Positions 1-64,000 of a stretch of 64,000 nt of DNA are shown piece after piece. The translations under genes and the position numbers were made by a program. The stretch comes from Oscillospiraceae bacterium (GTDB taxonomy: Bacteria > Bacillota > Clostridia > Oscillospirales > CAG-272): the NCBI GenBank assembly GCA_015065455.1, contig SVQI01000003.1:81463-145462 (forward strand). Direction: 5' to 3'. The notes under the pieces are model-generated. The model did not search any database, was not told the origin of the DNA, and saw only the letters and a program-made list of their open reading frames with translations. Each line of letters opens with the position of its first letter. Position 1 is the first letter of the stretch.

Positions 1-563
1 GGTGTGTTTTTGAAATTAACGTTTCCTTTGTTGATAGAAATATCAAAATCACAAACAAAATTAATATCTTTAACAGATACGTTTCCGTTGTTGATTTTTA
101 TGTCAAAAACCTTGACTGTTGATTTTGGTGATAAATAAATATTTATTACTTTTTTACTATTATGTTTATCAAATCTAAAATAATTACGAATACCTTCAAA
201 TTTAAAATCTCCGCTTTGAGCGCGACCTATAAGAGAAGATATTATATCCTCTTCAACGGTAAACGCTCTGTTGCTGTTATACGCGGTATATTCAAGCGAA
301 TTGAAGTTAATAATTTCTGCGTAACATCTATCAGAGTTTCCGATTATGTTGATATCGGTGTTATCCATTGAAATGTTTATTTTATTAGTGTTTTCCCAAG
401 GAAATGAAACAGCTTCTACCAAATCGCCGTTTTTATTTAAGTTTTGCTTGAAAAGATCGACGTTTTCATTTTTAGCAACGGAAACTGCCTGGCTTCTAAG
501 AATTACACCTGTAATTATCAAAAGAATTGATATTATTATAAAAACAATGGAGGTTTTCTTCAT
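1..563 (-). CDS. DUF4097-like beta-helical surface protein (3' end outside window)
   Basis: Open from an ATG at 563 to the window edge without a stop, so only the first 187 residues are visible. The N-terminus is a signal-anchor (MKKTSIVFIIISILLITGV). The later part has short repeats of the INNGNVSVKD / INKGNVNFKN type, which is how DUF4097 adhesin-like beta-solenoid domains look. A GGAGG lies 9 bases before the ATG. It follows the DUF1700-like gene with only one base between stop and start, so the two are probably translationally coupled. The family role is poorly defined (envelope-associated). Family assignment is by pattern and moderately sure. Confidence 0.7.
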   Translation of the reverse strand, partial: MKKTSIVFIIISILLIITGVILRSQAVSVAKNENVDLFKQNLNKNGDLVEAVSFPWENTNKINISMDNTDINIIGNSDRCYAEIINFNSLEYTAYNSNRAFTVEEDIISSLIGRAQSGDFKFEGIRNYFRFDKHNSKKVINIYLSPKSTVKVFDIKINNGNVSVKDINFVCDFDISINKGNVNFKNT

Positions 564-564
564 T

Positions 565-1614
565 TTATTTTTCCTCCTTTATTTCATTTTTAAAGTAGAT
601 TTTTGCAATTTTAATACAGAATTTAAATAGTGCTTTTATTTTAACGAATAGGTAAGGAACAAGTCTTTTTACGTAGTTGTGCATAAGGATACACAAAAGC
701 ATAGTTACGCCGACAGAGGATACGCCAAGTCCTATCTCGTAAAGCCCTATGGAAAGGGATGAAAATGACATATATATTCCGTATCCTGCGGGAACCAATG
801 AAAAGATTATTCCGCCGATAAGTAAGAGTATATAACCGACAGAAAAAGCTATAGATGAAATTACGAGTAGTGGGAAGAGTAATGCTGTTATTGCAAACAA
901 CAAACTATAAGCCAAGATTGAAATAGGAAGTGTTGCTTTAAAAACATCATCTGACATTTTTTTACGTAAATTTGTAACCCAAATTTCAAACTTAGACTTT
1001 TTCGTTGCAAACAGTGTATCAAAATCGTACTCGGAAATATCAAATTCTGCATCTGCATTATTTTTTTCTTCTTTTACAATGTTGTTTGCGGCTGTTTTTT
1101 CGAGTTCTATAGTGATTTTTTCTGCCTCTCTGACGTGTTTTTCAAAGTCAGGAGATTTTTTTATTTCTATAGTCATATCAACAACGGTTTTTTCGTCGTC
1201 TTCCGATTCTTGTTCGTTAGTTATGTTTTCGCTTTCAATATCAACGGCAACGTATTCAGTAGTTAAGTCGTTATCGTCGATGTTATCTGTTTTATCTTCA
1301 ACTATAGATATATCAATTCTTGTGCTTTCATTTTCTGTTTCTTTTATAGTTGGCTGCTGTGCTGTTTTTTGAGAGGTTGGTGCAATATTTGGTTTTAATC
1401 CTGTCGCATTTTGTTTTGCAAGTTCAAGATTATAGATTGATTGAACAATACCGTCTATACCGCCGGCGCCTTTTATAACTTTATCTATATCTACTGCAGT
1501 TTTGCCTCTGAAGCATTTTTCAAATACTAAAATATGTTTATCTATTGTCTGTTCGGGAACGTTCAGTTCTGAAAGTCTGTCTTTTATGGTTGCCATAAAA
1601 ATAAACTTTTCCAA
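565..1614 (-). CDS. DUF1700-like membrane protein with acidic linker
   Basis: About 350 residues. The N-terminal 60 residues form a small helical domain (MATIKDRLSELNVPEQTID...) like the HAAS/DUF1700 head found beside DUF4097 proteins. A long acidic, low-complexity linker follows (roughly 75-200), then four hydrophobic segments in the last 150 residues. Start choice is difficult: AAGGAGG at 1626-1632 sits 2 bases from a TTG at 1623, 11 bases from a TTG at 1614 (chosen), and 29 bases from the first ATG at 1596. Such pairs are often preceded by a PadR-type regulator; none is seen here. Function unknown; probably an envelope stress or surface module with the downstream gene. Confidence 0.65.
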   Translation of the reverse strand: MEKFIFMATIKDRLSELNVPEQTIDKHILVFEKCFRGKTAVDIDKVIKGAGGIDGIVQSIYNLELAKQNATGLKPNIAPTSQKTAQQPTIKETENESTRIDISIVEDKTDNIDDNDLTTEYVAVDIESENITNEQESEDDEKTVVDMTIEIKKSPDFEKHVREAEKITIELEKTAANNIVKEEKNNADAEFDISEYDFDTLFATKKSKFEIWVTNLRKKMSDDVFKATLPISILAYSLLFAITALLFPLLVISSIAFSVGYILLLIGGIIFSLVPAGYGIYMSFSSLSIGLYEIGLGVSSVGVTMLLCILMHNYVKRLVPYLFVKIKALFKFCIKIAKIYFKNEIKEEK

Positions 1615-1651
1615 TTTCTTCAAAACCTCCTTAAAAAAATAACCTATGTTG

Positions 1652-1680
1652 TTGTCTTATTAAAAAATATATGTTATAAT
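1652..1680 (+). promoter_or_regulatory. sigma-A promoter of trmB
   Basis: TTGTCT (1652-1657), 17-base spacer, TATAAT (1675-1680). Predicted start near 1687, giving a leader of about 90 bases before trmB. Confidence 0.7.
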
Positions 1681-1681
1681 C

Positions 1682-1709
1682 ATTATACCATATAAATTGG
1701 AAATTGCAA
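1682..1709 (-). promoter_or_regulatory. sigma-A promoter of the DUF1700-like/DUF4097-like pair
   Basis: On the minus strand, TTGCAA (1704-1709) is followed after 16 bases by a perfect TATAAT (1682-1687). Its -10 box lies 1 base from the -10 box of the opposing trmB promoter. Confidence 0.6.
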
Positions 1710-1778
1710 GAATCATATATTGTGGTTTTATAAATATTCTATGTACATTTTTATGATTTAAAGAGGTAATATATCAAA

Positions 1779-2393
1779 ATGAGAGCGAGAAAAAAGAAAC
1801 ACGGAGCAGAAAGACTTGCGGCAGTCTCAGATTATTTTATTCAGAAACCTATTCTTGATACTAAAAAGAAGACGTATTTAGAAATTGGCTGCGGAAAGGG
1901 TAAATTTATAATTGAAAATGCAGAAAAAAATCCTGATATAAACTTTATTGCAGTTGAAAAGGTTTCTGACGTTATTTTGTTGGCTGCAGAAAAGGCAAAA
2001 CAAAAAGAACTAAAAAACGTAAAATTTATGATATGTGACGCTAAGGGATTAACTGAGCTTTTTGAGAAGAATTCGGTTGATTTGATCTATCTTAATTTCT
2101 CAGATCCTTGGCCCAAAGCCGGTCATTACAAACGCAGATTGACTTATAAGGCGTTTCTTGACGTGTATAGAGAAATACTGAAAGAAGAGGGTGCTATATT
2201 TTTCAAGACTGACAATGCGGGGCTTTTTGAGTTTTCTCTGGAGCAATTCAAAGAGGATGGTTGGCGTCTTGAAAACGTAACAGATGATTTACATAACAGT
2301 AAGTTTGCTTGTGATAACATTATGACAGAATACGAAAAGAATTTTTCGGAAAAGGGATTTACAATACACAGACTTGAAGCATATATAAAATAA
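1779..2393 (+). CDS. trmB: tRNA (guanine-N7-)-methyltransferase
   Basis: Transfers a methyl group from S-adenosylmethionine to N7 of G46 in the variable loop of tRNAs. The 204-residue length fits the single-domain bacterial enzyme. The SAM-binding EIGCGKGKF is at residues 36-43, the acidic end of strand 2 at E60, and the family signature DPWPKxxHxKRR at 109-120. It has AAAGAGG upstream of the ATG. It forms a single-gene unit, with its own promoter and a terminator right after the stop. Family assignment is firm. Confidence 0.95.
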   Translation: MRARKKKHGAERLAAVSDYFIQKPILDTKKKTYLEIGCGKGKFIIENAEKNPDINFIAVEKVSDVILLAAEKAKQKELKNVKFMICDAKGLTELFEKNSVDLIYLNFSDPWPKAGHYKRRLTYKAFLDVYREILKEEGAIFFKTDNAGLFEFSLEQFKEDGWRLENVTDDLHNSKFACDNIMTEYEKNFSEKGFTIHRLEAYIK

Positions 2394-2397
2394 AAAA

Positions 2398-2430
2398 GAT
2401 CGGTAGTCAGTTTTGACTACCGATTTTTTG
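2398..2430. terminator. Intrinsic terminator, trmB (likely bidirectional)
   Basis: Arms ATCGGTAGTCA and TGACTACCGA around a GTTT loop, then T6. It lies between the convergent trmB and dehydrogenase genes and has A-tracts on the other side, so it can serve both. Confidence 0.85.
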
Positions 2431-2440
2431 TTTTAAAATG

Positions 2441-3703
2441 TTAGATGTTCTTTGCGTTTTCGAGAACGTATTTTTCAGCTCCAGCACACCAGAGACCGTT
2501 GTTCTTTGCGATTATGTCAGCGAGATCAGCATAGAATTTATCAGTCTTTCCGAGCTCAGCAAAATCAGCAAGAGCTGTCAAGGGCATTGATTTGTGTGTG
2601 TAGATAAGCTTTTTAGCACCGGGAATCTTGGGAAGGTTGAGAGTTGTTTCAACAACTGCGTCAAGTCCGCCGATGTGAGTGATCATACAAGATGGGTCGA
2701 TAATACCTTTGTGAGCAAGTGTATTAGACTCATTCATATCATCTGTGTTACCACCACTTGTACCTACAATGTGTGTAGATGTGTAGTGAACGTTATAGAA
2801 GTTGAAGTTTGCAGAGAACTTAGGATCAATAGGACCAGCAAAGAAGTTAAGACATCCGTCTCTTGCAAGAAGTCTGTCGCCCATTTCAACAACAGGTTTA
2901 ACGGGGGCAAATACGAATACGTCGTCAAATCCGTGTCCGTCTGTAAGATCCATCATATACTTATCAGCATCTTCAAGCTCTGCTGTGTTTACGTATACAA
3001 GCTTAACTCCATTCTTTGCCGCATCTTCAACAGTGATAATTTCAGCAGCTCTGTTAAGTCTTGCTGTATCAATATCTGTTACAACAACGAGAGAGGGACG
3101 AGGGTCGACGTGTATAGCATAGTCAATAGCGCCCATTCCCATAGGTCCTGCACCTGCCATAATAGCAAGCTTACCGCCTTTTTTGATGCCCATATCGTGA
3201 ACGTATACACCGTTGGTTGTGTGATACTGAGCATGATATGCACCAATAATACAAGACATAGGTTCAGCCAATGAACCGTAGAAATATGCATCACCTTCGT
3301 AGGGAAGCAAGCAGTCCATTTCCATTACTTCGTGAGGAAGAATAACGTACTGAGCAGCTCCTCCGCAGTACTGGTATGAATAACCGGGAGCATCAAGCTT
3401 GCCTTGATAGTTAATTGCAGGCTGAATGGTAAATTTTTCGCCTTCTTTATATTTATCTTTCCATTTTGCGCCGACTTCAACAATCTTGCCGCAGAACTCG
3501 TGTCCGATTATGATGGGGTTTTCAGCTACGTCGTTGGGAACTCTTTTGTGGTTTTCGCCCTGAATAGCAGCCTTATATGAAGACATACAAATACTGTCTG
3601 AAACAATCTCAACAAGTACTTCATCGTCTTTGATTGCAGGCAGTTCAAATTCTTCAAGACGAAGGTCGTTTACACCGTAAAGTCTAACAGCTTTAGTTTT
3701 CAT
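2441..3703 (-). CDS. Zinc-dependent medium-chain dehydrogenase, L-sorbose-1-phosphate reductase-like
   Basis: 420-residue MDR-superfamily oxidoreductase. Visible catalytic zinc ligands are C39 (DSICMSS) and H68-E69 (IIGHEFCG), with a third likely acidic ligand at E147 (SLAEPMSC). The Rossmann motif GAGPMG is at 184-189. The four-cysteine structural zinc lobe of classical alcohol dehydrogenases is missing. From memory the N-terminal half is very like SorE, the L-sorbose-1-phosphate reductase of enteric bacteria, but no PTS or other sugar genes lie nearby, so the substrate is inferred only. It is a monocistronic unit with an almost perfect promoter and the shared trmB terminator. Confidence 0.8.
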   Translation of the reverse strand: MKTKAVRLYGVNDLRLEEFELPAIKDDEVLVEIVSDSICMSSYKAAIQGENHKRVPNDVAENPIIIGHEFCGKIVEVGAKWKDKYKEGEKFTIQPAINYQGKLDAPGYSYQYCGGAAQYVILPHEVMEMDCLLPYEGDAYFYGSLAEPMSCIIGAYHAQYHTTNGVYVHDMGIKKGGKLAIMAGAGPMGMGAIDYAIHVDPRPSLVVVTDIDTARLNRAAEIITVEDAAKNGVKLVYVNTAELEDADKYMMDLTDGHGFDDVFVFAPVKPVVEMGDRLLARDGCLNFFAGPIDPKFSANFNFYNVHYTSTHIVGTSGGNTDDMNESNTLAHKGIIDPSCMITHIGGLDAVVETTLNLPKIPGAKKLIYTHKSMPLTALADFAELGKTDKFYADLADIIAKNNGLWCAGAEKYVLENAKNI

Positions 3704-3761
3704 TATAAATTGCCTCTTTCTTTTTACATTATTATTGCAAAATAAGTTCTTTTATGGTAAT

Positions 3762-3790
3762 ATTATAACAGATATAATTTGTATTGTCAA
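3762..3790 (-). promoter_or_regulatory. Consensus sigma-A promoter of the zinc dehydrogenase
   Basis: Minus strand TTGACA (3785-3790), exactly 17 bases, TATAAT (3762-3767): a full consensus match, implying strong expression unless repressed. Confidence 0.85.
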
Positions 3791-3833
3791 CGGAATTTCG
3801 GTGTATAATTTGTGTATTACCATATTTATCTAA

Positions 3834-7117
<3,284 letters not shown>

Positions 7118-7128
7118 TTGCATTTTTT

Positions 7129-7168
7129 TGGCGTGATAATCTTATCGGGATATCACGCCAGTTTTTTG
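7129..7168 (+). terminator. Intrinsic terminator of ligA-obgE
   Basis: Ten-base arms TGGCGTGATA / TATCACGCCA followed by GTTTTTTG. Confidence 0.88.
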
Positions 7169-7195
7169 TTTATAAAAATGATCATTAATTTTCAA

Positions 7196-7243
7196 TGAAA
7201 AAAAGAGAAAACTTGATTGGTTATCTACCATGTTTTCTCTTTC
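7196..7243 (-). terminator. Intrinsic terminator of the D,D-carboxypeptidase gene
   Basis: On the minus strand GAGAAAAC and GTTTTCTC arms flank a 19-base loop and run into T7, just after the stop codon of the 7261-8187 gene. Confidence 0.75.
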
Positions 7244-7260
7244 TGTGTTTTATTAAATAG

Positions 7261-8187
7261 TTATTCAAAATAATTTATAATTATATTTGCATCTTCAAAG
7301 CGTACGTTTTTTTCATCTGCACCGAAAATGCCGGCAATATATTCTCTACCGTCTTCAAATTTAAAGACGAAGATGAGTGAGTATTCTCCGCTTATAGATC
7401 CTGTTTTTAAGCCGATCGCATATGGAGAATAATATTTGCTATCTTCATCTAGAAGTTTGTTTGTGTTTACCCAAGTGTTTATTTCACCGCTCGCATAGAG
7501 CACGTCGTCGCTGTACATTCCAGCATATTTTGCAATTAACGGATTTGCCATTGCGGCTTTAGCGACAAGTGCCATATCTTCTGTAGTAGTATAGTGTGTT
7601 TCGTCCGCATAGCCGTCGGGCGCGGTAATAAATGTACCGCAAAGTCCTAATGTCTTCGTATAAGTATTAACACCATCTGTAAAAGACTTAAGTGCTTCCG
7701 TACCTGATGCGTTCTCTCCCTTGAACTCGCGGCCTACAGCCGCAGCAAGCACGTACGCGGCATCATTTCCCGAAGGCAACATCATTCCTTCTACAAGCAT
7801 TTCTACTGTCAATTTGTGTCCCTTTTTTATATAAGCAATCGACGAGTTGGTTTTCACAAAGTCAAGTTCATCTCCCGCAGTCACAACACTTTCAGGTTCA
7901 AGCACAGAAAGCGCATAGAGTGCCGTTATAAGCTTCGATGTGCTTCCGGGATAAACAACCTTGTTCTTGCCTTTTGCGAAAACGAAACAGTCTTTTTGCA
8001 CATCGTACACAAATCCCTGCGGCGATTTTATATTTATTTTACAAAGCTTATTGCTGTATGCGATAGCATACTCGTCTGAATCATCGTGCAAAATAGCGTT
8101 AGGTCTTGACTCAGCGCACGAAACAAAAACAAAAGCAAAAATAATTATAAAAGTGCATACAAGCGCTGTATACCATATCCTTTTCAT
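7261..8187 (-). CDS. D-alanyl-D-alanine carboxypeptidase (peptidase S11, DacA/DacF type)
   Basis: Penicillin-binding serine peptidase that trims the terminal D-Ala of muropeptide stems. 308 residues. All three active-site motifs are present: SxxK at S82-K85 (GSTSK), SGN at 139-141, KTG at 261-263. The N-terminal hydrophobic segment ends FVSC, so a lipoprotein anchor at C24 is possible, though F at -3 is not ideal for a lipobox. It is short and lacks the long C-terminal beta domain and amphipathic helix of DacA. AAGGAG lies 7 bases before the ATG. Separated from the his operon by about 100 bases. Confidence 0.9.
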   Translation of the reverse strand: MKRIWYTALVCTFIIIFAFVFVSCAESRPNAILHDDSDEYAIAYSNKLCKINIKSPQGFVYDVQKDCFVFAKGKNKVVYPGSTSKLITALYALSVLEPESVVTAGDELDFVKTNSSIAYIKKGHKLTVEMLVEGMMLPSGNDAAYVLAAAVGREFKGENASGTEALKSFTDGVNTYTKTLGLCGTFITAPDGYADETHYTTTEDMALVAKAAMANPLIAKYAGMYSDDVLYASGEINTWVNTNKLLDEDSKYYSPYAIGLKTGSISGEYSLIFVFKFEDGREYIAGIFGADEKNVRFEDANIIINYFE

Positions 8188-8290
8188 TGTAAAAACTCCT
8201 TATTCGATATATGTTAAAAATTGTAACACCTTTTCGTTTTTTGAATTCTCCAATAAGAACATGATGCTTTGGACTGAGTTTGTTTATTGA

Positions 8291-9061
8291 TTATATTTCA
8301 AAACCAATATTTTTAGCGATTTCTTCGTATTTGTCAAACTTATAACAAATATTATCTGCCGAGTGACTGTCGCTTGAAAGGATAACTTTTCCGCCTTTTT
8401 CTTTTATATACTGTAAAATCGGAAGAGAAGGATATGCTTCGGTTCTGTATCCTCTTGAAATTGCACCCGTGTTGATCTCAAAGGGCTTACCGTAGGGAAG
8501 CAGTTTATCTACTGCATCTCTATATGCTTTTACATATCGTGGATTTGTCTCATCAAAAAGCTTATAACCCTCGTTAAACTTTGTAATCAAATCAAAATGA
8601 CCTATAATATCAGCTTTTGTTTTATTCAATACGTCGCCTATGAGTTTATAATAATCCTCAGCGTATGCATAGTAGTCTCCGTTGTAATGCTTATTAACAG
8701 CATTTACCGTAATCTGTTCGCTTTCATCAACGGGGATATATTCGTCATTTTTGCACAAGTAGTGTACACTTCCGATAGAATAGTCAAAATCGAGGTAGGG
8801 AACACCTGCGTAATAATCCTGTTCGATTCCGCAAAGCACTTGTATTTTGTCTTTATAGACTTCTTTTAGTCTGTTAACTTCCTCAAAATACTTCTGCATA
8901 ACGGGTCTTGTCATACAGTAGCTTTCATCAAAACCTGTATTGCAGTGTCCGGAAATACCTATTGTTTTTAGCCCTTTATTTATACCTGCAACAATCATTT
9001 GTTCGGGAGTGTTTTTTCCGTCACAAAAGCTTGTGTGCATATGCAGATCACAAAGAATCAT
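8291..9061 (-). CDS. hisK: Histidinol-phosphatase, PHP family
   Basis: Hydrolyses histidinol phosphate to histidinol, the eighth step of histidine synthesis. 256-residue PHP-superfamily metalloenzyme: the metal-binding DLHMH is at residues 5-9, with further His/Asp ligands in GISGHCN, GHFDL and SSDSHSADN. It overlaps hisIE by 4 bases (ATGA), which makes it the last gene of the operon and supports the HisK role over other PHP phosphoesterases. HisB here is only the dehydratase, so a separate phosphatase is required and this gene supplies it. Confidence 0.9.
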
Positions 9062-9708
9062 TTTGTCATTTTCTCCTGCTTAACCTTGTGATCAATTACG
9101 TGGCGTGATGCAAGCTCGTTATGAATATCTTCAAGGGAAATACCCATTTCTATCATAAGTACCATCACGTGATAGGTAAGATCGGCAATTTCATAGATAG
9201 TTTCTTTCTTATCGTTGCCTTTAGCACCTATTATAACTTCAGTACACTCTTCTCCGACTTTTTTAAGGATCTTATCGATACCTTTTTCAAAAAGATAGGT
9301 TGTGTATGATCCTTCCTTTTTTTCAGTTTTTCTGCCTTCAATAAGCTTCATAAGAGACTGTAATGAAAATTCGTGTAAGTCATCGCTCTGGAATACAGGG
9401 TTTTCAAAGCATGAGGTTGTTCCGAGATGGCAAGCGGGTCCATCAGGTTCTACCATAACTGTAAGAGCATCTTTATCGCAATCTGCCGTTATAGAAACGA
9501 TGTGCTGGTAATTACCGCTTGTTTCACCCTTAAGCCAAAGCTGTTGTCTTGAACGGCTGAAAAAGCATGTAAGACCTTTCTCCATAGAAATCTGGAGACT
9601 TTCTTTGTTCATATATGCAAGAGTAAGAACCTGTTTGGTTTTTGCATCTACAACTATTGCGGGAATCAAACCCTTTTCGTCAAATTTGAGTTCGTTAATG
9701 TTAAGCAT
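9058..9708 (-). CDS. hisI: Phosphoribosyl-AMP cyclohydrolase / phosphoribosyl-ATP pyrophosphatase
   Basis: Bifunctional HisIE, 216 residues, catalysing steps 2 and 3 of histidine synthesis. The HisI part (about 1-110) has [21 protein letters not shown] with metal-binding Asp, Cys and His. The HisE part (about 115-210) has [13 protein letters not shown] and the helical NTP-pyrophosphohydrolase acidic residues. AAAGGAC precedes the ATG. 23 bases after hisF. Confidence 0.95.
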
Positions 9709-9731
9709 ATTTATGTCCTTTCAATTGATAA

Positions 9732-10490
9732 TTATATTCTCGTACAAATTCTGTTTGATTTTAGTTCTTGTTTAAGATCGTTAATTTCAACTTCTCCAAA
9801 GTGGAAGATGGAAGCAGCAAGTCCTGCGTCAACCTTGGGTAAGGTTTTGAATAAATCAACGAAGTGCTGTTTGTTTCCTGCTCCACCGGAAGCAATGACG
9901 GGAACGGAAACAGCGTTGCAAACTGCATCAAGCATTTCAAGGTCAAATCCTTTCTTTACGCCGTCTGTGTCAATGGAATTAACAACAATTTCTCCGGCGC
10001 CGTTTGAAACGCACTTTTTTATCCATTCAATAGCTTCTATACCTGTATTTTCTCTGCCACCTTTAGCAAACACTCGGAATATTCCGTCAACTCTTTTTAC
10101 GTCAACGGATAAAACTACGCACTGATCTCCGTATAGTTTTGCGGCTTCGTATACGAGCGACGGGTTTTTAATTGCGCCAGAGTTTACGCTTACTTTATCG
10201 GCACCGCATTTTAAAACTCTGTCAAAGTCTTCTACAGTATTTATACCGCCGCCGACAGTGAGAGGAATGAATATTGTACTTGCAACTTCGCAAAGAATAT
10301 CGGAAAAAAGTTTTCTTTCTTCAAATGATGCTGTTATGTCATAAAAGACAAGCTCATCGGCGCCGTTATCACTGTAATATTTAGCAAGTTCAACGGGAGA
10401 TGATACGTCATTTAAGCCTTGGAAGTTTACTCCCTTTACAACTCTACCGTTCTTTACGTCGAGGCAGGGAATTATTCTTTTTGTAGTCAT
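9732..10490 (-). CDS. hisF: Imidazole glycerol phosphate synthase cyclase subunit
   Basis: Beta-alpha barrel that joins ammonia from HisH with PRFAR to give IGP and AICAR. 252 residues, the usual length. Catalytic aspartates D11 (CLDVKNG) and D130 (SVDVKR) are both present, with phosphate loops TVGGGI and ASGGAG. It overlaps hisA by 4 bases. Confidence 0.97.
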   Translation of the reverse strand: MTTKRIIPCLDVKNGRVVKGVNFQGLNDVSSPVELAKYYSDNGADELVFYDITASFEERKLFSDILCEVASTIFIPLTVGGGINTVEDFDRVLKCGADKVSVNSGAIKNPSLVYEAAKLYGDQCVVLSVDVKRVDGIFRVFAKGGRENTGIEAIEWIKKCVSNGAGEIVVNSIDTDGVKKGFDLEMLDAVCNAVSVPVIASGGAGNKQHFVDLFKTLPKVDAGLAASIFHFGEVEINDLKQELKSNRICTRI

Positions 10491-11200
10491 CGTGCCACCT
10501 CGATCGCTTCTTTTATTGAAATTGCCTTAGTGTAATATGCTTTACCGATTATTGCTCCGTAAATGTTTTGTTCGGCAAGTTTTTTTACGTCTTCAATGCT
10601 TGATACACCACCAGATGCAATTATTTGCATATTGCATTTTTTTGAAAGCTCTTTATAAAGCTCGTGGTTTGTACCTTTCATAGCGCCGTCTTTGGAGATA
10701 TCAGTGCAAATAAGCGTTTTTATACCTATGTTTTGCATTTGCAGACAGAAATCAAAAGCGTCGAGGTTAGATTTCTCTGTCCAACCTTTGACAGCAACAT
10801 AACCGTCTTTTATGTCAACACCAATAGCTATTTTTTCGCCGTATTTGTTAACTGCTTTTTCAGCAAAGGTTCTGTCAGTTACAGCGGCCGTTCCGAGTAT
10901 TACTCTGTCAAGTCCTGCATCTATATATCTGTCTATTACGTCAATAGAACGAACACCGCCACCAACTTCGCAGAAAAGGTTGGTATCCTTTTTGATTTTA
11001 CATACTGTTTCGAGGTTAGGTGTTGTGCCTAGCTTTGCTCCTTCGAGGTCAACTAAGTGAATATGTGTAGCCCCCTGTGAAAGAAAGTCTCGTGCGATCT
11101 CTGTAGGGTTATCACTGTAAACTGTCATCTGTGCATAATCACCTTTAAAAAGTCTGACAGCTTTTCCGTCATATAAGTCAATAGCAGGGTAGATTATCAT
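10487..11200 (-). CDS. hisA: Phosphoribosylformimino-5-aminoimidazole carboxamide ribotide isomerase
   Basis: Barrel isomerase feeding HisF. Start taken at the ATG at 11200 so the protein begins MIIYPAIDL as in the family. A TTG at 11209 would add three residues but sits only 3 bases from the AAAGGCGG. Catalytic D8 and D129 are present. Five bases after the hisH stop. Confidence 0.95.
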   Translation of the reverse strand: MIIYPAIDLYDGKAVRLFKGDYAQMTVYSDNPTEIARDFLSQGATHIHLVDLEGAKLGTTPNLETVCKIKKDTNLFCEVGGGVRSIDVIDRYIDAGLDRVILGTAAVTDRTFAEKAVNKYGEKIAIGVDIKDGYVAVKGWTEKSNLDAFDFCLQMQNIGIKTLICTDISKDGAMKGTNHELYKELSKKCNMQIIASGGVSSIEDVKKLAEQNIYGAIIGKAYYTKAISIKEAIEVAR

Positions 11201-11205
11201 ATAAC

Positions 11206-11826
11206 TCAAATACCGCCTTTCTCACAGAATGCGCGAAGAATATTAAGTCCAACGTTTCCGCTTTTTTCAGGATGGAACTGACATCCAAATATATTATTTT
11301 TGCCTACAGCCGCAGTAATATCAGCACTGTATTCAGCTGTTGCAATAAGTGAATCGTCACAACCCGATGCAAAAAAAGAATGAACAAAATATACGTAATC
11401 GTTTTCGTTTATATATTTAAAAAGTGGCGATTTTTCACCATGGAATTTAAGACTGTTCCATCCGATGTGCGGAATTTTTAAGTTTTTGTCAATAACGTCC
11501 GATAACGGTTTTATTTCACCCTTTAAAAGACCGAGGCCTTTTGATTCGCCGTATTCATAGCTTTTTTCAAAAAGCATTTGCATACCCAGACAAATTCCAA
11601 GAAGGGGTTTTCCGTTGTTTGCTTCGGAAATTACAACGTCTGCGAGTCCCGATGAAAAAAGCTTGTCCGACGCATCTTTAAAAGCGCCAACACCGGGAAG
11701 TATAATTTTTTCTGCTGATTTTATTGTTTCAGCGTCGTTTGTAACTATAGCATCAGCGCCAACGCAGGCGAGAGAGCTTTTTAGTGAGAATAGATTGCCT
11801 ACTCCATAGTCAATTATTGCAATCAT
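11206..11826 (-). CDS. hisH: Imidazole glycerol phosphate synthase glutamine amidotransferase subunit
   Basis: Class I glutaminase that supplies ammonia to HisF. 206 residues. The full catalytic triad is visible: C79 (GICLGMQ), H185 and E187 (QFHPEKSG). Its ATG overlaps the hisB stop by one base. Confidence 0.97.
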   Translation of the reverse strand: MIAIIDYGVGNLFSLKSSLACVGADAIVTNDAETIKSAEKIILPGVGAFKDASDKLFSSGLADVVISEANNGKPLLGICLGMQMLFEKSYEYGESKGLGLLKGEIKPLSDVIDKNLKIPHIGWNSLKFHGEKSPLFKYINENDYVYFVHSFFASGCDDSLIATAEYSADITAAVGKNNIFGCQFHPEKSGNVGLNILRAFCEKGGI

Positions 11827-12416
11827 CAGAGAATCCCTTTCGTTGACGGTATTTCATTAGCTGACAGAGGGTCTTTTCTTGCAGCACTGCCGAGCGCTCT
11901 GCCTACAGCTTTAAAAGCTCCTTCAATAATGTGGTGCGCTTTTTTACCGCTTAATTGCTTTATGTGAAGTGTTAATTTTGCATTTCTGACAAAACCGAGC
12001 CAAAATTCTTCAACAAGCTCGGTGTCAAAATCACCCACTTTTTCTGTGGGGATCTGAAGATCAAATCCTAAATAATCTCTGCCTGAAATATCAACTGCTG
12101 CCAATATTAACGCTTCATCCATAGGTAACGTAATATCTCCGTATCTGTTAATTCCTCTTTTGTCGCCTATTGCATCAAAAAAAGCAATACCAAGGCAGAT
12201 ACCAATATCCTCAGCAGAGTGGTGATAATCTATGTGTGTGTCTCCTTTACATACTACTTCAAGGTCAAAACGGCTGTGTTTCGAAAAAAGTGTCAGCATG
12301 TGGTCAAGAAAGCCGCATCCGGTGTTTATTTTTGATTCACCTTTGCCGTCAAGTCTAATTTTTAAATAAATGTCAGTCTCTGCAGTTTTTCTGCAAACTT
12401 CAGCAACTCTGATCAT
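11826..12416 (-). CDS. hisB: Imidazoleglycerol-phosphate dehydratase
   Basis: Manganese enzyme dehydrating IGP to imidazole acetol phosphate. 196 residues, so the monofunctional form. Metal-binding HHxxED (YHHSAEDIG) and a second HH (KAHHIIEGAFK) are present, with GFLDHM near the N-terminus. It overlaps the end of hisC by 17 bases. Confidence 0.97.
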   Translation of the reverse strand: MIRVAEVCRKTAETDIYLKIRLDGKGESKINTGCGFLDHMLTLFSKHSRFDLEVVCKGDTHIDYHHSAEDIGICLGIAFFDAIGDKRGINRYGDITLPMDEALILAAVDISGRDYLGFDLQIPTEKVGDFDTELVEEFWLGFVRNAKLTLHIKQLSGKKAHHIIEGAFKAVGRALGSAARKDPLSANEIPSTKGIL

Positions 12417-13476
12417 TTTGTTCCTCCAGAATCTTATTCAGCGCAAAAATGAGCGCTGTCATTTGTTCTTTTGTTCCTACGGTTATTCTTACGTATTCGT
12501 TTATTCTGTCTTTAGAAAAATGACGTACGAGAATACCTTTTTGTTTTAATTTTTGATAAATATATTCGCCGTTTATCTTTGGGTGTTTGGCGAAAATAAA
12601 GTTTGATTTGGAATCTGTTAGTGTAAATCCCATTTCTTTTAACTTTTTGGATGTGTTTTCTCGGTTTTCGGCAATTATTTCGCAGTTTGTTTTAGTGTAT
12701 AGTTCATCAGACAAAACTCCGAGGCCCGCCGCCATAGTCATTCTGTTAATGTTATAAGGATTTGTCGAATATTTTACAGTATTCAAATCAGCAATAAGAT
12801 TTTTGTTTCCCACACCAAACCCAAGTCTTGCACCTGCCATTGAACGTGATTTCGAAAACGTCTGGCAAACGAGAAGATTATCGTATTTTTTAATAAGTGG
12901 TAAACAGCTTTCAGCCCCGAAATCGACGTATGCCTCATCGATTACTACAACGTTATTAGGGTTGGATTTAAGTATTTCCTCAATCTGTTCTAAAGAAAGG
13001 GTTATACCTGTAGGTGCGTTGGGGTTTGCTATAAAAATCGTTTTGTTTATGTTTTTATAGTCGTTTAAATCAATTGAAAAATCATCTTTTAAAGGAATTT
13101 CTGTATATGGAACGTTATTTAATTCTGCAAACACCTTGTAAAAACCGTAAGAGATATCGGGAAATGCTGCAGGGTGATTTTCGTCACAGAATGCCATAAA
13201 TGCAAAATTAAGAATTTCGTCCGAACCGTTTGTCATTAATACTTCATTGTAAGATACGCCGCAAAGCTCAGCTGTTTTTTCAGTCAAAGCGCGGCACTCG
13301 GGGTCGGGATATAACTGTAAATTCCTTGATTCTTCTAATGCGCAAATCATTGCTCTCTCAGAAGGCGGAAAAGGTGATTCATTTGTATTTAATTTTATAT
13401 ACTGTGTGTCTTTAGGTTGTTCTCCGGGGGTGTAGGGAACAAGATTTTTATATTTTTCACTGAAAAATCTGCTCAT
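12400..13476 (-). CDS. hisC: Histidinol-phosphate aminotransferase
   Basis: PLP-dependent class I/II aminotransferase, 358 residues. The Schiff-base lysine is K209 in TFSKSRSMAGARLGF. NPNAPTG (151-157) and DEAYVDF (180-186) position the cofactor. GGGAG precedes the ATG. Lies 17 bases after hisD. Confidence 0.95.
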   Translation of the reverse strand: MSRFFSEKYKNLVPYTPGEQPKDTQYIKLNTNESPFPPSERAMICALEESRNLQLYPDPECRALTEKTAELCGVSYNEVLMTNGSDEILNFAFMAFCDENHPAAFPDISYGFYKVFAELNNVPYTEIPLKDDFSIDLNDYKNINKTIFIANPNAPTGITLSLEQIEEILKSNPNNVVVIDEAYVDFGAESCLPLIKKYDNLLVCQTFSKSRSMAGARLGFGVGNKNLIADLNTVKYSTNPYNINRMTMAAGLGVLSDELYTKTNCEIIAENRENTSKKLKEMGFTLTDSKSNFIFAKHPKINGEYIYQKLKQKGILVRHFSKDRINEYVRITVGTKEQMTALIFALNKILEEQNDQSC

Positions 13477-13493
13477 TATTTTTCTCCCTGATA

Positions 13494-14765
13494 TTATTCA
13501 AATCGTATTGTAGCACTTTTTGCGTGAGCGGTAAGTCCTTCTTTTTTTGCAAAGTAAGCGACGTCGTCAGCAACTTTTTTCAGTGCATTTTCCGTATAAT
13601 ATGTGTATTGTGTTTTCTTTACGAAATCATCGACTGATAAAGGACTTGAAAACTTTGCTGTGCCGCTCGTTGGAAGTGTGTGGTTTGGGCCCGCGTAATA
13701 ATCGCCAAGGCTTTCGGGGCAGTATCTGCCCATAAACACAGATCCTGCATGTCTGATTTTATCAAGATAGTCAAAAGGATTATCCACACATAGTTCAAGA
13801 TGCTCTGGGGCAATTTCGTTTGCTATTTCTATTGCCATACCAAGAGTGTCGGCAACAATTATTTTTCCGTTATTATCGATAGATTCTCTTGCAATTTCCT
13901 GTCTCTCAAGCATAGGAAGCTGGTTTTCAATTTCCTGTTGTACTGCAATAGCAAACTCCATAGAGTCCGTAACAAGAACTGCGCTTGCCATTTTATCGTG
14001 TTCCGCCTGAGAAAGAAGGTCTGCAGCAGTGAATTTAGGATCGGTTTTTCCGTCAGAAACGACAAGAATCTCAGAGGGACCTGCAATCATATCTATAGAT
14101 ACGTTTCCAAATACCTGTTTTTTTGCTTCTGCAACAAATGCATTTCCGGGTCCAACAATTTTATCAACCTTCGGAATAGTTTCAGTACCAAACGCCAGCG
14201 CTGCAATAGCCTGAGCGCCGCCAACTTTAAATATTTTATCAACGCCTGCAATTTTAGCGGCAGCTAAAATAACGGGATTGATTTTTCCTTTTTGAGAGGG
14301 CGGGGTAGTAATTACTACTTCTTTTACTCCCGCAATTTTAGCAGGAATTGAGTCCATCAGAACAGTGGAGGGATATGCTGCTGTTCCTCCCGGAACGTAG
14401 AGTCCCGCTCTGTCAACGGGAATAACCTTTTGTCCAACTACAATTCCATCTTCGTCGTTTATAATAAAACTGTTTCTGACTTGTTTTTCGTGAAATTTTC
14501 TTATGTTGTTTGCGGCTTTTTTTAATATTTCAATAAATTCCGTGGGTACGCTTTCAAAAGCTTCCTCTATTTCCTGTTCAGAAACCTCAAGCGATGTCAA
14601 TTTTGCTTTATCAAACTTTTCACAATAAGTAAAGAGGGCAGAGTCACCGTTTCGTTTAACGTTGTCAATAATTTCTGTAACAATTGATTCAACGTTAATT
14701 TTGGGAACCGCTCTGGAGAAGATATCTTTATTTTCAACTTCGCCGTATTTTAATATTTTTATCAT
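13494..14765 (-). CDS. hisD: Histidinol dehydrogenase
   Basis: Zinc- and NAD-dependent enzyme performing the last two oxidations to L-histidine. 423 residues, typical. Family motifs: GPGNAFVAEAKK, IDMIAGPSEILVVSD, QAEHD (zinc ligands) and APEHLEL (catalytic Glu-His). It starts inside the hisG stop (4-base ATGA overlap). Confidence 0.97.
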   Translation of the reverse strand: MIKILKYGEVENKDIFSRAVPKINVESIVTEIIDNVKRNGDSALFTYCEKFDKAKLTSLEVSEQEIEEAFESVPTEFIEILKKAANNIRKFHEKQVRNSFIINDEDGIVVGQKVIPVDRAGLYVPGGTAAYPSTVLMDSIPAKIAGVKEVVITTPPSQKGKINPVILAAAKIAGVDKIFKVGGAQAIAALAFGTETIPKVDKIVGPGNAFVAEAKKQVFGNVSIDMIAGPSEILVVSDGKTDPKFTAADLLSQAEHDKMASAVLVTDSMEFAIAVQQEIENQLPMLERQEIARESIDNNGKIIVADTLGMAIEIANEIAPEHLELCVDNPFDYLDKIRHAGSVFMGRYCPESLGDYYAGPNHTLPTSGTAKFSSPLSVDDFVKKTQYTYYTENALKKVADDVAYFAKKEGLTAHAKSATIRFE

Positions 14766-15400
14766 TTCTTTGCCTCTATCTGTGCAGACAATTCCTGCAC
14801 GATCTTTTCTATTTGAGCATTTTTAAATTTAAAACTGGATTTATTCGCTATAAGACGAGCACTGATAGGGAAAATAGTTTCTTTGACTTCAAGATTATTT
14901 TCTTTCAGCGTAGTACCTGTTTCCACTATATCAACGATAACGTCAGAAAGACCTAAAATAGGTGCGATTTCAATAGAACCGTTAAGATGGATCATATCGA
15001 TTTCGCGTCCTTTTAACGAATAGAAGTTCTGAGCAATATTTGTAAATTTGGTAGCAACCTTAAGAGTTTTCTGTGTATCGTCTTTAAACTCTTTTTTTGC
15101 GGCAACCGCCATTCTGCATTTACCTATATCAAGATCAAGAAGCTCATAAACGTCGGGATTGTATTCAAGAAGAATATCTTTGCCTGCAACGCCGATGTCA
15201 GCAGCTCCTCTTTCTACGTAAACTGCAGAATCAGAGGGTTTTACCCAGAAATATCTAACACAAAGCTCGTCGTTTTCAAATATCAGCTTTCTGTTATTTT
15301 CTTTTATAGAGGGACATTCAAAACCCGCTTTTTCAAACATATCGTATACTTTTTCTCCGAGTCTTCCTTTGGGAAGTGCAATATTAAGCATGGTTTTCAA
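14762..15400 (-). CDS. hisG: ATP phosphoribosyltransferase, short form
   Basis: First enzyme of histidine synthesis. 212 residues: the short HisG_S form lacking the C-terminal ACT-like regulatory domain, which needs HisZ as partner (encoded just upstream). The phosphoribosyl-binding segment (VETGTTLKEN) is present. Start is uncertain: a TTG at 15400 has GGGGTGA 6 bases upstream, whereas the ATG at 15391 (MLNIALPKGR, the family-typical start) is 15 bases from it. Both overlap the hisZ end. Confidence 0.95.
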   Translation of the reverse strand: MKTMLNIALPKGRLGEKVYDMFEKAGFECPSIKENNRKLIFENDELCVRYFWVKPSDSAVYVERGAADIGVAGKDILLEYNPDVYELLDLDIGKCRMAVAAKKEFKDDTQKTLKVATKFTNIAQNFYSLKGREIDMIHLNGSIEIAPILGLSDVIVDIVETGTTLKENNLEVKETIFPISARLIANKSSFKFKNAQIEKIVQELSAQIEAKK

Positions 15401-16511
15401 TGATTATCACCCCTTTGTCGTTCAATTTAAGAAGTTGCTTATATTTTATATCACAGGGAACACTTTTTTGAGCCATAACGCTTTTGCCGTTGTCGGTAAG
15501 CATTTTTATCGCATCATTGAGAGAGTTGAGATCGTCCCCGTCTTTATACAGAATAATCGTGTCTATATCAAATGTTTTTTCGGTTTCGTTAAATCTTTCG
15601 AGCATGTCGAGGTATACGGCAAAGCCTATAGCACCCGATCTTCTACCCATTTTCTGCATAAGCTTATCGTACTGTCCGCCTGACAAAACACCGGTCGGTA
15701 TACTATTTATAAAGCCTTTGAAAACGATTCCGTTATAGTAGTTCATATCGTTTATAACAGAGAAGTCTATTCTTATATACTTCCCATAACCGTTTGCTTC
15801 AAGATTTTCGGCAATAGTTTTAAGTTCTTCGATCTTGTCCTTACTTGTGTAAGAAGAAATGCTTTCTTCAAGTGTTTTGATAACTTTTTTGGGGTCTCCA
15901 TAGGTTAAAACAAGTTTTTTCAAAATCTCGCATTTATCATCAGGAATATTTTCTGATTTACAAATATTATAGATTTCGTGAGTGTTTTTTTCGCTTGCGC
16001 ATTTCAGAATATTTTTTCTGTTTTCATCGGAGATTCCTATATTGTCTATAACATCAGACAGAATACCAAGGTGAGATATATCAAGAACACAGTCGTTTGA
16101 AATGCTTACAAGACTTTCAGCAGCAAGCATAAGTACTTCGTATATGTTGTATATATCAATAGCGCCGATACATTCAAGCCCTGATTGCATAATTTCTTTG
16201 TATGAGTGAGAGCCCTTGGAAATTCTGTAAACGTTCTCGTTGTAATAAACCTTTTTTACGTAATTTCCTTCGTCCTTTGTGTTTTTTATTATAGATAAAG
16301 TAACGTCAGGCTTCAGAGCTAAAAGCTTTCCGTTTGTATCTGTAAACGTGATTACGCTGTCGGACACAAGAAAATCTTTATTTCTTACGTAAAGGTCGTA
16401 CTCTTCAAATTTACTCATTTTATACTGAGCATAGCCGTACTTGCCGTATAATTGGCGAAGCTTAAATATGGCTTTTTCTTCATTTTTCAGAACATTTGTG
16501 TTTATATCCAT
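15384..16511 (-). CDS. hisZ: ATP phosphoribosyltransferase regulatory subunit
   Basis: HisRS-like paralogue without tRNA charging activity that completes and regulates the short HisG. 375 residues. Class II synthetase-like core with FTDTNGKLLALKPDVT (motif 2 region) and GGQYDKLMQKMGRRSGAIGFAV near the C-terminal part. No anticodon-binding domain follows. Starts 2 bases after the yerC stop, and the hisZ-hisG order is typical for Firmicutes. Confidence 0.95.
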   Translation of the reverse strand: MDINTNVLKNEEKAIFKLRQLYGKYGYAQYKMSKFEEYDLYVRNKDFLVSDSVITFTDTNGKLLALKPDVTLSIIKNTKDEGNYVKKVYYNENVYRISKGSHSYKEIMQSGLECIGAIDIYNIYEVLMLAAESLVSISNDCVLDISHLGILSDVIDNIGISDENRKNILKCASEKNTHEIYNICKSENIPDDKCEILKKLVLTYGDPKKVIKTLEESISSYTSKDKIEELKTIAENLEANGYGKYIRIDFSVINDMNYYNGIVFKGFINSIPTGVLSGGQYDKLMQKMGRRSGAIGFAVYLDMLERFNETEKTFDIDTIILYKDGDDLNSLNDAIKMLTDNGKSVMAQKSVPCDIKYKQLLKLNDKGVIIIENHA

Positions 16512-16513
16512 TG

Positions 16514-16810
16514 TTATTTTTCCTCAATTTCAGAATATTTTTCAATAGCTGCCTTATACCCACCGCTTCCGTAGTTCAAACATTTGTTTACACGGCTTAT
16601 CGTTGCAGTGCTGACACCTGTTTTTGATAATACTTCCTGATAACTCTTTCCGTTATCAAGCAAAAATGCAACCTCAAGTCTTTGTGACATATCCTGAATT
16701 TCTTTAATTGTGCAGATGTCTTCAAAAAAACGTCTGCACTCATCAGGTGTATCAAGATTCACAATAACCTTAAAAAATTTATCTGTCAGTTCGTTGTGGA
16801 TGTTTTTCAT
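16514..16810 (-). CDS. YerC/TrpR-family transcriptional regulator, probable his operon regulator
   Basis: 98 residues from the ATG at 16810, which has AAAAGGTG at 16817-16824. A GTG at 16819 would lie inside that SD. The TrpR/YerC helix-turn-helix is SYQEVLSKTGVSTATISRVNKCL. First gene of the his operon. From memory, comparative-genomic work has proposed a TrpR-family histidine regulator in Firmicutes, and this position fits; histidine as co-repressor is inference. An inverted repeat lies between promoter and start codon. Confidence 0.88.
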   Translation of the reverse strand: MKNIHNELTDKFFKVIVNLDTPDECRRFFEDICTIKEIQDMSQRLEVAFLLDNGKSYQEVLSKTGVSTATISRVNKCLNYGSGGYKAAIEKYSEIEEK

Positions 16811-16829
16811 ATTTATCACCTTTTATAAA

Positions 16830-16853
16830 TCTTATTTCCTATAATTAATAAGA
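16830..16853 (-). promoter_or_regulatory. Inverted repeat in the his operon leader, candidate YerC operator
   Basis: Seven-base arms TCTTATT (16830-16836) and AATAAGA (16847-16853) separated by 10 bases, centred just downstream of the predicted transcription start. Position suits a repressor site; binding is inferred. Confidence 0.4.
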
Positions 16854-16862
16854 ACAACGAAT

Positions 16863-16891
16863 AGTTTAACACACTAAAGTGATAAAGTCAA
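16863..16891 (-). promoter_or_regulatory. Promoter of the histidine operon
   Basis: Minus strand TTGACT (16886-16891), 17 bases, TAAACT (16863-16868). The weaker -10 is compatible with regulated expression. Confidence 0.55.
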
Positions 16892-16939
16892 TAGGTTTTG
16901 TACATAATTTCTCTAAAAAAACAAAAATAAACATTGTAA

Positions 16940-16993
16940 ACAAAAACAAAAATAAAACAAGCACTTTCTTGCGTTGTTTGTGCAAAAAAGCGC
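16940..16993 (-). terminator. Terminator after the small membrane protein gene
   Basis: On the minus strand a 12-base stem GCGCTTTTTTGC / GCAAGAAAGTGC (two G-U pairs, 9-base loop) runs into a T-rich tail. Confidence 0.7.
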
Positions 16994-17028
16994 CTGTGTT
17001 TTATTATTATTATTATTTCTGAATTGTA

Positions 17029-17433
17029 TTAACTGTTTCTGATTGCATTATTAAAAATGAATATAACTCCAATAATCAATATTACAAAAAAAGCAACTGC
17101 AATACCGAAGATTATAGAACTGAGAAGTGAAGATGTCAGTGTTGTAGAAAGAGCGATTGTTGAAATTATAAAACTTCCTATTGAACCGAACAGTAAAAAT
17201 CTTAGATAATATCTGCTGTTTTGTGAAAGTTGGTTGTTTCTTTGAGTTCTGAAAATAAAATACTCAGCAAGAAAACCGAGAACCAATATGCTTGTAATTA
17301 ATTGAATTGTCAGAAGTGTAACTGCATTTGTGAAAAATGCGGGCCATATTATTCCGGCAATTATACCAACGATAATTCCGAAAAGTGTTGCCAATGCAAT
17401 TTTGAGATAGAAGTTGTTGTTATTTGGACACAT
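17029..17433 (-). CDS. Small four-helix membrane protein, function unknown
   Basis: 134 residues, not recognised. Four hydrophobic segments (about 9-32, 40-62, 76-96, 102-130) with short polar loops; N-terminus MCPNNNNF. Translation signals are excellent: GAAAGGAGG just before the ATG. It is alone between the his operon promoter and tpiA, with its own terminator. The promoter -10 is enclosed by an inverted repeat, so it is probably regulated on its own. Confidence 0.75.
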   Translation of the reverse strand: MCPNNNNFYLKIALATLFGIIVGIIAGIIWPAFFTNAVTLLTIQLITSILVLGFLAEYFIFRTQRNNQLSQNSRYYLRFLLFGSIGSFIISTIALSTTLTSSLLSSIIFGIAVAFFVILIIGVIFIFNNAIRNS

Positions 17434-17454
17434 TTTATTACCTCCTTTCTTTTT

Positions 17455-17478
17455 ATACTCAATACATTATATGAGTAT
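17455..17478 (-). promoter_or_regulatory. -10 box enclosed by inverted repeat, candidate operator
   Basis: ATACTCA (17455-17461) and TGAGTAT (17472-17478) exactly flank a minus-strand TATAAT (17466-17471). No good -35 box is seen at 17 bases. Confidence 0.5.
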
Positions 17479-17489
17479 CGTAAAAAAAG

Positions 17490-17526
17490 AGATAACAAAA
17501 ACGCACCCATATTTAATGAGTGCGTT
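17490..17526 (-). terminator. Terminator of pgk-tpiA
   Basis: Minus strand AACGCACTCAT / ATGGGTGCGTT stem with a 5-base loop, then TTTGTT. Confidence 0.82.
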
Positions 17527-17547
17527 ATTGGTTTTATAAAGAAATCA

Positions 17548-18315
17548 TTACTGAGCGTTACCTACGATAACAGCAAAGTCAGCAGCCTTGAGAGAAGCGC
17601 CGCCGATGAGTCCGCCGTCAACGTTAACCTTAGAGAGAAGCTCAGCAGAGTTAGCAGCGTTCATAGAACCGCCATACTGGATTGTAGTAGCTTCAGCAAC
17701 AGTGTTTCCGTATTTAGCGGAAAGTACGTTACGGATAATTCCGCAAACTTCGTCAGCCTGTTCAGCAGTAGCAACCTTTCCTGTGCCGATAGCCCAAACG
17801 GGTTCGTATGCAATAATTATATTTTTCATCATTTCTTCATCTACATTGAGAAGAGCAATCTTTGTCTGCATAGAAACAATTTCTGCTGTAATATCCTGTT
17901 CGCGTTCTTCAAGAACTTCACCAACGCAGAGGATAACCTTAAGTCCTGCTTTGAGTGCAGCCAAAACTCTCTGGTTAACAGTCTTGTCTGTTTCGCCGAA
18001 ATACTGTCTACGTTCGCTGTGGCCGATAATTACATATTCAGCGCCAATTTCGAGGAGCATATCAGCAGCGATTTCACCTGTAAATGCGCCTTTTTCTTCG
18101 AAGTGAACGTTCTGAGCGCCGATTTTGATGTTAGAGCCTTTTGCAGCTTCAACAGCTGTTGCAATATCAACAAAGGGAACACAGAGAATTGTTGTGCAGT
18201 TATCTTTACCTGCAACGAGAGGCTTAAGTTCTTCGATAACAGCCTTTGCCTTAGAGGGAGTAAGATTCATTTTCCAGTTACCAGCGATAACTGTGTTTCT
18301 TGTCTGTCTGTTCAT
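17548..18315 (-). CDS. tpiA: Triosephosphate isomerase
   Basis: Interconverts DHAP and glyceraldehyde-3-phosphate in glycolysis. 255 residues from the ATG at 18315 (MNRQTRNTVIAGNWKMN); a longer upstream reading lacks an SD and family support. Active site: K15 (GNWKMN), H99 (IIGHSERR), E171 (AYEPVWAIGTG). Directly downstream of pgk in one transcript. Confidence 0.97.
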   Translation of the reverse strand: MNRQTRNTVIAGNWKMNLTPSKAKAVIEELKPLVAGKDNCTTILCVPFVDIATAVEAAKGSNIKIGAQNVHFEEKGAFTGEIAADMLLEIGAEYVIIGHSERRQYFGETDKTVNQRVLAALKAGLKVILCVGEVLEEREQDITAEIVSMQTKIALLNVDEEMMKNIIIAYEPVWAIGTGKVATAEQADEVCGIIRNVLSAKYGNTVAEATTIQYGGSMNAANSAELLSKVNVDGGLIGGASLKAADFAVIVGNAQ

Positions 18316-18352
18316 TTTATCTACCTTCTGTTTATATTTAAATATATTTGAT

Positions 18353-19657
18353 TTATTTATCGTTAAGGCATGAAATTCCGGGAAGATCCTTGCCTTCAAG
18401 GAATTCAAGAGATGCGCCGCCGCCTGTAGAGATGTGTGTCATCTTATCAGCAAAACCGAGCTGTTCGATAGCTGCAGCTGAGTCACCGCCACCGATTATG
18501 GAAATAGCGCCGCTTTCAGCAACTGCAGTTGCAACAGCTTTTGTGCCGCCTGCAAACATTTCCCATTCAAATACACCCATAGGACCGTTCCAGATTACAG
18601 TTCCTGCACTCTTAATAGCATCAGCAAAAAGTTCTTCTGTCTTAGGTCCAATATCAAGACCCATATAACCTGCAGGGATATCGTCGGAGTTTACAACAAT
18701 TACGTGGCAGTCTTCAGCAAATTTGTCGCCTGCGCGGTTGTCGAGAGGAAGAAGGAACTTAACGCCCTTAGCTTCTGCTTTCTTTATAAGTTCGAGAGCG
18801 AGTTCGAGCTTGTCTTCTTCGTATTTAGAGTCTGCAATTTCGTGACCGAGTGCTTTGTTGAACGTATAAGCCATAGCACCGCCGATAATAAGTGTATCTA
18901 CCTTGTTAATAAGGTTTTCGATAACACCGATCTTGTCAGAAACTTTAGCACCGCCAAGAATAGCAACAAAGGGGCGCTTAGGATCGGAAAGAGCACCGCC
19001 CATAACGGAGATTTCCTTCTGGATAAGATAGCCGCAAACTGCGGGCATTTCGGGGCAATACTGAGCAATACCTGCTGTTGTAGCGTGTGCTCTATGAGCT
19101 GTACCGAAAGCATCGTTTACGTAAACGTCAGCCATTGAAGCAAGCTTCTTAGCAAAATTCTCTTCGTTCTTTTCTTCTTCTTCGTGGAAACGTACGTTTT
19201 CGAGAAGGAGAACTTCGCCGGGCTTAAGATCCTTAGCCTTAGCCATAGCGTCTTCGCCTATTACGTCTTTAGCCATGATAACTTCTTTGCCGAGAAGCTC
19301 GGAGATTCTCTTTGCAACAGGAGCAAGAGAAAGCTTTGTAACGTCATCTTTAGCCTTTTCAAGAATTTTTGCCGCAGCTGCTTCTCTTTCTTCTTCGGGA
19401 AGAGCGTCGATTTTCTTCTTGTCTTTTTTGTTGAGCTTAAGAGTTTCGTTCATAACGTTGTGGGGGCGTCCCATATGAGAGCAGAGAATAACTGCTGCTC
19501 CGTTGTCAAGGAGGTACTTGATTGTGGGCAATGCGCCTACAATTCTCTTATCGTCGGTGATAACTCCGTCCTGCATAGGAACGTTGAAATCGCATCTTGC
19601 AATAACTTTCTTACCTGCAACAGCGATATCTTCAATGGATTTCTTGTTGTACATCAT
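18353..19657 (-). CDS. pgk: Phosphoglycerate kinase with lysine/glutamate-rich insertion
   Basis: Makes ATP from 1,3-bisphosphoglycerate. 434 residues against about 395 in most bacteria. RCDFNVP, the HMGRP substrate loop (61-65) and the C-terminal GGGDSAAA nucleotide loop are all present. The extra length is one highly charged helical insertion at about 66-106, directly after HMGRP and before [13 protein letters not shown]. The reading frame is intact, so this is a true variant. Operon pgk-tpiA with a strong extended -10 promoter. Confidence 0.96.
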
Positions 19658-19756
19658 TTCACCTCAAAAAATATTTTTATTAAAATTATTTTTAATTTTT
19701 AGTATGATAAGTAAATCTCGGTTATAAAAGGATTTAATCACATACCTATCTAAGAT

Positions 19757-19785
19757 ATTATAACACAGTGCAACTTATTTTACAA
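19757..19785 (-). promoter_or_regulatory. Promoter of pgk-tpiA
   Basis: Minus strand TTGTAA (19780-19785), 17 bases, TATAAT (19757-19762) with a TGT extension in front of the -10. The leader to pgk is about 95 bases. Confidence 0.75.
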
Positions 19786-19875
19786 CATTTTTTTGTTAAT
19801 TTAGCAAAAAATTACAATATTAACAAAATAGCGCTAATTACAATTAAAAATATACCTAAAATTATATATAAATAA

Positions 19876-19904
19876 TTGACTGTCAAATACGATTATGATA
19901 TAAT
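19876..19904 (+). promoter_or_regulatory. Promoter of the SPFH-ahcY pair
   Basis: TTGACT (19876-19881), 17 bases, TATAAT (19899-19904) with an extended TGA. The -35 sits in the palindrome TTGACTGTCAA. With the pgk promoter this accounts for the 304-base gap; nothing else was seen there. Confidence 0.8.
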
Positions 19905-19961
19905 TAAAGACATAATTCAAGGGACTACCCCTTATTAAAATGATTTAAGGAGAAAAATATT

Positions 19962-20927
19962 ATGGTAGGATTGGTTTTTGGACTTATTGCATTGGTGATA
20001 GGTATAGGTGGCGGTATTATAATACGTAATAATATCCGTTTGAAGAAATTTTCTGTTATTGCAATGGTGGTAGGAGCACTCTTGTGCATTGTATGTGTTT
20101 TCCTCGGTTGTATTGCTTCTGTTCCCACAGGACATACAGGTGTTGTAACGACTTTTGGTCGTGTTGAAAAAACGACATTTGATGCAGGCTTTAACATAAA
20201 AGCGCCTTGGCAGGCAGTTGTAAAAATGGATAACCGTGTACAGAAGGCTAACACTTTGTTGTCTTGTTTTTCGTCTGATATTCAGGAAGTAACAGTATCT
20301 TATACACTTAACTATCAGATTGATAAGGCTAATGCGCAAGAGCTTTATAAAACCGTTGGTATAGCTTATTACGATACGGTTATAGTCCCCAATATTGCTG
20401 AAGCTGTTAAGGTAGTTACAGCAAGATATACCGCTGAAGAATTAGTAAGCGCAAGAGCAGAGCTTGCGGAAGCAATTGAGAAGGTTCTTACTGATAATTT
20501 ATCAAATTATAATATTCAGGTTGTATCAGCAGCTATTGAAGATATGGACTTTACTGATGCATTTACAAACGCTGTAGAAGCTAAACAGGTTGCAGCACAG
20601 AATAAATTACAGGCTGAGATAGAACAAGCCCAGAAGGTTATGGAGCAAAAGGCTGCTGCAGAAATGGCTGTTATTCAGGCAAATGCAGCTGCTGAAACCT
20701 CAAAGATTCAGGCTCAGGCAGAGCTTGAGGTTACGAAGATTCAGGCAGATGCATCAGAATATGCAGGTCAAAAAGAAGCTGCTGCAAACGATGCTATTGC
20801 AAAGAGCTTGACAGAGTATTTGATTAAGTATTATTATATTCAGGAATGGGATGGTAAACTTCCCGAAACTTACGTTGGTTCTGATGACGTCAGCACAATC
20901 ATAAACGGAATTACTAACGCAAAGTGA
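19962..20927 (+). CDS. SPFH/Band 7 domain membrane protein
   Basis: 321 residues of the prohibitin/stomatin/HflC superfamily, membrane scaffold proteins of flotillin-like microdomains. Two hydrophobic segments (2-21 and 33-53), then the SPFH domain beginning SVPTGHTGVVTTFGRV (53-68), then an Ala/Glu/Gln-rich coiled coil (about 200-275) for oligomerisation. TAAGGAG precedes the ATG. It shares a transcript with ahcY (22-base gap). Which SPFH subfamily it belongs to cannot be decided by eye. Confidence 0.88.
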   Translation: MVGLVFGLIALVIGIGGGIIIRNNIRLKKFSVIAMVVGALLCIVCVFLGCIASVPTGHTGVVTTFGRVEKTTFDAGFNIKAPWQAVVKMDNRVQKANTLLSCFSSDIQEVTVSYTLNYQIDKANAQELYKTVGIAYYDTVIVPNIAEAVKVVTARYTAEELVSARAELAEAIEKVLTDNLSNYNIQVVSAAIEDMDFTDAFTNAVEAKQVAAQNKLQAEIEQAQKVMEQKAAAEMAVIQANAAAETSKIQAQAELEVTKIQADASEYAGQKEAAANDAIAKSLTEYLIKYYYIQEWDGKLPETYVGSDDVSTIINGITNAK

Positions 20928-20949
20928 GATAAATACATAGGAGTTTTAA

Positions 20950-22191
20950 ATGAGTAATATTAAGGATATTTCGCTTGCGCAGTCGGGTGAGGATAAAATA
21001 AAATGGGTCGAAAGCTATATGCCCGTTTTGAATATAATAAAAAAGGAATTTGAACAGACAAAGCCTTTTGCCGGCAAAAGAATATCGATGTCTATTCATC
21101 TTGAGGCTAAAACAGCATTTTTGGCAAAGGTTTTGAAAGCCGGCGGTGCTGAGGTATACGTTACGGGTTGTAATCCTCTTTCGACACAGGATGATGTTGC
21201 GGCGGCGCTCGTTAAAGACGGTTTTGAGGTTAACGCATGGCGAGGTGTTAACGAAGAAGAATACAAAGCACACCTTATAAAAACCCTATCTCTTTGTCCT
21301 CACGTAATGATAGACGACGGGGGCGACTTGATAAACTTGCTTCAAGGGGAATGTCGCGAATACGGTAAGGATCTTATCGGTGGTTGCGAAGAAACAACAA
21401 CAGGCATTCACAGACTTAAAGCCAAGGAAGCTCAGGGTAAACTCGATTATACGATGATAAATATTAACGATGCCGACTGTAAGCACCTGTTTGATAACAG
21501 ATACGGAACGGGTCAATCTACGCTTGATGGCATAATGAACAGCACAAACCTCATAATTGCAGGAAAAACGGTTGTAATTGCCGGTTACGGCTGGTGTGGC
21601 AAAGGAATTGCTATGCGTGTAAAGGGTATGGGTGGAATCCCTGTTATAACCGAGATCGATAGCGTTAAAGCTATTGAGGCTGTTATGGACGGCTTTGCTG
21701 TAATGAAAATGGACGATGCTGCAAAAATCGGGGACTTGTTTATTACGGTTACCGGTTGCTGCGACGTAATAAGAAAAGAACACTTTGAAGTTATGAAAGA
21801 CGGTGTGCTTATATCAAATTCAGGTCATTTTGACTGTGAAATAGATAAGAAAGCTTTAGCTGAATGTGCTGTCGAGGTGTTCCATAGGAAGCCCAATATT
21901 ATGGGATACAGAATGAAGGATGGTCGAGTACTGAATCTTATGGCAGAGGGAAGGCTTGTTAATCTTGCAGCCGGAAACGGTCATCCCGCGGAAATAATGG
22001 ATATGAGCTTCAGTCTTCAGGCAAAATGTCTTGAATATCTCGTAAAAAACGAAGGCAAGATGGAGCACAGATTATACAGTGTGCCTGTTGATATCGATAA
22101 AAAGGTTGCAGAGCTTAAGCTTAAATCTCTTGGAATTACAATAGACGAATTAAGTAAAGAACAGATCGATTATTTAAACAAAGCTGAATAA
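20950..22191 (+). CDS. ahcY: Adenosylhomocysteinase, short (thermophile-type) form
   Basis: Splits S-adenosylhomocysteine into adenosine and homocysteine, removing the product of methyltransferases. 413 residues. Catalytic positions by comparison with the family: H50, DD at 122-123, E147/E148 (CEETTTG), K178, D182, N183; NAD loop GYGWCG at 212-217. The cysteine of the YGCRES motif is replaced (YGTGQS), and the C-terminal Lys/Tyr NAD-binding tail of long forms is missing, both as in Thermotoga-type enzymes. S-inosylhomocysteine hydrolase is an alternative for this clade. AGGAG lies 6 bases before the ATG. Confidence 0.9.
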   Translation: MSNIKDISLAQSGEDKIKWVESYMPVLNIIKKEFEQTKPFAGKRISMSIHLEAKTAFLAKVLKAGGAEVYVTGCNPLSTQDDVAAALVKDGFEVNAWRGVNEEEYKAHLIKTLSLCPHVMIDDGGDLINLLQGECREYGKDLIGGCEETTTGIHRLKAKEAQGKLDYTMININDADCKHLFDNRYGTGQSTLDGIMNSTNLIIAGKTVVIAGYGWCGKGIAMRVKGMGGIPVITEIDSVKAIEAVMDGFAVMKMDDAAKIGDLFITVTGCCDVIRKEHFEVMKDGVLISNSGHFDCEIDKKALAECAVEVFHRKPNIMGYRMKDGRVLNLMAEGRLVNLAAGNGHPAEIMDMSFSLQAKCLEYLVKNEGKMEHRLYSVPVDIDKKVAELKLKSLGITIDELSKEQIDYLNKAE

Positions 22192-22196
22192 AATCA

Positions 22197-22236
22197 TAAA
22201 AGGTGAGTAGGTTTTCTACTCACCTTTTGTGTTTGT
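22197..22236 (+). terminator. Terminator of SPFH-ahcY
   Basis: AAAAGGTGAGTAG / CTACTCACCTTTT, loop GTTTT, then TGTGTTTG. Confidence 0.82.
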
Positions 22237-22261
22237 TGAGAATAATATATAACAGTATATT
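22233..22261 (+). promoter_or_regulatory. Possible promoter of the LysM-GH18 gene
   Basis: TTGTTG, 17 bases, TATATT, starting at the end of the preceding terminator. It would give a very short leader to the ATG at 22281. Confidence 0.4.
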
Positions 22262-22280
22262 TATGAGAGAGGGCTATTAT

Positions 22281-23582
22281 ATGGTTATATATGTTGTTCA
22301 ACCTGGTGACACGCTCGAATCGATAGCAAGGGAATACGGTGTGCCACTGTCCAGACTGATTTCACAAAACGAGCTTACCGATACAGAAAATCTCGCTGTC
22401 GGTCAGACTATTGTGATATTATATGCGGAAGAAGTTTATACGGTCAGAAGCGGTGATACGTTAGCAAGCATAGCAAACTCCTATGGAACTACAATAAATA
22501 ACTTGCTTCAGAATAATCCTCAGCTTATGGGGAAAACTGAGGTTTTTGAAGGACAGACACTTATTATTTCTTATGATACACAAAAGCTTGGAAATATTGC
22601 CGTAAATGGATATATTTATCCTTTTGTTGATAGAGATACATTAATCCGAACATTGCCTTATTTAACGTATCTTACGCTTTTTACATATGGTTTTATGCCC
22701 AACGGAGAGCTTGTCGATAGAGGAATTACGGAGTTTGGTTTAAATGAGGATGAAATTATTTCTTTATCAAGAGAATACGGCGCAGCCCCGATTATGCATT
22801 TATCTACCTTGGGCGAAAACGGCCTTTTTAACAGTGAGCTAGGTAATGCTTTGTTGAATAATCCCGAAGCACAAAACGTATTGATTCAGAACATAGTTTC
22901 CAAAATGATCGAAAAAAATTATTACGGTCTTGATATAGATTTTGAATATCTTGATACAGCAAACAGAGACCTATATACAACATTTTTAAGCCGTGTTCAG
23001 CAGGCTATGTCTGAAAACGGATTTATACTTATCACAGCGTTAATACCTAAGGCTTCATCCGATCAACCGGGAGCATTATATGAATCCCACGATTACGGCG
23101 GAATAGGTGCTGTAAGTGATTACGTGTTGCTTATGACTTATGAATGGGGATATGCCTTCGGACCTCCTATGGCTGTAGCTCCGTTGAATGAGGTTGAACG
23201 AGTTGTGAGATATGCAGTGACTGAAATACCTTCTGATAAGATTTTTTTAGGTGTTCCGAATTATGCATACGATTGGCCTTTACCTTATGAAAGAGGTAAA
23301 ACAAAGGCGGAATCATTGACAAACGTTGATGCTGTAAATCTTGCTGTTAAAACCGGTTCTGTAATTATGTTTGATGAGTATATGCAAACTCCGTATTTTT
23401 TCTATAATCTTGATGGTGTAAGGCATGTTGTATGGTTTGACGATGCAAGAAGCATTGAAGAAAAGTTGAATTTAGTATCAAAATACAACTTATACGGCGC
23501 ATCGTATTGGAACGTAATGAAGTGGTTCCCGCAAAATTGGCTTGTATTAAATTCCATGTACAATATTGATAAAATACTGTAA
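22281..23582 (+). CDS. LysM - glycoside hydrolase 18 peptidoglycan hydrolase (SleL/YaaH-like)
   Basis: 433 residues from the ATG at 22281, which follows GAGAGAGGG; upstream in-frame codons run into a terminator. Two LysM peptidoglycan-binding modules (2-47, 51-97), then a GH18 barrel with the catalytic DxDxE as D218, D220, E222 (GLDIDFEYL). No signal peptide. This is the layout of the spore cortex-fragment-lytic N-acetylglucosaminidases SleL/YaaH, which suggests an endospore former or a descendant. It has its own terminator. Confidence 0.9.
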   Translation: MVIYVVQPGDTLESIAREYGVPLSRLISQNELTDTENLAVGQTIVILYAEEVYTVRSGDTLASIANSYGTTINNLLQNNPQLMGKTEVFEGQTLIISYDTQKLGNIAVNGYIYPFVDRDTLIRTLPYLTYLTLFTYGFMPNGELVDRGITEFGLNEDEIISLSREYGAAPIMHLSTLGENGLFNSELGNALLNNPEAQNVLIQNIVSKMIEKNYYGLDIDFEYLDTANRDLYTTFLSRVQQAMSENGFILITALIPKASSDQPGALYESHDYGGIGAVSDYVLLMTYEWGYAFGPPMAVAPLNEVERVVRYAVTEIPSDKIFLGVPNYAYDWPLPYERGKTKAESLTNVDAVNLAVKTGSVIMFDEYMQTPYFFYNLDGVRHVVWFDDARSIEEKLNLVSKYNLYGASYWNVMKWFPQNWLVLNSMYNIDKIL

Positions 23583-23586
23583 AAAC

Positions 23587-23620
23587 AAAAAAGTCTGCCT
23601 TTGTGGCAGACTTTTTTGTA
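23587..23620 (+). terminator. Terminator of the LysM-GH18 gene
   Basis: GTCTGCC / GGCAGAC stem, 5-base loop, T6, with an A-tract in front so it may also act on the opposing 43-residue gene. Confidence 0.85.
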
Positions 23621-23626
23621 TTAAAT

Positions 23627-23758
23627 TTATTTTTTTAGGTTTGTAAAATAATTAAGGAGATAAACCGATGCTATTATTGCTGAAATAACAACGAAAATAC
23701 CAACCATACCTTTAAGCGCAAAGGGCAGTGTATACAAAAAATTATCAATACTAAACAT
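23627..23758 (-). CDS. OadG-like small single-pass subunit of a sodium-pumping decarboxylase
   Basis: 43 residues, below usual ORF limits. It begins MFSIDNFLYTLPFALKGMV and continues as one hydrophobic helix with a KK end. GGAGG lies 7 bases before the ATG. It starts 21 bases after the decarboxylase beta-subunit stop. Size, single helix and context match the small OadG-related gamma subunits that assemble with the beta subunit. Supported by start signal, reading frame and context; no search was done. Confidence 0.75.
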   Translation of the reverse strand: MFSIDNFLYTLPFALKGMVGIFVVISAIIASVYLLNYFTNLKK

Positions 23759-23779
23759 TATACTTCCTCCATATATCTA

Positions 23780-24904
23780 TTAACCAAAGAAGTTAAGGAT
23801 CAAGCCACCCGCAATAACGGATGCAATCTGTCCTGAAACGTTAGCTCCTGCAGCATGCATAAGAAGGAAGTTCTGATTGTCTTCCTTGAGTCCCATTTTG
23901 TGTACAACACGTGCAGACATCGGGAATGCGGATATACCTGCAGCACCAATCATAGGATTGATCTTGTTCTTTGAGAAAAGATTCAGGAATTTTGCAAACA
24001 AAACACCGCCGAATGTATCAAATACAAATGCTACAAGTCCGAGAGAAAGGATCAAAAATGTATCCCATGTCAAGAACTGGCCATATTGCATCTTGGTAGC
24101 AACGGTCAAGCCAAGCAACAAAGTGATAAGGTTTGCAAGAACCTTTTGTGCTGTTTCTGAAAGGGAATTGAGAACTCCACATTCACGGATGAGGTTTCCG
24201 AACATAAGGAATCCAATAAGTGCAAGTGACTGGGGAGAAACAAGACCTGTAATTATTGTTACAACGATAGGGAAAAGAATTTTTGTGAGCTTTGTTACGT
24301 TCTTACCCTTTGTGTTCATACGGATAAGTCTTTCTTTCTTCGTTGTAAGAAGTCTGATAACAGGGGGCTGTACAATTGGAACAAGCGCCATATACGAATA
24401 TGCGGCAACTATAATTGCGCCTATATACTTTGATTCGAGTACGTTTGCCACGAAAATAGATGTAGGACCGTCAGCTGCTCCAATAATAGCTATTGATGCA
24501 GCATCATTGATTTCAAATCCAAAGAGTGATGCCATTGTTAATGTAAAGAATATGCCAAACTGTGCTGCAGCGCCGAATAAGAACAGCTTAGGATTTGTCA
24601 ATAGCGGTTCAAAGTCGATCATAGCGCCAATGCCGATAAATAAAAGCAACGGGAAAAGTTCGTTTGCAATTCCGGCATTAAACAAGATGTCAATAGCACC
24701 TTCTTCGCCGATTGCACCTGATAGGGGAAGGTTTACGAGGATTGCACCAAAACCCATTGGTAGAAGAAGGGTAGGTTCCATATCTTTTTTGATTGCAAGA
24801 TAGATCAACAGTCCACCGATCAACCACATAACGCAGTGTTGCCAACGGATTTCAAAAAGGTTACCGAAACCCATTTCAACAATAAAATCTTTTACTTGTG
24901 TCAT
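23780..24904 (-). CDS. Sodium ion-translocating decarboxylase, beta subunit
   Basis: 374-residue polytopic protein of the OadB/GcdB/MmdB family, in which decarboxylation of a carboxybiotin drives Na+ export. Family motifs: GAADGPTSIFVANVL (with the conserved Asp) and GAAGISAFPMSARVVHKMG near the C-terminus, with roughly 9-10 hydrophobic helices. No carboxyltransferase alpha subunit or biotin carrier lies in the window, so the substrate (oxaloacetate, methylmalonyl-CoA or glutaconyl-CoA) cannot be told. Downstream of dapB by 57 bases. Confidence 0.9.
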   Translation of the reverse strand: MTQVKDFIVEMGFGNLFEIRWQHCVMWLIGGLLIYLAIKKDMEPTLLLPMGFGAILVNLPLSGAIGEEGAIDILFNAGIANELFPLLLFIGIGAMIDFEPLLTNPKLFLFGAAAQFGIFFTLTMASLFGFEINDAASIAIIGAADGPTSIFVANVLESKYIGAIIVAAYSYMALVPIVQPPVIRLLTTKKERLIRMNTKGKNVTKLTKILFPIVVTIITGLVSPQSLALIGFLMFGNLIRECGVLNSLSETAQKVLANLITLLLGLTVATKMQYGQFLTWDTFLILSLGLVAFVFDTFGGVLFAKFLNLFSKNKINPMIGAAGISAFPMSARVVHKMGLKEDNQNFLLMHAAGANVSGQIASVIAGGLILNFFG

Positions 24905-24961
24905 TTCTGTTTGTGTCTCCTTTATATTTTTGGGTAAATTTATTATAAACTTATTAGATGC

Positions 24962-25726
24962 TTAAAGAATGGAATTAACGATGTCGTTCATATTGTAAAG
25001 ACCTGGTTCTTTGCCGATTATAAACTGAGCGGCTCTGATTGCTCCTTCGGCAAAAACATCTCTCGACGATGCTGAGTGAGAAAGCTTTATGATCTCGTCT
25101 TTTCCTGCAAAAATGACCTCGTGTTCACCAACAATTGTTCCACCTCTGATAGCGTGAAGACCGATTTCTGACTGTTGTCTCTTTTTATGCTCCGTATGTC
25201 TGTCATATACATATTCGGTTTCGATTTCTCTTGTTTCTTTTAGTGCATCTGCAATCATAAGAGCAGTTCCGCTGGGAGCGTCAAGCTTTTGGTTGTGGTG
25301 TTGTTCGATTATTTCAATATCAAATGCCGTTCCGAGAGAGAGACATGCTTTTTTTGCCAATGCAATAAGAAGATTTATACCAAGAGACATATTTCTTGAG
25401 TAAAATACAGGAATAACCTCTGAGGCTTTTTTTATTGCTTCTGTTTCCTCGGGGGTGTGTCCTGTCGTTGATACAACGATAGGTAGGTTTCTTTTGATTG
25501 CATAATTAAGTAAACCCTCTGTTGCGGTATGAAACGAGAAATCAACGATAACGTCGCAATTGCCGTTAAATTCATCTGCTGACGTAAACGTAGGAAATTC
25601 CGATGAATTTTTATTGTTTATTACGTCAATACCGGCAACTATATTGCATGAGGGATTGTTTGAAACTGATTTCACGACAGCGTTGCCCATTCTGCCGTTA
25701 CAGCCTGTAAGTAATATATTTACCAT
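24962..25726 (-). CDS. dapB: 4-hydroxy-tetrahydrodipicolinate reductase
   Basis: NAD(P)H-dependent second committed step of lysine/diaminopimelate synthesis. 254 residues. Nucleotide loop GCNGRMG (8-14), catalytic EQHHNQKLDAPSGTAL, and the C-terminal GxR segment (IRGGTIVGEHEV). 34 bases after dapA, same riboswitch-controlled transcript. Confidence 0.96.
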   Translation of the reverse strand: MVNILLTGCNGRMGNAVVKSVSNNPSCNIVAGIDVINNKNSSEFPTFTSADEFNGNCDVIVDFSFHTATEGLLNYAIKRNLPIVVSTTGHTPEETEAIKKASEVIPVFYSRNMSLGINLLIALAKKACLSLGTAFDIEIIEQHHNQKLDAPSGTALMIADALKETREIETEYVYDRHTEHKKRQQSEIGLHAIRGGTIVGEHEVIFAGKDEIIKLSHSASSRDVFAEGAIRAAQFIIGKEPGLYNMNDIVNSIL

Positions 25727-25760
25727 TTTTCAATTCCTTTGTTTTTATTGTCCGTTTTAA

Positions 25761-26645
25761 TTATATCAAGTTGTGCTTCTTCAAAGCCGCTGTGAGTCTT
25801 GCTTTTGTGTTTTCTTCCATTTCGCAGAGGGGAAGTCTCATTTCGTCAGTACACATACCCATAAGAGCGCACGCTGTTTTTGCGGGAATGGGGTTCACTT
25901 CACAGAACAAAGCATTAACGAGATCAAGAAGTTTGAGCTGAAGTGCCGCGCTTTCTTTAACCTTACCTTTGAAGTATAGTTCACATATATCGTGTGTTTC
26001 TTTAGGCATTACATTTGAAAGAACAGAGATAACGCCCTTGCCGCCCAAAGAAAGAATAGGAACGATCTGGTCATCGTTTCCGCTGTAAATAGGGAGATTA
26101 TCGCCAAGTTCTGCAGCAATTTCTGCAATAGCGCTAATATTACCCGAAGCTTCTTTAACAGCAACTATGTTTTCGTGTTTAGCGAGCTCCTTGTACACGG
26201 GAAGGGAAATGTTGCATCCGGTACGTGAAGGAACGTTATAAAGTATAACGGGTTTTGTGATCGAATCAGCAATAGCTGTAAATGATTTAATAAGACCCTT
26301 GGGTGTAGCTTTGTTGTAATAGGGGGTAACAACGAGTACAGCGTCAGCGCCAACGTCGCAGCTGTATTTAGAAAGCTCGATGGCATAATCTGTGTCGTTG
26401 CTTCCTGTGCCTGCAATAACGGGAACTCTGCCTGCAGTTCTTTCAACTGCGAATCTGATACAGCCGCGGTGTTCGTCGTCTGTTAATGTTGATGCTTCAC
26501 CTGTTGTTCCGCAAATTACAATTGCATCAGTTTTGTTGTTGATTTGGAAATCAATAAGATTTCCAAGTGCGTCGTAATCGACTGTTCCGTTTTTAAATGG
26601 GGTAACGATTGCTACTGCAGCGCCTTCAAATACTAATTTTTTCAT
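25761..26645 (-). CDS. dapA: 4-hydroxy-tetrahydrodipicolinate synthase
   Basis: Condenses aspartate semialdehyde with pyruvate. 294 residues. Schiff-base lysine K164 (VAVKEASGN), Y136 (ILYNVPSRTG), T47-T48 (CGTTGE) and R141 are all present. Its mRNA leader holds a lysine riboswitch and terminator, so it is switched off by lysine. Confidence 0.97.
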   Translation of the reverse strand: MKKLVFEGAAVAIVTPFKNGTVDYDALGNLIDFQINNKTDAIVICGTTGEASTLTDDEHRGCIRFAVERTAGRVPVIAGTGSNDTDYAIELSKYSCDVGADAVLVVTPYYNKATPKGLIKSFTAIADSITKPVILYNVPSRTGCNISLPVYKELAKHENIVAVKEASGNISAIAEIAAELGDNLPIYSGNDDQIVPILSLGGKGVISVLSNVMPKETHDICELYFKGKVKESAALQLKLLDLVNALFCEVNPIPAKTACALMGMCTDEMRLPLCEMEENTKARLTAALKKHNLI

Positions 26646-26663
26646 GGTAATACTCCTTTTTTT

Positions 26664-26698
26664 GATAAAAAATAAAAAAACCGGTTGAAAACCAGCTT
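26664..26698 (-). terminator. Riboswitch-controlled terminator before dapA
   Basis: Minus strand AAGCTGGTT / AACCGGTTT stem with a 3-base loop and a T7-A-T6 tail, ending about 20 bases before the dapA start. It is the expression platform of the upstream lysine riboswitch. Confidence 0.8.
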
Positions 26699-26760
26699 AC
26701 CATGTAATATAATATAAACGATGTTCAAAACTACGGGTCGTCGTGTTGATTATAATACAT

Positions 26761-26930
26761 GATAGCCCTCCATCAGATACGCTGATGACAGTCCGACACT
26801 TATTGAGTGCCGGCCCAGCCCTACGCATTAAACCGCTTATATGCGAAAGACTTCGGCGAGTTCACCTTTCGGTACGTATAAACGGCAGCGGAGCCTGTAC
26901 ATACCTATTCTTTGAATTCGCACCTCTATC
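26761..26930 (-). ncRNA. Lysine riboswitch (L-box)
   Basis: Minus strand, about 170 bases. P1 is closed by GATAG (26926-26930) and CTATC (26761-26765). It carries the characteristic conserved core, including AGGTGCGAA at the 5' side, GAAAGGTGAACTCGCCGAAG in the middle and GGAGGGCTATC at the 3' side, with several hairpins between. Promoter directly in front and terminator then dapA behind. Lysine binding should favour the terminator. Recognition from memory of the family consensus; strong. Confidence 0.93.
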
Positions 26931-26938
26931 TAACATAT

Positions 26939-26967
26939 ATGATATCATTTCATATTGTTTTTGTCAA
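26939..26967 (-). promoter_or_regulatory. Promoter of the riboswitch-dapA-dapB transcript
   Basis: Minus strand TTGACA (26962-26967), 17 bases, TATCAT (26939-26944). The start falls right at the 5' side of riboswitch P1. Confidence 0.85.
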
Positions 26968-27010
26968 TAGATTTTTCGATATATCGACACGAAAGGATAA
27001 GCATATTTAA

Positions 27011-28072
27011 ATGATTGTAAACAAACTGCATAACACTGATCTGAAAAAAAGTGATTTTTGGTATGACCTTCCCGAAGAATTGATCGCACAGACTCCTCTG
27101 AAACAGAGGGATTCGTCAAGACTCCTTGTTTTAAACAGAGATAACGGAATCATAGAACATCGTATCTTCAAGGATATTGTCGACTACTTTAACGAAGGTG
27201 ATGTTCTTGTTATAAACAATTCTAAAGTAATTCCCGCAAGACTGATTGGCAAAAAAAGCGATAGCGGGATTGACGTTGAGGTTTTCTTGCTGAAAAATAT
27301 AGAGCTCGATGTCTGGGAGGTTATGACTTATCCCGGAAGAAGAACTAAGATTGGTACTAGTATAGTATTCGCGGATGGTAAGCTTCGTGCAGAGGTTATT
27401 GATATTGTTGACGGCGGAAACAGAATTGTCAGATTTGATTATGATAAATCCAATACTCTGATGGCGTTGATTGATGAGATTGGTAATATGCCTTTGCCGC
27501 CTTATATAAAAGAAAAGCTTGAAGATAGCTCTAGGTACCAGACGGTCTATGCAAAATATGACGGTTCATCTGCAGCGCCTACGGCAGGGCTTCACTTTAC
27601 AGAAGAATTGTTCGCAGCACTAAGAGAAAAGGGTGTTAAAATCGCTCCTGTTATGCTGCACGTTGGACTTGGAACGTTCAGGCCTGTAAAAGAAGAAAAA
27701 ATAATGGACCACGTTATGCATTCTGAGTACTTTTCAGTATCGAAAGAAAGTGCAGATATAATTAATAATTGCAAAAAGAACGGTGGCAGAGTTATTGCTG
27801 TGGGAACGACATCTTGCAGAACACTCGAAAGTGCCTCGGATAATGACGGAACCGTAAAAGCTATGTCGGGAGACACCGGGATTTTTATTTATCCGGGATA
27901 TAAATTTAAAGTTGTAGACAAGCTTATAACAAATTTTCATTTACCTGAAAGTACGCTTATGATGCTTGTTTCTGCCTTTTCTAACAGAGAAACGGTTTTA
28001 GATGCTTATAGAGTTGCTGTTGAAGAAAAATACAGATTTTTCTCATTCGGTGATGCAATGCTTATCTTATAA
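27011..28072 (+). CDS. queA: S-adenosylmethionine:tRNA ribosyltransferase-isomerase
   Basis: Adds the ribosyl moiety of SAM to preQ1 in tRNA, giving epoxyqueuosine. 353 residues, typical of QueA. Motifs: [32 protein letters not shown] and [18 protein letters not shown] precedes the ATG. A 12-base palindrome, TCGATATATCGA (26976-26987), lies just upstream. 29 bases before miaA; other queuosine genes are not in the window. Confidence 0.96.
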
Positions 28073-28101
28073 AAAAGATGTTTTATTGAGGTTTTTTAGA
28101 T

Positions 28102-29037
28102 ATGAAAACTAAAGTTGCAGCAGTTGTGGGTCCTACAGCTTCGGGAAAAACTGCTTTATCTATTGAGTTGGCAAAACAAATGAACGGTGAAATAATTTCA
28201 TGCGATTCAATGCAAATCTACAAATTTATGGATATAGGAACTGCTAAACCAACCAAAGAAGAAATGAGTAATATTCCACATCATTTAATTGATATTATTA
28301 CACCCGATGTTGAATTCTCTTGTGCTGATTATTCTGTTCTTGCCAAGGCAAAAATAGAGGAAATCAATAATAGGGGGAAATTACCTATTTTTTGCGGAGG
28401 AACGGGGCTTTATGTTGACCACGTTTTGTCAAATACAACATTTTCGGATGCGGGTAGAGATGAAGATTACAGAAAACTTCTTGAAACAAAGATAAACGAA
28501 GAAGGAATAGAAGAAGTATATAATCTTTTGAAGACTATTGATCCTGAAAGCGCAATGTCTATTCATAAAAATAATACAAAAAGGGTGATTCGGGCATTGG
28601 AGATTTTCCACGTTACCGGTAAAACAAAAACCGAATGGGACAGAGAATCAAAAGGTTATGAAACACCTTATGATTCAACCATGATATGCCTTGATTTTCG
28701 AGACAGAGACAAGCTATATGAGCGGATCAACAAGAGGGTAGACCTAATGATTGAAGCGGGTCTTGTTGAAGAAGTTCGTTCATTGTTATTTGATGGAAAA
28801 TATAAGCTTTCGAATACTGCCGGCCAGGGGATTGGGTATAAAGAGATTATTGAATATTTAAACGGTGACATTTCTCTTGAAGACGCGATCGAAAAAATAA
28901 AAAAAGGCACAAGGAATTACGCTAAAAGACAACTTACATGGTTCAAAAGATATGATAATTGTAATCGCATTTACGTAGATGAATGCAAGAATTTTGACGA
29001 GATTGTAAATATTGCAAAAATGACGTTATGCAATTGA
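28102..29037 (+). CDS. miaA: tRNA dimethylallyltransferase
   Basis: Isopentenylates A37 of tRNAs reading UNN codons. 311 residues, typical. P-loop GPTASGKT (10-17), DSMQIYKFMDIGTAKP and the C-terminal RNYAKRQLTWFKR (RNA/prenyl-transfer region). Its last codons overlap the -35 box of the next promoter. Confidence 0.96.
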   Translation: MKTKVAAVVGPTASGKTALSIELAKQMNGEIISCDSMQIYKFMDIGTAKPTKEEMSNIPHHLIDIITPDVEFSCADYSVLAKAKIEEINNRGKLPIFCGGTGLYVDHVLSNTTFSDAGRDEDYRKLLETKINEEGIEEVYNLLKTIDPESAMSIHKNNTKRVIRALEIFHVTGKTKTEWDRESKGYETPYDSTMICLDFRDRDKLYERINKRVDLMIEAGLVEEVRSLLFDGKYKLSNTAGQGIGYKEIIEYLNGDISLEDAIEKIKKGTRNYAKRQLTWFKRYDNCNRIYVDECKNFDEIVNIAKMTLCN

Positions 29038-29062
29038 AATTTTTTTATAATTGTGATATAAT
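29034..29062 (+). promoter_or_regulatory. Promoter of the HlyD-like/yggS/sepF block
   Basis: TTGAAA (29034-29039, over the miaA stop), 17 bases, TATAAT (29057-29062) with extended TGA. Predicted start near 29069. Confidence 0.8.
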
Positions 29063-29103
29063 TAAATAAATATATAGTTATACATTTGAAAGGAGCGAGG
29101 GAA

Positions 29104-30378
29104 ATTACAAATAAACATATAAAAAATGCGTCTGTTTATGTATTCAGCGCTCTGCTTTCAATTGTTTTGATTTGGTATATTGTTTATCACCTGTTTGGAG
29201 CATTTGATAAAAAAATTGAAACAACACCTGCTATTCTTGCGACGAAGTCCAATAGTCTATTGCTTGATGCATATGTAATGAGAGATGAAACCCTGATTTA
29301 TGCAAAAAACAAAGGCGGAGTTAACTATTTATATGAAGACGGAGAAAGGGTTGGTGTTGGCGCTGCTGTCGCCAAGATTTACTCGGGACTTGGTGCAGAA
29401 GAGGCTTCTAATAGAATCCTTGAGATCGATAAAAAAATAAATATTTTAGAAAACAGTAGTATTGCTGAAGATGCAACCAAGATCGATACCAACGTTATTG
29501 ACAATAAAATATCTGAGCTTCTGTTTATAATACGCGATAAGATTGAAGACGGTGATATAGAATATGCTCTGTATAAGAGAGATGAGTTGATCACGTACAT
29601 GAACAAGAGACAGATATTAACTCAAAATATCTCGAATTACAATGATCAGATAACTGTTTTAAAGGCAGAAAGAAATAAACTTTCGCAGCAACTTGTCAAT
29701 TTTGAAGGTGACGTAATAGTTCCCAATGCAGGCTTCTTCTATTCCAGTGCTGACGGATATGAAGAAGTGTTTGATGTTTCTAAGATTTCTCGCCTAACTA
29801 TAGATGAGTATCACAAAATGGTTGACTCAGAGCCGTATGACTTATCAAACAGTACTGCTGTGGGTAAAATCGTTAACTCAAACGAATGGTATATTTTATC
29901 AGAGATCAATACAGATCAGGTGAAAAGATTTACCGAGGGGAACAGTTATGATATAAAATTTCCTTACAATTCTGACGTTTCTGTTAAAATGAGACTTGAG
30001 AAAATTATAAAAGAAAATGACGACGATAGGGTTGTTCTGGTATTTAAGACCAATGTTATGCCGTCAGGTTTCAATTATCTCAGAAAACAGAACATCCAGA
30101 TAATCGAAGAGAGTAATACGGGATATAAGGTTCCTTCTAACGCAGTTCGTGTTGTTGACGGTGTTATGGGTGTATACGTTCTGAGCGGAAACAAGGTCGC
30201 GTTTAAGGAAATAGAAGTCCTTGTTGAGCAAGACGGATATTTTATTGTTAAAGAACAGCCGTCTTATGTTGACGATAAGGATTATAAAAAGAAACTTGGA
30301 TTATACGATATGATAATAGTATCGGGTAAGTCATTGTATGACGGAAAGATCATCAGTATGTCGGGGGGAGATTCATGA
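29104..30378 (+). CDS. HlyD-like membrane-fusion/adaptor protein, probable AUU start
   Basis: Single N-terminal membrane helix (about residues 9-32 of this start), then an extracytoplasmic region with an alpha-helical hairpin (about 110-200, EIDKKINILEN... and DQITVLKAERNKLSQQL) and beta-barrel/lipoyl-like parts, like HlyD-type adaptors. No in-frame ATG occurs near the start. AAAGGAG at 29089-29095 is 8 bases from an ATT at 29104; a TTG at 29086 lies upstream of that SD and has none of its own. It overlaps yggS by 4 bases. No ABC transporter is adjacent, so the role may be in cell division or envelope rather than export. Confidence 0.75.
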   Translation: MTNKHIKNASVYVFSALLSIVLIWYIVYHLFGAFDKKIETTPAILATKSNSLLLDAYVMRDETLIYAKNKGGVNYLYEDGERVGVGAAVAKIYSGLGAEEASNRILEIDKKINILENSSIAEDATKIDTNVIDNKISELLFIIRDKIEDGDIEYALYKRDELITYMNKRQILTQNISNYNDQITVLKAERNKLSQQLVNFEGDVIVPNAGFFYSSADGYEEVFDVSKISRLTIDEYHKMVDSEPYDLSNSTAVGKIVNSNEWYILSEINTDQVKRFTEGNSYDIKFPYNSDVSVKMRLEKIIKENDDDRVVLVFKTNVMPSGFNYLRKQNIQIIEESNTGYKVPSNAVRVVDGVMGVYVLSGNKVAFKEIEVLVEQDGYFIVKEQPSYVDDKDYKKKLGLYDMIIVSGKSLYDGKIISMSGGDS

Positions 30379-31088
30379 CGATTCAGGAATTAAATTCTGA
30401 GACAAAACAAATTCTTGAAAACAATATTGACTCAGTAAGAAAGTCTATATCACAACATATAAAGGGAAAGGATATTACTCTGCTTGCTGCAACAAAAACT
30501 GTTCCCGCTACGGTTATAAACTATGTTACAAAGGAGCTTGGGGTTACTGATATTGGTGAAAACAGAGTTCAGGAGCTGCTTGAAAAATACGATGAGCTTG
30601 ATTTGGACGGAGTAAAGCTTCATTTTATCGGAAAACTTCAGACCAACAAGGTTAAATACATAATAGATAAAGTTGATATGATCCATTCGCTCGACAGTGT
30701 TAAGTTGGCTAAGGAGATAGACGCCCGAGCTAAAAAAATCGGAAAAGTTATGGATGTGCTTGTCGAGATCAACAGTGGTAGGGAAGAAAATAAGTCGGGG
30801 GTTTTTCCTGAAAACGTGTCTTCTTTTCTTAAAGAGCTTGAAATTTTTGAGAATATAAAAATCAAAGGTTTTATGACGATTGCCCCTGTTTGTATTGAAA
30901 AATCGGATTATAGAAAATATTTTAAAGAAACTTATTCGATTTTTATTGACAATTTGCAAAATAAACAGCATAATATAAGTATGGAGTTTTTGTCCATGGG
31001 CATGACCGATAGTTTTGATATTGCTATCGAAGAGGGAAGTGATATTGTCAGAATCGGTTCTGCAATATTCGGATCAAGATATAATTAA
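30375..31088 (+). CDS. yggS: YggS/YlmE-family pyridoxal phosphate homeostasis protein
   Basis: Barrel protein that binds PLP without known enzymatic activity and influences PLP and amino-acid balance. 237 residues. PLP lysine at K41 (LLAATKTVPA), GENRVQELLEKY, HFIGKLQTNK and the C-terminal SMGMTDSFDIAIEEGSDIVRIG phosphate-binding signature. It lies just before sepF, as ylmE does in Bacillus. Confidence 0.95.
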   Translation: MTIQELNSETKQILENNIDSVRKSISQHIKGKDITLLAATKTVPATVINYVTKELGVTDIGENRVQELLEKYDELDLDGVKLHFIGKLQTNKVKYIIDKVDMIHSLDSVKLAKEIDARAKKIGKVMDVLVEINSGREENKSGVFPENVSSFLKELEIFENIKIKGFMTIAPVCIEKSDYRKYFKETYSIFIDNLQNKQHNISMEFLSMGMTDSFDIAIEEGSDIVRIGSAIFGSRYN

Positions 31089-31118
31089 AAAAATATATAT
31101 AAAAATTTGGAGGATATT

Positions 31119-31598
31119 ATGGCAATTTTTGACAAAATCAAGGGGTTTGTAAATCCTGACAGCATCAATGAGAGCTACGATGACGGTTATGATTATATAG
31201 ACGAGGAAGGCGATATTCAGGGAAGCTACAACGATTCGTCATATCAGTCTCAGTCATTCCAGAGCGTTTCCGGAGGAGCAGGTATGAGCCTTAACGGTAA
31301 TTCTCTTGAACTTAAGGTTATTCGTCCCGACCGTTTTGAGAGTGTTTCTCAGATTGCTGACCACCTTCTCAACAAGAGAACAGTTGTACTTAACCTTGAA
31401 GCTACAAACAAGGAAACAAGCAGAAGAATTATTGACTTCTTGAGCGGTGTTGCATATTCAATCAGCGGTAACCTCAAGAGAGTTGCTAACAACACTTTTG
31501 TTATTACTCCTTGCAACGTTGATGTTTCTAACGACGTTCAGGAAGCTCAGAAGGCACAGCCTAAGGCACAGAGCGCAGATATTTACGATAACATCTAA
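31119..31598 (+). CDS. sepF: Cell division protein SepF
   Basis: FtsZ-ring assembly protein that also anchors to the membrane. 159 residues from the ATG at 31119 with GGAGG 5 bases upstream; the in-frame TTG at 31107 overlaps that SD. Amphipathic N-terminus (MAIFDKIKGFV), acidic Tyr-rich linker (16-55), then the core domain with LNKRTVVLNLEATN and RRIIDFLSGVAYSISG, ending in short Gln/Ala repeats. Confidence 0.95.
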   Translation: MAIFDKIKGFVNPDSINESYDDGYDYIDEEGDIQGSYNDSSYQSQSFQSVSGGAGMSLNGNSLELKVIRPDRFESVSQIADHLLNKRTVVLNLEATNKETSRRIIDFLSGVAYSISGNLKRVANNTFVITPCNVDVSNDVQEAQKAQPKAQSADIYDNI

Positions 31599-31631
31599 TA
31601 TAATTTTTAAATAAGCTTATAAAAATGACAT

Positions 31632-31669
31632 TCTACCCGATTATATTTATATAAATACAGTCGGGTAGA
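31632..31669 (+). promoter_or_regulatory. Hairpin between sepF and yggT
   Basis: TCTACCCGA (31632-31640) and TCGGGTAGA (31661-31669) with an inner ATTTATATAAAT palindrome. No T-tract follows, so it looks more like an mRNA-processing or stabilising element than a terminator. Confidence 0.5.
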
Positions 31670-31717
31670 TAAAGTTATTTTTAAAGAAAATATTTATTTG
31701 CGGAGAATTAGACGGTT

Positions 31718-31984
31718 TTGGAGCAGGTAATATATTTTTTGATAGCAATAATTCGTAGCACTGTGATAGTGATGAATTATCTTGTTATTATAAGGGCGAT
31801 TATGTCGTGGTTTCCCGGGAGTGCTGACGGAGCTCTCGGAAGTTTTGTTTATACTGTAACAGAGCCTTTAGTCAGTTTTGTTGGAAGTATAATTTACAGA
31901 GTCCGTTTTTTAAGAGATATTCCTATTGATTTGTCACTTTTCTTTTCGTGTATTTTGTTGAATATTCTCTTATTGTTTTTATAA
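31718..31984 (+). CDS. YggT/YlmG family membrane protein
   Basis: 88 residues with two hydrophobic segments around the family signature RAIMSWFPGS and a PLV...R motif. Start appears to be TTG with GGAGA 11 bases upstream; no ATG is in frame near the N-terminus. Family members lie between sepF and divIVA and affect division-site or envelope organisation. The RNA-binding ylmH gene often found next is missing here. Confidence 0.88.
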   Translation: MEQVIYFLIAIIRSTVIVMNYLVIIRAIMSWFPGSADGALGSFVYTVTEPLVSFVGSIIYRVRFLRDIPIDLSLFFSCILLNILLLFL

Positions 31985-32005
31985 AAAAATAACAGAGGTG
32001 CAATA

Positions 32006-32905
32006 ATGATACCCCCGTATGAGTTGAAAAATAAAGACTTTTCGAAGGTTATGCGTGGATATAATCCCTCGGAAGTTGATGAGCATTTTAATTTTATAAT
32101 TGAGAAATATACAGAACTTTACAGAGAAAATGACGAGCTTGAAAGAAAGCTGAAAACAGCTTATGCAAAGCTTGATGAAATAAAGAACGAAGAAGAATCT
32201 ATCAGAAATGCAATGGTAAATGCTCAGCGCGCAAGCACAAAGATCATGACCGAGGCTAACGACAGAGCAGATATTATAATTAATACTGCCCGCAAAAGTT
32301 GTGATAGAATTCTGTCTGATTTTAAAAAGAAAATACAGGAAGAACGCGCTATACTTGTTGGGCTTAATAAAGCTATAGCTGAATTTAAAGATAAATTATT
32401 TAAAATTTATCATACCCATATATCGTATGTTGAAGAAATTGAGCTTCTTGATGAGGATGAGATAATAAAATATTCTCTTTCTGATGAAAGTTATACATCT
32501 GCGGTTGTTCAAAACATAAAACAAGAAATTATGTCTATGACAAAGGATGCTACTCCGGATTTAGAAGAAAAGAACGGAGAAGGGTTTGTTGAAGCAGAAC
32601 TTGTTACTCAAGAACCTGTTATGCGTTTGAACAGTGTTAAAGATACAATAAAAGAATTAAATAAACGTTTTCTCGATGAAAGTGCTGATTCATCTGATTC
32701 TTTGGAGTCTGATAAAAAAGATACAAATGAAATCGAGAATGAAGCCGAAAAAGAGTACGGTGAAATGTTAAAAATCTTGGGCGCTACAGAATCTGTTGAT
32801 TTTAAAGATTCTGAAAATGCTAGTGCCGGCGAAGATGAATTTGATAAAATATATCATACACCGGATAATTACGGTGATACAATAAAAAGAAAAAACAAGA
32901 ACTGA
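32006..32905 (+). CDS. divIVA: DivIVA-domain cell division protein
   Basis: 299 residues. N-terminal DivIVA lipid-binding domain (IPPYELKNKDFSKVMRGYNPSEVDEHF, 2-28), long coiled coil (about 30-125), then an acidic disordered C-terminal half with KRKNKN at the end. It localises to curved membranes at poles and septa and recruits partners. The context after sepF-yggT agrees. The acidic tail is longer than in Bacillus DivIVA. Confidence 0.92.
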   Translation: MIPPYELKNKDFSKVMRGYNPSEVDEHFNFIIEKYTELYRENDELERKLKTAYAKLDEIKNEEESIRNAMVNAQRASTKIMTEANDRADIIINTARKSCDRILSDFKKKIQEERAILVGLNKAIAEFKDKLFKIYHTHISYVEEIELLDEDEIIKYSLSDESYTSAVVQNIKQEIMSMTKDATPDLEEKNGEGFVEAELVTQEPVMRLNSVKDTIKELNKRFLDESADSSDSLESDKKDTNEIENEAEKEYGEMLKILGATESVDFKDSENASAGEDEFDKIYHTPDNYGDTIKRKNKN

Positions 32906-32958
32906 TGACGTTTTTCAGTAAATTTATGACAATAACAAAAAGGAGTTAAAATACAGAT

Positions 32959-35754
32959 ATGGCTACTGATTACACAAAGACGCTTAATTTGCCCTCTACG
33001 GAGTTCTCTATGAGAGCAAATCTTCCCCAGAAAGAACCCCAGTATCTTGAAAAATGGGCTGAAATGGGAGTATACGAGGAGCTTATTAAAAAGAATAAGG
33101 GAAAGCCTGCATTTATTCTTCATGACGGACCTCCTTTTTCTAACGGAAATATTCATATGGGAACTGCTTTAAATAAGATCCTTAAGGACTTTATCAACAA
33201 ATATAAGTCTATGACAGGAAACTACGTTCCTTTTACACCCGGTTGGGATAACCATGGTATGCCCATTGAAAGTGCAATTATAAAGAAGAGTAAGCTTGAC
33301 AGAAAGAAAATGAGTATTCCGGAATTCCGTAACGCTTGTCATGAGTTTGCACAGAATTTTGTTGATATTCAGATGGGTCAGTTTAAGCGTTTGGGCGTTT
33401 TAGCTGACTGGGAAAATCCTTATCTTACAATGAACCCCTCTTTTGAAGCAAGAGAAGTTAAAGTTTTTGGTGAGATGTATAAAAAGGGATACATTTATAA
33501 AGGTCTTAAGCCTGTTTATTGGTGTCCGAACGATGAAACAGCGCTTGCAGAAGCTGAAATCGAGTACAAAGACGACGTTTGTACTTCTATTTACGTTAAA
33601 TTCCTTATTGAAAATGATAATGGCAAATTGGCTGATATTTGCGATTTGTCTAAGACTTACTTTATTATTTGGACAACGACTACATGGACTCTTCCCGGCA
33701 ACCTTGCTATTGCTCTTCATCCCAGAGATAGCTATGCTGTTGTAAAAGCTTCCGATGGTAACTATTACATAGTTGCTGAAGCTCTTATTGAAAACACAAT
33801 GTCTCAGGCAGGCATTACAGAATATGAAATTGTTAAAAAGATGGCTGGTAATGAGTTTGAGTTTATGACAGCCCACCATCCATTTATTGATCGTTCTTCT
33901 GTTGTTGTAAATGCAGAATACGTAACTATGGACAGTGGTACAGGTTGTGTTCATACAGCTCCCGGTTTTGGTGCTGACGACTATGTAACTTGCCGCAGAT
34001 ACAACATTGATATTATCGTTCCTGTTGATGACAGAGGTTATCAGACTGAAGAAGCAGGTAAGTTTGCAGGAATGCACTACCTTGAATCAAATAATGCAAT
34101 TCTTGAAGATATGAAGCAGAGCGGAGCTCTCTTTGCATCAGAAGAATTTACTCACTCATATCCTCACTGTTGGAGATGTAAAAAGCCGATTATATTCCGT
34201 GCTACTCCTCAGTGGTTCTGTTCTGTTGATGCATTCAAGGATCAGGCTGTAAAAGCTTGTGAAAACGTTGAATGGATACCTGAATGGGGTGGCGACAGAA
34301 TTACACAGATGGTAAAGGAACGCGCAGACTGGTGTATTTCACGTCAGCGTCATTGGGGACTTCCTATTCCTGTATTCTACTGTGCTGATTGCGGTAAACC
34401 CGTATGTACAGAAGAAACTATTGAAGCTGTGTCCAAACTTTTTGGAGAAAGAGGCTCAAATGCTTGGTATGAGCTTGAAGCTTCCGAAATTCTTCCTAAG
34501 GACTTTAAGTGTCCTCACTGTAACGGTGAAAAGTTTACTAAGGAAACCGATACACTTGACGGTTGGTTTGACTCCGGTTCTACACATTTTGCAGTTCTTG
34601 AGGATAACCCTGATGCAAAATGGCCTGCAGATCTTTATCTCGAGGGAGCTGACCAGTATAGAGGTTGGTTCCAGTCATCGTTGCTTACTGCTGTAGGTGC
34701 TAAAGGCGAAGGCGCTCCCTTTAAGCAGGTTCTTACTCACGGATGGGTTGTTGACGGTGAAGGCAAAGCGATGCATAAATCGCTCGGTAACTCAATTGCT
34801 CCCGAAGAAGTAATTGTAAAATACGGGGCTGATTTGGTTCGTTTGTGGGTTGCATCGTCCGACTATCAGGTTGACGTGCGTGTTTCTGACCCGATATTTA
34901 AACAGCTTTCAGAAAGCTACCGTAAGATTCGTAACACTATTCGTATTCTTATGGCTAACCTTTCAGATTTCAATCCTGATACAGATATGGTTGGTGTAAG
35001 CGAGCTCTACGAGATCGATAAATGGGCTCTTTACCACCTTAACAATGTTGTTAAGACCGTTCGTGACGCTTATGACAACTACTCATTCCATATTGTATAT
35101 CACGAGCTTAATAATTTCTGTACAGTACAGATGTCTAAGCTTTATGTTGATATTACTAAGGACCGCGTATATACAGAAAAAGCAACAAGCAAAGCAAGAA
35201 GATCTGCTCAAACAACAATGTATATTGTTCTTAATTCTATGCTCCGTTTGCTTGCCCCTGTTCTTACTTTTACGGCTGATGAAGCATGGTCTTATATGCC
35301 TCACAGCAAATCAGATGACGTAAGACACGTATTGTTTAACGATATTCCCGAATATAATCCTGAATACAACTTTACAGAGATTGAAGAGCATTATGACAGA
35401 CTCTTTGAAATCAGAGATGATGTTATGAAAGCACTTGAGCTTGCAAGAGCAGAAAAGACGATCGGTAAATCTCTTGAAGCAAAGATCAGAATCTACACCG
35501 AATCTGACGAAATGCTTTCGTTGCTTAATAGCTTTGGAAGCGAGCTGCCGACGATCTTCATTGCATCTCAGGTTGAGGTTGTAAACGGTTCGGCTCCCGA
35601 AAATGCATACACCGAAGAAGGAAGCTTGATTTCCGTTGAGGTTATGAAAGCTGACGGAGAAAAGTGCGACAGATGTTGGATGTTTACAACTGATGGAGAG
35701 GATGTTGACGGTTCTCATATCTGTGCTCGTTGTAAGTCTATTATAGAGGGTTAA
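32959..35754 (+). CDS. ileS: Isoleucyl-tRNA synthetase
   Basis: 931 residues, class I. HIGH-type motif NIHMGT at about 64-69 (GPPFSNG in front); KMSKS loop in the divergent form KAMHKS at 603-608; editing domain (TWTLPGNLA, GTGCVHTAPGFG). C-terminal zinc site C903, C906, C922 and C925 marks it as the bacterial type. GGAG precedes the ATG. The 53-base gap before it is too short for a T-box. Confidence 0.97.
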   Translation: MATDYTKTLNLPSTEFSMRANLPQKEPQYLEKWAEMGVYEELIKKNKGKPAFILHDGPPFSNGNIHMGTALNKILKDFINKYKSMTGNYVPFTPGWDNHGMPIESAIIKKSKLDRKKMSIPEFRNACHEFAQNFVDIQMGQFKRLGVLADWENPYLTMNPSFEAREVKVFGEMYKKGYIYKGLKPVYWCPNDETALAEAEIEYKDDVCTSIYVKFLIENDNGKLADICDLSKTYFIIWTTTTWTLPGNLAIALHPRDSYAVVKASDGNYYIVAEALIENTMSQAGITEYEIVKKMAGNEFEFMTAHHPFIDRSSVVVNAEYVTMDSGTGCVHTAPGFGADDYVTCRRYNIDIIVPVDDRGYQTEEAGKFAGMHYLESNNAILEDMKQSGALFASEEFTHSYPHCWRCKKPIIFRATPQWFCSVDAFKDQAVKACENVEWIPEWGGDRITQMVKERADWCISRQRHWGLPIPVFYCADCGKPVCTEETIEAVSKLFGERGSNAWYELEASEILPKDFKCPHCNGEKFTKETDTLDGWFDSGSTHFAVLEDNPDAKWPADLYLEGADQYRGWFQSSLLTAVGAKGEGAPFKQVLTHGWVVDGEGKAMHKSLGNSIAPEEVIVKYGADLVRLWVASSDYQVDVRVSDPIFKQLSESYRKIRNTIRILMANLSDFNPDTDMVGVSELYEIDKWALYHLNNVVKTVRDAYDNYSFHIVYHELNNFCTVQMSKLYVDITKDRVYTEKATSKARRSAQTTMYIVLNSMLRLLAPVLTFTADEAWSYMPHSKSDDVRHVLFNDIPEYNPEYNFTEIEEHYDRLFEIRDDVMKALELARAEKTIGKSLEAKIRIYTESDEMLSLLNSFGSELPTIFIASQVEVVNGSAPENAYTEEGSLISVEVMKADGEKCDRCWMFTTDGEDVDGSHICARCKSIIEG

Positions 35755-35799
35755 GATAAAAATATAAAATAACAGATAAGTAACAAAAGGGTAATAGCT

Positions 35800-36330
35800 G
35801 TGTCCTATTTATTGTATTCACTTTGTATTGTGTTTGTGGTCATATTTGACCAGATTACAAAAATGTTGGCTGTAAAATATCTTATGCCGATTAGTTCATT
35901 TCCTCTTATAAAAGACGTATTTCATTTGACTTATGTTGAGAACAGAGGTGCGGCATTTGGAATTTTACAAAATCACAGATGGGTGTTTATGGTTTTATCA
36001 ACCGTTGTGATGGTAGTTATTATTTACGTGATGTTTAAATATAAGAGATTTTTTCATCCGATTTTGATGACCGGACTATCATTTACTGTTGGTGGCGGTA
36101 TTGGAAATATGATTGACAGAACCGTGAACGGATTTGTCGTTGATTTCTTTGATTTTACCCTTATTGACTTTGCTGTTTTTAATCTTGCTGATACTTTTAT
36201 ATGTATAGGTGTTGGACTAATATTTCTTGATATTTTGCTCGGGAAAAGCGATTACTCGTTTTTAGACGACAAAAAACAAATTATTGATTCCGAAAAGGAT
36301 AGAAATGATGATACTGATACCGACCGATGA
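35800..36330 (+). CDS. lspA: Lipoprotein signal peptidase (signal peptidase II)
   Basis: Aspartyl membrane protease that cleaves prolipoproteins. 176 residues, four membrane helices. Catalytic aspartates at about D115 (VVDFF) and D131 (FNLADTF); NRGAAFG and GGIGNMIDR also conserved. GTG start with AAAGGG 9 bases upstream. A charged tail follows the last helix and overlaps the next gene. Confidence 0.95.
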   Translation: MSYLLYSLCIVFVVIFDQITKMLAVKYLMPISSFPLIKDVFHLTYVENRGAAFGILQNHRWVFMVLSTVVMVVIIYVMFKYKRFFHPILMTGLSFTVGGGIGNMIDRTVNGFVVDFFDFTLIDFAVFNLADTFICIGVGLIFLDILLGKSDYSFLDDKKQIIDSEKDRNDDTDTDR

Positions 36331-37225
36331 AAAAGATATCGACAAGCGTTTAGATGTATTTATGGCGGAACGTGGAAATATAACACGTTCCGCTTCTCAG
36401 AAATTACTGAAGGACGGACTTGTAAAAGTAAACGGAAAGGTAATTTTAAAAAGCTACAAGACCAAGATTAATGATGTTATTGAGTTTGAAATTCCAAAAG
36501 CCGTTGAATCAGAAAATATTCCGCAGAATATAGAGCTTGATATTGTATACGAGGATAAAGATCTTCTTGTTGTAAACAAGCCGCGCGGTATGGTAGTTCA
36601 TCCTGCTGCGGGAAACCCCGACAACACCCTTGTAAATGCGCTTCTTTATCATTGTGGAGACTCTTTGTCAGGCATAAACGGTGTTATAAGACCGGGTATA
36701 GTGCATAGAATCGATAAAGATACGAGTGGACTTCTTGTTGTAGCAAAGAACGACAAAACTCACGTTTCTCTTGCTGAACAGATAAAATCACACTCGTTTG
36801 ACCGTTTTTATGAAGCAATTATTTGCGGTAGATTTAAAGAAACAAAGGGAACGATAGATGCGCCGATAGGTCGACATCCAAAGGATAGAAAAAAGATGGC
36901 GATCGTGAGCGATGGTAGAAATGCTGTAACGCATTACGAGGTTATTACTGAATATGACGGCTTTTCTCACGTCAGATTTAAACTTGAAACAGGAAGAACT
37001 CATCAAATAAGAGTACACGCTTCAAGCAAAGGTCACTCACTTGTTGGGGACAGGCTGTATGGCGCAAGAGATAAGCTTGGAATTGAAGGGCAGTGTTTAC
37101 ACGCTAAAACGATTTCATTTGTTCACCCTGTTTCAAATAAACTATTAAGCTTTGATAGTGAGCTTCCTGATTATTTCAAGGATATTTTGTCAAAATTAAG
37201 GATTAAAGATAATGAATATAGCTGA
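36305..37225 (+). CDS. RluD-like large-subunit rRNA pseudouridine synthase
   Basis: 306 residues from the ATG at 36305 (AAAAGG 6 bases upstream; a second ATG follows directly). N-terminal S4 domain (DKRLDVFMAERGNITRSASQKLL), then the RsuA/RluA catalytic domain with HRIDKDTSGLLVVAKN (catalytic Asp) and LETGRTHQIRVHAS. It starts inside lspA, the same pairing as lspA-ylyB in Bacillus. The exact rRNA target is not decidable here. Confidence 0.93.
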   Translation: MMILIPTDEKDIDKRLDVFMAERGNITRSASQKLLKDGLVKVNGKVILKSYKTKINDVIEFEIPKAVESENIPQNIELDIVYEDKDLLVVNKPRGMVVHPAAGNPDNTLVNALLYHCGDSLSGINGVIRPGIVHRIDKDTSGLLVVAKNDKTHVSLAEQIKSHSFDRFYEAIICGRFKETKGTIDAPIGRHPKDRKKMAIVSDGRNAVTHYEVITEYDGFSHVRFKLETGRTHQIRVHASSKGHSLVGDRLYGARDKLGIEGQCLHAKTISFVHPVSNKLLSFDSELPDYFKDILSKLRIKDNEYS

Positions 37226-38063
37226 ATTAAGCAACGACTGTTTTTCCGACATTCTTATAGTTTCAGATTTTGACGGCACCTTGCGCGGTGATGACGGTAA
37301 TATTTCAGAAAAAAACATTTCTGCAATTAAGAGATTTACTTCTCACGGCGGAAGTTTTATGATTGCATCTGGAAGAGCAGAGTTTGTTCTTGATTCAGTC
37401 TCACCTATAGCTAAAACTCTTGTGAACGTGCCTTGTATATTATCAAACGGTAGTTACTTATATGATTACAAAGATAATAAAAGATATTTTGAGAAATGTC
37501 TTCCATCTGACAACATAAGGGAAGTTCTTTATACTGTAAGAGACATAGCTTCGGATGCAGGAATCAGAATCGTAAGAGGATATGAATATCTTACCCCCGA
37601 TGAAAATGAAGAGATAAAAAAACAAATAGCCACCGGATTTATGGAAAACGTAAAGATATATACGTTTGAAGATATCCCGGTTGATAATATTAATAAAATT
37701 ACAATTTGCGTTAATGCCGAAAAAGCTTCTGAGATAAGAAGTGTACTCGAAGAGAAATACAGTTCTCTTTTTGAAATTTATAAATCTTGGAAAACTGTTC
37801 TGGAAATTCAGGCAAAGGGTGTCTCAAAAGGTGCTATGCTTGATTATGTTAAAGATAGTTACATAAAAAATGGGAAAAAGATTAAGATATACGCTGTAGG
37901 AGACTACGAAAACGATATTGACATGATGAAACGTGCAGATTTTGCGTGTTGTCTGTCAAATTCACTTGATATTGTAAAGAAGATCTGCAGTATACATCTT
38001 TGTTCAAATAACGAGGGCGCTATTGCAGACTTAATAAATAAAATTGAAAACTGTTTAGTATAA
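37212..38063 (+). CDS. HAD-superfamily (Cof-type) phosphatase
   Basis: 283 residues. Motif I SDFDGTL (about 18-24), motif II SGRAEF, and C-terminal GDYENDIDMMKRADFACCLSN (motif III/IV) with a C2 cap between, as in Cof/YidA-type sugar-phosphate or cofactor phosphatases. AAGGAT lies 7 bases before the ATG; it overlaps the pseudouridine synthase by 14 bases. Substrate unknown. Confidence 0.88.
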   Translation: MNIAELSNDCFSDILIVSDFDGTLRGDDGNISEKNISAIKRFTSHGGSFMIASGRAEFVLDSVSPIAKTLVNVPCILSNGSYLYDYKDNKRYFEKCLPSDNIREVLYTVRDIASDAGIRIVRGYEYLTPDENEEIKKQIATGFMENVKIYTFEDIPVDNINKITICVNAEKASEIRSVLEEKYSSLFEIYKSWKTVLEIQAKGVSKGAMLDYVKDSYIKNGKKIKIYAVGDYENDIDMMKRADFACCLSNSLDIVKKICSIHLCSNNEGAIADLINKIENCLV

Positions 38064-38103
38064 TATTCCATTCGCCTCCATTCAGGCAGAAAGGTTGACA
38101 AAA

Positions 38104-40035
38104 ATGAAAGAAAAGTTTTATATCACAACAGCGATTGCATACGCATCCAGAAAGCCTCATATAGGCAACACTTACGAAGTAATTCTTACAGATGCTATTG
38201 CTCGCTACAAGAGACAGCAGGGGTATGATGTATTCTTTTTAACGGGTACAGACGAACACGGTCAGAAGATTGAAAACTGCGCAAATGAAGCAGGTGTAGC
38301 ACCTCAGGAATACGTTGACGGTGTTGCCGGTACGATCCGTAATATATGGGATCTTATGAATACAAGCTATGATAAGTTTATCAGAACGACTGACGACTAT
38401 CACGAGAAGGTCGTAAGCCATATTTTCAATAAACTTTATGAAAAGGGCGATATTTATAAGAATGAATACGAAGGCTGGTATTGTGTTCCTTGTGAATCAT
38501 TTTTCACAGAAACACAGGCAGTTGACGGCAAATGTCCTGACTGTGGAAGAGAGCTCAAGAAGACAAAGGAAGAGGCATACTTCTTTAGAATGAGCGCTTA
38601 TGCAGACAGACTTATGAAATATATAGACGAGCATCCCGAATTTATCGAACCCGAATCACGTAAGAAGGAAATGGTAAATAATTTCCTTAAGGCAGGTTTG
38701 CAGGATCTTTGTGTTTCAAGAACGTCGTTTAAATGGGGTGTTCCCGTTGAGTTTGACCCGAAGCACGTTATTTACGTTTGGATCGATGCTTTGTCAAACT
38801 ATATTACTGCACTTGGTTATGATGTTGATGAACAAGGCGAACTGTTCCAGAAGTATTGGCCTGCTGACGTTCATATAATTGGTAAGGATATTTTGAGATT
38901 CCATACTATTTACTGGCCTATTATGCTTATGGCACTCGACGTAGAATTACCTAAGAAGGTTTTTGGTCATCCTTGGCTCAATTTCGGAACAGACAAAATG
39001 AGTAAATCAAAGGGTAACGTTATTTACGCTGACGATTTGGTTGATATGTTCGGTGTAGATGCTGTGAGACATTATTGCTTAGCTGAAATGCCTTACGCGT
39101 CTGATGGAAGTATATCTTATGAAAATATAATTGCTCGTTACAACAGTGATCTTGCAAACAATCTTGGTAACCTTGTAAACAGAACGATTGCAATGACAAA
39201 GAAGTATTTTGGCGGTATCGTTCCTACTCCCGAATCAACTGAAGCTGATGTGGATATTGACCTTAAAAAATGTTGCAAAGATGCTGTAAATAAGGTGCGC
39301 GAGAATATGGACAGCTATCATATTGCTGATGCTTCTGACTGTGTATTTAATCTTCTTCGTCGCGCAAATAAATACATTGACGAAACTACTCCGTGGGTTT
39401 TGGCTAAGGACGAGGCTAACAAGCCAAGACTTGGTACGGTTATGTACAACTTGCTCGAAACTATCAGAATTGCGGCAGTTTTGCTCAATCCTTTCCTTAC
39501 CGAAACCAGCGAAAAAATATTTAAATTTATCAACACAGACGTTACCAATTACGAATCTGTATTATCGTTTGGAAATCTTGTGTCCGGTAACGAGGTTGGA
39601 GAAGCATCTGTTCTCTTTGAACGTATAGACGAAAAGAAACTTCTTGAAGAGATTGAAGCTAAGAAAAAGGCTTCAGAAGAAAAAGTTATTGAAAAACCCG
39701 AAGATGCAAACGTTTGTGAGATTGCTTTTGAAGACTTTATGAAGGTAGAACTTCGTTGTGCGGAGGTTATAGCTTGCGAACCTGTTCCGAAGGCTAAAAA
39801 GCTTCTTAAACTTCAGCTTGATTTGGGTTATGAAAAAAGACAGGTTGTTTCCGGAATTGCTAAGTTCTACAAACCCGAAGAACTTATCGGCAAGAAGGTT
39901 GCTTTGGTTGCTAACCTCAAGCCTGCTGTTCTCTGCGGTGTTGAAAGTAACGGTATGATTTTAGCATCGGGCGAAGAAGACGTAAAGGTTATATTCCTTG
40001 ACCCGACAACAGAAAACGGCGCAAGAATTAGATAA
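38104..40035 (+). CDS. metG: Methionyl-tRNA synthetase with C-terminal tRNA-binding domain
   Basis: 643 residues from the ATG at 38104 (AAAGG 9 bases upstream). HIGH motif as HIGN at 19-22, KMSKS at 298-302, zinc knuckle CVPC...CPDC, anticodon helices, then after a Lys/Glu linker an EMAP/Arc1p-like tRNA-binding domain (about 540-643). Followed 18 bases later by tatD, as in Bacillus. Confidence 0.97.
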   Translation: MKEKFYITTAIAYASRKPHIGNTYEVILTDAIARYKRQQGYDVFFLTGTDEHGQKIENCANEAGVAPQEYVDGVAGTIRNIWDLMNTSYDKFIRTTDDYHEKVVSHIFNKLYEKGDIYKNEYEGWYCVPCESFFTETQAVDGKCPDCGRELKKTKEEAYFFRMSAYADRLMKYIDEHPEFIEPESRKKEMVNNFLKAGLQDLCVSRTSFKWGVPVEFDPKHVIYVWIDALSNYITALGYDVDEQGELFQKYWPADVHIIGKDILRFHTIYWPIMLMALDVELPKKVFGHPWLNFGTDKMSKSKGNVIYADDLVDMFGVDAVRHYCLAEMPYASDGSISYENIIARYNSDLANNLGNLVNRTIAMTKKYFGGIVPTPESTEADVDIDLKKCCKDAVNKVRENMDSYHIADASDCVFNLLRRANKYIDETTPWVLAKDEANKPRLGTVMYNLLETIRIAAVLLNPFLTETSEKIFKFINTDVTNYESVLSFGNLVSGNEVGEASVLFERIDEKKLLEEIEAKKKASEEKVIEKPEDANVCEIAFEDFMKVELRCAEVIACEPVPKAKKLLKLQLDLGYEKRQVVSGIAKFYKPEELIGKKVALVANLKPAVLCGVESNGMILASGEEDVKVIFLDPTTENGARIR

Positions 40036-40053
40036 AATTTACGGTAATATATA

Positions 40054-40836
40054 ATGGAACAAATTATTTTTGATGCTCACGCTCATTATAATGATGAATT
40101 ATATTCGGATGCTGAGCGTAATGAAGTAATTGAATACGTATTTGAAAACGGCGTTAAGTTTATTCTTAACGCCGGTACAAATATTCAGACATCAAAAGAG
40201 AGTATAGAGTTAGCAGAGAAATATAACGGTATTTATGCGGGTGTTGGGTTTTATCCTCACGACTGTATAAATATTACCGATGAGAAATATGCATTGAATA
40301 TTCTCGACGAGATCACTAAACATCCAAAGGTTGTTTCTATAGCGGAAATCGGACTTGATTATCATTACGATGATACACCAAGGGATATACAGAAGAAATG
40401 GTTTGAGCTTCAGCTTGATTTGTCTGAACAAAAGAATATGCCCGTGTGTATACATGATAGAGAAGCGCACGGTGATGTTTTAGAAATTTTGAAAAGACAC
40501 AAGAATGCAAAAGGAATGCTTCATAGCTTTAGCGGAAGCAGGGAAACTGCAGAAGAATTGTTAAAGCTCGGTTGGTATATATCTATATCAGGCGTTGTAA
40601 CGTTCAAAAATGCTGTAAAGCTTATCGAGGTGGTAGAAACCCTTCCTCTTGATAAAATGTTGATAGAAACCGATACACCATATCTCTCTCCAGTGCCAAA
40701 CAGAGGCAAGAGAAATAATTCTGCAAATTTGGTTTATACAGCGCAAAAAATTGCAGAAATAAAGAATATGTCAGTCGAAGACGTCTGTAATATTACAAGA
40801 CAAAATGCGTGCAGACTATTTAGAATAAACGAATAA
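40054..40836 (+). CDS. tatD: TatD-family metal-dependent deoxyribonuclease
   Basis: 260 residues. Metal ligands DAHAH (7-11), EIGLDYH, CIHDREA, HSFSG and ETDTPYLSP. Family members act as 3'-5' exonucleases and in D-aminoacyl/DNA quality control. Last gene of the plus-strand block, with a terminator directly behind. Confidence 0.93.
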   Translation: MEQIIFDAHAHYNDELYSDAERNEVIEYVFENGVKFILNAGTNIQTSKESIELAEKYNGIYAGVGFYPHDCINITDEKYALNILDEITKHPKVVSIAEIGLDYHYDDTPRDIQKKWFELQLDLSEQKNMPVCIHDREAHGDVLEILKRHKNAKGMLHSFSGSRETAEELLKLGWYISISGVVTFKNAVKLIEVVETLPLDKMLIETDTPYLSPVPNRGKRNNSANLVYTAQKIAEIKNMSVEDVCNITRQNACRLFRINE

Positions 40837-40839
40837 CAG

Positions 40840-40876
40840 AAAAACCACTTCATTAATCGAAGTGGTTTTGGTTTTA
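40840..40876. terminator. Terminator between tatD and the convergent small gene
   Basis: AAAACCACTTC / GAAGTGGTTTT with a 7-base loop; T-rich on the plus side and A-rich before it, so probably bidirectional. Confidence 0.85.
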
Positions 40877-40894
40877 TATAGAGAATACAATTGT

Positions 40895-41293
40895 TTATGG
40901 ATTATATTTTAAGACTACGTCATAATCACTCATTTCTTCCGCTGTAAGTGTTATGATAACTTCATTATCTTTCCATGATACATCTTTTACATTACGTTCT
41001 GTTGTTTGTTTTCCGTCGTTTGCAATTCGTGTTTCTATTCTGTCAATTTTTTTACCTTTGCTGTTTTTTAGGGTCAGTTGAACGGTTGTAGAACCAAAAG
41101 GCCAGTCAGGATCTCCAATTTGTTCGAAAACAACAACGTAATGAGTATCAGGGTTTGTATATGTAGAAATTTCTTTTCGGTTAAAAACATCAAACGTCCC
41201 TCTTAAGCTTAATAAGAAAAACCCAAGCCATAAAAGGTATAGCGCAACTAAAGAAGCAATTATTATAGCTATTATTTTTATTGTCTTTTTCAT
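40895..41293 (-). CDS. Membrane-anchored small protein of unknown function
   Basis: 132 residues, not recognised. One N-terminal helix (about 6-28), then a beta-rich extracytoplasmic domain (HYVVVFEQIGDPDWPFG, TVQLTLKNSKGKK, VIITLTAEEMSDYDVVLKY). The ATG has AAAGGAT 12 bases upstream and the promoter is near consensus, so it is likely expressed. Monocistronic. Confidence 0.75.
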   Translation of the reverse strand: MKKTIKIIAIIIASLVALYLLWLGFFLLSLRGTFDVFNRKEISTYTNPDTHYVVVFEQIGDPDWPFGSTTVQLTLKNSKGKKIDRIETRIANDGKQTTERNVKDVSWKDNEVIITLTAEEMSDYDVVLKYNP

Positions 41294-41318
41294 ACAACCA
41301 CTATCCTTTCTTGATTTT

Positions 41319-41347
41319 ATTATATCACGAAATAATTAATTTTTCAA
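41319..41347 (-). promoter_or_regulatory. Promoter of the 132-residue protein gene
   Basis: Minus strand TTGAAA (41342-41347), 17 bases, TATAAT (41319-41324), TGA extension before the -10. Confidence 0.78.
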
Positions 41348-41366
41348 TAAGTTATACTTTGTTAAT

Positions 41367-41403
41367 GAAAAGAAAAATCCCACGCTTACCGCGCAGGATT
41401 TTT
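41367..41403 (-). terminator. Terminator downstream of the sigma-factor gene
   Basis: Minus strand AAAAATCC / GGATTTTT arms, continued by an inner CGC/GCG stem (about 13 pairs with two wobbles, loop GGTAA), tail CTTTTC. It closes a 3' region of about 170 bases below the sigma gene. Confidence 0.7.
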
Positions 41404-41540
41404 GTGACGTGTGTCCGATTTAGATGCGCACAGATTTTGCAGAGGGTAGACTAACCCCTTGGCGATGATGGGAGTTAAAAGGTTCCGCGTTCTACCGGAC
41501 TTTTAACACCATGCTTGCAAACGAGTCCTTTGTACATGGA
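41404..41540 (-). ncRNA. Candidate structured 3' RNA below the sigma-factor gene
   Basis: Between the sigma stop and its terminator three local hairpins follow one another on the minus strand: CCATG...CATGG enclosing CAAA/TTTG (41509-41539), GTTAAAAGTCC...GGA-CTTTTAAC (41474-41507), and GGGT...ACCC (41444-41457). No ORF longer than 20 codons is present. It could be a functional RNA, a structured 3' UTR or decayed coding sequence; no family recognised. Confidence 0.4.
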
Positions 41541-41544
41541 TATT

Positions 41545-43170
41545 TTAATTTTCTACGCTCATCCAACAGCCTTCTGCACCAATTCCGTCCTGGGGCGGTG
41601 TCAATACGCCTTTTTCAATGAGGCATTCAACAACTGCGTCAAGAATCGGCATACTCGCAAGATTATTCGCCAATCTCCATTCTCCAAGGAGATAATCAGG
41701 AACAGATTTCTTAATCAGCGTTGCAACTTTCTCAGCAACGATTTCCGCATCCGCATTAAAATGTCCGTTTTGCAAAGCGTTGCTTATATCAAAAAGTCTG
41801 TTTCTATCGGAAAGAGAGCTTACAAGAATCTTGGTGTAAAGCATATCTCCGTCACGGTACAAATAACCACACTCAATGGCTTTTGCTGCGTGCTCTTTTT
41901 CCGTTTCTGACAACGAGGTAATATTAAGGCCTTCAATCGCACGAAGTGCAAGTTGAATCTTAGGCTCTTTAGAAACGTTTAGACCGCAATTAAAGTGTTT
42001 CTTAATACGTGTGATATAGATATTATCAAGATGAACGTTAGAGAAGCCACACACATTTTGGGCATCAACACCATCCCATCCGCCACCGTAATACTTACCG
42101 TTGTCCACATATCCAAACACACTAAACGGACGATCCGTTTTTTCAACATCAGCAAAATGATTTTTCTCTAATGCACATTGAACGCAGTACGAAAAGGCAT
42201 CTGCAATATTGAATACCTGCTGCCAAAGGATAAGATTCATGTCAACTTTCTTGTTCAGATACGGGAAAGCAAGATATTCGGCTTTATGTTCCTCAATATA
42301 GTTTGATATGGTTTCGCAGATCTTTGGTAACTGCTCTGTATAAATTGCATTTGCTTTTTCGAATACATCCTTGTCAAGCAAAATGAAATTAAGCGCATAT
42401 TTGCCGTTATCCAAGCGGCGAAGAAAACCATACTTTCCGTTTTCACCTTTACGGAGGATTTCAAGTTCTTCTTCAACATATACGGTAGGAACATTTAGTT
42501 CCTCTGCGATTTCAGAAGCACTCATCGGTTTCTTGTGGCAAAGCCATACGATGTGATTTGAAAACATTCTCGTGCATACATTACGCGGATCTCCCCATGC
42601 AGGGCTGCCGGTTCCCCAAATCACGTAATCAATTTTATCAAGCGCCACGGGCTTATTATAAGTTTCTCCCATTTCTTCTACCTCGCTTTTGATCTTTTGT
42701 CTTGCCGAAAATAGTCTCTGACGAACAGCACCTTCACTTGTTCCTTGTGCATTAGCTATCTGAGCCGTGGAAAGACCGTCTATGTAGAACATAATCATTA
42801 CTTCTCGATATGCTTTTGTTAAGAAAGCCATTCTGCGATATACAGATCTTAAAAGCTCGGTCGTATCATCCGAATAGTCTTCTTCTGCAATTTGGAGCAA
42901 GATTTCTTCGGAATCACCCTCATATATAGTCTCTGTGCGCTTTCTGCGATTGTTTGAAAAGTCAGCATAGACGTTACGTGCAACTCTCCAAATAAATGGA
43001 TAAATACTTTCTATCTCTCCGTCACTATTTGCAGCTTTTACGAGAGCGTAAACAATATCTGAGCAAAGCTCCTCTGCTTCGTAGCTATCATTTGTTCTTG
43101 CATAACAAAAACCAAATAGCTTGTCAAGCAAGTCGTCATCAAAAAATTTCAGCAAGTCTCTTTTTTTCAT
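41545..43170 (-). CDS. ECF-like sigma-70 factor with large C-terminal extension
   Basis: 541 residues from the ATG at 43170 (GGAG 6 bases upstream; a GTG at 43203 lacks an SD). Residues about 12-75 form sigma region 2 (YPFIWRVARNVYADFSNNRR) and 115-160 region 4 (TKAYREVMIMFYIDGLSTAQIA and EGAVRQRLF). ECF factors end near 180, but here some 370 more residues follow, starting with a winged-helix-like segment (about 205-262, SASEIAEELNVPTVYVEEELEIL) and then a helical region with aromatic/Cys-rich parts. No anti-sigma gene is adjacent. The extension probably senses a signal in cis; target genes unknown. Confidence 0.82.
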   Translation of the reverse strand: MKKRDLLKFFDDDLLDKLFGFCYARTNDSYEAEELCSDIVYALVKAANSDGEIESIYPFIWRVARNVYADFSNNRRKRTETIYEGDSEEILLQIAEEDYSDDTTELLRSVYRRMAFLTKAYREVMIMFYIDGLSTAQIANAQGTSEGAVRQRLFSARQKIKSEVEEMGETYNKPVALDKIDYVIWGTGSPAWGDPRNVCTRMFSNHIVWLCHKKPMSASEIAEELNVPTVYVEEELEILRKGENGKYGFLRRLDNGKYALNFILLDKDVFEKANAIYTEQLPKICETISNYIEEHKAEYLAFPYLNKKVDMNLILWQQVFNIADAFSYCVQCALEKNHFADVEKTDRPFSVFGYVDNGKYYGGGWDGVDAQNVCGFSNVHLDNIYITRIKKHFNCGLNVSKEPKIQLALRAIEGLNITSLSETEKEHAAKAIECGYLYRDGDMLYTKILVSSLSDRNRLFDISNALQNGHFNADAEIVAEKVATLIKKSVPDYLLGEWRLANNLASMPILDAVVECLIEKGVLTPPQDGIGAEGCWMSVEN

Positions 43171-43287
43171 TTGTTTCTCCAAGCGATTGATCAATGCTTT
43201 CACTTATATAGTCCGCGCGTTTATAGAAATATTAGGTGGATTTTAGAATATTATATCATAAATTTTGAATTAGTCTCTGTGGTAGTA

Positions 43288-43386
43288 CAAATCTGTCCAC
43301 GGATTTGATGTTGCGAGGAATCTATATGAAAAAATGCATTTCGCCGGTTCAAATCTGTCTACAGACCCGAAATGTCTGAAATGCAT
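43288..43386. repeat. Nested inverted repeat with a direct repeat upstream of the sigma gene
   Basis: ATGCATTTC (43334-43342) and GAAATGCAT (43378-43386) enclose TCTGT-CT-ACAGA (43354-43365). CAAATCTGTC-AC-GA occurs twice in direct orientation (near 43288 and 43351). It lies between the sigma gene and the hairpin array. Confidence 0.5.
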
Positions 43387-43420
43387 CTACATAATTTTGA
43401 AAAGCTTCAGAGTCGAGAAA

Positions 43421-43586
43421 CGAAGCATTCGCTTCGCGAATATGAAGCGCAAGCCTTGCGGCTTGTATGAAGCAGCGGCGTTGCCGCCAAGAAGCGAAGC
43501 GCGCGGTAACCTCTCCGTGTGCCGAAGGCACGCTTAATAGGGCCAAGCACTGCTTCATTTTTCATGCGCGTCAGCGCGCTTCATTG
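43421..43586. repeat. Array of short hairpins spaced by GAAGC motifs
   Basis: GC-rich stretch unlike the surrounding sequence. Hairpins: ATTCGC-TTC-GCGAAT (43427-43441), GCAAGCC-TTGC-GGCTTGT (43449-43466), GCGGC-GTT-GCCGC (43475-43487), GTGTGCC-GAA-GGCACGC (43517-43533), GCGCG-TCAG-CGCGC (43566-43579). In the left part each is preceded by (A)TGAAGC (43442, 43467); in the right part the spacer is inverted, GCTTCAT (43552, 43578). Short reading frames here are low-complexity by-products. Confidence 0.7.
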
Positions 43587-43614
43587 AAAAAAGCACGCGT
43601 AAGCGTGCTTTTTT
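43587..43614. terminator. Terminator of tRNA-Gln (symmetrical)
   Basis: AAAAAAGCACGC - GTAA - GCGTGCTTTTTT: a perfect 12-base stem with T6 on either strand, one base from the tRNA 3' end. It also closes the GAAGC hairpin array. Confidence 0.88.
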
Positions 43615-43615
43615 C

Positions 43616-43691
43616 TGGCTGGGAGGGCTGGATTCGAACCAGCGCAATGCCAGAGTCAAAGTCTGGTGCCTTACCGCTTGGCTACATCCCA
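43616..43691 (-). tRNA. tRNA-Gln (anticodon TTG)
   Basis: Folds as a cloverleaf on the minus strand: acceptor TGGGATG/CCTCCCA, D arm GCC...GGC, anticodon arm CCAGA-CTTTGAC-TCTGG, T arm GCTGG-TTCGAAT-CCAGC, discriminator G and encoded CCA. Two oddities: pair 6-67 of the acceptor is U-C, and the variable region has 6 bases rather than 5. Probably functional but slightly degenerate. No further tRNA nearby. Confidence 0.9.
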
Positions 43692-43787
43692 ACATTACCA
43701 ATGCATTATATCATAATTAGTTAGTAATGTCAATAAATATTGAGTAAAATTATTGCTGTATATACTGATAAATAGCCTTGATTTATA

Positions 43788-44258
43788 TTATATCATAGAC
43801 TTACAAACGTCTATCCATTCAATATAATTTGAGTATATCTCAAGCTCGTTTATAGAAAGCTCTATTGCAGAATTTGAACTGCCGCAAGCAGGGAAGACTG
43901 TTTCAAATCTTTTTAAGGACTCATCAAGGTAAACATTAACTCCGTCTTTAACTGCAAAGGGGCATACACCGCCAACTTTGTGTCCTATCATTTCTTCTAC
44001 TTCGTCAAAGGACAACATCTTAGCCTTCGTGTGAAAGAATGCTTTATATTTAGCGTTATCTATTTTTACGTCACCCGCAGTAACAATAATTATCGCTTTA
44101 TCGTCTATCTTAAAAGACATACTTTTTGCGATTCGACATTCTTCCGTGTTTAAAGCCTTTGCGGCAAGTTCGACTGTTGCACTTGATATATCAAATTCCT
44201 GAATTCTATTTTCGATTCCTTTTTCTCTAAAATATAATCTTACGTTTTCTATTGACAT
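43788..44258 (-). CDS. YbaK/EbsC-family aminoacyl-tRNA deacylase
   Basis: 156 residues from the ATG at 44258 (GGAG 9 bases upstream; a GTG at 44276 overlaps that SD). Single-domain YbaK/ProX-like fold that hydrolyses mischarged tRNAs such as Cys- or Ala-tRNA-Pro. Conserved KSMSFKI (lysine), GGVCPFAVK and CGSSNSAIELS near the C-terminus. The exact substrate subclass cannot be fixed by eye. Confidence 0.85.
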   Translation of the reverse strand: MSIENVRLYFREKGIENRIQEFDISSATVELAAKALNTEECRIAKSMSFKIDDKAIIIVTAGDVKIDNAKYKAFFHTKAKMLSFDEVEEMIGHKVGGVCPFAVKDGVNVYLDESLKRFETVFPACGSSNSAIELSINELEIYSNYIEWIDVCKSMI

Positions 44259-44291
44259 TTTATTACTCCATTCCACAAATATTGCTGATTA

Positions 44292-44320
44292 ATTATATAC
44301 AAAATATACAAAAAAATCAA
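44292..44320 (-). promoter_or_regulatory. Promoter of the YbaK-family gene
   Basis: Minus strand TTGATT (44315-44320), 17 bases, TATAAT (44292-44297). Confidence 0.75.
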
Positions 44321-44364
44321 GTGTATTTGTATATCTAAAAGTGAGGGCATTAATAGTTGTTGTA

Positions 44365-44393
44365 TTGACACTTATATTCAAAAATGTTATAAT
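44365..44393 (+). promoter_or_regulatory. Consensus promoter of the D,D-carboxypeptidase gene
   Basis: TTGACA, 17 bases, TGT-TATAAT: perfect boxes plus extended -10. Confidence 0.88.
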
Positions 44394-44436
44394 ATTTAAG
44401 TAATCTTATCTTGAAAAAGAACGAGGATTTAAAAAA

Positions 44437-45483
44437 ATGCAGAACAATAATAATGCTCGTTATGAGCAATATAGAAAAGAAATGAATAGAAAAAAAGCTA
44501 AAAAAACTGCAAGAAATCGCCTTATAATCTTGCAAGTTGTTGTTTTTCTTTTGATATTTGGCGCGATTTCTGCTTTGATTTTTATTCCCGGCAATAGTTC
44601 GTTGGCTGATATTACGGGTATATATCCGTCATCTCTTGAATCTGAGAAGATAGTACCCGCTACTGCTGTTATTGATAATTCACCATTGGTGAAAGAAATA
44701 TCATCTGAAGTTTACAGTTCAAATGCAATCCTTGTATATTTGAGTTCGGGAGAAGTGATAGCAGCTAAGAGCCCTGATGAAAAAATATATCCTGCATCAT
44801 TGACAAAGATTCTGACAGCAATTGTGGTTCTTGAACACTTTGAAGATGTCAATGTTATGCTTGAGGTACCCGCCGATATTTATGCATATCTGATTCAGGA
44901 AAATGCCTCTTGCGCAGGTTTTGTAGCTAATGAAAAAGTTAAAGTAATTGATCTTTTGTACGGAGTTATGCTTCCGTCGGGTGCTGATGCTTGTCTTACA
45001 TTGGTAAGAGCTGTTGCGGGAAATGAACAAGCATTTGCGAAAAAAATGACTGATAAAGCTCATCAGATAGGAGCGGTAAACACCAATTTTACAAACAGTA
45101 CGGGTCTGCATGATGATAATCACTATACGACTGTACGTGATATGTCAATTATATTAAAATATGCTTTAGAAAATGAGACATTCAGAACACTTTTCACTAC
45201 GGAATCATATACAACACCCGCTACAAATAAACATAAATACGGTCTTACTTTCAGCAATACCACGTTTAATGCATTTAAGCGCGGCGGTTTGACAAACAAT
45301 TATGTTAAAGGCGGCAAAACAGGATTTACCGGAGAGGCAAGACTTTGTTTAGCTACGCTTGGAGAAAAGAACGGCAAGGAATATATATTAGTAACAGTGG
45401 GGGCAGGTTCCGGTTCTTCAAACAAAGGTGTTCAACACGCCCAAGATGCAAATTATATTTATCAGAACTATACGTTATCATAA
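44437..45483 (+). CDS. D-alanyl-D-alanine carboxypeptidase with altered SxN motif
   Basis: 348-residue peptidase S11. Basic cytoplasmic N-terminus (1-27), one signal-anchor helix (28-50), then the catalytic domain: SxxK at S121-K124 (PASLTK), KTG at 294-296 (GGKTGFTG). The second motif reads SGA (181-183, PSGADAC) where SGN is usual, so substrate handling may differ from the paralogue at 7261-8187. GAACGAGGA upstream of the ATG. Monocistronic with its own promoter and terminator. Confidence 0.9.
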   Translation: MQNNNNARYEQYRKEMNRKKAKKTARNRLIILQVVVFLLIFGAISALIFIPGNSSLADITGIYPSSLESEKIVPATAVIDNSPLVKEISSEVYSSNAILVYLSSGEVIAAKSPDEKIYPASLTKILTAIVVLEHFEDVNVMLEVPADIYAYLIQENASCAGFVANEKVKVIDLLYGVMLPSGADACLTLVRAVAGNEQAFAKKMTDKAHQIGAVNTNFTNSTGLHDDNHYTTVRDMSIILKYALENETFRTLFTTESYTTPATNKHKYGLTFSNTTFNAFKRGGLTNNYVKGGKTGFTGEARLCLATLGEKNGKEYILVTVGAGSGSSNKGVQHAQDANYIYQNYTLS

Positions 45484-45516
45484 AAGTCGAATGGTAAAAG
45501 CTATTCGGCTTTTTTA
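45482..45516 (+). terminator. Terminator of the second D,D-carboxypeptidase gene
   Basis: AAAGTCGAAT / ATTCGGCTTT stem (one wobble) followed by a T-run. Confidence 0.75.
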
Positions 45517-45535
45517 TGTATTTTTAATGTACCTA

Positions 45536-45564
45536 TTGAATTTTTCTGCATAATATTGTATTAT
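45536..45564 (+). promoter_or_regulatory. Promoter of cysK
   Basis: TTGAAT (45536-45541), 17 bases, TATTAT (45559-45564). Confidence 0.7.
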
Positions 45565-45596
45565 ATAAGGGAATTATCATTTGAAAGAGGAACAAA

Positions 45597-46523
45597 ATGA
45601 TTTACAATAACGTACTGGAAGCTATGGGACATACTCCGATCATAAGATTAAACCACATGGGTGATAAAGACGGAGCAGAGATCCTTGTAAAATACGAAGG
45701 TTTAAACGTAGGCGGATCTATCAAAACAAGAACTGCTTATAATATGATCCTTGAAGCTGAAAAACAGGGTATATTGAATGAGAATTCGATAATAGTTGAA
45801 CCCACCAGCGGAAATCAGGGCATTGGTCTTGCTTTGGTAGGCGCTGTAAAAAAATACCGCACTATAATAATTATGCCCGACTCGGTAAGCGAGGAGAGAA
45901 AGAAGCTTGTTGAGCATTACGGAGCTGAGGTGATTACAGTTCACGATGCAGGAAATATAGGCGCTTGTATCCAAGAGTGTCTTGACACTGCGCTTGAGAT
46001 GGCTAAAAAAGATAAAAATGTGTTTATTCCTCAGCAGTTCGAAAATCCTGCTAATCCTATGGTACATAAGCATTTTACCGCGCTTGAGATACTTGAGCAG
46101 GTAGCAGGACCTATACATGGCTTTTGTTCAGGCATCGGTACGGGCGGCACCATTACAGGTATTGGCGAAACATTAAAGGCTTTAAATCCTGATATAGAAA
46201 TTTGGGCTGTTGAACCTGAGAACGCGGCAATTCTGGCGGGTGGAACAATTGGAACTCATTTGCAGATGGGAATAGGTGACGGTCTTATTCCTGATGTATT
46301 GAATACACAGATTTATAACGATATTTGTGTAATTACTGATGAAGAAGCGATACAAACCGCAAAGGATCTCGCAACTTATGAAGGTCTTATGTGCGGTATC
46401 TCGAGTGGAACAAACGTTGCCGCAGCAATAAAACTTGCAAAAAAACTTGGTAAAGGGAAAACAGTGGTAACAGTTCTTCCTGATACAGCAGAAAGATATT
46501 TCTCAACACCGCTTTTTAGTTGA
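45597..46523 (+). CDS. cysK: Cysteine synthase (O-acetylserine sulfhydrylase)
   Basis: PLP enzyme making cysteine from O-acetylserine and sulfide. 308 residues. PLP lysine K43 in GGSIKTR (most relatives have VKDR), substrate loop PTSGNQGIG (TSGNTG in most), phosphate cup GIGTGGTITG, GISSGTN and a C-terminal FSTPLF. No serine acetyltransferase is adjacent. AAAGAGG precedes the ATG. Small active-site changes leave a related beta-replacement role possible. Confidence 0.92.
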   Translation: MIYNNVLEAMGHTPIIRLNHMGDKDGAEILVKYEGLNVGGSIKTRTAYNMILEAEKQGILNENSIIVEPTSGNQGIGLALVGAVKKYRTIIIMPDSVSEERKKLVEHYGAEVITVHDAGNIGACIQECLDTALEMAKKDKNVFIPQQFENPANPMVHKHFTALEILEQVAGPIHGFCSGIGTGGTITGIGETLKALNPDIEIWAVEPENAAILAGGTIGTHLQMGIGDGLIPDVLNTQIYNDICVITDEEAIQTAKDLATYEGLMCGISSGTNVAAAIKLAKKLGKGKTVVTVLPDTAERYFSTPLFS

Positions 46524-46540
46524 CTTAAACACATAAAATA

Positions 46541-46577
46541 CCCCTCATTACCTTTTATGGTAACGAGGGGCTTTATT
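46541..46577. terminator. Bidirectional terminator between cysK and ispE
   Basis: CCCCTCATTACC / GGTAACGAGGGG with a 6-base loop, flanked by A-rich and T-rich ends between convergent genes. Confidence 0.85.
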
Positions 46578-46583
46578 ATTTAA

Positions 46584-47444
46584 TTACAGTTCTACAGGTG
46601 TGCACAAATGAGCATCTGCGCCATAAATCTTTAAGGATTTAAGTGCTTTTTCTGCATCGTCTTTTGTCTTAAATATACCAAATACAGAAGGTCCGCTCCC
46701 GCTCATCATAGAACATACTGCCGAAAAGGAATTAAGTATATCCTTTTGTTCATTTACTTTTGGTCTTATGGGACAAACCACAGATTCAAAAGCGTTGAAT
46801 ATACAATTCTTGATTTCTTCAAGATCTCCTTTTTTCAGAGCGTCTACAACTTCATCGCTTTTTCTGAAGTTGTATTTTTGGTTTAGTCTTAAATTATCAA
46901 TCTCTTTGTAGGCAAAGGGGGTAGATACTCCTTCCCCTGATTTTGATATAACAATATAACAATCAGGCAATGCAGGGCAGGGGGTAAAAATATTTCCTAT
47001 ACCTTTTGTGACGTAGCATCCGCGCATAATGCAGAAGGGCACGTCAGCGCCTATTTTAGCTCCTAATTCACAAAGGGTGTCAATGTCTATGTTTGTATTA
47101 TAAATAGAATTAAGACCCATCAGAACAGCCGCAGCATTGGTACTACCGCCTGCAAGACCTGCGGATATCGGAATATTTTTTTGTATGTGAATTTTTGCTC
47201 CTGATTTAATACCGCTAAAATCAAAAAATAACTTTGCCGATTTGTATGCAATATTATTTTCATCATTTGGCAGTCCTGCTGAATTTGTCAGTATAAGCTC
47301 ATCGTTTTTAGAAATGCTTACAACATCACAAAGAGAAACAGAATGCATAACACTGTCAATATCGTGATAGGAGTCGGGCCTTTTTTCGCAAACCTCTAAA
47401 AATAGATTTATTTTAGCATATGCGTTTACGGTAATAGAATCCAT
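46584..47444 (-). CDS. ispE: 4-diphosphocytidyl-2-C-methyl-D-erythritol kinase
   Basis: GHMP-family kinase of the MEP isoprenoid pathway. 286 residues. AYAKINLFLEV at the N-terminus, ATP loop PISAGLAGGSTNAAA and C-terminal MMSGSGPSVFGIF. Last gene of the secA-led run, 13 bases after nadB. It indicates the organism uses the non-mevalonate route. Confidence 0.95.
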   Translation of the reverse strand: MDSITVNAYAKINLFLEVCEKRPDSYHDIDSVMHSVSLCDVVSISKNDELILTNSAGLPNDENNIAYKSAKLFFDFSGIKSGAKIHIQKNIPISAGLAGGSTNAAAVLMGLNSIYNTNIDIDTLCELGAKIGADVPFCIMRGCYVTKGIGNIFTPCPALPDCYIVISKSGEGVSTPFAYKEIDNLRLNQKYNFRKSDEVVDALKKGDLEEIKNCIFNAFESVVCPIRPKVNEQKDILNSFSAVCSMMSGSGPSVFGIFKTKDDAEKALKSLKIYGADAHLCTPVEL

Positions 47445-47457
47445 ATTTCCTCGCAGT

Positions 47458-49008
47458 TTATATATTTTCTTCAGGAACGATATAATGTGCTCCGATGCTT
47501 TCTTTTCTGCCGAGCGCGTGAGTTATGATAAGCTGTGCAACCTCAACTAAGCTATAAAGCTCATATTGTTTAGGTGTTGAGAAGTGCTTGGTTTTGATTT
47601 CATCAAATATATCGTCAATAAGCTCTTTAGCCTCAGTGAGTCCGGAAACCGTTCTGACAGCACTTACTTTTTCGGTCATTGTACGACGTATAAGAGCTTC
47701 GTATTCTTCGATTTTTTTATCAGTAAGGGATTCTGTATTATGGTCTGACGTTACGGGTAATACGTATTTATCTGTCTTTCTGTTAGCTTTATTTATATCA
47801 AGAGCTGCACGTCTACCAAAAACAAGACATTCAAGCATTGAGTTACTTGCAAGTCTGTTACCGCCATGAATGCCTGTCCATGCAACTTCGCCACAGGCAT
47901 ACAGACCTTCAATACTTGTCATTCCGTCAATGTTAGTCTTAATACCACCCATAAGATAATGCTGAGCGGGGCGTACGGGTATATTTTCATAGGGAACATT
48001 GATTCCAACTTCGCGACAAACTTTAAAAATAGTGGGGAATCTATGTGAGAAAAACTCTTCTGTCATTGATGAGACGTCAAGGTATACGTTTGATTCGCCC
48101 GATTTCGCAAGTTCTTTCAAAATGCCTCTTGTTACTATGTCACGGGGGGCAAGTTCGCCAAGCTCATGCTGGTTTGTCATAAATCTTTCGCCCTTTGAAT
48201 TTTTGAGTTTTCCACCCTCTCCTCGTACAGCCTCGGAAATAAGGAACAGATTTTCGCTTTTTTCTGTATTTCCGACGAGTGTTGTGGGGTGGAACTGAAC
48301 CATTTCCATATTTACAATAGCAGCGCCGGCACGGAATGCAGCGGCAATGCCTTCACCTACTGCGCCCTTCGGGTTGGTTGTAAGTTCATAAAGAGCACCG
48401 CAACCGCCTGTACAGAGAATAATATTGGGAGCTATAACGATTTTGGGCTTTTTATCATAAATTACAGCTCCAACAGCCTTTCCGTTATCTGTAATAATAT
48501 CCACAAGATATGTATCAAAGAGTACGTCTATGTTTTCTTTCGTAAGAGCAATCTGACCAAGTCTGCGGGTTGTTTCTCTACCTGTCGAGTCTCCGCCGCA
48601 GTGAACAATTCTTCTGTGAGTGTGACCGCCCTCAAGTGTAATAAGCAAATCACCTTCGGGGTTTACATCGAAGGGAACGTCCATTTCAACTAATTTTTTT
48701 ATATTTTCAGGTCCTTCTGAAACAAGAACTTTAACGGCTTCTTCGTTACAAAGACCTGCTCCCGCTCTTAAAGTATCCTGAACGTGAGATTCAAATTTGT
48801 CATCGGGCGCAATAACTGCTGCTATACCACCCTGAGCAAGATATGAATTACTGTGTTCTATGTTTGATTTTGTGATTATCAAACATTTTTTTGATTCATC
48901 AATATTAAGTCCTGAATAGAGACCTGCAATACCGCTTCCACAAATCAAAACGTCGTAGTGTAATACTTCAAGATTTTCCAGTGATTCCCCAAATAAATAA
49001 CGTCTCAT
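47458..49008 (-). CDS. nadB: L-aspartate oxidase
   Basis: FAD enzyme oxidising aspartate to iminoaspartate in de novo NAD synthesis. 516 residues. FAD loop GSGIAGLYSGL, substrate-binding GGHTHRRIVHCGGDSTGRE and GGIKTNIDGMT; C-terminal helical domain. 16 bases after nadC. Quinolinate synthase (nadA), the usual third member, is absent from this cluster. Confidence 0.95.
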   Translation of the reverse strand: MRRYLFGESLENLEVLHYDVLICGSGIAGLYSGLNIDESKKCLIITKSNIEHSNSYLAQGGIAAVIAPDDKFESHVQDTLRAGAGLCNEEAVKVLVSEGPENIKKLVEMDVPFDVNPEGDLLITLEGGHTHRRIVHCGGDSTGRETTRRLGQIALTKENIDVLFDTYLVDIITDNGKAVGAVIYDKKPKIVIAPNIILCTGGCGALYELTTNPKGAVGEGIAAAFRAGAAIVNMEMVQFHPTTLVGNTEKSENLFLISEAVRGEGGKLKNSKGERFMTNQHELGELAPRDIVTRGILKELAKSGESNVYLDVSSMTEEFFSHRFPTIFKVCREVGINVPYENIPVRPAQHYLMGGIKTNIDGMTSIEGLYACGEVAWTGIHGGNRLASNSMLECLVFGRRAALDINKANRKTDKYVLPVTSDHNTESLTDKKIEEYEALIRRTMTEKVSAVRTVSGLTEAKELIDDIFDEIKTKHFSTPKQYELYSLVEVAQLIITHALGRKESIGAHYIVPEENI

Positions 49009-49024
49009 ATTTTACTCCAATCAG

Positions 49025-49876
49025 TTATTTGTTTAAATTAAATTTAAGGCTTATGTCCATAGAGTGTACAGAATGTGTAAGAGCGCCGATGCTGATCAAA
49101 TCAACACCTGTCTTTGCAACCTTTGTCAAATCTCTTTCACCCATGTTTCCGGATGCTTCAGAAATTGCTCGTCCATTTATAATTTTAACGGCCTTTTCCA
49201 TATCTTCTTCGTTCATATTATCAAGCATAATAATATCAGCGCCCGCATTCAACGCCTCATTCAACTGCTCGAATGTTTCAATCTCAACTTCAATCTTAAG
49301 CATATGGTGGGCATTTTTTCTTGCCATTTCTACAGCCTTTGTTATAGAGCCTGCAGCTGCAATATGATTATCTTTTATAAGTACGCCGTCTGCAAGGTTA
49401 AATCTATGATTAGAGCCACCACCGACTCTTACGGCGTATTTTTCAAGAACTCTGATTCCGGGGGTAGTTTTACGTGTATCAGTAACTCTCGCGTTTGTCC
49501 CTTGAACTGCTTTTACCGCCTCTGCAGTGCGCGTTGCAATTCCCGAAAGTCTTTGCATCAAGTTAAGTCCAACTCTTTCACCGGACAAAAGTGTAACTGC
49601 CGGACCTTCGACTTCAGCTATAACAGTGCCTTTTTCTACGTAATCTCCGTCATTGTAATATGTAGTAAATTTAACTTCACCAGTTGAATCAATCAGTTGA
49701 TAAACTCTTTCTGCAATACCAACACCGCATAGAACTCCGTTTTCTTTTGCAATATATCTGCCGTGAGCGTTGTTTTCTTTAGGTATTACAGATAAAGTTG
49801 TGATATCTCCGTTGCCTAAATCTTCTTCAAGTGCATTAAGTAAAATTTTATCAAGAACAGTCTTTTCAATATACAT
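49025..49876 (-). CDS. nadC: Nicotinate-nucleotide pyrophosphorylase (quinolinate phosphoribosyltransferase)
   Basis: Turns quinolinate and PRPP into nicotinate mononucleotide. 283 residues. EDLGNGDITT, RLSGIATRTAE, DTRKTTPGIRVLEKYAVRVGGGSNHR (conserved Arg/Lys/His for quinolinate) and MLDNM are present. Follows the MATE gene by 36 bases. Confidence 0.96.
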   Translation of the reverse strand: MYIEKTVLDKILLNALEEDLGNGDITTLSVIPKENNAHGRYIAKENGVLCGVGIAERVYQLIDSTGEVKFTTYYNDGDYVEKGTVIAEVEGPAVTLLSGERVGLNLMQRLSGIATRTAEAVKAVQGTNARVTDTRKTTPGIRVLEKYAVRVGGGSNHRFNLADGVLIKDNHIAAAGSITKAVEMARKNAHHMLKIEVEIETFEQLNEALNAGADIIMLDNMNEEDMEKAVKIINGRAISEASGNMGERDLTKVAKTGVDLISIGALTHSVHSMDISLKFNLNK

Positions 49877-49912
49877 ATAATAACCTCTTTTTTTATAATT
49901 TTTATATAATAA

Positions 49913-51268
49913 TCAAACAGAAGTACTGCTGATTTTTTTGTGTAATGAAAGAAATACAAATAGTTGTATTATAAATGAAGTAAGCCACGAAATCGTATAC
50001 GATGTAAATAAACATTCGGGTGAATGCAAACTAGGAATTTGAAAAATCGTGTAAACCCAAAACAGTCGAATTCCGCACACTCCAATTATAGATATAATCA
50101 TTGGCGGAAGAGATGAACCGAGCCCTCTGAGCGCTCCCGTTGTTACGTCCATCATACCACATAGAAAATAAGGTATACAAGTGTACGTTATTCTTATTAA
50201 GCCATAGGTTATAGCAAGATCGGAGTCTGTTATGTAGATTCCGAGAAGTTGTCGTCCAAAAAGCCTTACAGTACATCCTAAAAACAATCCAACAAAAGCC
50301 ACACACCCAAGGCAAGTCCAATATATCTTTTTTACTCTATCGTGCTGTTTTGCACCTAAGTTTTGTCCAATAAAATTAACTGCAGTTTGGTGGAATGAGT
50401 TCAAACAAACATAGACAAAACCTTCCAAGTTTGAAGCAGCAGAGCTTCCCGATACAAAAATATCACCGAACGAGTTAACAGATGATTGAATAACAACGTT
50501 TGATATTGCGAATAAACTTCCTTGTATGCCTGCCGGAAGACCTATTTTGATTATTCGTAAAAGCTCGTCTTTATAAATTTTCATTTCTTTTAAAACAAGC
50601 TTGCAGGCATCTTGGCGTTTCATTAGCGCCATTACAACCAAAACAGCTGAAATTGCTTGTGATATAATAGTAGCTAACGCAACACCTGCAACGTTCATAT
50701 CAATCACAGTGACAAAAATAATATTCAATAAAACGTTTATTAAACCGGAAATTGATAAAAAAATCAAAGGACTCTTTGTGTCTCCCACGGCTCTCAATAT
50801 GGAAGAACAGAAATTATACACCATACTGAACGTACTGCCGCAGAAAATAATTCTCATATACAGTGTAGACAACGGAAGAATATTCTCCGGCGTGTCCATC
50901 ATTTGAAGTAAAGTATTTGATAGTAGTACCCCAACTGTTGTTAAAACTACACCGCTGATTATAGCGGCAGGAACAGCGGTGTGTACTGTTCGATGTACAG
51001 TTTTTTTATTATCACAGCCTATACCGTGTGCGACGGCGACACCCGAGCCTACAGATAAACCTATAAATAAATTCAGTATCAGATTTGTTATAGAGCCTGT
51101 AGCACCAACAGCGGCAACCGATAAGCTACCACAAAACCTTCCGACTATGGCCAAGTCTGCAGCGTTGTAAAATACCTGCAGAAGACTTGTTAGAATGATC
51201 GGAATAGTATATCGTATTATATTTGGAAGTATCGGCCCATCAAGCATAGAAACTTTTTTTGTTTTCAT
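49913..51268 (-). CDS. MATE-family efflux transporter
   Basis: 451 residues from the ATG at 51268; the SD is weak (CAGGT). About 12 hydrophobic helices in two related halves with typical MATE starts (LDGPILPNIIRYTIPIILTSLLQVFYNAADLAIVGRF). Such transporters export drugs, metabolites or flavins in exchange for Na+ or H+. Sits inside the secA-nad transcript, 19 bases after the upstream membrane protein. Substrate unknown. Confidence 0.92.
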   Translation of the reverse strand: MKTKKVSMLDGPILPNIIRYTIPIILTSLLQVFYNAADLAIVGRFCGSLSVAAVGATGSITNLILNLFIGLSVGSGVAVAHGIGCDNKKTVHRTVHTAVPAAIISGVVLTTVGVLLSNTLLQMMDTPENILPLSTLYMRIIFCGSTFSMVYNFCSSILRAVGDTKSPLIFLSISGLINVLLNIIFVTVIDMNVAGVALATIISQAISAVLVVMALMKRQDACKLVLKEMKIYKDELLRIIKIGLPAGIQGSLFAISNVVIQSSVNSFGDIFVSGSSAASNLEGFVYVCLNSFHQTAVNFIGQNLGAKQHDRVKKIYWTCLGCVAFVGLFLGCTVRLFGRQLLGIYITDSDLAITYGLIRITYTCIPYFLCGMMDVTTGALRGLGSSLPPMIISIIGVCGIRLFWVYTIFQIPSLHSPECLFTSYTISWLTSFIIQLFVFLSLHKKISSTSV

Positions 51269-51287
51269 AAGATATACCTGTAAAAGA

Positions 51288-52598
51288 TTATAAATATTTA
51301 TATTCAACAGTTTCGTTTATTGATGTTAAAAGTTTTGAGAGGTATATATACCATATAAAATTGAATGCATAGTCGAATAACATAAACTGCGCAAAATCAT
51401 ATAATAAAACAATTCTGATTATGCCTGAAACGCAACAGATAATACCGAGAATTAAACAAATATTATTCAACTTTATCATATATTTTTGCATTTGTGAATT
51501 AAAACGCGAAATAGATTTCAACTCATTAATTGATGTTCCCGAATGTTTTATTATTATCTCTTTTAGTGTTTTAAACAGAGCAACAAACACTATGATACAG
51601 GATATATATTTGATTGCATTAGCTACAGTATGAATCATAAATAATTCATACGCTTCAAAATTGTTCCAAATATATACAGCAGGAAACTTTACTGCAAAAT
51701 AACATAATGTCCCCCATGAAATTGCCGAAAAAACAGTGTAAATTACAGAAGTAATCAATAAAAGTTTTGTGTTGCAGTATTTTTTTAGGAATATAGAGAT
51801 AAATACGATAAACAAACCGCTTAAAAAGTCGGGGAGAATGTTTACTGAGTCAACAAAAACATCAAAAGCAAATATTCCACTTATCATCAAGAATGATGAA
51901 GCTAGACTCACGCTTCTTCTGATAAATAATCCTTCGTTTGGAAGGACGGTTGTCCTGTATTGTTCATCAAGGTGAGAAATAAGCTTTGTATCGTTTTTTA
52001 TGCCTTTAAAATATCTTAAAGCGTAATATAACCAAACTACTCCGATAATTCCTGTAACTAATAAATTAATAACAACCAAAAGTGTTCTGTAATCCGAAAG
52101 GTAAAAACCTCTGCCCGACGTTACATTGTTTGAATACTCCGGTGTTGAAATATATGAAAAATCGGCAAGCAAGGGAAGTGCAGACTTTACAAAAATAAAA
52201 ATTGAGGTCAGAGTGGAAAATTCACTTTGGTTTAGAAACAATACAGAAGATTCCGTTCTGTTTCCAAGGTATAAAAAACCGTCAAGAAGCGCTTTGAACG
52301 CGGGCAATACGTATATAAGCTCAAGAACAAAAAAGACAAAAGAGAAAATCGTTAAAAATGAACCGTTTGTATTGCCAAAATAGGGAGCTGTAAACATTAG
52401 GACAAACTTTGCTAAATAAACATAAAGCGCTTTTTTGAAGGCATTTTTTGCTATCATAAGCCCGGGAGTTAAATCAGCCAATTTATATAAGCCTCTCATT
52501 ATAAGAATACATCCTATAAAATCAGGCATTAGGTCAATAATACTAAGGTTCGGCAAAAAGAAGAATACAAATCCTGCAATCAAATATGAAATTCCCAT
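51288..52598 (-). CDS. Polytopic membrane protein with internal repeat, function unknown
   Basis: 436 residues, about 10 hydrophobic segments, not recognised. The N-terminus (GISYLIAGFVFFFLPNLSI then IDLMPDFIGCILIMRGLYKL) resembles both an internal segment (about 240-265, VDSVNILPDFLSGLFIVF) and the N-terminus of the preceding 202-residue protein, suggesting an ancestral duplication. The gap to that gene is 2 bases, so the two are coupled. Possibly a two-component membrane complex; role unknown. Confidence 0.8.
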   Translation of the reverse strand: MGISYLIAGFVFFFLPNLSIIDLMPDFIGCILIMRGLYKLADLTPGLMIAKNAFKKALYVYLAKFVLMFTAPYFGNTNGSFLTIFSFVFFVLELIYVLPAFKALLDGFLYLGNRTESSVLFLNQSEFSTLTSIFIFVKSALPLLADFSYISTPEYSNNVTSGRGFYLSDYRTLLVVINLLVTGIIGVVWLYYALRYFKGIKNDTKLISHLDEQYRTTVLPNEGLFIRRSVSLASSFLMISGIFAFDVFVDSVNILPDFLSGLFIVFISIFLKKYCNTKLLLITSVIYTVFSAISWGTLCYFAVKFPAVYIWNNFEAYELFMIHTVANAIKYISCIIVFVALFKTLKEIIIKHSGTSINELKSISRFNSQMQKYMIKLNNICLILGIICCVSGIIRIVLLYDFAQFMLFDYAFNFIWYIYLSKLLTSINETVEYKYL

Positions 52599-52600
52599 AT

Positions 52601-53209
52601 TTAATCCTCCTTAGCCTTATTTTTTTTGTTTTGCTTTTCGGGCATATCTTCATCGCCTTCCTTGCATATCCACATATAACATGAGAACAAAAGGGAAGCG
52701 TTTAGTATCATCCAGATATATCCCAATAAATATATTATTAAACCAAATGCAAATTTTTCAATAAGGTAATTCTCGAGTGTTTGTATTCCGGGAAAGGGAG
52801 TTTCAAAAAACAAAATTGCAAAATAGTATAAAAGGCATATAACCAGATTTCTCTGTGCTTTCGCCTGTATGCTTGTCATTTCAGTGCTTGTTGCAATTTT
52901 GTATACGGAAACGAGCAGCATTACATTATACACAAGCAAAAATGCTGTATATATATAATTCCATATTGATAGAAATACAACTTTTACTCCAAAGTAATTA
53001 ATTAATTGCAGAGTAAGAGTAAGTGTCGAAACGGGCAAGAGGAGTAATACGTATTTCTTCAGATTATTAAAACCACAGCCGTATTCAGAAAGAGTTCTGA
53101 GACCTAAATATGCAATTATAAAACCAATGATATCGATTGTTATATCAAGCCCTTTATACGGGAAACTAAATAAAAACAGATATCCAAGAAATAAATAACC
53201 AAATCCCAT
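52601..53209 (-). CDS. Membrane protein related to the adjacent 436-residue protein, function unknown
   Basis: 202 residues, about six hydrophobic segments and a charged tail (EKQNKKNKAKED). N-terminus GFGYLFLGYLFLFSFPYKG then IDIIGFIIAYLGLRTLSEY matches the pattern of the next protein. AGGTG precedes the ATG, 24 bases after secA. No family recognised. Confidence 0.8.
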   Translation of the reverse strand: MGFGYLFLGYLFLFSFPYKGLDITIDIIGFIIAYLGLRTLSEYGCGFNNLKKYVLLLLPVSTLTLTLQLINYFGVKVVFLSIWNYIYTAFLLVYNVMLLVSVYKIATSTEMTSIQAKAQRNLVICLLYYFAILFFETPFPGIQTLENYLIEKFAFGLIIYLLGYIWMILNASLLFSCYMWICKEGDEDMPEKQNKKNKAKED

Positions 53210-53233
53210 TTTTACACCTAAATACAGAGCTTA

Positions 53234-55981
53234 TTATTCTGCTATGCTGTCGTTAGCTCCGCAACATTTTTTGTATTTCTTTCCACTGCCGCAAGGACAG
53301 GGGTCATTTCTTCCAACCTTAACGTCTTTCTTTACGGGCTTCTTTTGTGTTTTTCCTTCAGCACCCACAAAGCCCGCATTTGTAACTTTGGCTACAGCCT
53401 CGCGCTTAATTTCCTGAGGTCTTGGCACAACAGAAAGTACGGCTCTTGCTGTATCCTCACAAATAGAAGCGATCATATCATCAAACATTTCTCCGCCTTG
53501 GATTTGATATTCTTTCAAAGGATCGCGTTGTGCATACGCGGAAAGTCCAACACTTCCTTTGAGATCATCCATAGCATCAATGTGATCCATCCAACGCCTA
53601 TCAACACTCCGCAACAAAAGAACGCGTTCAATTTCTCTCATTTGTTCTTCGCCAAACATTTTTTCTTTTTCTGCATAAAGCAAATATGCCTTTTGTTCCA
53701 GTTGTTCTTTTATATCTGATGGAGTAACGTTGCTAAGTTCTTCGTTTGAAAATCTGAAATCATCTTTAGAACACAGACTTCCAAAGAAATAATTTCTTAT
53801 TTCATCAAAATTCCATTCTTCAGGATTATCTCCTTGGAGTGATGCATCAACTGCATTGTTTATAATACCTGAGATCATATTACGTATCTTTTCTTTTATA
53901 TCAAGACCGTCGAGAACTTCACCGCGCTGTTTATAAATAACAGATCTTTGTTGATTCATAACGTCGTCGTATGTTAATACGTTTTTACGACGCGCAAAGT
54001 TTTGTGCTTCAAGTCTCTTTTGAGCAGATTCTATTGAATTAGAAATGATTTTTACATCGATAGGCTGATCGTCTTCAAGTCCAAGTCTGTCAACCATATC
54101 TATGATTCTATCACTTCCAAACAAACGCATAAGATCATCTTCAAAGGAAATAAAGAATCTTGACTCACCGGGGTCTCCCTGTCTTCCCGAACGACCGCGC
54201 AACTGGTTATCAATTCGTCTGCTTTCGTGTCTTTCGGTTCCGATTATAAACAAACCACCTGCTTCGCAAACTTGTTTTGCGAGCGGAGCGATTTCTTTTT
54301 TGTGTTTTTCAAAAAGTTCTCTGAAAACTTTTCTTGCTTCAAGAATTTCCTGACTTACTGATACAGAAGAGCCTACGGCAAGACCGATAGTATCATCATC
54401 GTATCCCATTTTCGACATATCTTGTTTTGCCAAAAACTCAGGGTTACCGCCAAGCATAATATCTGTACCACGACCTGCCATATTTGTAGAGATGGTTACT
54501 CTTCCGGGCATACCTGCACCAGCAACAATCTCCGCTTCTTTTTCGTGATATTTTGCATTCAGGACTGTGTGGGGAATACCTTCGCGTTTAAGTCTTTTTG
54601 ACAATTCTTCGGATTTATCAACAGATACAGTACCTACAAGTACAGGCTGTCCTTTTTCGTGACATTCTATAACCTGTTTAACAATAGCGTCGTATTTTCC
54701 TTTGGTATTCTTATATACAACATCGTTATGATCAATTCTGATCATAGGTTTGTTTGTAGGAATAACAACAACGTCAAGGTTGTATATTTCACGGAATTCG
54801 ACCTCTTCTGTTTGTGCAGTACCGGTCATACCCGAGAGTTTTTTATACAATCTGAAATAGTTCTGGAACGTAATTGTAGCAAGAGTCTTATTTTCTTTCT
54901 GTATCTGCACGTGTTCTTTGGCTTCGATTGCCTGATGTAAGCCGTCAGAATATCTTCTACCGAACATAAGTCTACCGGTAAATGAGTCAACTATTATAAC
55001 CTGACCGTCTTTTAAAACGTAATCAACGTCTCTTTTCATCGTGCCGTGAGCCTTGACTGCCTGGTTGATGTAGTGTGCAAGCTCAGAATTTTCAGGATCA
55101 GATAAATTCTCTATACCAAAGAACTTTTCGGCTTTTTCAACACCCGATGCAGTAAGTACGGTTGATTTTGCTTTTTCATCAACAATGTAGTCAGCATCAA
55201 CATCGTCGGTACTTTCTTTTTGGTCTATTTCCTTTATTCTGAATTCGCGCATACTCCTTACGAGTTTATCAGCGCGGTCGTACATATCAGTGGATTTTTC
55301 TCCCTCTCCCGATATGATAAGAGGTGTTCTTGCTTCGTCTATGAGAATAGAGTCAACTTCGTCAATTATTGCAAAAGCATGACCCCTCTGTGTCATATGG
55401 TTTTTGTATACAACCATATTATCACGGAGATAGTCAAATCCAAATTCGTTGTTTGTTCCGTACGTTATATCACAAGCGTAAGCTTCCTGTTTTTCTGCTT
55501 TGGACTGATCGTGACAAATGAGACCTGTTGTCAGACCAAGAAATCCGTAAACTCTACCCATCTCTTCTGCGCCAAGTCTTGCCAGGTATTCATTTACGGT
55601 GACAATATGTACACCGTTACCTGCAAGGGCATTAAGATAAGCGGGAAGGGTAGCAACAAGGGTTTTACCTTCGCCGGTCTTCATTTCAGCAATTCTGCCT
55701 TGGTGCAGTATTATACCACCCATAAGCTGAACTCTAAACGGTCTTTTACCTAAAACACGATCTGCAGCTTCTCTGACCAAAGCGAAAGCATCAACTAAAA
55801 TATCGTCAAGGGTTTCACCGTTTTGGAGTCTGTTTTTTAACTTGTCGGTTGTTTCTCTGAGTTCTTCGTCTGATTTAGAAGAGTATTCAGATTCAAGCGC
55901 ATCTATTTTGTCAACGATAGAAATAATAGGTTTCAACTGCCTATCACTGTATGTTCCGAAAATCTTATTAAATATACTCAT
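53234..55981 (-). CDS. secA: Preprotein translocase ATPase SecA
   Basis: Drives protein export through SecYEG. 915 residues. NBD1 Walker A TGEGKT (102-107), [19 protein letters not shown], preprotein cross-linking and helical wing domains, and a C-terminal zinc-binding SEC-C tail ([16 protein letters not shown], near 892-907). Has its own promoter and heads a run of seven minus-strand genes ending at ispE. Confidence 0.97.
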
Positions 55982-56025
55982 ATCTTTTCCTCGTCGTTTG
56001 TCTATTAATACAATAATACTATTAT

Positions 56026-56054
56026 ATTATACTAATATAATAGGCAAAAATCAA
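56026..56054 (-). promoter_or_regulatory. Promoter of the secA-led operon
   Basis: Minus strand TTGATT (56049-56054), 17 bases, TATAAT (56026-56031); the very AT-rich stretch offers alternative -10 boxes. Confidence 0.7.
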
Positions 56055-56084
56055 GTAATAATTTCTAACTAAATCAATAATTAA

Positions 56085-56128
56085 CATAAAAATTACAGCA
56101 TATATTCATAAAAATAAATATATGCTGT
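56085..56128 (-). terminator. Terminator after radA
   Basis: Minus strand ACAGCATATAT / ATATATGCTGT, 12-base loop, AATTTTT tail. Confidence 0.8.
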
Positions 56129-56137
56129 AAAATTTAT

Positions 56138-57499
56138 TTATTTTATAATTTTTAATGCATCAAAAATACTTTTTACCGGTATAATTTCGGCTCCTTCGAC
56201 CTTAATTTTTTTGTTGATTGTATTTCTGTAAGGAACCATAATTTGTGTAAAACCGATTCTCGCAGCTTCGTTGATTCTTTGTTCAATAGCAGGGATCGCT
56301 CTACATTCACCGGCAAGTCCGATCTCTCCTATTGCAATAAAATCATCAGGTAATGGAATTTCTTTTATACTGGATATCAACGCCAACGCTGCGCCAAGAT
56401 CGGCTGCGGGTTCAACAAGTCTTATACCGCCGACAACGTTCATATACACATCGTTCATGGAAAACCTCAAACCGAGTCTTTTTTCAAGCACAGCCAACAA
56501 AAGATATATTCTGTTATAATCAAAGCCGTTTGCAGTTCTTTTTGGTGTAGCAAATGTGGTTTTAGAGACCAAAGCCTGTATTTCTGCAATAAGAGGTCTT
56601 GTGCCTTCCATAACGCAAACAGCGCAGTTTCCGGATACGTTTTGCGGTCTTCCGGCAAGTAAAGCTTCTGAGGGGTTCTGTACCTGCTCAAGACCTAAAC
56701 CTGTCATCTCAAATACGCCGATTTCATCGGTCGAACCAAAGCGGTTTTTTACAGCTCGAATGATTCTATAAACCTGTCTTCTTTCTCCTTCAAAATACAA
56801 AACAGTATCAACTATATGTTCAAGAACCTTTGGTCCGGCGATTCCACCCTCTTTATTAACGTGGCCAACGAGAAAAACAGAGATACCTTCATTTTTTGCA
56901 ACAGATATAAATCTTGATGCCCCCTCTCTGACTTGCGTTATACTTCCGGGAGCTGAAGGGAAGCGTCTGTCGTACATAGTTTGGATTGAGTCGACTATCA
57001 GAACGTCTGGTTGTATTCTTTTTGTTTCCGATAGAATTTTATCAATATCGGTTTCGGTTAAAATATAGAGATTATCGGATATTATATTAAGTCTTTGAGC
57101 GCGTAATTTGAGCTGACCTCTTGATTCTTCACCTGATACGTATAATACTTTTTTTGATTGTCCAAGCGAGGATGAAATCTGTAAAAGTAATGTAGATTTA
57201 CCGATTCCGGGCTCACCTGAAAGCAAAACAACGGAGCCGTGCACAAGTCCTCCGCCCAGCACTCTGTCAAGCTCTGTCATTCCTGTTTCGCTTCTCATAT
57301 AATTGGGAAGCTCAAGGTTGTTTACTTTTTCTGCGACGTTGTTGTAATCATTCAGAATAAGACGGGCAGAGGCTTTTGGTTCGGGTACGTAATCCTGTTC
57401 TTCCATTGTGTTCCAGGATTTACAAAGAGGGCACTGTCCGGTCCACTTTGAAGCTTTGTGTCCGCATTCTGTGCAGACGTAAAAACTTTTTTCAGCCAT
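56138..57499 (-). CDS. radA: DNA repair protein RadA/Sms
   Basis: RecA-like helicase that promotes branch migration in recombination. 453 residues. N-terminal zinc finger C9, C12, C23, C26; Walker A GEPGIGKS (95-102); the RadA-specific KNRFGS motif; a Lon-protease-like C-terminal domain. 34 bases after the amidase, so probably one transcript with it. Confidence 0.97.
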   Translation of the reverse strand: MAEKSFYVCTECGHKASKWTGQCPLCKSWNTMEEQDYVPEPKASARLILNDYNNVAEKVNNLELPNYMRSETGMTELDRVLGGGLVHGSVVLLSGEPGIGKSTLLLQISSSLGQSKKVLYVSGEESRGQLKLRAQRLNIISDNLYILTETDIDKILSETKRIQPDVLIVDSIQTMYDRRFPSAPGSITQVREGASRFISVAKNEGISVFLVGHVNKEGGIAGPKVLEHIVDTVLYFEGERRQVYRIIRAVKNRFGSTDEIGVFEMTGLGLEQVQNPSEALLAGRPQNVSGNCAVCVMEGTRPLIAEIQALVSKTTFATPKRTANGFDYNRIYLLLAVLEKRLGLRFSMNDVYMNVVGGIRLVEPAADLGAALALISSIKEIPLPDDFIAIGEIGLAGECRAIPAIEQRINEAARIGFTQIMVPYRNTINKKIKVEGAEIIPVKSIFDALKIIK

Positions 57500-57533
57500 T
57501 TTATTAATCCTTTATATTATTTTTTTTATTATA

Positions 57534-58265
57534 TCACGTATTCGATAAAAATTCAACAATAGATGAATAAATAACAGACGAAAGCTCTTTTCTATATGTT
57601 TCGTTTTTGAGATTATTACATTCGTCGGAATTGGATAAAAAGCCACACTCTACCAGAACTGCGGTAGAATTTATTTTGTCAAGCAAATAAATATTACTTC
57701 CCGCAGCCTTCGTTTGTCTATCGTTATTGGGTTGAATTGTATTTCTTACGTTGTTTTGTATTGTATTTGCTAATTCAATGCTTTTATTATCGTTTCTTGA
57801 AAAAAACACTTGAAGACCTGAGTATTTTTCCTGAGTAAATTTGTTCATATGTATACTGACAAATATCACGTTTTCGTGTGACTTGGCTATCTCAAGTCTA
57901 TTTCTTAAGTCTTGCATTTTAAGAGACCCTTTTTTGTTTTCTGTATAAAGAAGTTTGTCTTCTGTTCTTGTCTGAACAACCGTATAGCCTCCTGATTTAA
58001 GCATATCTCCCAGCGTCAATGCAATAGATAGATTTAAATCCTTTTCGAGTGTTCCATCAATTGATGAAGCACCCCCATCTTCTCCGCCGTGTCCTGCATC
58101 GATTACAATTACGTATTTGTCATTTTTACTCCACGTATCTGACGAATTGTCTGTCCAGTTTTGGAATATTGCACACAAGACCAAAGCTGTTAATGACAAA
58201 ATAATTGAAAAAATACAAATTTTTATTATTGTACTTCCTGTTTTGTCCATTGTTTTATTTTGCAT
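57534..58265 (-). CDS. N-acetylmuramoyl-L-alanine amidase, CwlD-like
   Basis: Amidase_3 zinc enzyme. One N-terminal membrane helix, then the catalytic domain with zinc ligands in IDAGHGGEDGG (His), LEKDLNLSIAL (Glu), SIHMNKF (His), and the catalytic Glu in VLVECGFLSN. Size and a single anchor without wall-binding repeats resemble CwlD, which makes muramic-delta-lactam in spore cortex. Start taken at the ATG at 58265 with GGGTGA 7 bases upstream; an ATG at 58280 lacks an SD. That SD lies in the 3' arm of a hairpin. Confidence 0.87.
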   Translation of the reverse strand: MQNKTMDKTGSTIIKICIFSIILSLTALVLCAIFQNWTDNSSDTWSKNDKYVIVIDAGHGGEDGGASSIDGTLEKDLNLSIALTLGDMLKSGGYTVVQTRTEDKLLYTENKKGSLKMQDLRNRLEIAKSHENVIFVSIHMNKFTQEKYSGLQVFFSRNDNKSIELANTIQNNVRNTIQPNNDRQTKAAGSNIYLLDKINSTAVLVECGFLSNSDECNNLKNETYRKELSSVIYSSIVEFLSNT

Positions 58266-58271
58266 AATAAA

Positions 58272-58324
58272 ATCACCCATCTTAAAACATATTTTTTGTA
58301 AAATATATGCTTTGGATGGGTGAT
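58272..58324 (-). promoter_or_regulatory. Hairpin enclosing the amidase ribosome binding site
   Basis: Minus strand ATCACCCATC (58315-58324) pairs with GATGGGTGAT (58272-58281), with an inner CATAT...ATATG stem. The 3' arm contains GGGTGA, the SD of the amidase gene. It begins 7 bases after the stop of the upstream gene. TTTTATT follows, so weak termination is an alternative. Confidence 0.6.
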
Positions 58325-58331
58325 AAATTCA

Positions 58332-58928
58332 TTATTTTCTTGAATCGGTGGATTTAAAAAATTTTGAAATTTTTCTGTTAGAATATCCGAGTAGGTAACC
58401 AAACGTTGAAACCGCAATAGCGGGAATCGGAATTAACAAAAAGAATATCGGAGATAATTCCATTCCGTTCGGTGAGATATATATAAGCAACCCGTTATAC
58501 ATTCCTTGGATGATTCTTGCTATATCATTCGATGCGCCAAAAATTTGACACGCAATGGATTTTGAGTTGTTTACAAAATCACAAAAAGGACGGGAAATAA
58601 CCATAATTAAACCAAGAAGAATATTCAAAGAGTTAGCCACAAGAGAAAGATAGAGTCCTTTTAAGCTTTGACGCTCCATTCTGCCTGTGTCGACTTTAAT
58701 TCTGTCTTTTGCGCCTTTTTCCCAAACGTGAACATATATCAAGTACAGATACAAAATAATAGCTACAAGACTTACTAAAATAAGCATAAATGTGTTTTTA
58801 TTATCTTTTTCGAGTGCTTTTCCGGCTATGGTCAGAGTAAGCATCGTACCAAACATAGTCATTCCAAGCTGTGTAACTAAAAATTTTACAATAGTATCAA
58901 TTCCGTCTTTAAAAAAATTTTTCATCAT
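58332..58928 (-). CDS. Four-helix membrane protein, function unknown
   Basis: 198 residues, not recognised. Hydrophobic segments at about 13-35, 46-68, 92-112 and 155-178, with a basic C-terminus (NRKISKFFKSTDSRK). GGAG precedes two tandem ATGs (58928, 58925). First gene of the unit with the amidase and radA; association with a CwlD-like enzyme hints at an envelope or sporulation role, but this is inference. Confidence 0.75.
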   Translation of the reverse strand: MMKNFFKDGIDTIVKFLVTQLGMTMFGTMLTLTIAGKALEKDNKNTFMLILVSLVAIILYLYLIYVHVWEKGAKDRIKVDTGRMERQSLKGLYLSLVANSLNILLGLIMVISRPFCDFVNNSKSIACQIFGASNDIARIIQGMYNGLLIYISPNGMELSPIFFLLIPIPAIAVSTFGYLLGYSNRKISKFFKSTDSRK

Positions 58929-59002
58929 TTACTCCTGCTTTTTATTTACTTAATATATTTTATATTATTTTTATTAACAATACAAGAAGTTTTAGCAAAT
59001 TA

Positions 59003-59031
59003 TTGAAAGTTTTTTACAAGTGTGATATAAT
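59003..59031 (+). promoter_or_regulatory. Promoter of the tyrosine recombinase gene
   Basis: TTGAAA (59003-59008), 17 bases, TATAAT (59026-59031), TGA extension before the -10. Confidence 0.8.
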
Positions 59032-59064
59032 AATACAAGATAATTTGGAAAGGAGTTTAATTGA

Positions 59065-60048
59065 ATGAGAGAAATACCGGAAGTTTTCAGGAATTTTAAA
59101 TCATATAAATTAACCATCCAAAACCGTTCATTAAAGACAGTTGAAGAGTATTTGCTTGACTTGGATCTGTTTTTTAGGTATGTTATTGCATCGAGAGAAG
59201 GTATAGAGCTTGAAGGAGAAAAATTTGACAGTATAAATATTAGTAATATTGATCTTGATTTTGTTAAAAGTGTAACAACTGATGAAATTTATGAATTCTT
59301 TAACTACACAGTAGAATATCGAAATAATAAAGCAAAATCACGAGCGCGCAAACTTTCTGCGATAAAATCATTTTTTAAATATCTTACAAACAGAAAATTG
59401 ATAGACGAAAATCCTGCTATAAATATTGAATCCCCCTCCATAGGGAATAAGTCACTTCCGAAGTATCTTACAATAGATGAATGTTTGATGCTTCTTGAGG
59501 CTGTAAAAACTGACCCTGAAACTAAAACGAGAGAACGAGACTATGCTATCATCACCTTGTTTTTAAACTGTGGTATGCGTCTTTCCGAATTGGTTGGCAT
59601 ATCGCTTAATGATATAGACAGAGACTTGCGTTCACTCAGAGTGGTCGGAAAGGGAAGCAAGGAAAGAGTGGTATATCTTAACGATGCTTGTAAGGATGCA
59701 TTAAAATCATATCTGACTGTCAGAGCGCGTGATAACCAAATAGAAATTAAAGATAAAAATGCTTTATTTTTAAGCTCAAGACATCAACGAATAAGCAACA
59801 AGACGGTGCAACACATTGTATACAAATATTTAAAAATTGCGGGGCTTGAATATAAACACTTTTCAACTCATAAACTCAGACACACAGCTGCAACTTTGAT
59901 GTACCAAACAGGGAAGGTTGACGTGAGAGTTTTAAAGGATATATTAGGACATGAGCAGTTAAACACCACACAGATTTATACTCATGTAAGCGATGAAAGT
60001 ATGGAAAAGGCGATGAGCAATAATCCTTTAAATAACATAAAAAAATAA
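59065..60048 (+). CDS. Tyrosine recombinase, XerC/XerD type
   Basis: 327 residues. SAM-like N-terminal core-binding domain (about 5-115), then the catalytic domain with complete set R172 (GMRLSEL), K196 (GKGSKER), H269 and R272 (HKLRH), H296 and Y305 (IYTHV). No integrase-specific extra domain and no mobile genes or att repeats around, so chromosome-dimer resolution is the likely job. XerC versus XerD cannot be told. AAAGGAG before the ATG. Confidence 0.92.
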   Translation: MREIPEVFRNFKSYKLTIQNRSLKTVEEYLLDLDLFFRYVIASREGIELEGEKFDSINISNIDLDFVKSVTTDEIYEFFNYTVEYRNNKAKSRARKLSAIKSFFKYLTNRKLIDENPAINIESPSIGNKSLPKYLTIDECLMLLEAVKTDPETKTRERDYAIITLFLNCGMRLSELVGISLNDIDRDLRSLRVVGKGSKERVVYLNDACKDALKSYLTVRARDNQIEIKDKNALFLSSRHQRISNKTVQHIVYKYLKIAGLEYKHFSTHKLRHTAATLMYQTGKVDVRVLKDILGHEQLNTTQIYTHVSDESMEKAMSNNPLNNIKK

Positions 60049-60082
60049 AAGCTTTTCGAAAATTTCGAAAAGCTTTTTTTTG
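60047..60082 (+). terminator. Terminator of the recombinase gene
   Basis: AAAAGCTTTTCGAAA / TTTCGAAAAGCTTTT followed by a T-run; symmetrical, so probably shared with the convergent CofE-like gene. Confidence 0.85.
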
Positions 60083-60090
60083 TTAAATAA

Positions 60091-61290
60091 TTAGTTTGTG
60101 TAGTTATCAAAGTAACCCTGAACAAGTACGACGGGTGTGCCTTTATCTCCTGAACCGCTTGTAAGGTCACAAAGTGAACCAATAAGGTCAGTGAGCTGGC
60201 GGGGAGTTGTACCCTGCGAGGCCATACTACCAACCAAGTTGTTCTGTTTGCTCCTAATGCTGTTGGAAATAGCAACTTTGAGTTCATCGCCTGACAAATC
60301 TTTAAATTCATTATCAGCAAGATATTTTAACTTAAGTTCATTAGGTGTGCCGATAAGTCCGTCTGTAAATGCAGGTGATACAACAGGGTCAGCAAGCTCC
60401 CAGATTTTTCCTTGAGGATCCTTAAATGCGCCGTCTCCGTAAACCATAACTTCAACGTGTTTACCTGTTTTCTGGAGAATGCGTTTCTGGATATCAAGCA
60501 CCAGATCTTTGCATTCGCGAGGGAAGAGCTTAATTTTGTCCTCTGTTGATTTGTTTGAACCCAAAAGACCGTATCTTTCGTTGCATCCGCTTCCGTTAAC
60601 GGGTGATGTTAAAATATCATCAAGGCTCAATACAACTTTTGCTCCTGCAGCCTTAAGTATTTTTTTGGTACGTGCACGTGTATGAATGTCACAGTTAATA
60701 ACGTAGTCTGTGTAGTGGAGAATGGATTTTGCTTGGTTTGCAAATATTATCTCTACTTCTGCGCCGCATGCACGAATGAGGTCGCCGTAATATGCAACGT
60801 AATCAACACCTGTAAACTCGTGTTTGTTTTCTCCAAAAAGATTGCGGTATCTTTCGAGAGAAAGAATATCTGTATAGGGATTGATTCCTTTTTCGTCAAT
60901 CATATCAATACTTACAAGCTCGTTACCAACTTCATCTGAAGGATAGCTTAACATAAGTATTACTTTTTTTACACCCATAGCGATACCGCGAAGGCATACA
61001 GCAAATCTGTTTCTTGAAAGAATAGGGAATATGACACCAACTGTATCAGATCCGAGCTTTGCTTTTACGTCCGCTGCGATATCCTGAACTGATGCATAGT
61101 TACCCTGAGCTCTTGCAACTATAGATTCTGTCATAGATATTACATCTCTGTCGTTAAGAGAAAAACCGTCAATCTCGGCCGCTTCCAGTACACTATCTGT
61201 TACTATGGTAGCAAGATCGTCTCCCTCTCTGATAATAGGGCAACGGATACCTCTTGATACTGTACCAATTCTACGCTCTTTCTTTTCCAT
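60091..61290 (-). CDS. CofE-family (coenzyme F420-0:L-glutamate ligase-like) protein
   Basis: 399 residues, longer than the archaeal enzyme of about 250. N-terminal GTVSRGIRCPIIREGDDL and DRDVISMTESIVARAQGN match the start of the CofE/F420_ligase fold. The C-terminal third (TDGLIGTPNELKLKYLAD, NLVGSMASQGTTPRQLTDLIGSL) belongs to the longer Firmicute version. No other F420 gene is in the window, and most Clostridia do not make F420, so another amide-ligase role is likely. AAAGGAT precedes the ATG. Single-gene unit. Confidence 0.78.
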   Translation of the reverse strand: MEKKERRIGTVSRGIRCPIIREGDDLATIVTDSVLEAAEIDGFSLNDRDVISMTESIVARAQGNYASVQDIAADVKAKLGSDTVGVIFPILSRNRFAVCLRGIAMGVKKVILMLSYPSDEVGNELVSIDMIDEKGINPYTDILSLERYRNLFGENKHEFTGVDYVAYYGDLIRACGAEVEIIFANQAKSILHYTDYVINCDIHTRARTKKILKAAGAKVVLSLDDILTSPVNGSGCNERYGLLGSNKSTEDKIKLFPRECKDLVLDIQKRILQKTGKHVEVMVYGDGAFKDPQGKIWELADPVVSPAFTDGLIGTPNELKLKYLADNEFKDLSGDELKVAISNSIRSKQNNLVGSMASQGTTPRQLTDLIGSLCDLTSGSGDKGTPVVLVQGYFDNYTN

Positions 61291-61395
61291 ACTGATTATC
61301 CTTTCTTGGCGTGTTCTAGAAATAAGATTATTTTAAATCATCTTTTTGTAAAATAGAAATGTTAAATAAAATTTACATATAATAAACCACCCATT

Positions 61396-61424
61396 ATTAT
61401 AAATCTTTTTTATGATTTTTTCAA
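61396..61424 (-). promoter_or_regulatory. Promoter of the CofE-family gene
   Basis: Minus strand TTGAAA (61419-61424), 17 bases, TATAAT (61396-61401); leader of about 100 bases. Confidence 0.78.
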
Positions 61425-61462
61425 GTGCTTTTAAGACTTTTTTTTAATTTTTTCCAAAAAAA

Positions 61463-61500
61463 CACAAAAAAATAAGTCATTCTCCTGAAAGAATGACTTA
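61463..61500 (-). terminator. Terminator of thrH
   Basis: Minus strand TAAGTCATTC / GAATGACTTA, 8-base loop, T7. Confidence 0.88.
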
Positions 61501-61508
61501 AATTATTT

Positions 61509-62117
61509 TTAAAGCGCTTTCTTTATTGCTTCAAGAAGTTCTTCGTATTCTTCAAATGCTTGTATATCAGGATTATCTTTTTTTATCTGCTCGGTGCTTT
61601 TGAAAAGAAATCCTGCTTTACTTGCTTTGATCATACCAAGGTCGTTATGGCTGTCGCCTGCAGCAATGGTCTCGAAACCAACGGACTGAAGTACTTTTAC
61701 GGTTGAATATTTTGATTTTTCAACTCTCATTCTGTATCCGGTGATCTCTCCGTTTTCTGCAACTTCGAGAGTATTACAGAAAAGGGTAGGCCATCCAAGT
61801 TTCTCCATGAGAGGCATTCCGAACTGCGTAAATGTATCACTTAAAATAATTACCTGAGTAATCTTGCGAAGCTTATCAAGGAATTCTTTTGCGCCGGGCA
61901 TAGGATCAATTTTTGCGATCGTTTCCTGTATTTCCTTCAAGCCAAGATTGTGTTGCTTAAGAATATCAAGTCTATATTTCATAAGCTTATCATAATCGGG
62001 CTCATCTCTTGTGGTTTTCTTAAGTTCAGGAATTCCTGTTGCTTCTGCAAATGCAATCCAAATTTCAGGAACAAGAACACCTTCCATATCCAAGCACACA
62101 ATATTCATATCACTCAT
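61509..62117 (-). CDS. thrH: Phosphoserine phosphatase / homoserine phosphotransferase
   Basis: HAD-family enzyme of 202 residues. Motif I reads DMEGVLVPEIW (D10, E12), the ThrH hallmark with Glu in place of the second Asp. LSDTFTQF is motif II and GDSHNDLGMI motif IV. Known members dephosphorylate phosphoserine and can transfer phosphate to homoserine. GGAGGG precedes the ATG. Monocistronic. Confidence 0.9.
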   Translation of the reverse strand: MSDMNIVCLDMEGVLVPEIWIAFAEATGIPELKKTTRDEPDYDKLMKYRLDILKQHNLGLKEIQETIAKIDPMPGAKEFLDKLRKITQVIILSDTFTQFGMPLMEKLGWPTLFCNTLEVAENGEITGYRMRVEKSKYSTVKVLQSVGFETIAAGDSHNDLGMIKASKAGFLFKSTEQIKKDNPDIQAFEEYEELLEAIKKAL

Positions 62118-62153
62118 AATATTACCCTCCGAAAATATCTTTAACTCCTAATT

Positions 62154-62182
62154 ATGATAAACCATTTTATATAAAAAATCAA
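62154..62182 (-). promoter_or_regulatory. Promoter of thrH
   Basis: Minus strand TTGATT (62177-62182), 17 bases, TATCAT (62154-62159). Confidence 0.7.
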
Positions 62183-62241
62183 TAGAATTTGACATTTTTT
62201 TGGAAATAATATTAATAAAGCGATAGAATATAAATTACCAT

Positions 62242-62388
62242 TTACAGATCGTCGGCATCTTGAATAGGTTTTTCGTATTTATCGGACGGCAATCCTGTCC
62301 AACTACCGTTAGGATCGAATTGAAGACCCTCTTTGTCGGTGTATGAGTCAATTGCCTGCTTTGTTTTTTTGGATTTATTGTTATTCAA
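62242..62388 (-). CDS. Small conserved-looking protein ending in QDADDL
   Basis: 48 residues, too short for usual ORF calling: basic start (MNNNKSKKTKQ), then FDPNGSWTGLPSDKYEKP and QDADDL. From memory, Clostridia carry small proteins with the same NGSYTG...P.QDADDL pattern, function unknown. Start is a TTG at 62388 with AGGTGA 6 bases upstream; that SD lies in the 3' arm of the terminator after the KtrA-type gene, and the TTG is at the end of its T-tract. Confidence 0.65.
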   Translation of the reverse strand: MNNNKSKKTKQAIDSYTDKEGLQFDPNGSWTGLPSDKYEKPIQDADDL

Positions 62389-62426
62389 AAAAATTCACCT
62401 CGTAGGAAGTATATCCTACAAGGTGA
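62387..62426 (-). terminator. Terminator of the PiT-DUF47-KtrA unit, overlapping the small ORF start
   Basis: Minus strand TCACCTTGTAGGA / TCCTACGAGGTGA, 6-base loop, then AATTTTTTTG. The 3' arm supplies the SD and the T-tract the start codon of the 48-residue gene. Confidence 0.82.
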
Positions 62427-62444
62427 CAAATATGTATTTTATAT

Positions 62445-63116
62445 TTATTTGCGGCTTTCCATCCATACAGAAAAATCTGTAATGCATTTTTTGTTACCAC
62501 ACAAATAAAGGGTATCATTTTCCTTGAAAACGTAGTTAGGTCTAATTGTATCAACTACTGTTCCTTTATTTTCAATTGCAATAATGTTGAGTCCGAAATT
62601 TTTTCTTATCGAAACATCTTGAATAGTTTTATAAATAAATTCAGAAGGAACGTTAAATTTTACAACGTCTATAGACTCGCTTAATTCAATAAAATCCATA
62701 GCATGACCTATTTCAAGTCTGTTTGCAAGTCTGATTGCCATATCTTGCTCGGGGTAAACTATTTCAGCACCAAGTTTTTCTAATATTTCTCCGTGTTCTT
62801 CGCTGTTTGCTTTTGCTATAATGCGCTTCACACCAAGACTCTGGAGTTTCATTACAGTAAGAATTGACACATCAAGGGCTTCTCCGATACAAACTATAAC
62901 TACGTCGCAGTTTTGAAATCCCATGTCGCTTAAGGTCTTTTTTTCTAATACACTCGCGATATATGCGTTTTCGGTTAAGTCGCGGATTTCAGCAACCTTT
63001 GATTCGTCTTTATCAACAACCATAATTTCAGCCCCCATATCAGTGAGCTTTGTTGCGAGGGCAGTACCGAATTTACCGAGTCCAATAATCCCGTATGATT
63101 TTTTATTGTTTTTCAT
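62445..63116 (-). CDS. KtrA/TrkA-type potassium channel regulatory subunit
   Basis: Cytoplasmic gating subunit for K+ uptake. 223 residues: RCK/TrkA-N Rossmann domain with GLGKFGTALATKL (12-24) and DKDESKV for nucleotide binding, then TrkA-C (about 145-215). No KtrB/TrkH membrane partner is in the window; it lies behind the phosphate-transport genes. AAAGGAG before the ATG. Confidence 0.92.
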   Translation of the reverse strand: MKNNKKSYGIIGLGKFGTALATKLTDMGAEIMVVDKDESKVAEIRDLTENAYIASVLEKKTLSDMGFQNCDVVIVCIGEALDVSILTVMKLQSLGVKRIIAKANSEEHGEILEKLGAEIVYPEQDMAIRLANRLEIGHAMDFIELSESIDVVKFNVPSEFIYKTIQDVSIRKNFGLNIIAIENKGTVVDTIRPNYVFKENDTLYLCGNKKCITDFSVWMESRK

Positions 63117-63151
63117 ATAAATTCAGCTCCTTTTGAAAAATTGCGTTGATT

Positions 63152-63775
63152 TTATGTGTTTTTCATTACGATCATATCAACGATATCTGCAACGTGCTCG
63201 CATGCATCTGCACATTTTTCAAGATAATCGTAAATCTTTCTCCAAGCGATAACTTCAAGAACATCGTCTTTTTCTTTCTTGATTTGTCTGTATGCCTCAA
63301 GATATATTTTATCGCATTCTTCTTCCAGATCGTTTATTATAACGATGGCAGTTTGAAGTTTTTCGGGCTTTTTGAAGTTGTGTAATTCTGCAAACATATT
63401 TTCAAGAGCTTTACAACAAGCAGAAATTTTTTCAGCAAGAATTACGCTTTCTTTTGTAGCCGCTTTAGGCTCGTCCATATAAAAACGTTGTAATACTTCT
63501 TCGATGTTATCTGCAACTTCATCGAGGTTATAGCTGAGTTCAGCAAGGTCCTCTCTTTCAAGAGGTGTAATAAAAGCTTTCGAAAGAGATTCAAGCATCT
63601 CATGTTTTTTAATATCAGCTGAGTGTTCGTATTCATGCATCTTGATCAAATTTTCTTTGATTGAAGCAGGATCATAGTTGGTGAGACATTTAACCAAATA
63701 ATCAGCAGCATTTTCGCAGATTTTAGCAACGCTCATAAGATTTTCAAAATAAAAAGCATCTGTTTTTTTAGACAT
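63152..63775 (-). CDS. DUF47/PhoU-like phosphate transport regulator
   Basis: 207 residues, all helical, with PhoU-like metal motifs HEYEHSADIKKHEM and LEEECDKIYLEAYRQIKKE. DUF47 proteins are regularly encoded next to PiT transporters and are thought to regulate them. Sits 34 bases after the PiT gene. Confidence 0.92.
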   Translation of the reverse strand: MSKKTDAFYFENLMSVAKICENAADYLVKCLTNYDPASIKENLIKMHEYEHSADIKKHEMLESLSKAFITPLEREDLAELSYNLDEVADNIEEVLQRFYMDEPKAATKESVILAEKISACCKALENMFAELHNFKKPEKLQTAIVIINDLEEECDKIYLEAYRQIKKEKDDVLEVIAWRKIYDYLEKCADACEHVADIVDMIVMKNT

Positions 63776-63809
63776 AATAGTTATCTCCTGACATACATTA
63801 TTTATATTT

Positions 63810-64000
63810 TTAGAAAATGAACATAAACAGTTTGGTCATTAAAAAACCAACAAGACCGCATCCCGGGAAAGTAAGAATCCAAGTCAAAGCCATTTCTTTT
63901 ACAACACCAAGGTTTATTGCGGATAATCTTTTAACTGCACCAACACCCATGATAGAAGTAGTTTTTACGTGTGTAGTGGAAACAGGTAAGCTGAACACTG
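63810..64000 (-). CDS. Inorganic phosphate transporter PiT, C-terminal end (start outside window)
   Basis: 63 residues visible, open to the window edge. The PiT C-terminal signature SLPVSTTHVKTTSIMGVGAVKR and a last membrane helix (WILTFPGCGLVGFLMTKL) are clear. Reading continues upstream, so the first visible GTG is not the start. Forms a unit with the DUF47 gene. Confidence 0.88.
   Translation of the reverse strand, partial: VFSLPVSTTHVKTTSIMGVGAVKRLSAINLGVVKEMALTWILTFPGCGLVGFLMTKLFMFIF

Follow-up and report, generated by a model that had tools for sequence, protein, structure and literature searches.

The gene on the minus strand at positions 41545–43170 of the window, i.e., the whole stretch of 64,000 nucleotides of Oscillospiraceae DNA analyzed here, encodes an ECF sigma factor with a long C-terminal extension, which we read, with a probability of roughly 0.55, as a self-contained one-component sensor–sigma switch with positive feedback. 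This reading is based on the architecture of the protein and its promoter, on the lack of further strong matches to that promoter, on purifying selection, and on the horizontal spread of the sigma factor as a single gene. According to the proposed mechanism, weak sigma-A transcription would provide a basal amount of the ECF sigma factor, and its 370-residue tail, consisting of an ArsR-like winged helix and a domain that is not recognized, would restrain or license the sigma factor upon a cytoplasmic signal. The active sigma factor would then transcribe its own gene from CCTAACA-N16-GACTATA, resulting in positive feedback, and a palindrome at the transcript start, acting as an operator for a dimeric winged helix or as a 5' hairpin, would set the gain. 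The coding sequence and its domains are as follows:

41545–43170, minus strand: coding sequence for the ECF sigma factor and its long C-terminal extension (541 aa in total, ATG at 43170)
42943–43131, minus strand: sigma70 region 2 (residues ~14–76 of 541; Pfam PF04542, PDB ECF matches)
42691–42849, minus strand: sigma70 region 4 (residues ~108–160 of 541; Pfam PF08281)
42385–42612, minus strand: predicted ArsR/SmtB-like winged helix, N-terminal in the extension (residues ~187–262; AlphaFold2 models, VIA-align Z-scores of 9–10 to CzrA/CadC/SmtB)
41548–42384, minus strand: remainder of the extension (residues 263–541; AlphaFold2 model, pLDDT ~95)

The open reading frame is real and encodes a protein of 541 aa. 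A longer form of 552 aa could be read from a GTG at 43203, but this start is unlikely, since the extra part merely reads through the conserved 5' leader, the ATG at 43170 is preceded by a GGAG Shine-Dalgarno sequence (43177–43180), and this ATG is the sole possible start in many homologues. The first-pass annotation, made from the letters of the window, had proposed an ECF-like sigma factor without an adjoining anti-sigma gene, and both points hold. The sigma part comprises residues 1–171, in which Sigma70_r4_2 (1.5e-13) and Sigma70_r2 (1.1e-5) both score above the Pfam cut-offs; the sigma70-ECF profile TIGR02937 of NCBIfam also scores above its cut-off (1.8e-21), and the PDB fold matches include the ECF structures SigL, SigH, and SigW. 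The gene thus carries the sigma2 and sigma4 domains of ECF (group 4) sigma-70 factors (PF04542, PF08281, TIGR02937), along with a predicted ECF-type promoter of its own with an AAC-type −35 box and a 16–17-nt spacer. The neighboring gene at 40895–41293 encodes a 132-aa protein without a family, which does not recur next to other copies of the gene.

The extension is about twice as long as the sigma part (~370 versus ~171 aa), as had been noted. It was also described as a winged-helix-like segment after region 4 followed by a long stretch that was not recognized, and this description agrees with the searches: none of the families in Pfam, NCBIfam, PHROGs, or PADLOC accounts for the sequence beyond residue ~180, and HMM and structure searches of the extension returned no family, the ArsR-type winged helix being its sole recognizable part. 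The mean pLDDT of the AlphaFold2 models was 84.8 when the whole protein was modeled and 95.0 when the extension was modeled by itself. The modeled winged helix could be superimposed on CzrA with a Z-score of 10.1 and an RMSD of 3.0 Å for 84 residues. In the model of residues 263–541, helices are combined with a three-stranded sheet, a possible second winged helix, and a helical end. No fold match was found for these residues in match lists dominated by the winged helix, and a new fold is not claimed; Foldseek searches of the extension against the PDB and BFVD (viral models) gave nothing below an E-value of 0.04. A known enzyme or sensor was rejected, as PDB sequence profiles gave only weak winged-helix and unrelated matches, and so was an anti-phage defense gene, the PADLOC matches being weak HTH noise only.

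A folded, conserved domain following sigma4 and the lack of an adjacent anti-sigma gene are shared with ECF factors that have a regulatory C-terminal extension. The dN/dS value of the extension is ~0.05 (0.03–0.10), indicating strong purifying selection; values of 0.04–0.09 were obtained against copies at 78–92% identity, and in most pairs the constraint on the extension equals or exceeds that on the sigma part. The long and constrained extension is probably regulatory, in accordance with the built-in regulator first suggested. Given its fold, size, and constraint, and by analogy with ECF groups that are regulated by their C-terminal extensions (PMC8999054, PMC3426412), the tail would sense a ligand.

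Upstream of the coding sequence, three elements of the minus strand are relevant to the proposed feedback:

43207–43236, minus strand: predicted ECF-type promoter of the sigma gene (CCTAATA-N16-GACTATA; family consensus CCTAACA)
43181–43199, minus strand: palindromic leader AAGCATTGATCAATCGCTT, directly upstream of the Shine-Dalgarno GGAG (43177–43180), a putative operator or hairpin
43250–43277, minus strand: sigma-A-like promoter (−10 TATAAT), located farther upstream than the ECF promoter and retained in the closest copies, as read from their alignment

The conserved promoter of the copies is (A/G)CCTAACA-N16-GACTATA, and the −35 and −10 elements (TAACA-N16-GACTATA core) are spaced by 16 nt in 70 of the 72 copies where a promoter was found. 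The window copy has CCTAATA as its −35 element (43236–43230); 67 of 69 homologues have C instead of this T, which may weaken autoregulation of the window copy. The ECF promoter of the copies is followed by the leader GTGAAAGCATTGATCAATCGCTTGGAG, whose letters vary while the symmetry is retained (ATTGATCAAT, ATTCATGAAT, TGCTATAGCA, and GATCGATC). The longest palindrome in the leader has a mean length of 9.5 nt versus 4.9 nt in shuffles, and it is missing in some paralogues. This palindrome probably acts as a 5' hairpin or as an operator bound by the winged helix, and the sigma-A-like element is the probable basal promoter, judging from the aligned copies.

A close homologue is present in 9 of 59 related genomes, its own included (46–100% amino acid identity; 46–96% for the others). 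Genus mates G001–G004 gave sigma-part or distant matches only, three of those genomes being 70–84% complete. A scan of 84,980 species genomes yielded 80 loci, the majority of them in Oscillospiraceae and Lachnospiraceae that inhabit animal guts. The homologues are dispersed across gut Clostridia as single genes, and their DNA similarity extends from ~73 nt before the GTG through the stop codon and stops at both points. The neighborhood survey likewise revealed a lone gene with almost entirely different neighbors, which fall into 60 gene clusters among 65 upstream neighbors and 59 among 72 downstream neighbors, with no recurrent anti-sigma factor or partner beside the copies. Copies of other genera are 73–96% identical to the sigma gene, and the adjacent housekeeping protein TatD shares 43% (G006) and 53% (G017) identity with theirs. 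Since the sigma gene has a dS of only 0.48 to its copy in genus g32 (G035), i.e., lower than the TatD dS of 0.95 between two members of its own genus, the synonymous divergence indicates that the sigma gene has been transferred horizontally; TatD dS values against other genera are saturated.

The earlier suggestion of acquired DNA is thus supported by the patchy distribution and synonymous divergence, but not by base composition, which is nothing unusual, nor by the 3' RNA-like flank, which is separate. A phage origin was rejected, as no viral contig or phage matched, and so was a plasmid origin, as just one distant paralogue is located on a plasmid, a conjugative one in Ruminococcus albus. 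No terminal repeats or recombinase mobilizing the gene were recognized in end alignments of the copies. The copy of G006 (L034, G006:C36) has a mosaic appearance, with dS values to the window gene of 0.46 for the sigma part and 2.59 for the extension, which looks like domain-wise recombination between copies. In addition, 5'-truncated, partly duplicated, and nearly deleted copies were observed (L058, G025:C9; L083:6743–7876; L233), a sign of rapid turnover.

Downstream, a structured repeat of ~90–170 nt is found that also follows the stop codons of genes unrelated to this one and forms arrays resembling gene cassettes:

41370–41534, minus strand: RNA-like repeated element, starting a few nucleotides past the sigma stop codon and not part of the sigma gene
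Further copies of the repeat: L151:5369–5555; L191, L192, L193, L194, L195, L196, L197, L199, and L200

The RNA-like 3' region and the tRNA-Gln that had been pointed out as unusual flanks are real; however, the RNA-like segment is separate from the sigma gene, as it is missing from the other copies, which have ordinary terminators at that place. The element was found in 8 of 34 relatives, often in several copies 1–4 kb apart, each a few nucleotides after a stop codon. In G003, a member of the same genus, the corresponding locus (L151) has the same flanks (84% DNA identity for tatD and 81% for tRNA-Gln/ybaK-like) and lacks the sigma gene. The site is occupied by other minus-strand genes, including a DUF2310 gene, and here it is the stop codon of this gene that directly adjoins the RNA-like segment. 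The arrangement resembles an exchange of cassettes at a hotspot next to the tRNA. A classical integron attC is not supported, as the integrase IntI (TIGR02249) had no match over the curated cut-off in the 34 genomes; no clear attC boxes (RYYYAAC ... GTTRRRY) after the stop codon were visible by eye in the repeat. A known RNA was also rejected, with no match in Rfam, and RNAalifold gave weak covariation support for the element. Gut-1 RNAs (RF01706), mostly as opposed pairs, lie between cassette-like genes next to the repeat (L193:5150–7551 and L195:4829–5021), a placement that may help to put this RNA family, whose function is unknown, into context. Elsewhere in the window, a lysine riboswitch (RF00168) is located at 26755–26936 on the minus strand (E-value 1.6e-29).

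Many related genomes also contain distant paralogues, up to about a dozen each, of the same size and plan and with ~25–30% identity. Their layout is the same, and most have different −35 boxes (CAATGA, TAACCA, TTAACCG, CTATCC, and CCAACC) at almost the same position. Over all pairs, −35 similarity correlates with sigma4 identity (rho 0.66) more strongly than spacer (0.42) or upstream DNA similarity (0.33) does, and it correlates with the identity of the extension as well (0.63); self-recognition is not proved by this correlation, since −35 similarity tracks the extension as well. The paralogue signature ACTATANRNRTGAAAG occurs at 17 sites in 15 genomes. Family genes follow 13 of these sites and ordinary ECF genes two; of the last two sites, one precedes a lipoprotein gene (G021) and one is probably due to chance. 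The lipoprotein gene, preceded by the sibling-class promoter CCAACCTTTT...ACACTATA (L227, G021:C30:35901–35916), is a candidate non-self target of a paralogue, and this sibling class may therefore have a further target besides itself.

For the window sigma factor, no obvious target gene had been noticed. The promoter scans contradict this, in that the predicted target is the sigma gene itself, whose promoter is the sole good match in the genome. A genome-wide search for promoters, which had been recommended, did find a non-sigma-A motif near the gene and no other gene with a good match: the promoter occurs once, before the sigma gene, with no other site at one mismatch and 12 other sites at two mismatches versus 30 for the reversed control. 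In the nine genomes with the gene, at most one site per genome was found when one mismatch was allowed. The exact promoter was found at 20 sites, in 20 of the 295 family genomes. Orthologues follow 17 of these sites; of the other three, one precedes a distant paralogue, one a decayed copy, of which a remnant keeping only the first codons is left, and one is due to chance. Because 19 of the 20 exact sites precede family genes or a remnant, the predicted regulon of the window sigma factor seems to be its own gene, as far as exact-motif scans, which miss targets with a weaker −35 box or other spacing, can tell. Besides more sigma factor, the output may comprise a few weak targets missed by the scans or another activity of the tail, or there may be no further output.

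Such targets would be expected if the protein were an ordinary ECF regulator that combines autoregulation with a few host genes, served by weaker or differently spaced promoters that escape the exact-motif scan. Autoregulation along with other targets is the common pattern among ECF factors, and a sibling class has a candidate target, the lipoprotein gene at L227. Yet, the gene moves between genera without its neighbors, so that fixed host targets would be unlikely to travel along, and both the rarity of own-genome sites with up to two mismatches relative to the control and the 19 family-linked exact sites in 295 genomes speak against this explanation, which we consider possible but rather unlikely. 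A different explanation places the promoter under another host ECF factor, the protein itself not being an active sigma factor. Although two ordinary ECF genes do share the −10/leader signature with the family, the promoter has been retained in distant hosts that differ in their sigma sets, the −35 class tracks the gene's own sigma4, and sigma2 and sigma4 are intact and conserved, which makes this explanation very improbable.

The sigma gene may also be in part selfish. Taken to the full, it would be a selfish or toxin-like single-gene element that persists by transfer and self-expression, or sequesters RNA polymerase when triggered, and performs no service for the host. A single-gene unit with its own unique promoter, a patchy distribution, many insertion contexts, and truncated, frameshifted, or decayed copies (L058, L067, L078, L085, L095, and L233) are consistent with such an element; however, it has no recognizable recombinase, terminal repeats, or target-site signature and is absent from the viral and phage collections searched. 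Moreover, the strong purifying selection on the sensor-like tail, while by itself compatible with selfishness, suggests a selected function, and we regard a purely selfish element as improbable. The one-component switch can also be extended, tentatively and with less support than it has itself, to a large family of self-only sigma genes that are mobile and insulated from one another, each having its own specificity and a signal sensed by its tail, and spreading between bacterial genera as a single gene. In that reading, a self-only gene would work regardless of the host, since the specificity for its promoter travels with it.

The usual view of a sigma factor is that it regulates other genes, and a widespread family in which the best window-type promoter matches are all located before itself raises the question of what purpose a one-gene regulon serves. 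If the above reading is true, the paralogues, which number up to about a dozen per genome and differ in their −35 boxes, would amount to natural orthogonal positive-feedback switches with built-in sensors, which would be useful for the synthetic biology of gut Clostridia, and the family would exemplify a transcription factor that spreads as a single gene.

ECF factors with regulatory extensions are already known, and the extension matches none of the well-described groups that could be compared, a match that would have spoken against the first-pass interpretation. ECF41, ECF42, and ECF238 (SigJ, TPR-type, and CorE, respectively) combine sigma factor and regulatory C-terminal domain in one polypeptide without an anti-sigma factor (PMC8999054, PMC3426412), and the present protein shares this single-polypeptide plan. 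Its extension, however, is not of the SnoaL, TPR, or Cys-rich type; with 370 aa, it exceeds theirs in length, and its first domain is an ArsR-like winged helix. Indeed, the SnoaL domain of ECF41 and ECF56 was absent in Pfam and NCBIfam scans, the top folds being ArsR-type; no TPR match as in ECF42 was found in Pfam; and, in comparison to CorE-like ECF238, the linker has no CXC and the family-conserved columns contain no Cys. With regard to the fused anti-sigma factors of ECF48/52/53, Pfam gave no zinc-finger or anti-sigma family match, and the confident globular model of the extension argues against transmembrane helices such as theirs. ECF262, with the exemplar SFB89493.1 from R. albus, is listed in Table 2 of PMC8999054 with an extension and an unassigned mechanism; it is likewise a clostridial ECF factor without an anti-sigma factor. 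Plasmid pRUMAL02 of R. albus 7 encodes a 512-aa member of the present family, RUMAL_RS18960, and the family may be ECF262, as compared by the description in PMC8999054 only.

No description was found of the combination of a lone mobile gene, a self-only promoter, and paralogues with different −35 boxes. The likeness to the ArsR/SmtB metal sensors CzrA, CadC, and SmtB consists of the winged-helix fold (Z-score of about 10 over ~84 residues) and is limited to that one domain, with 13–16% identity. In engineered autogene circuits, T7 RNA polymerase drives its own gene, and the resemblance lies in a specificity factor that would transcribe its own gene; in contrast to these circuits, the present system is natural and sigma-based and has a putative sensor built in.
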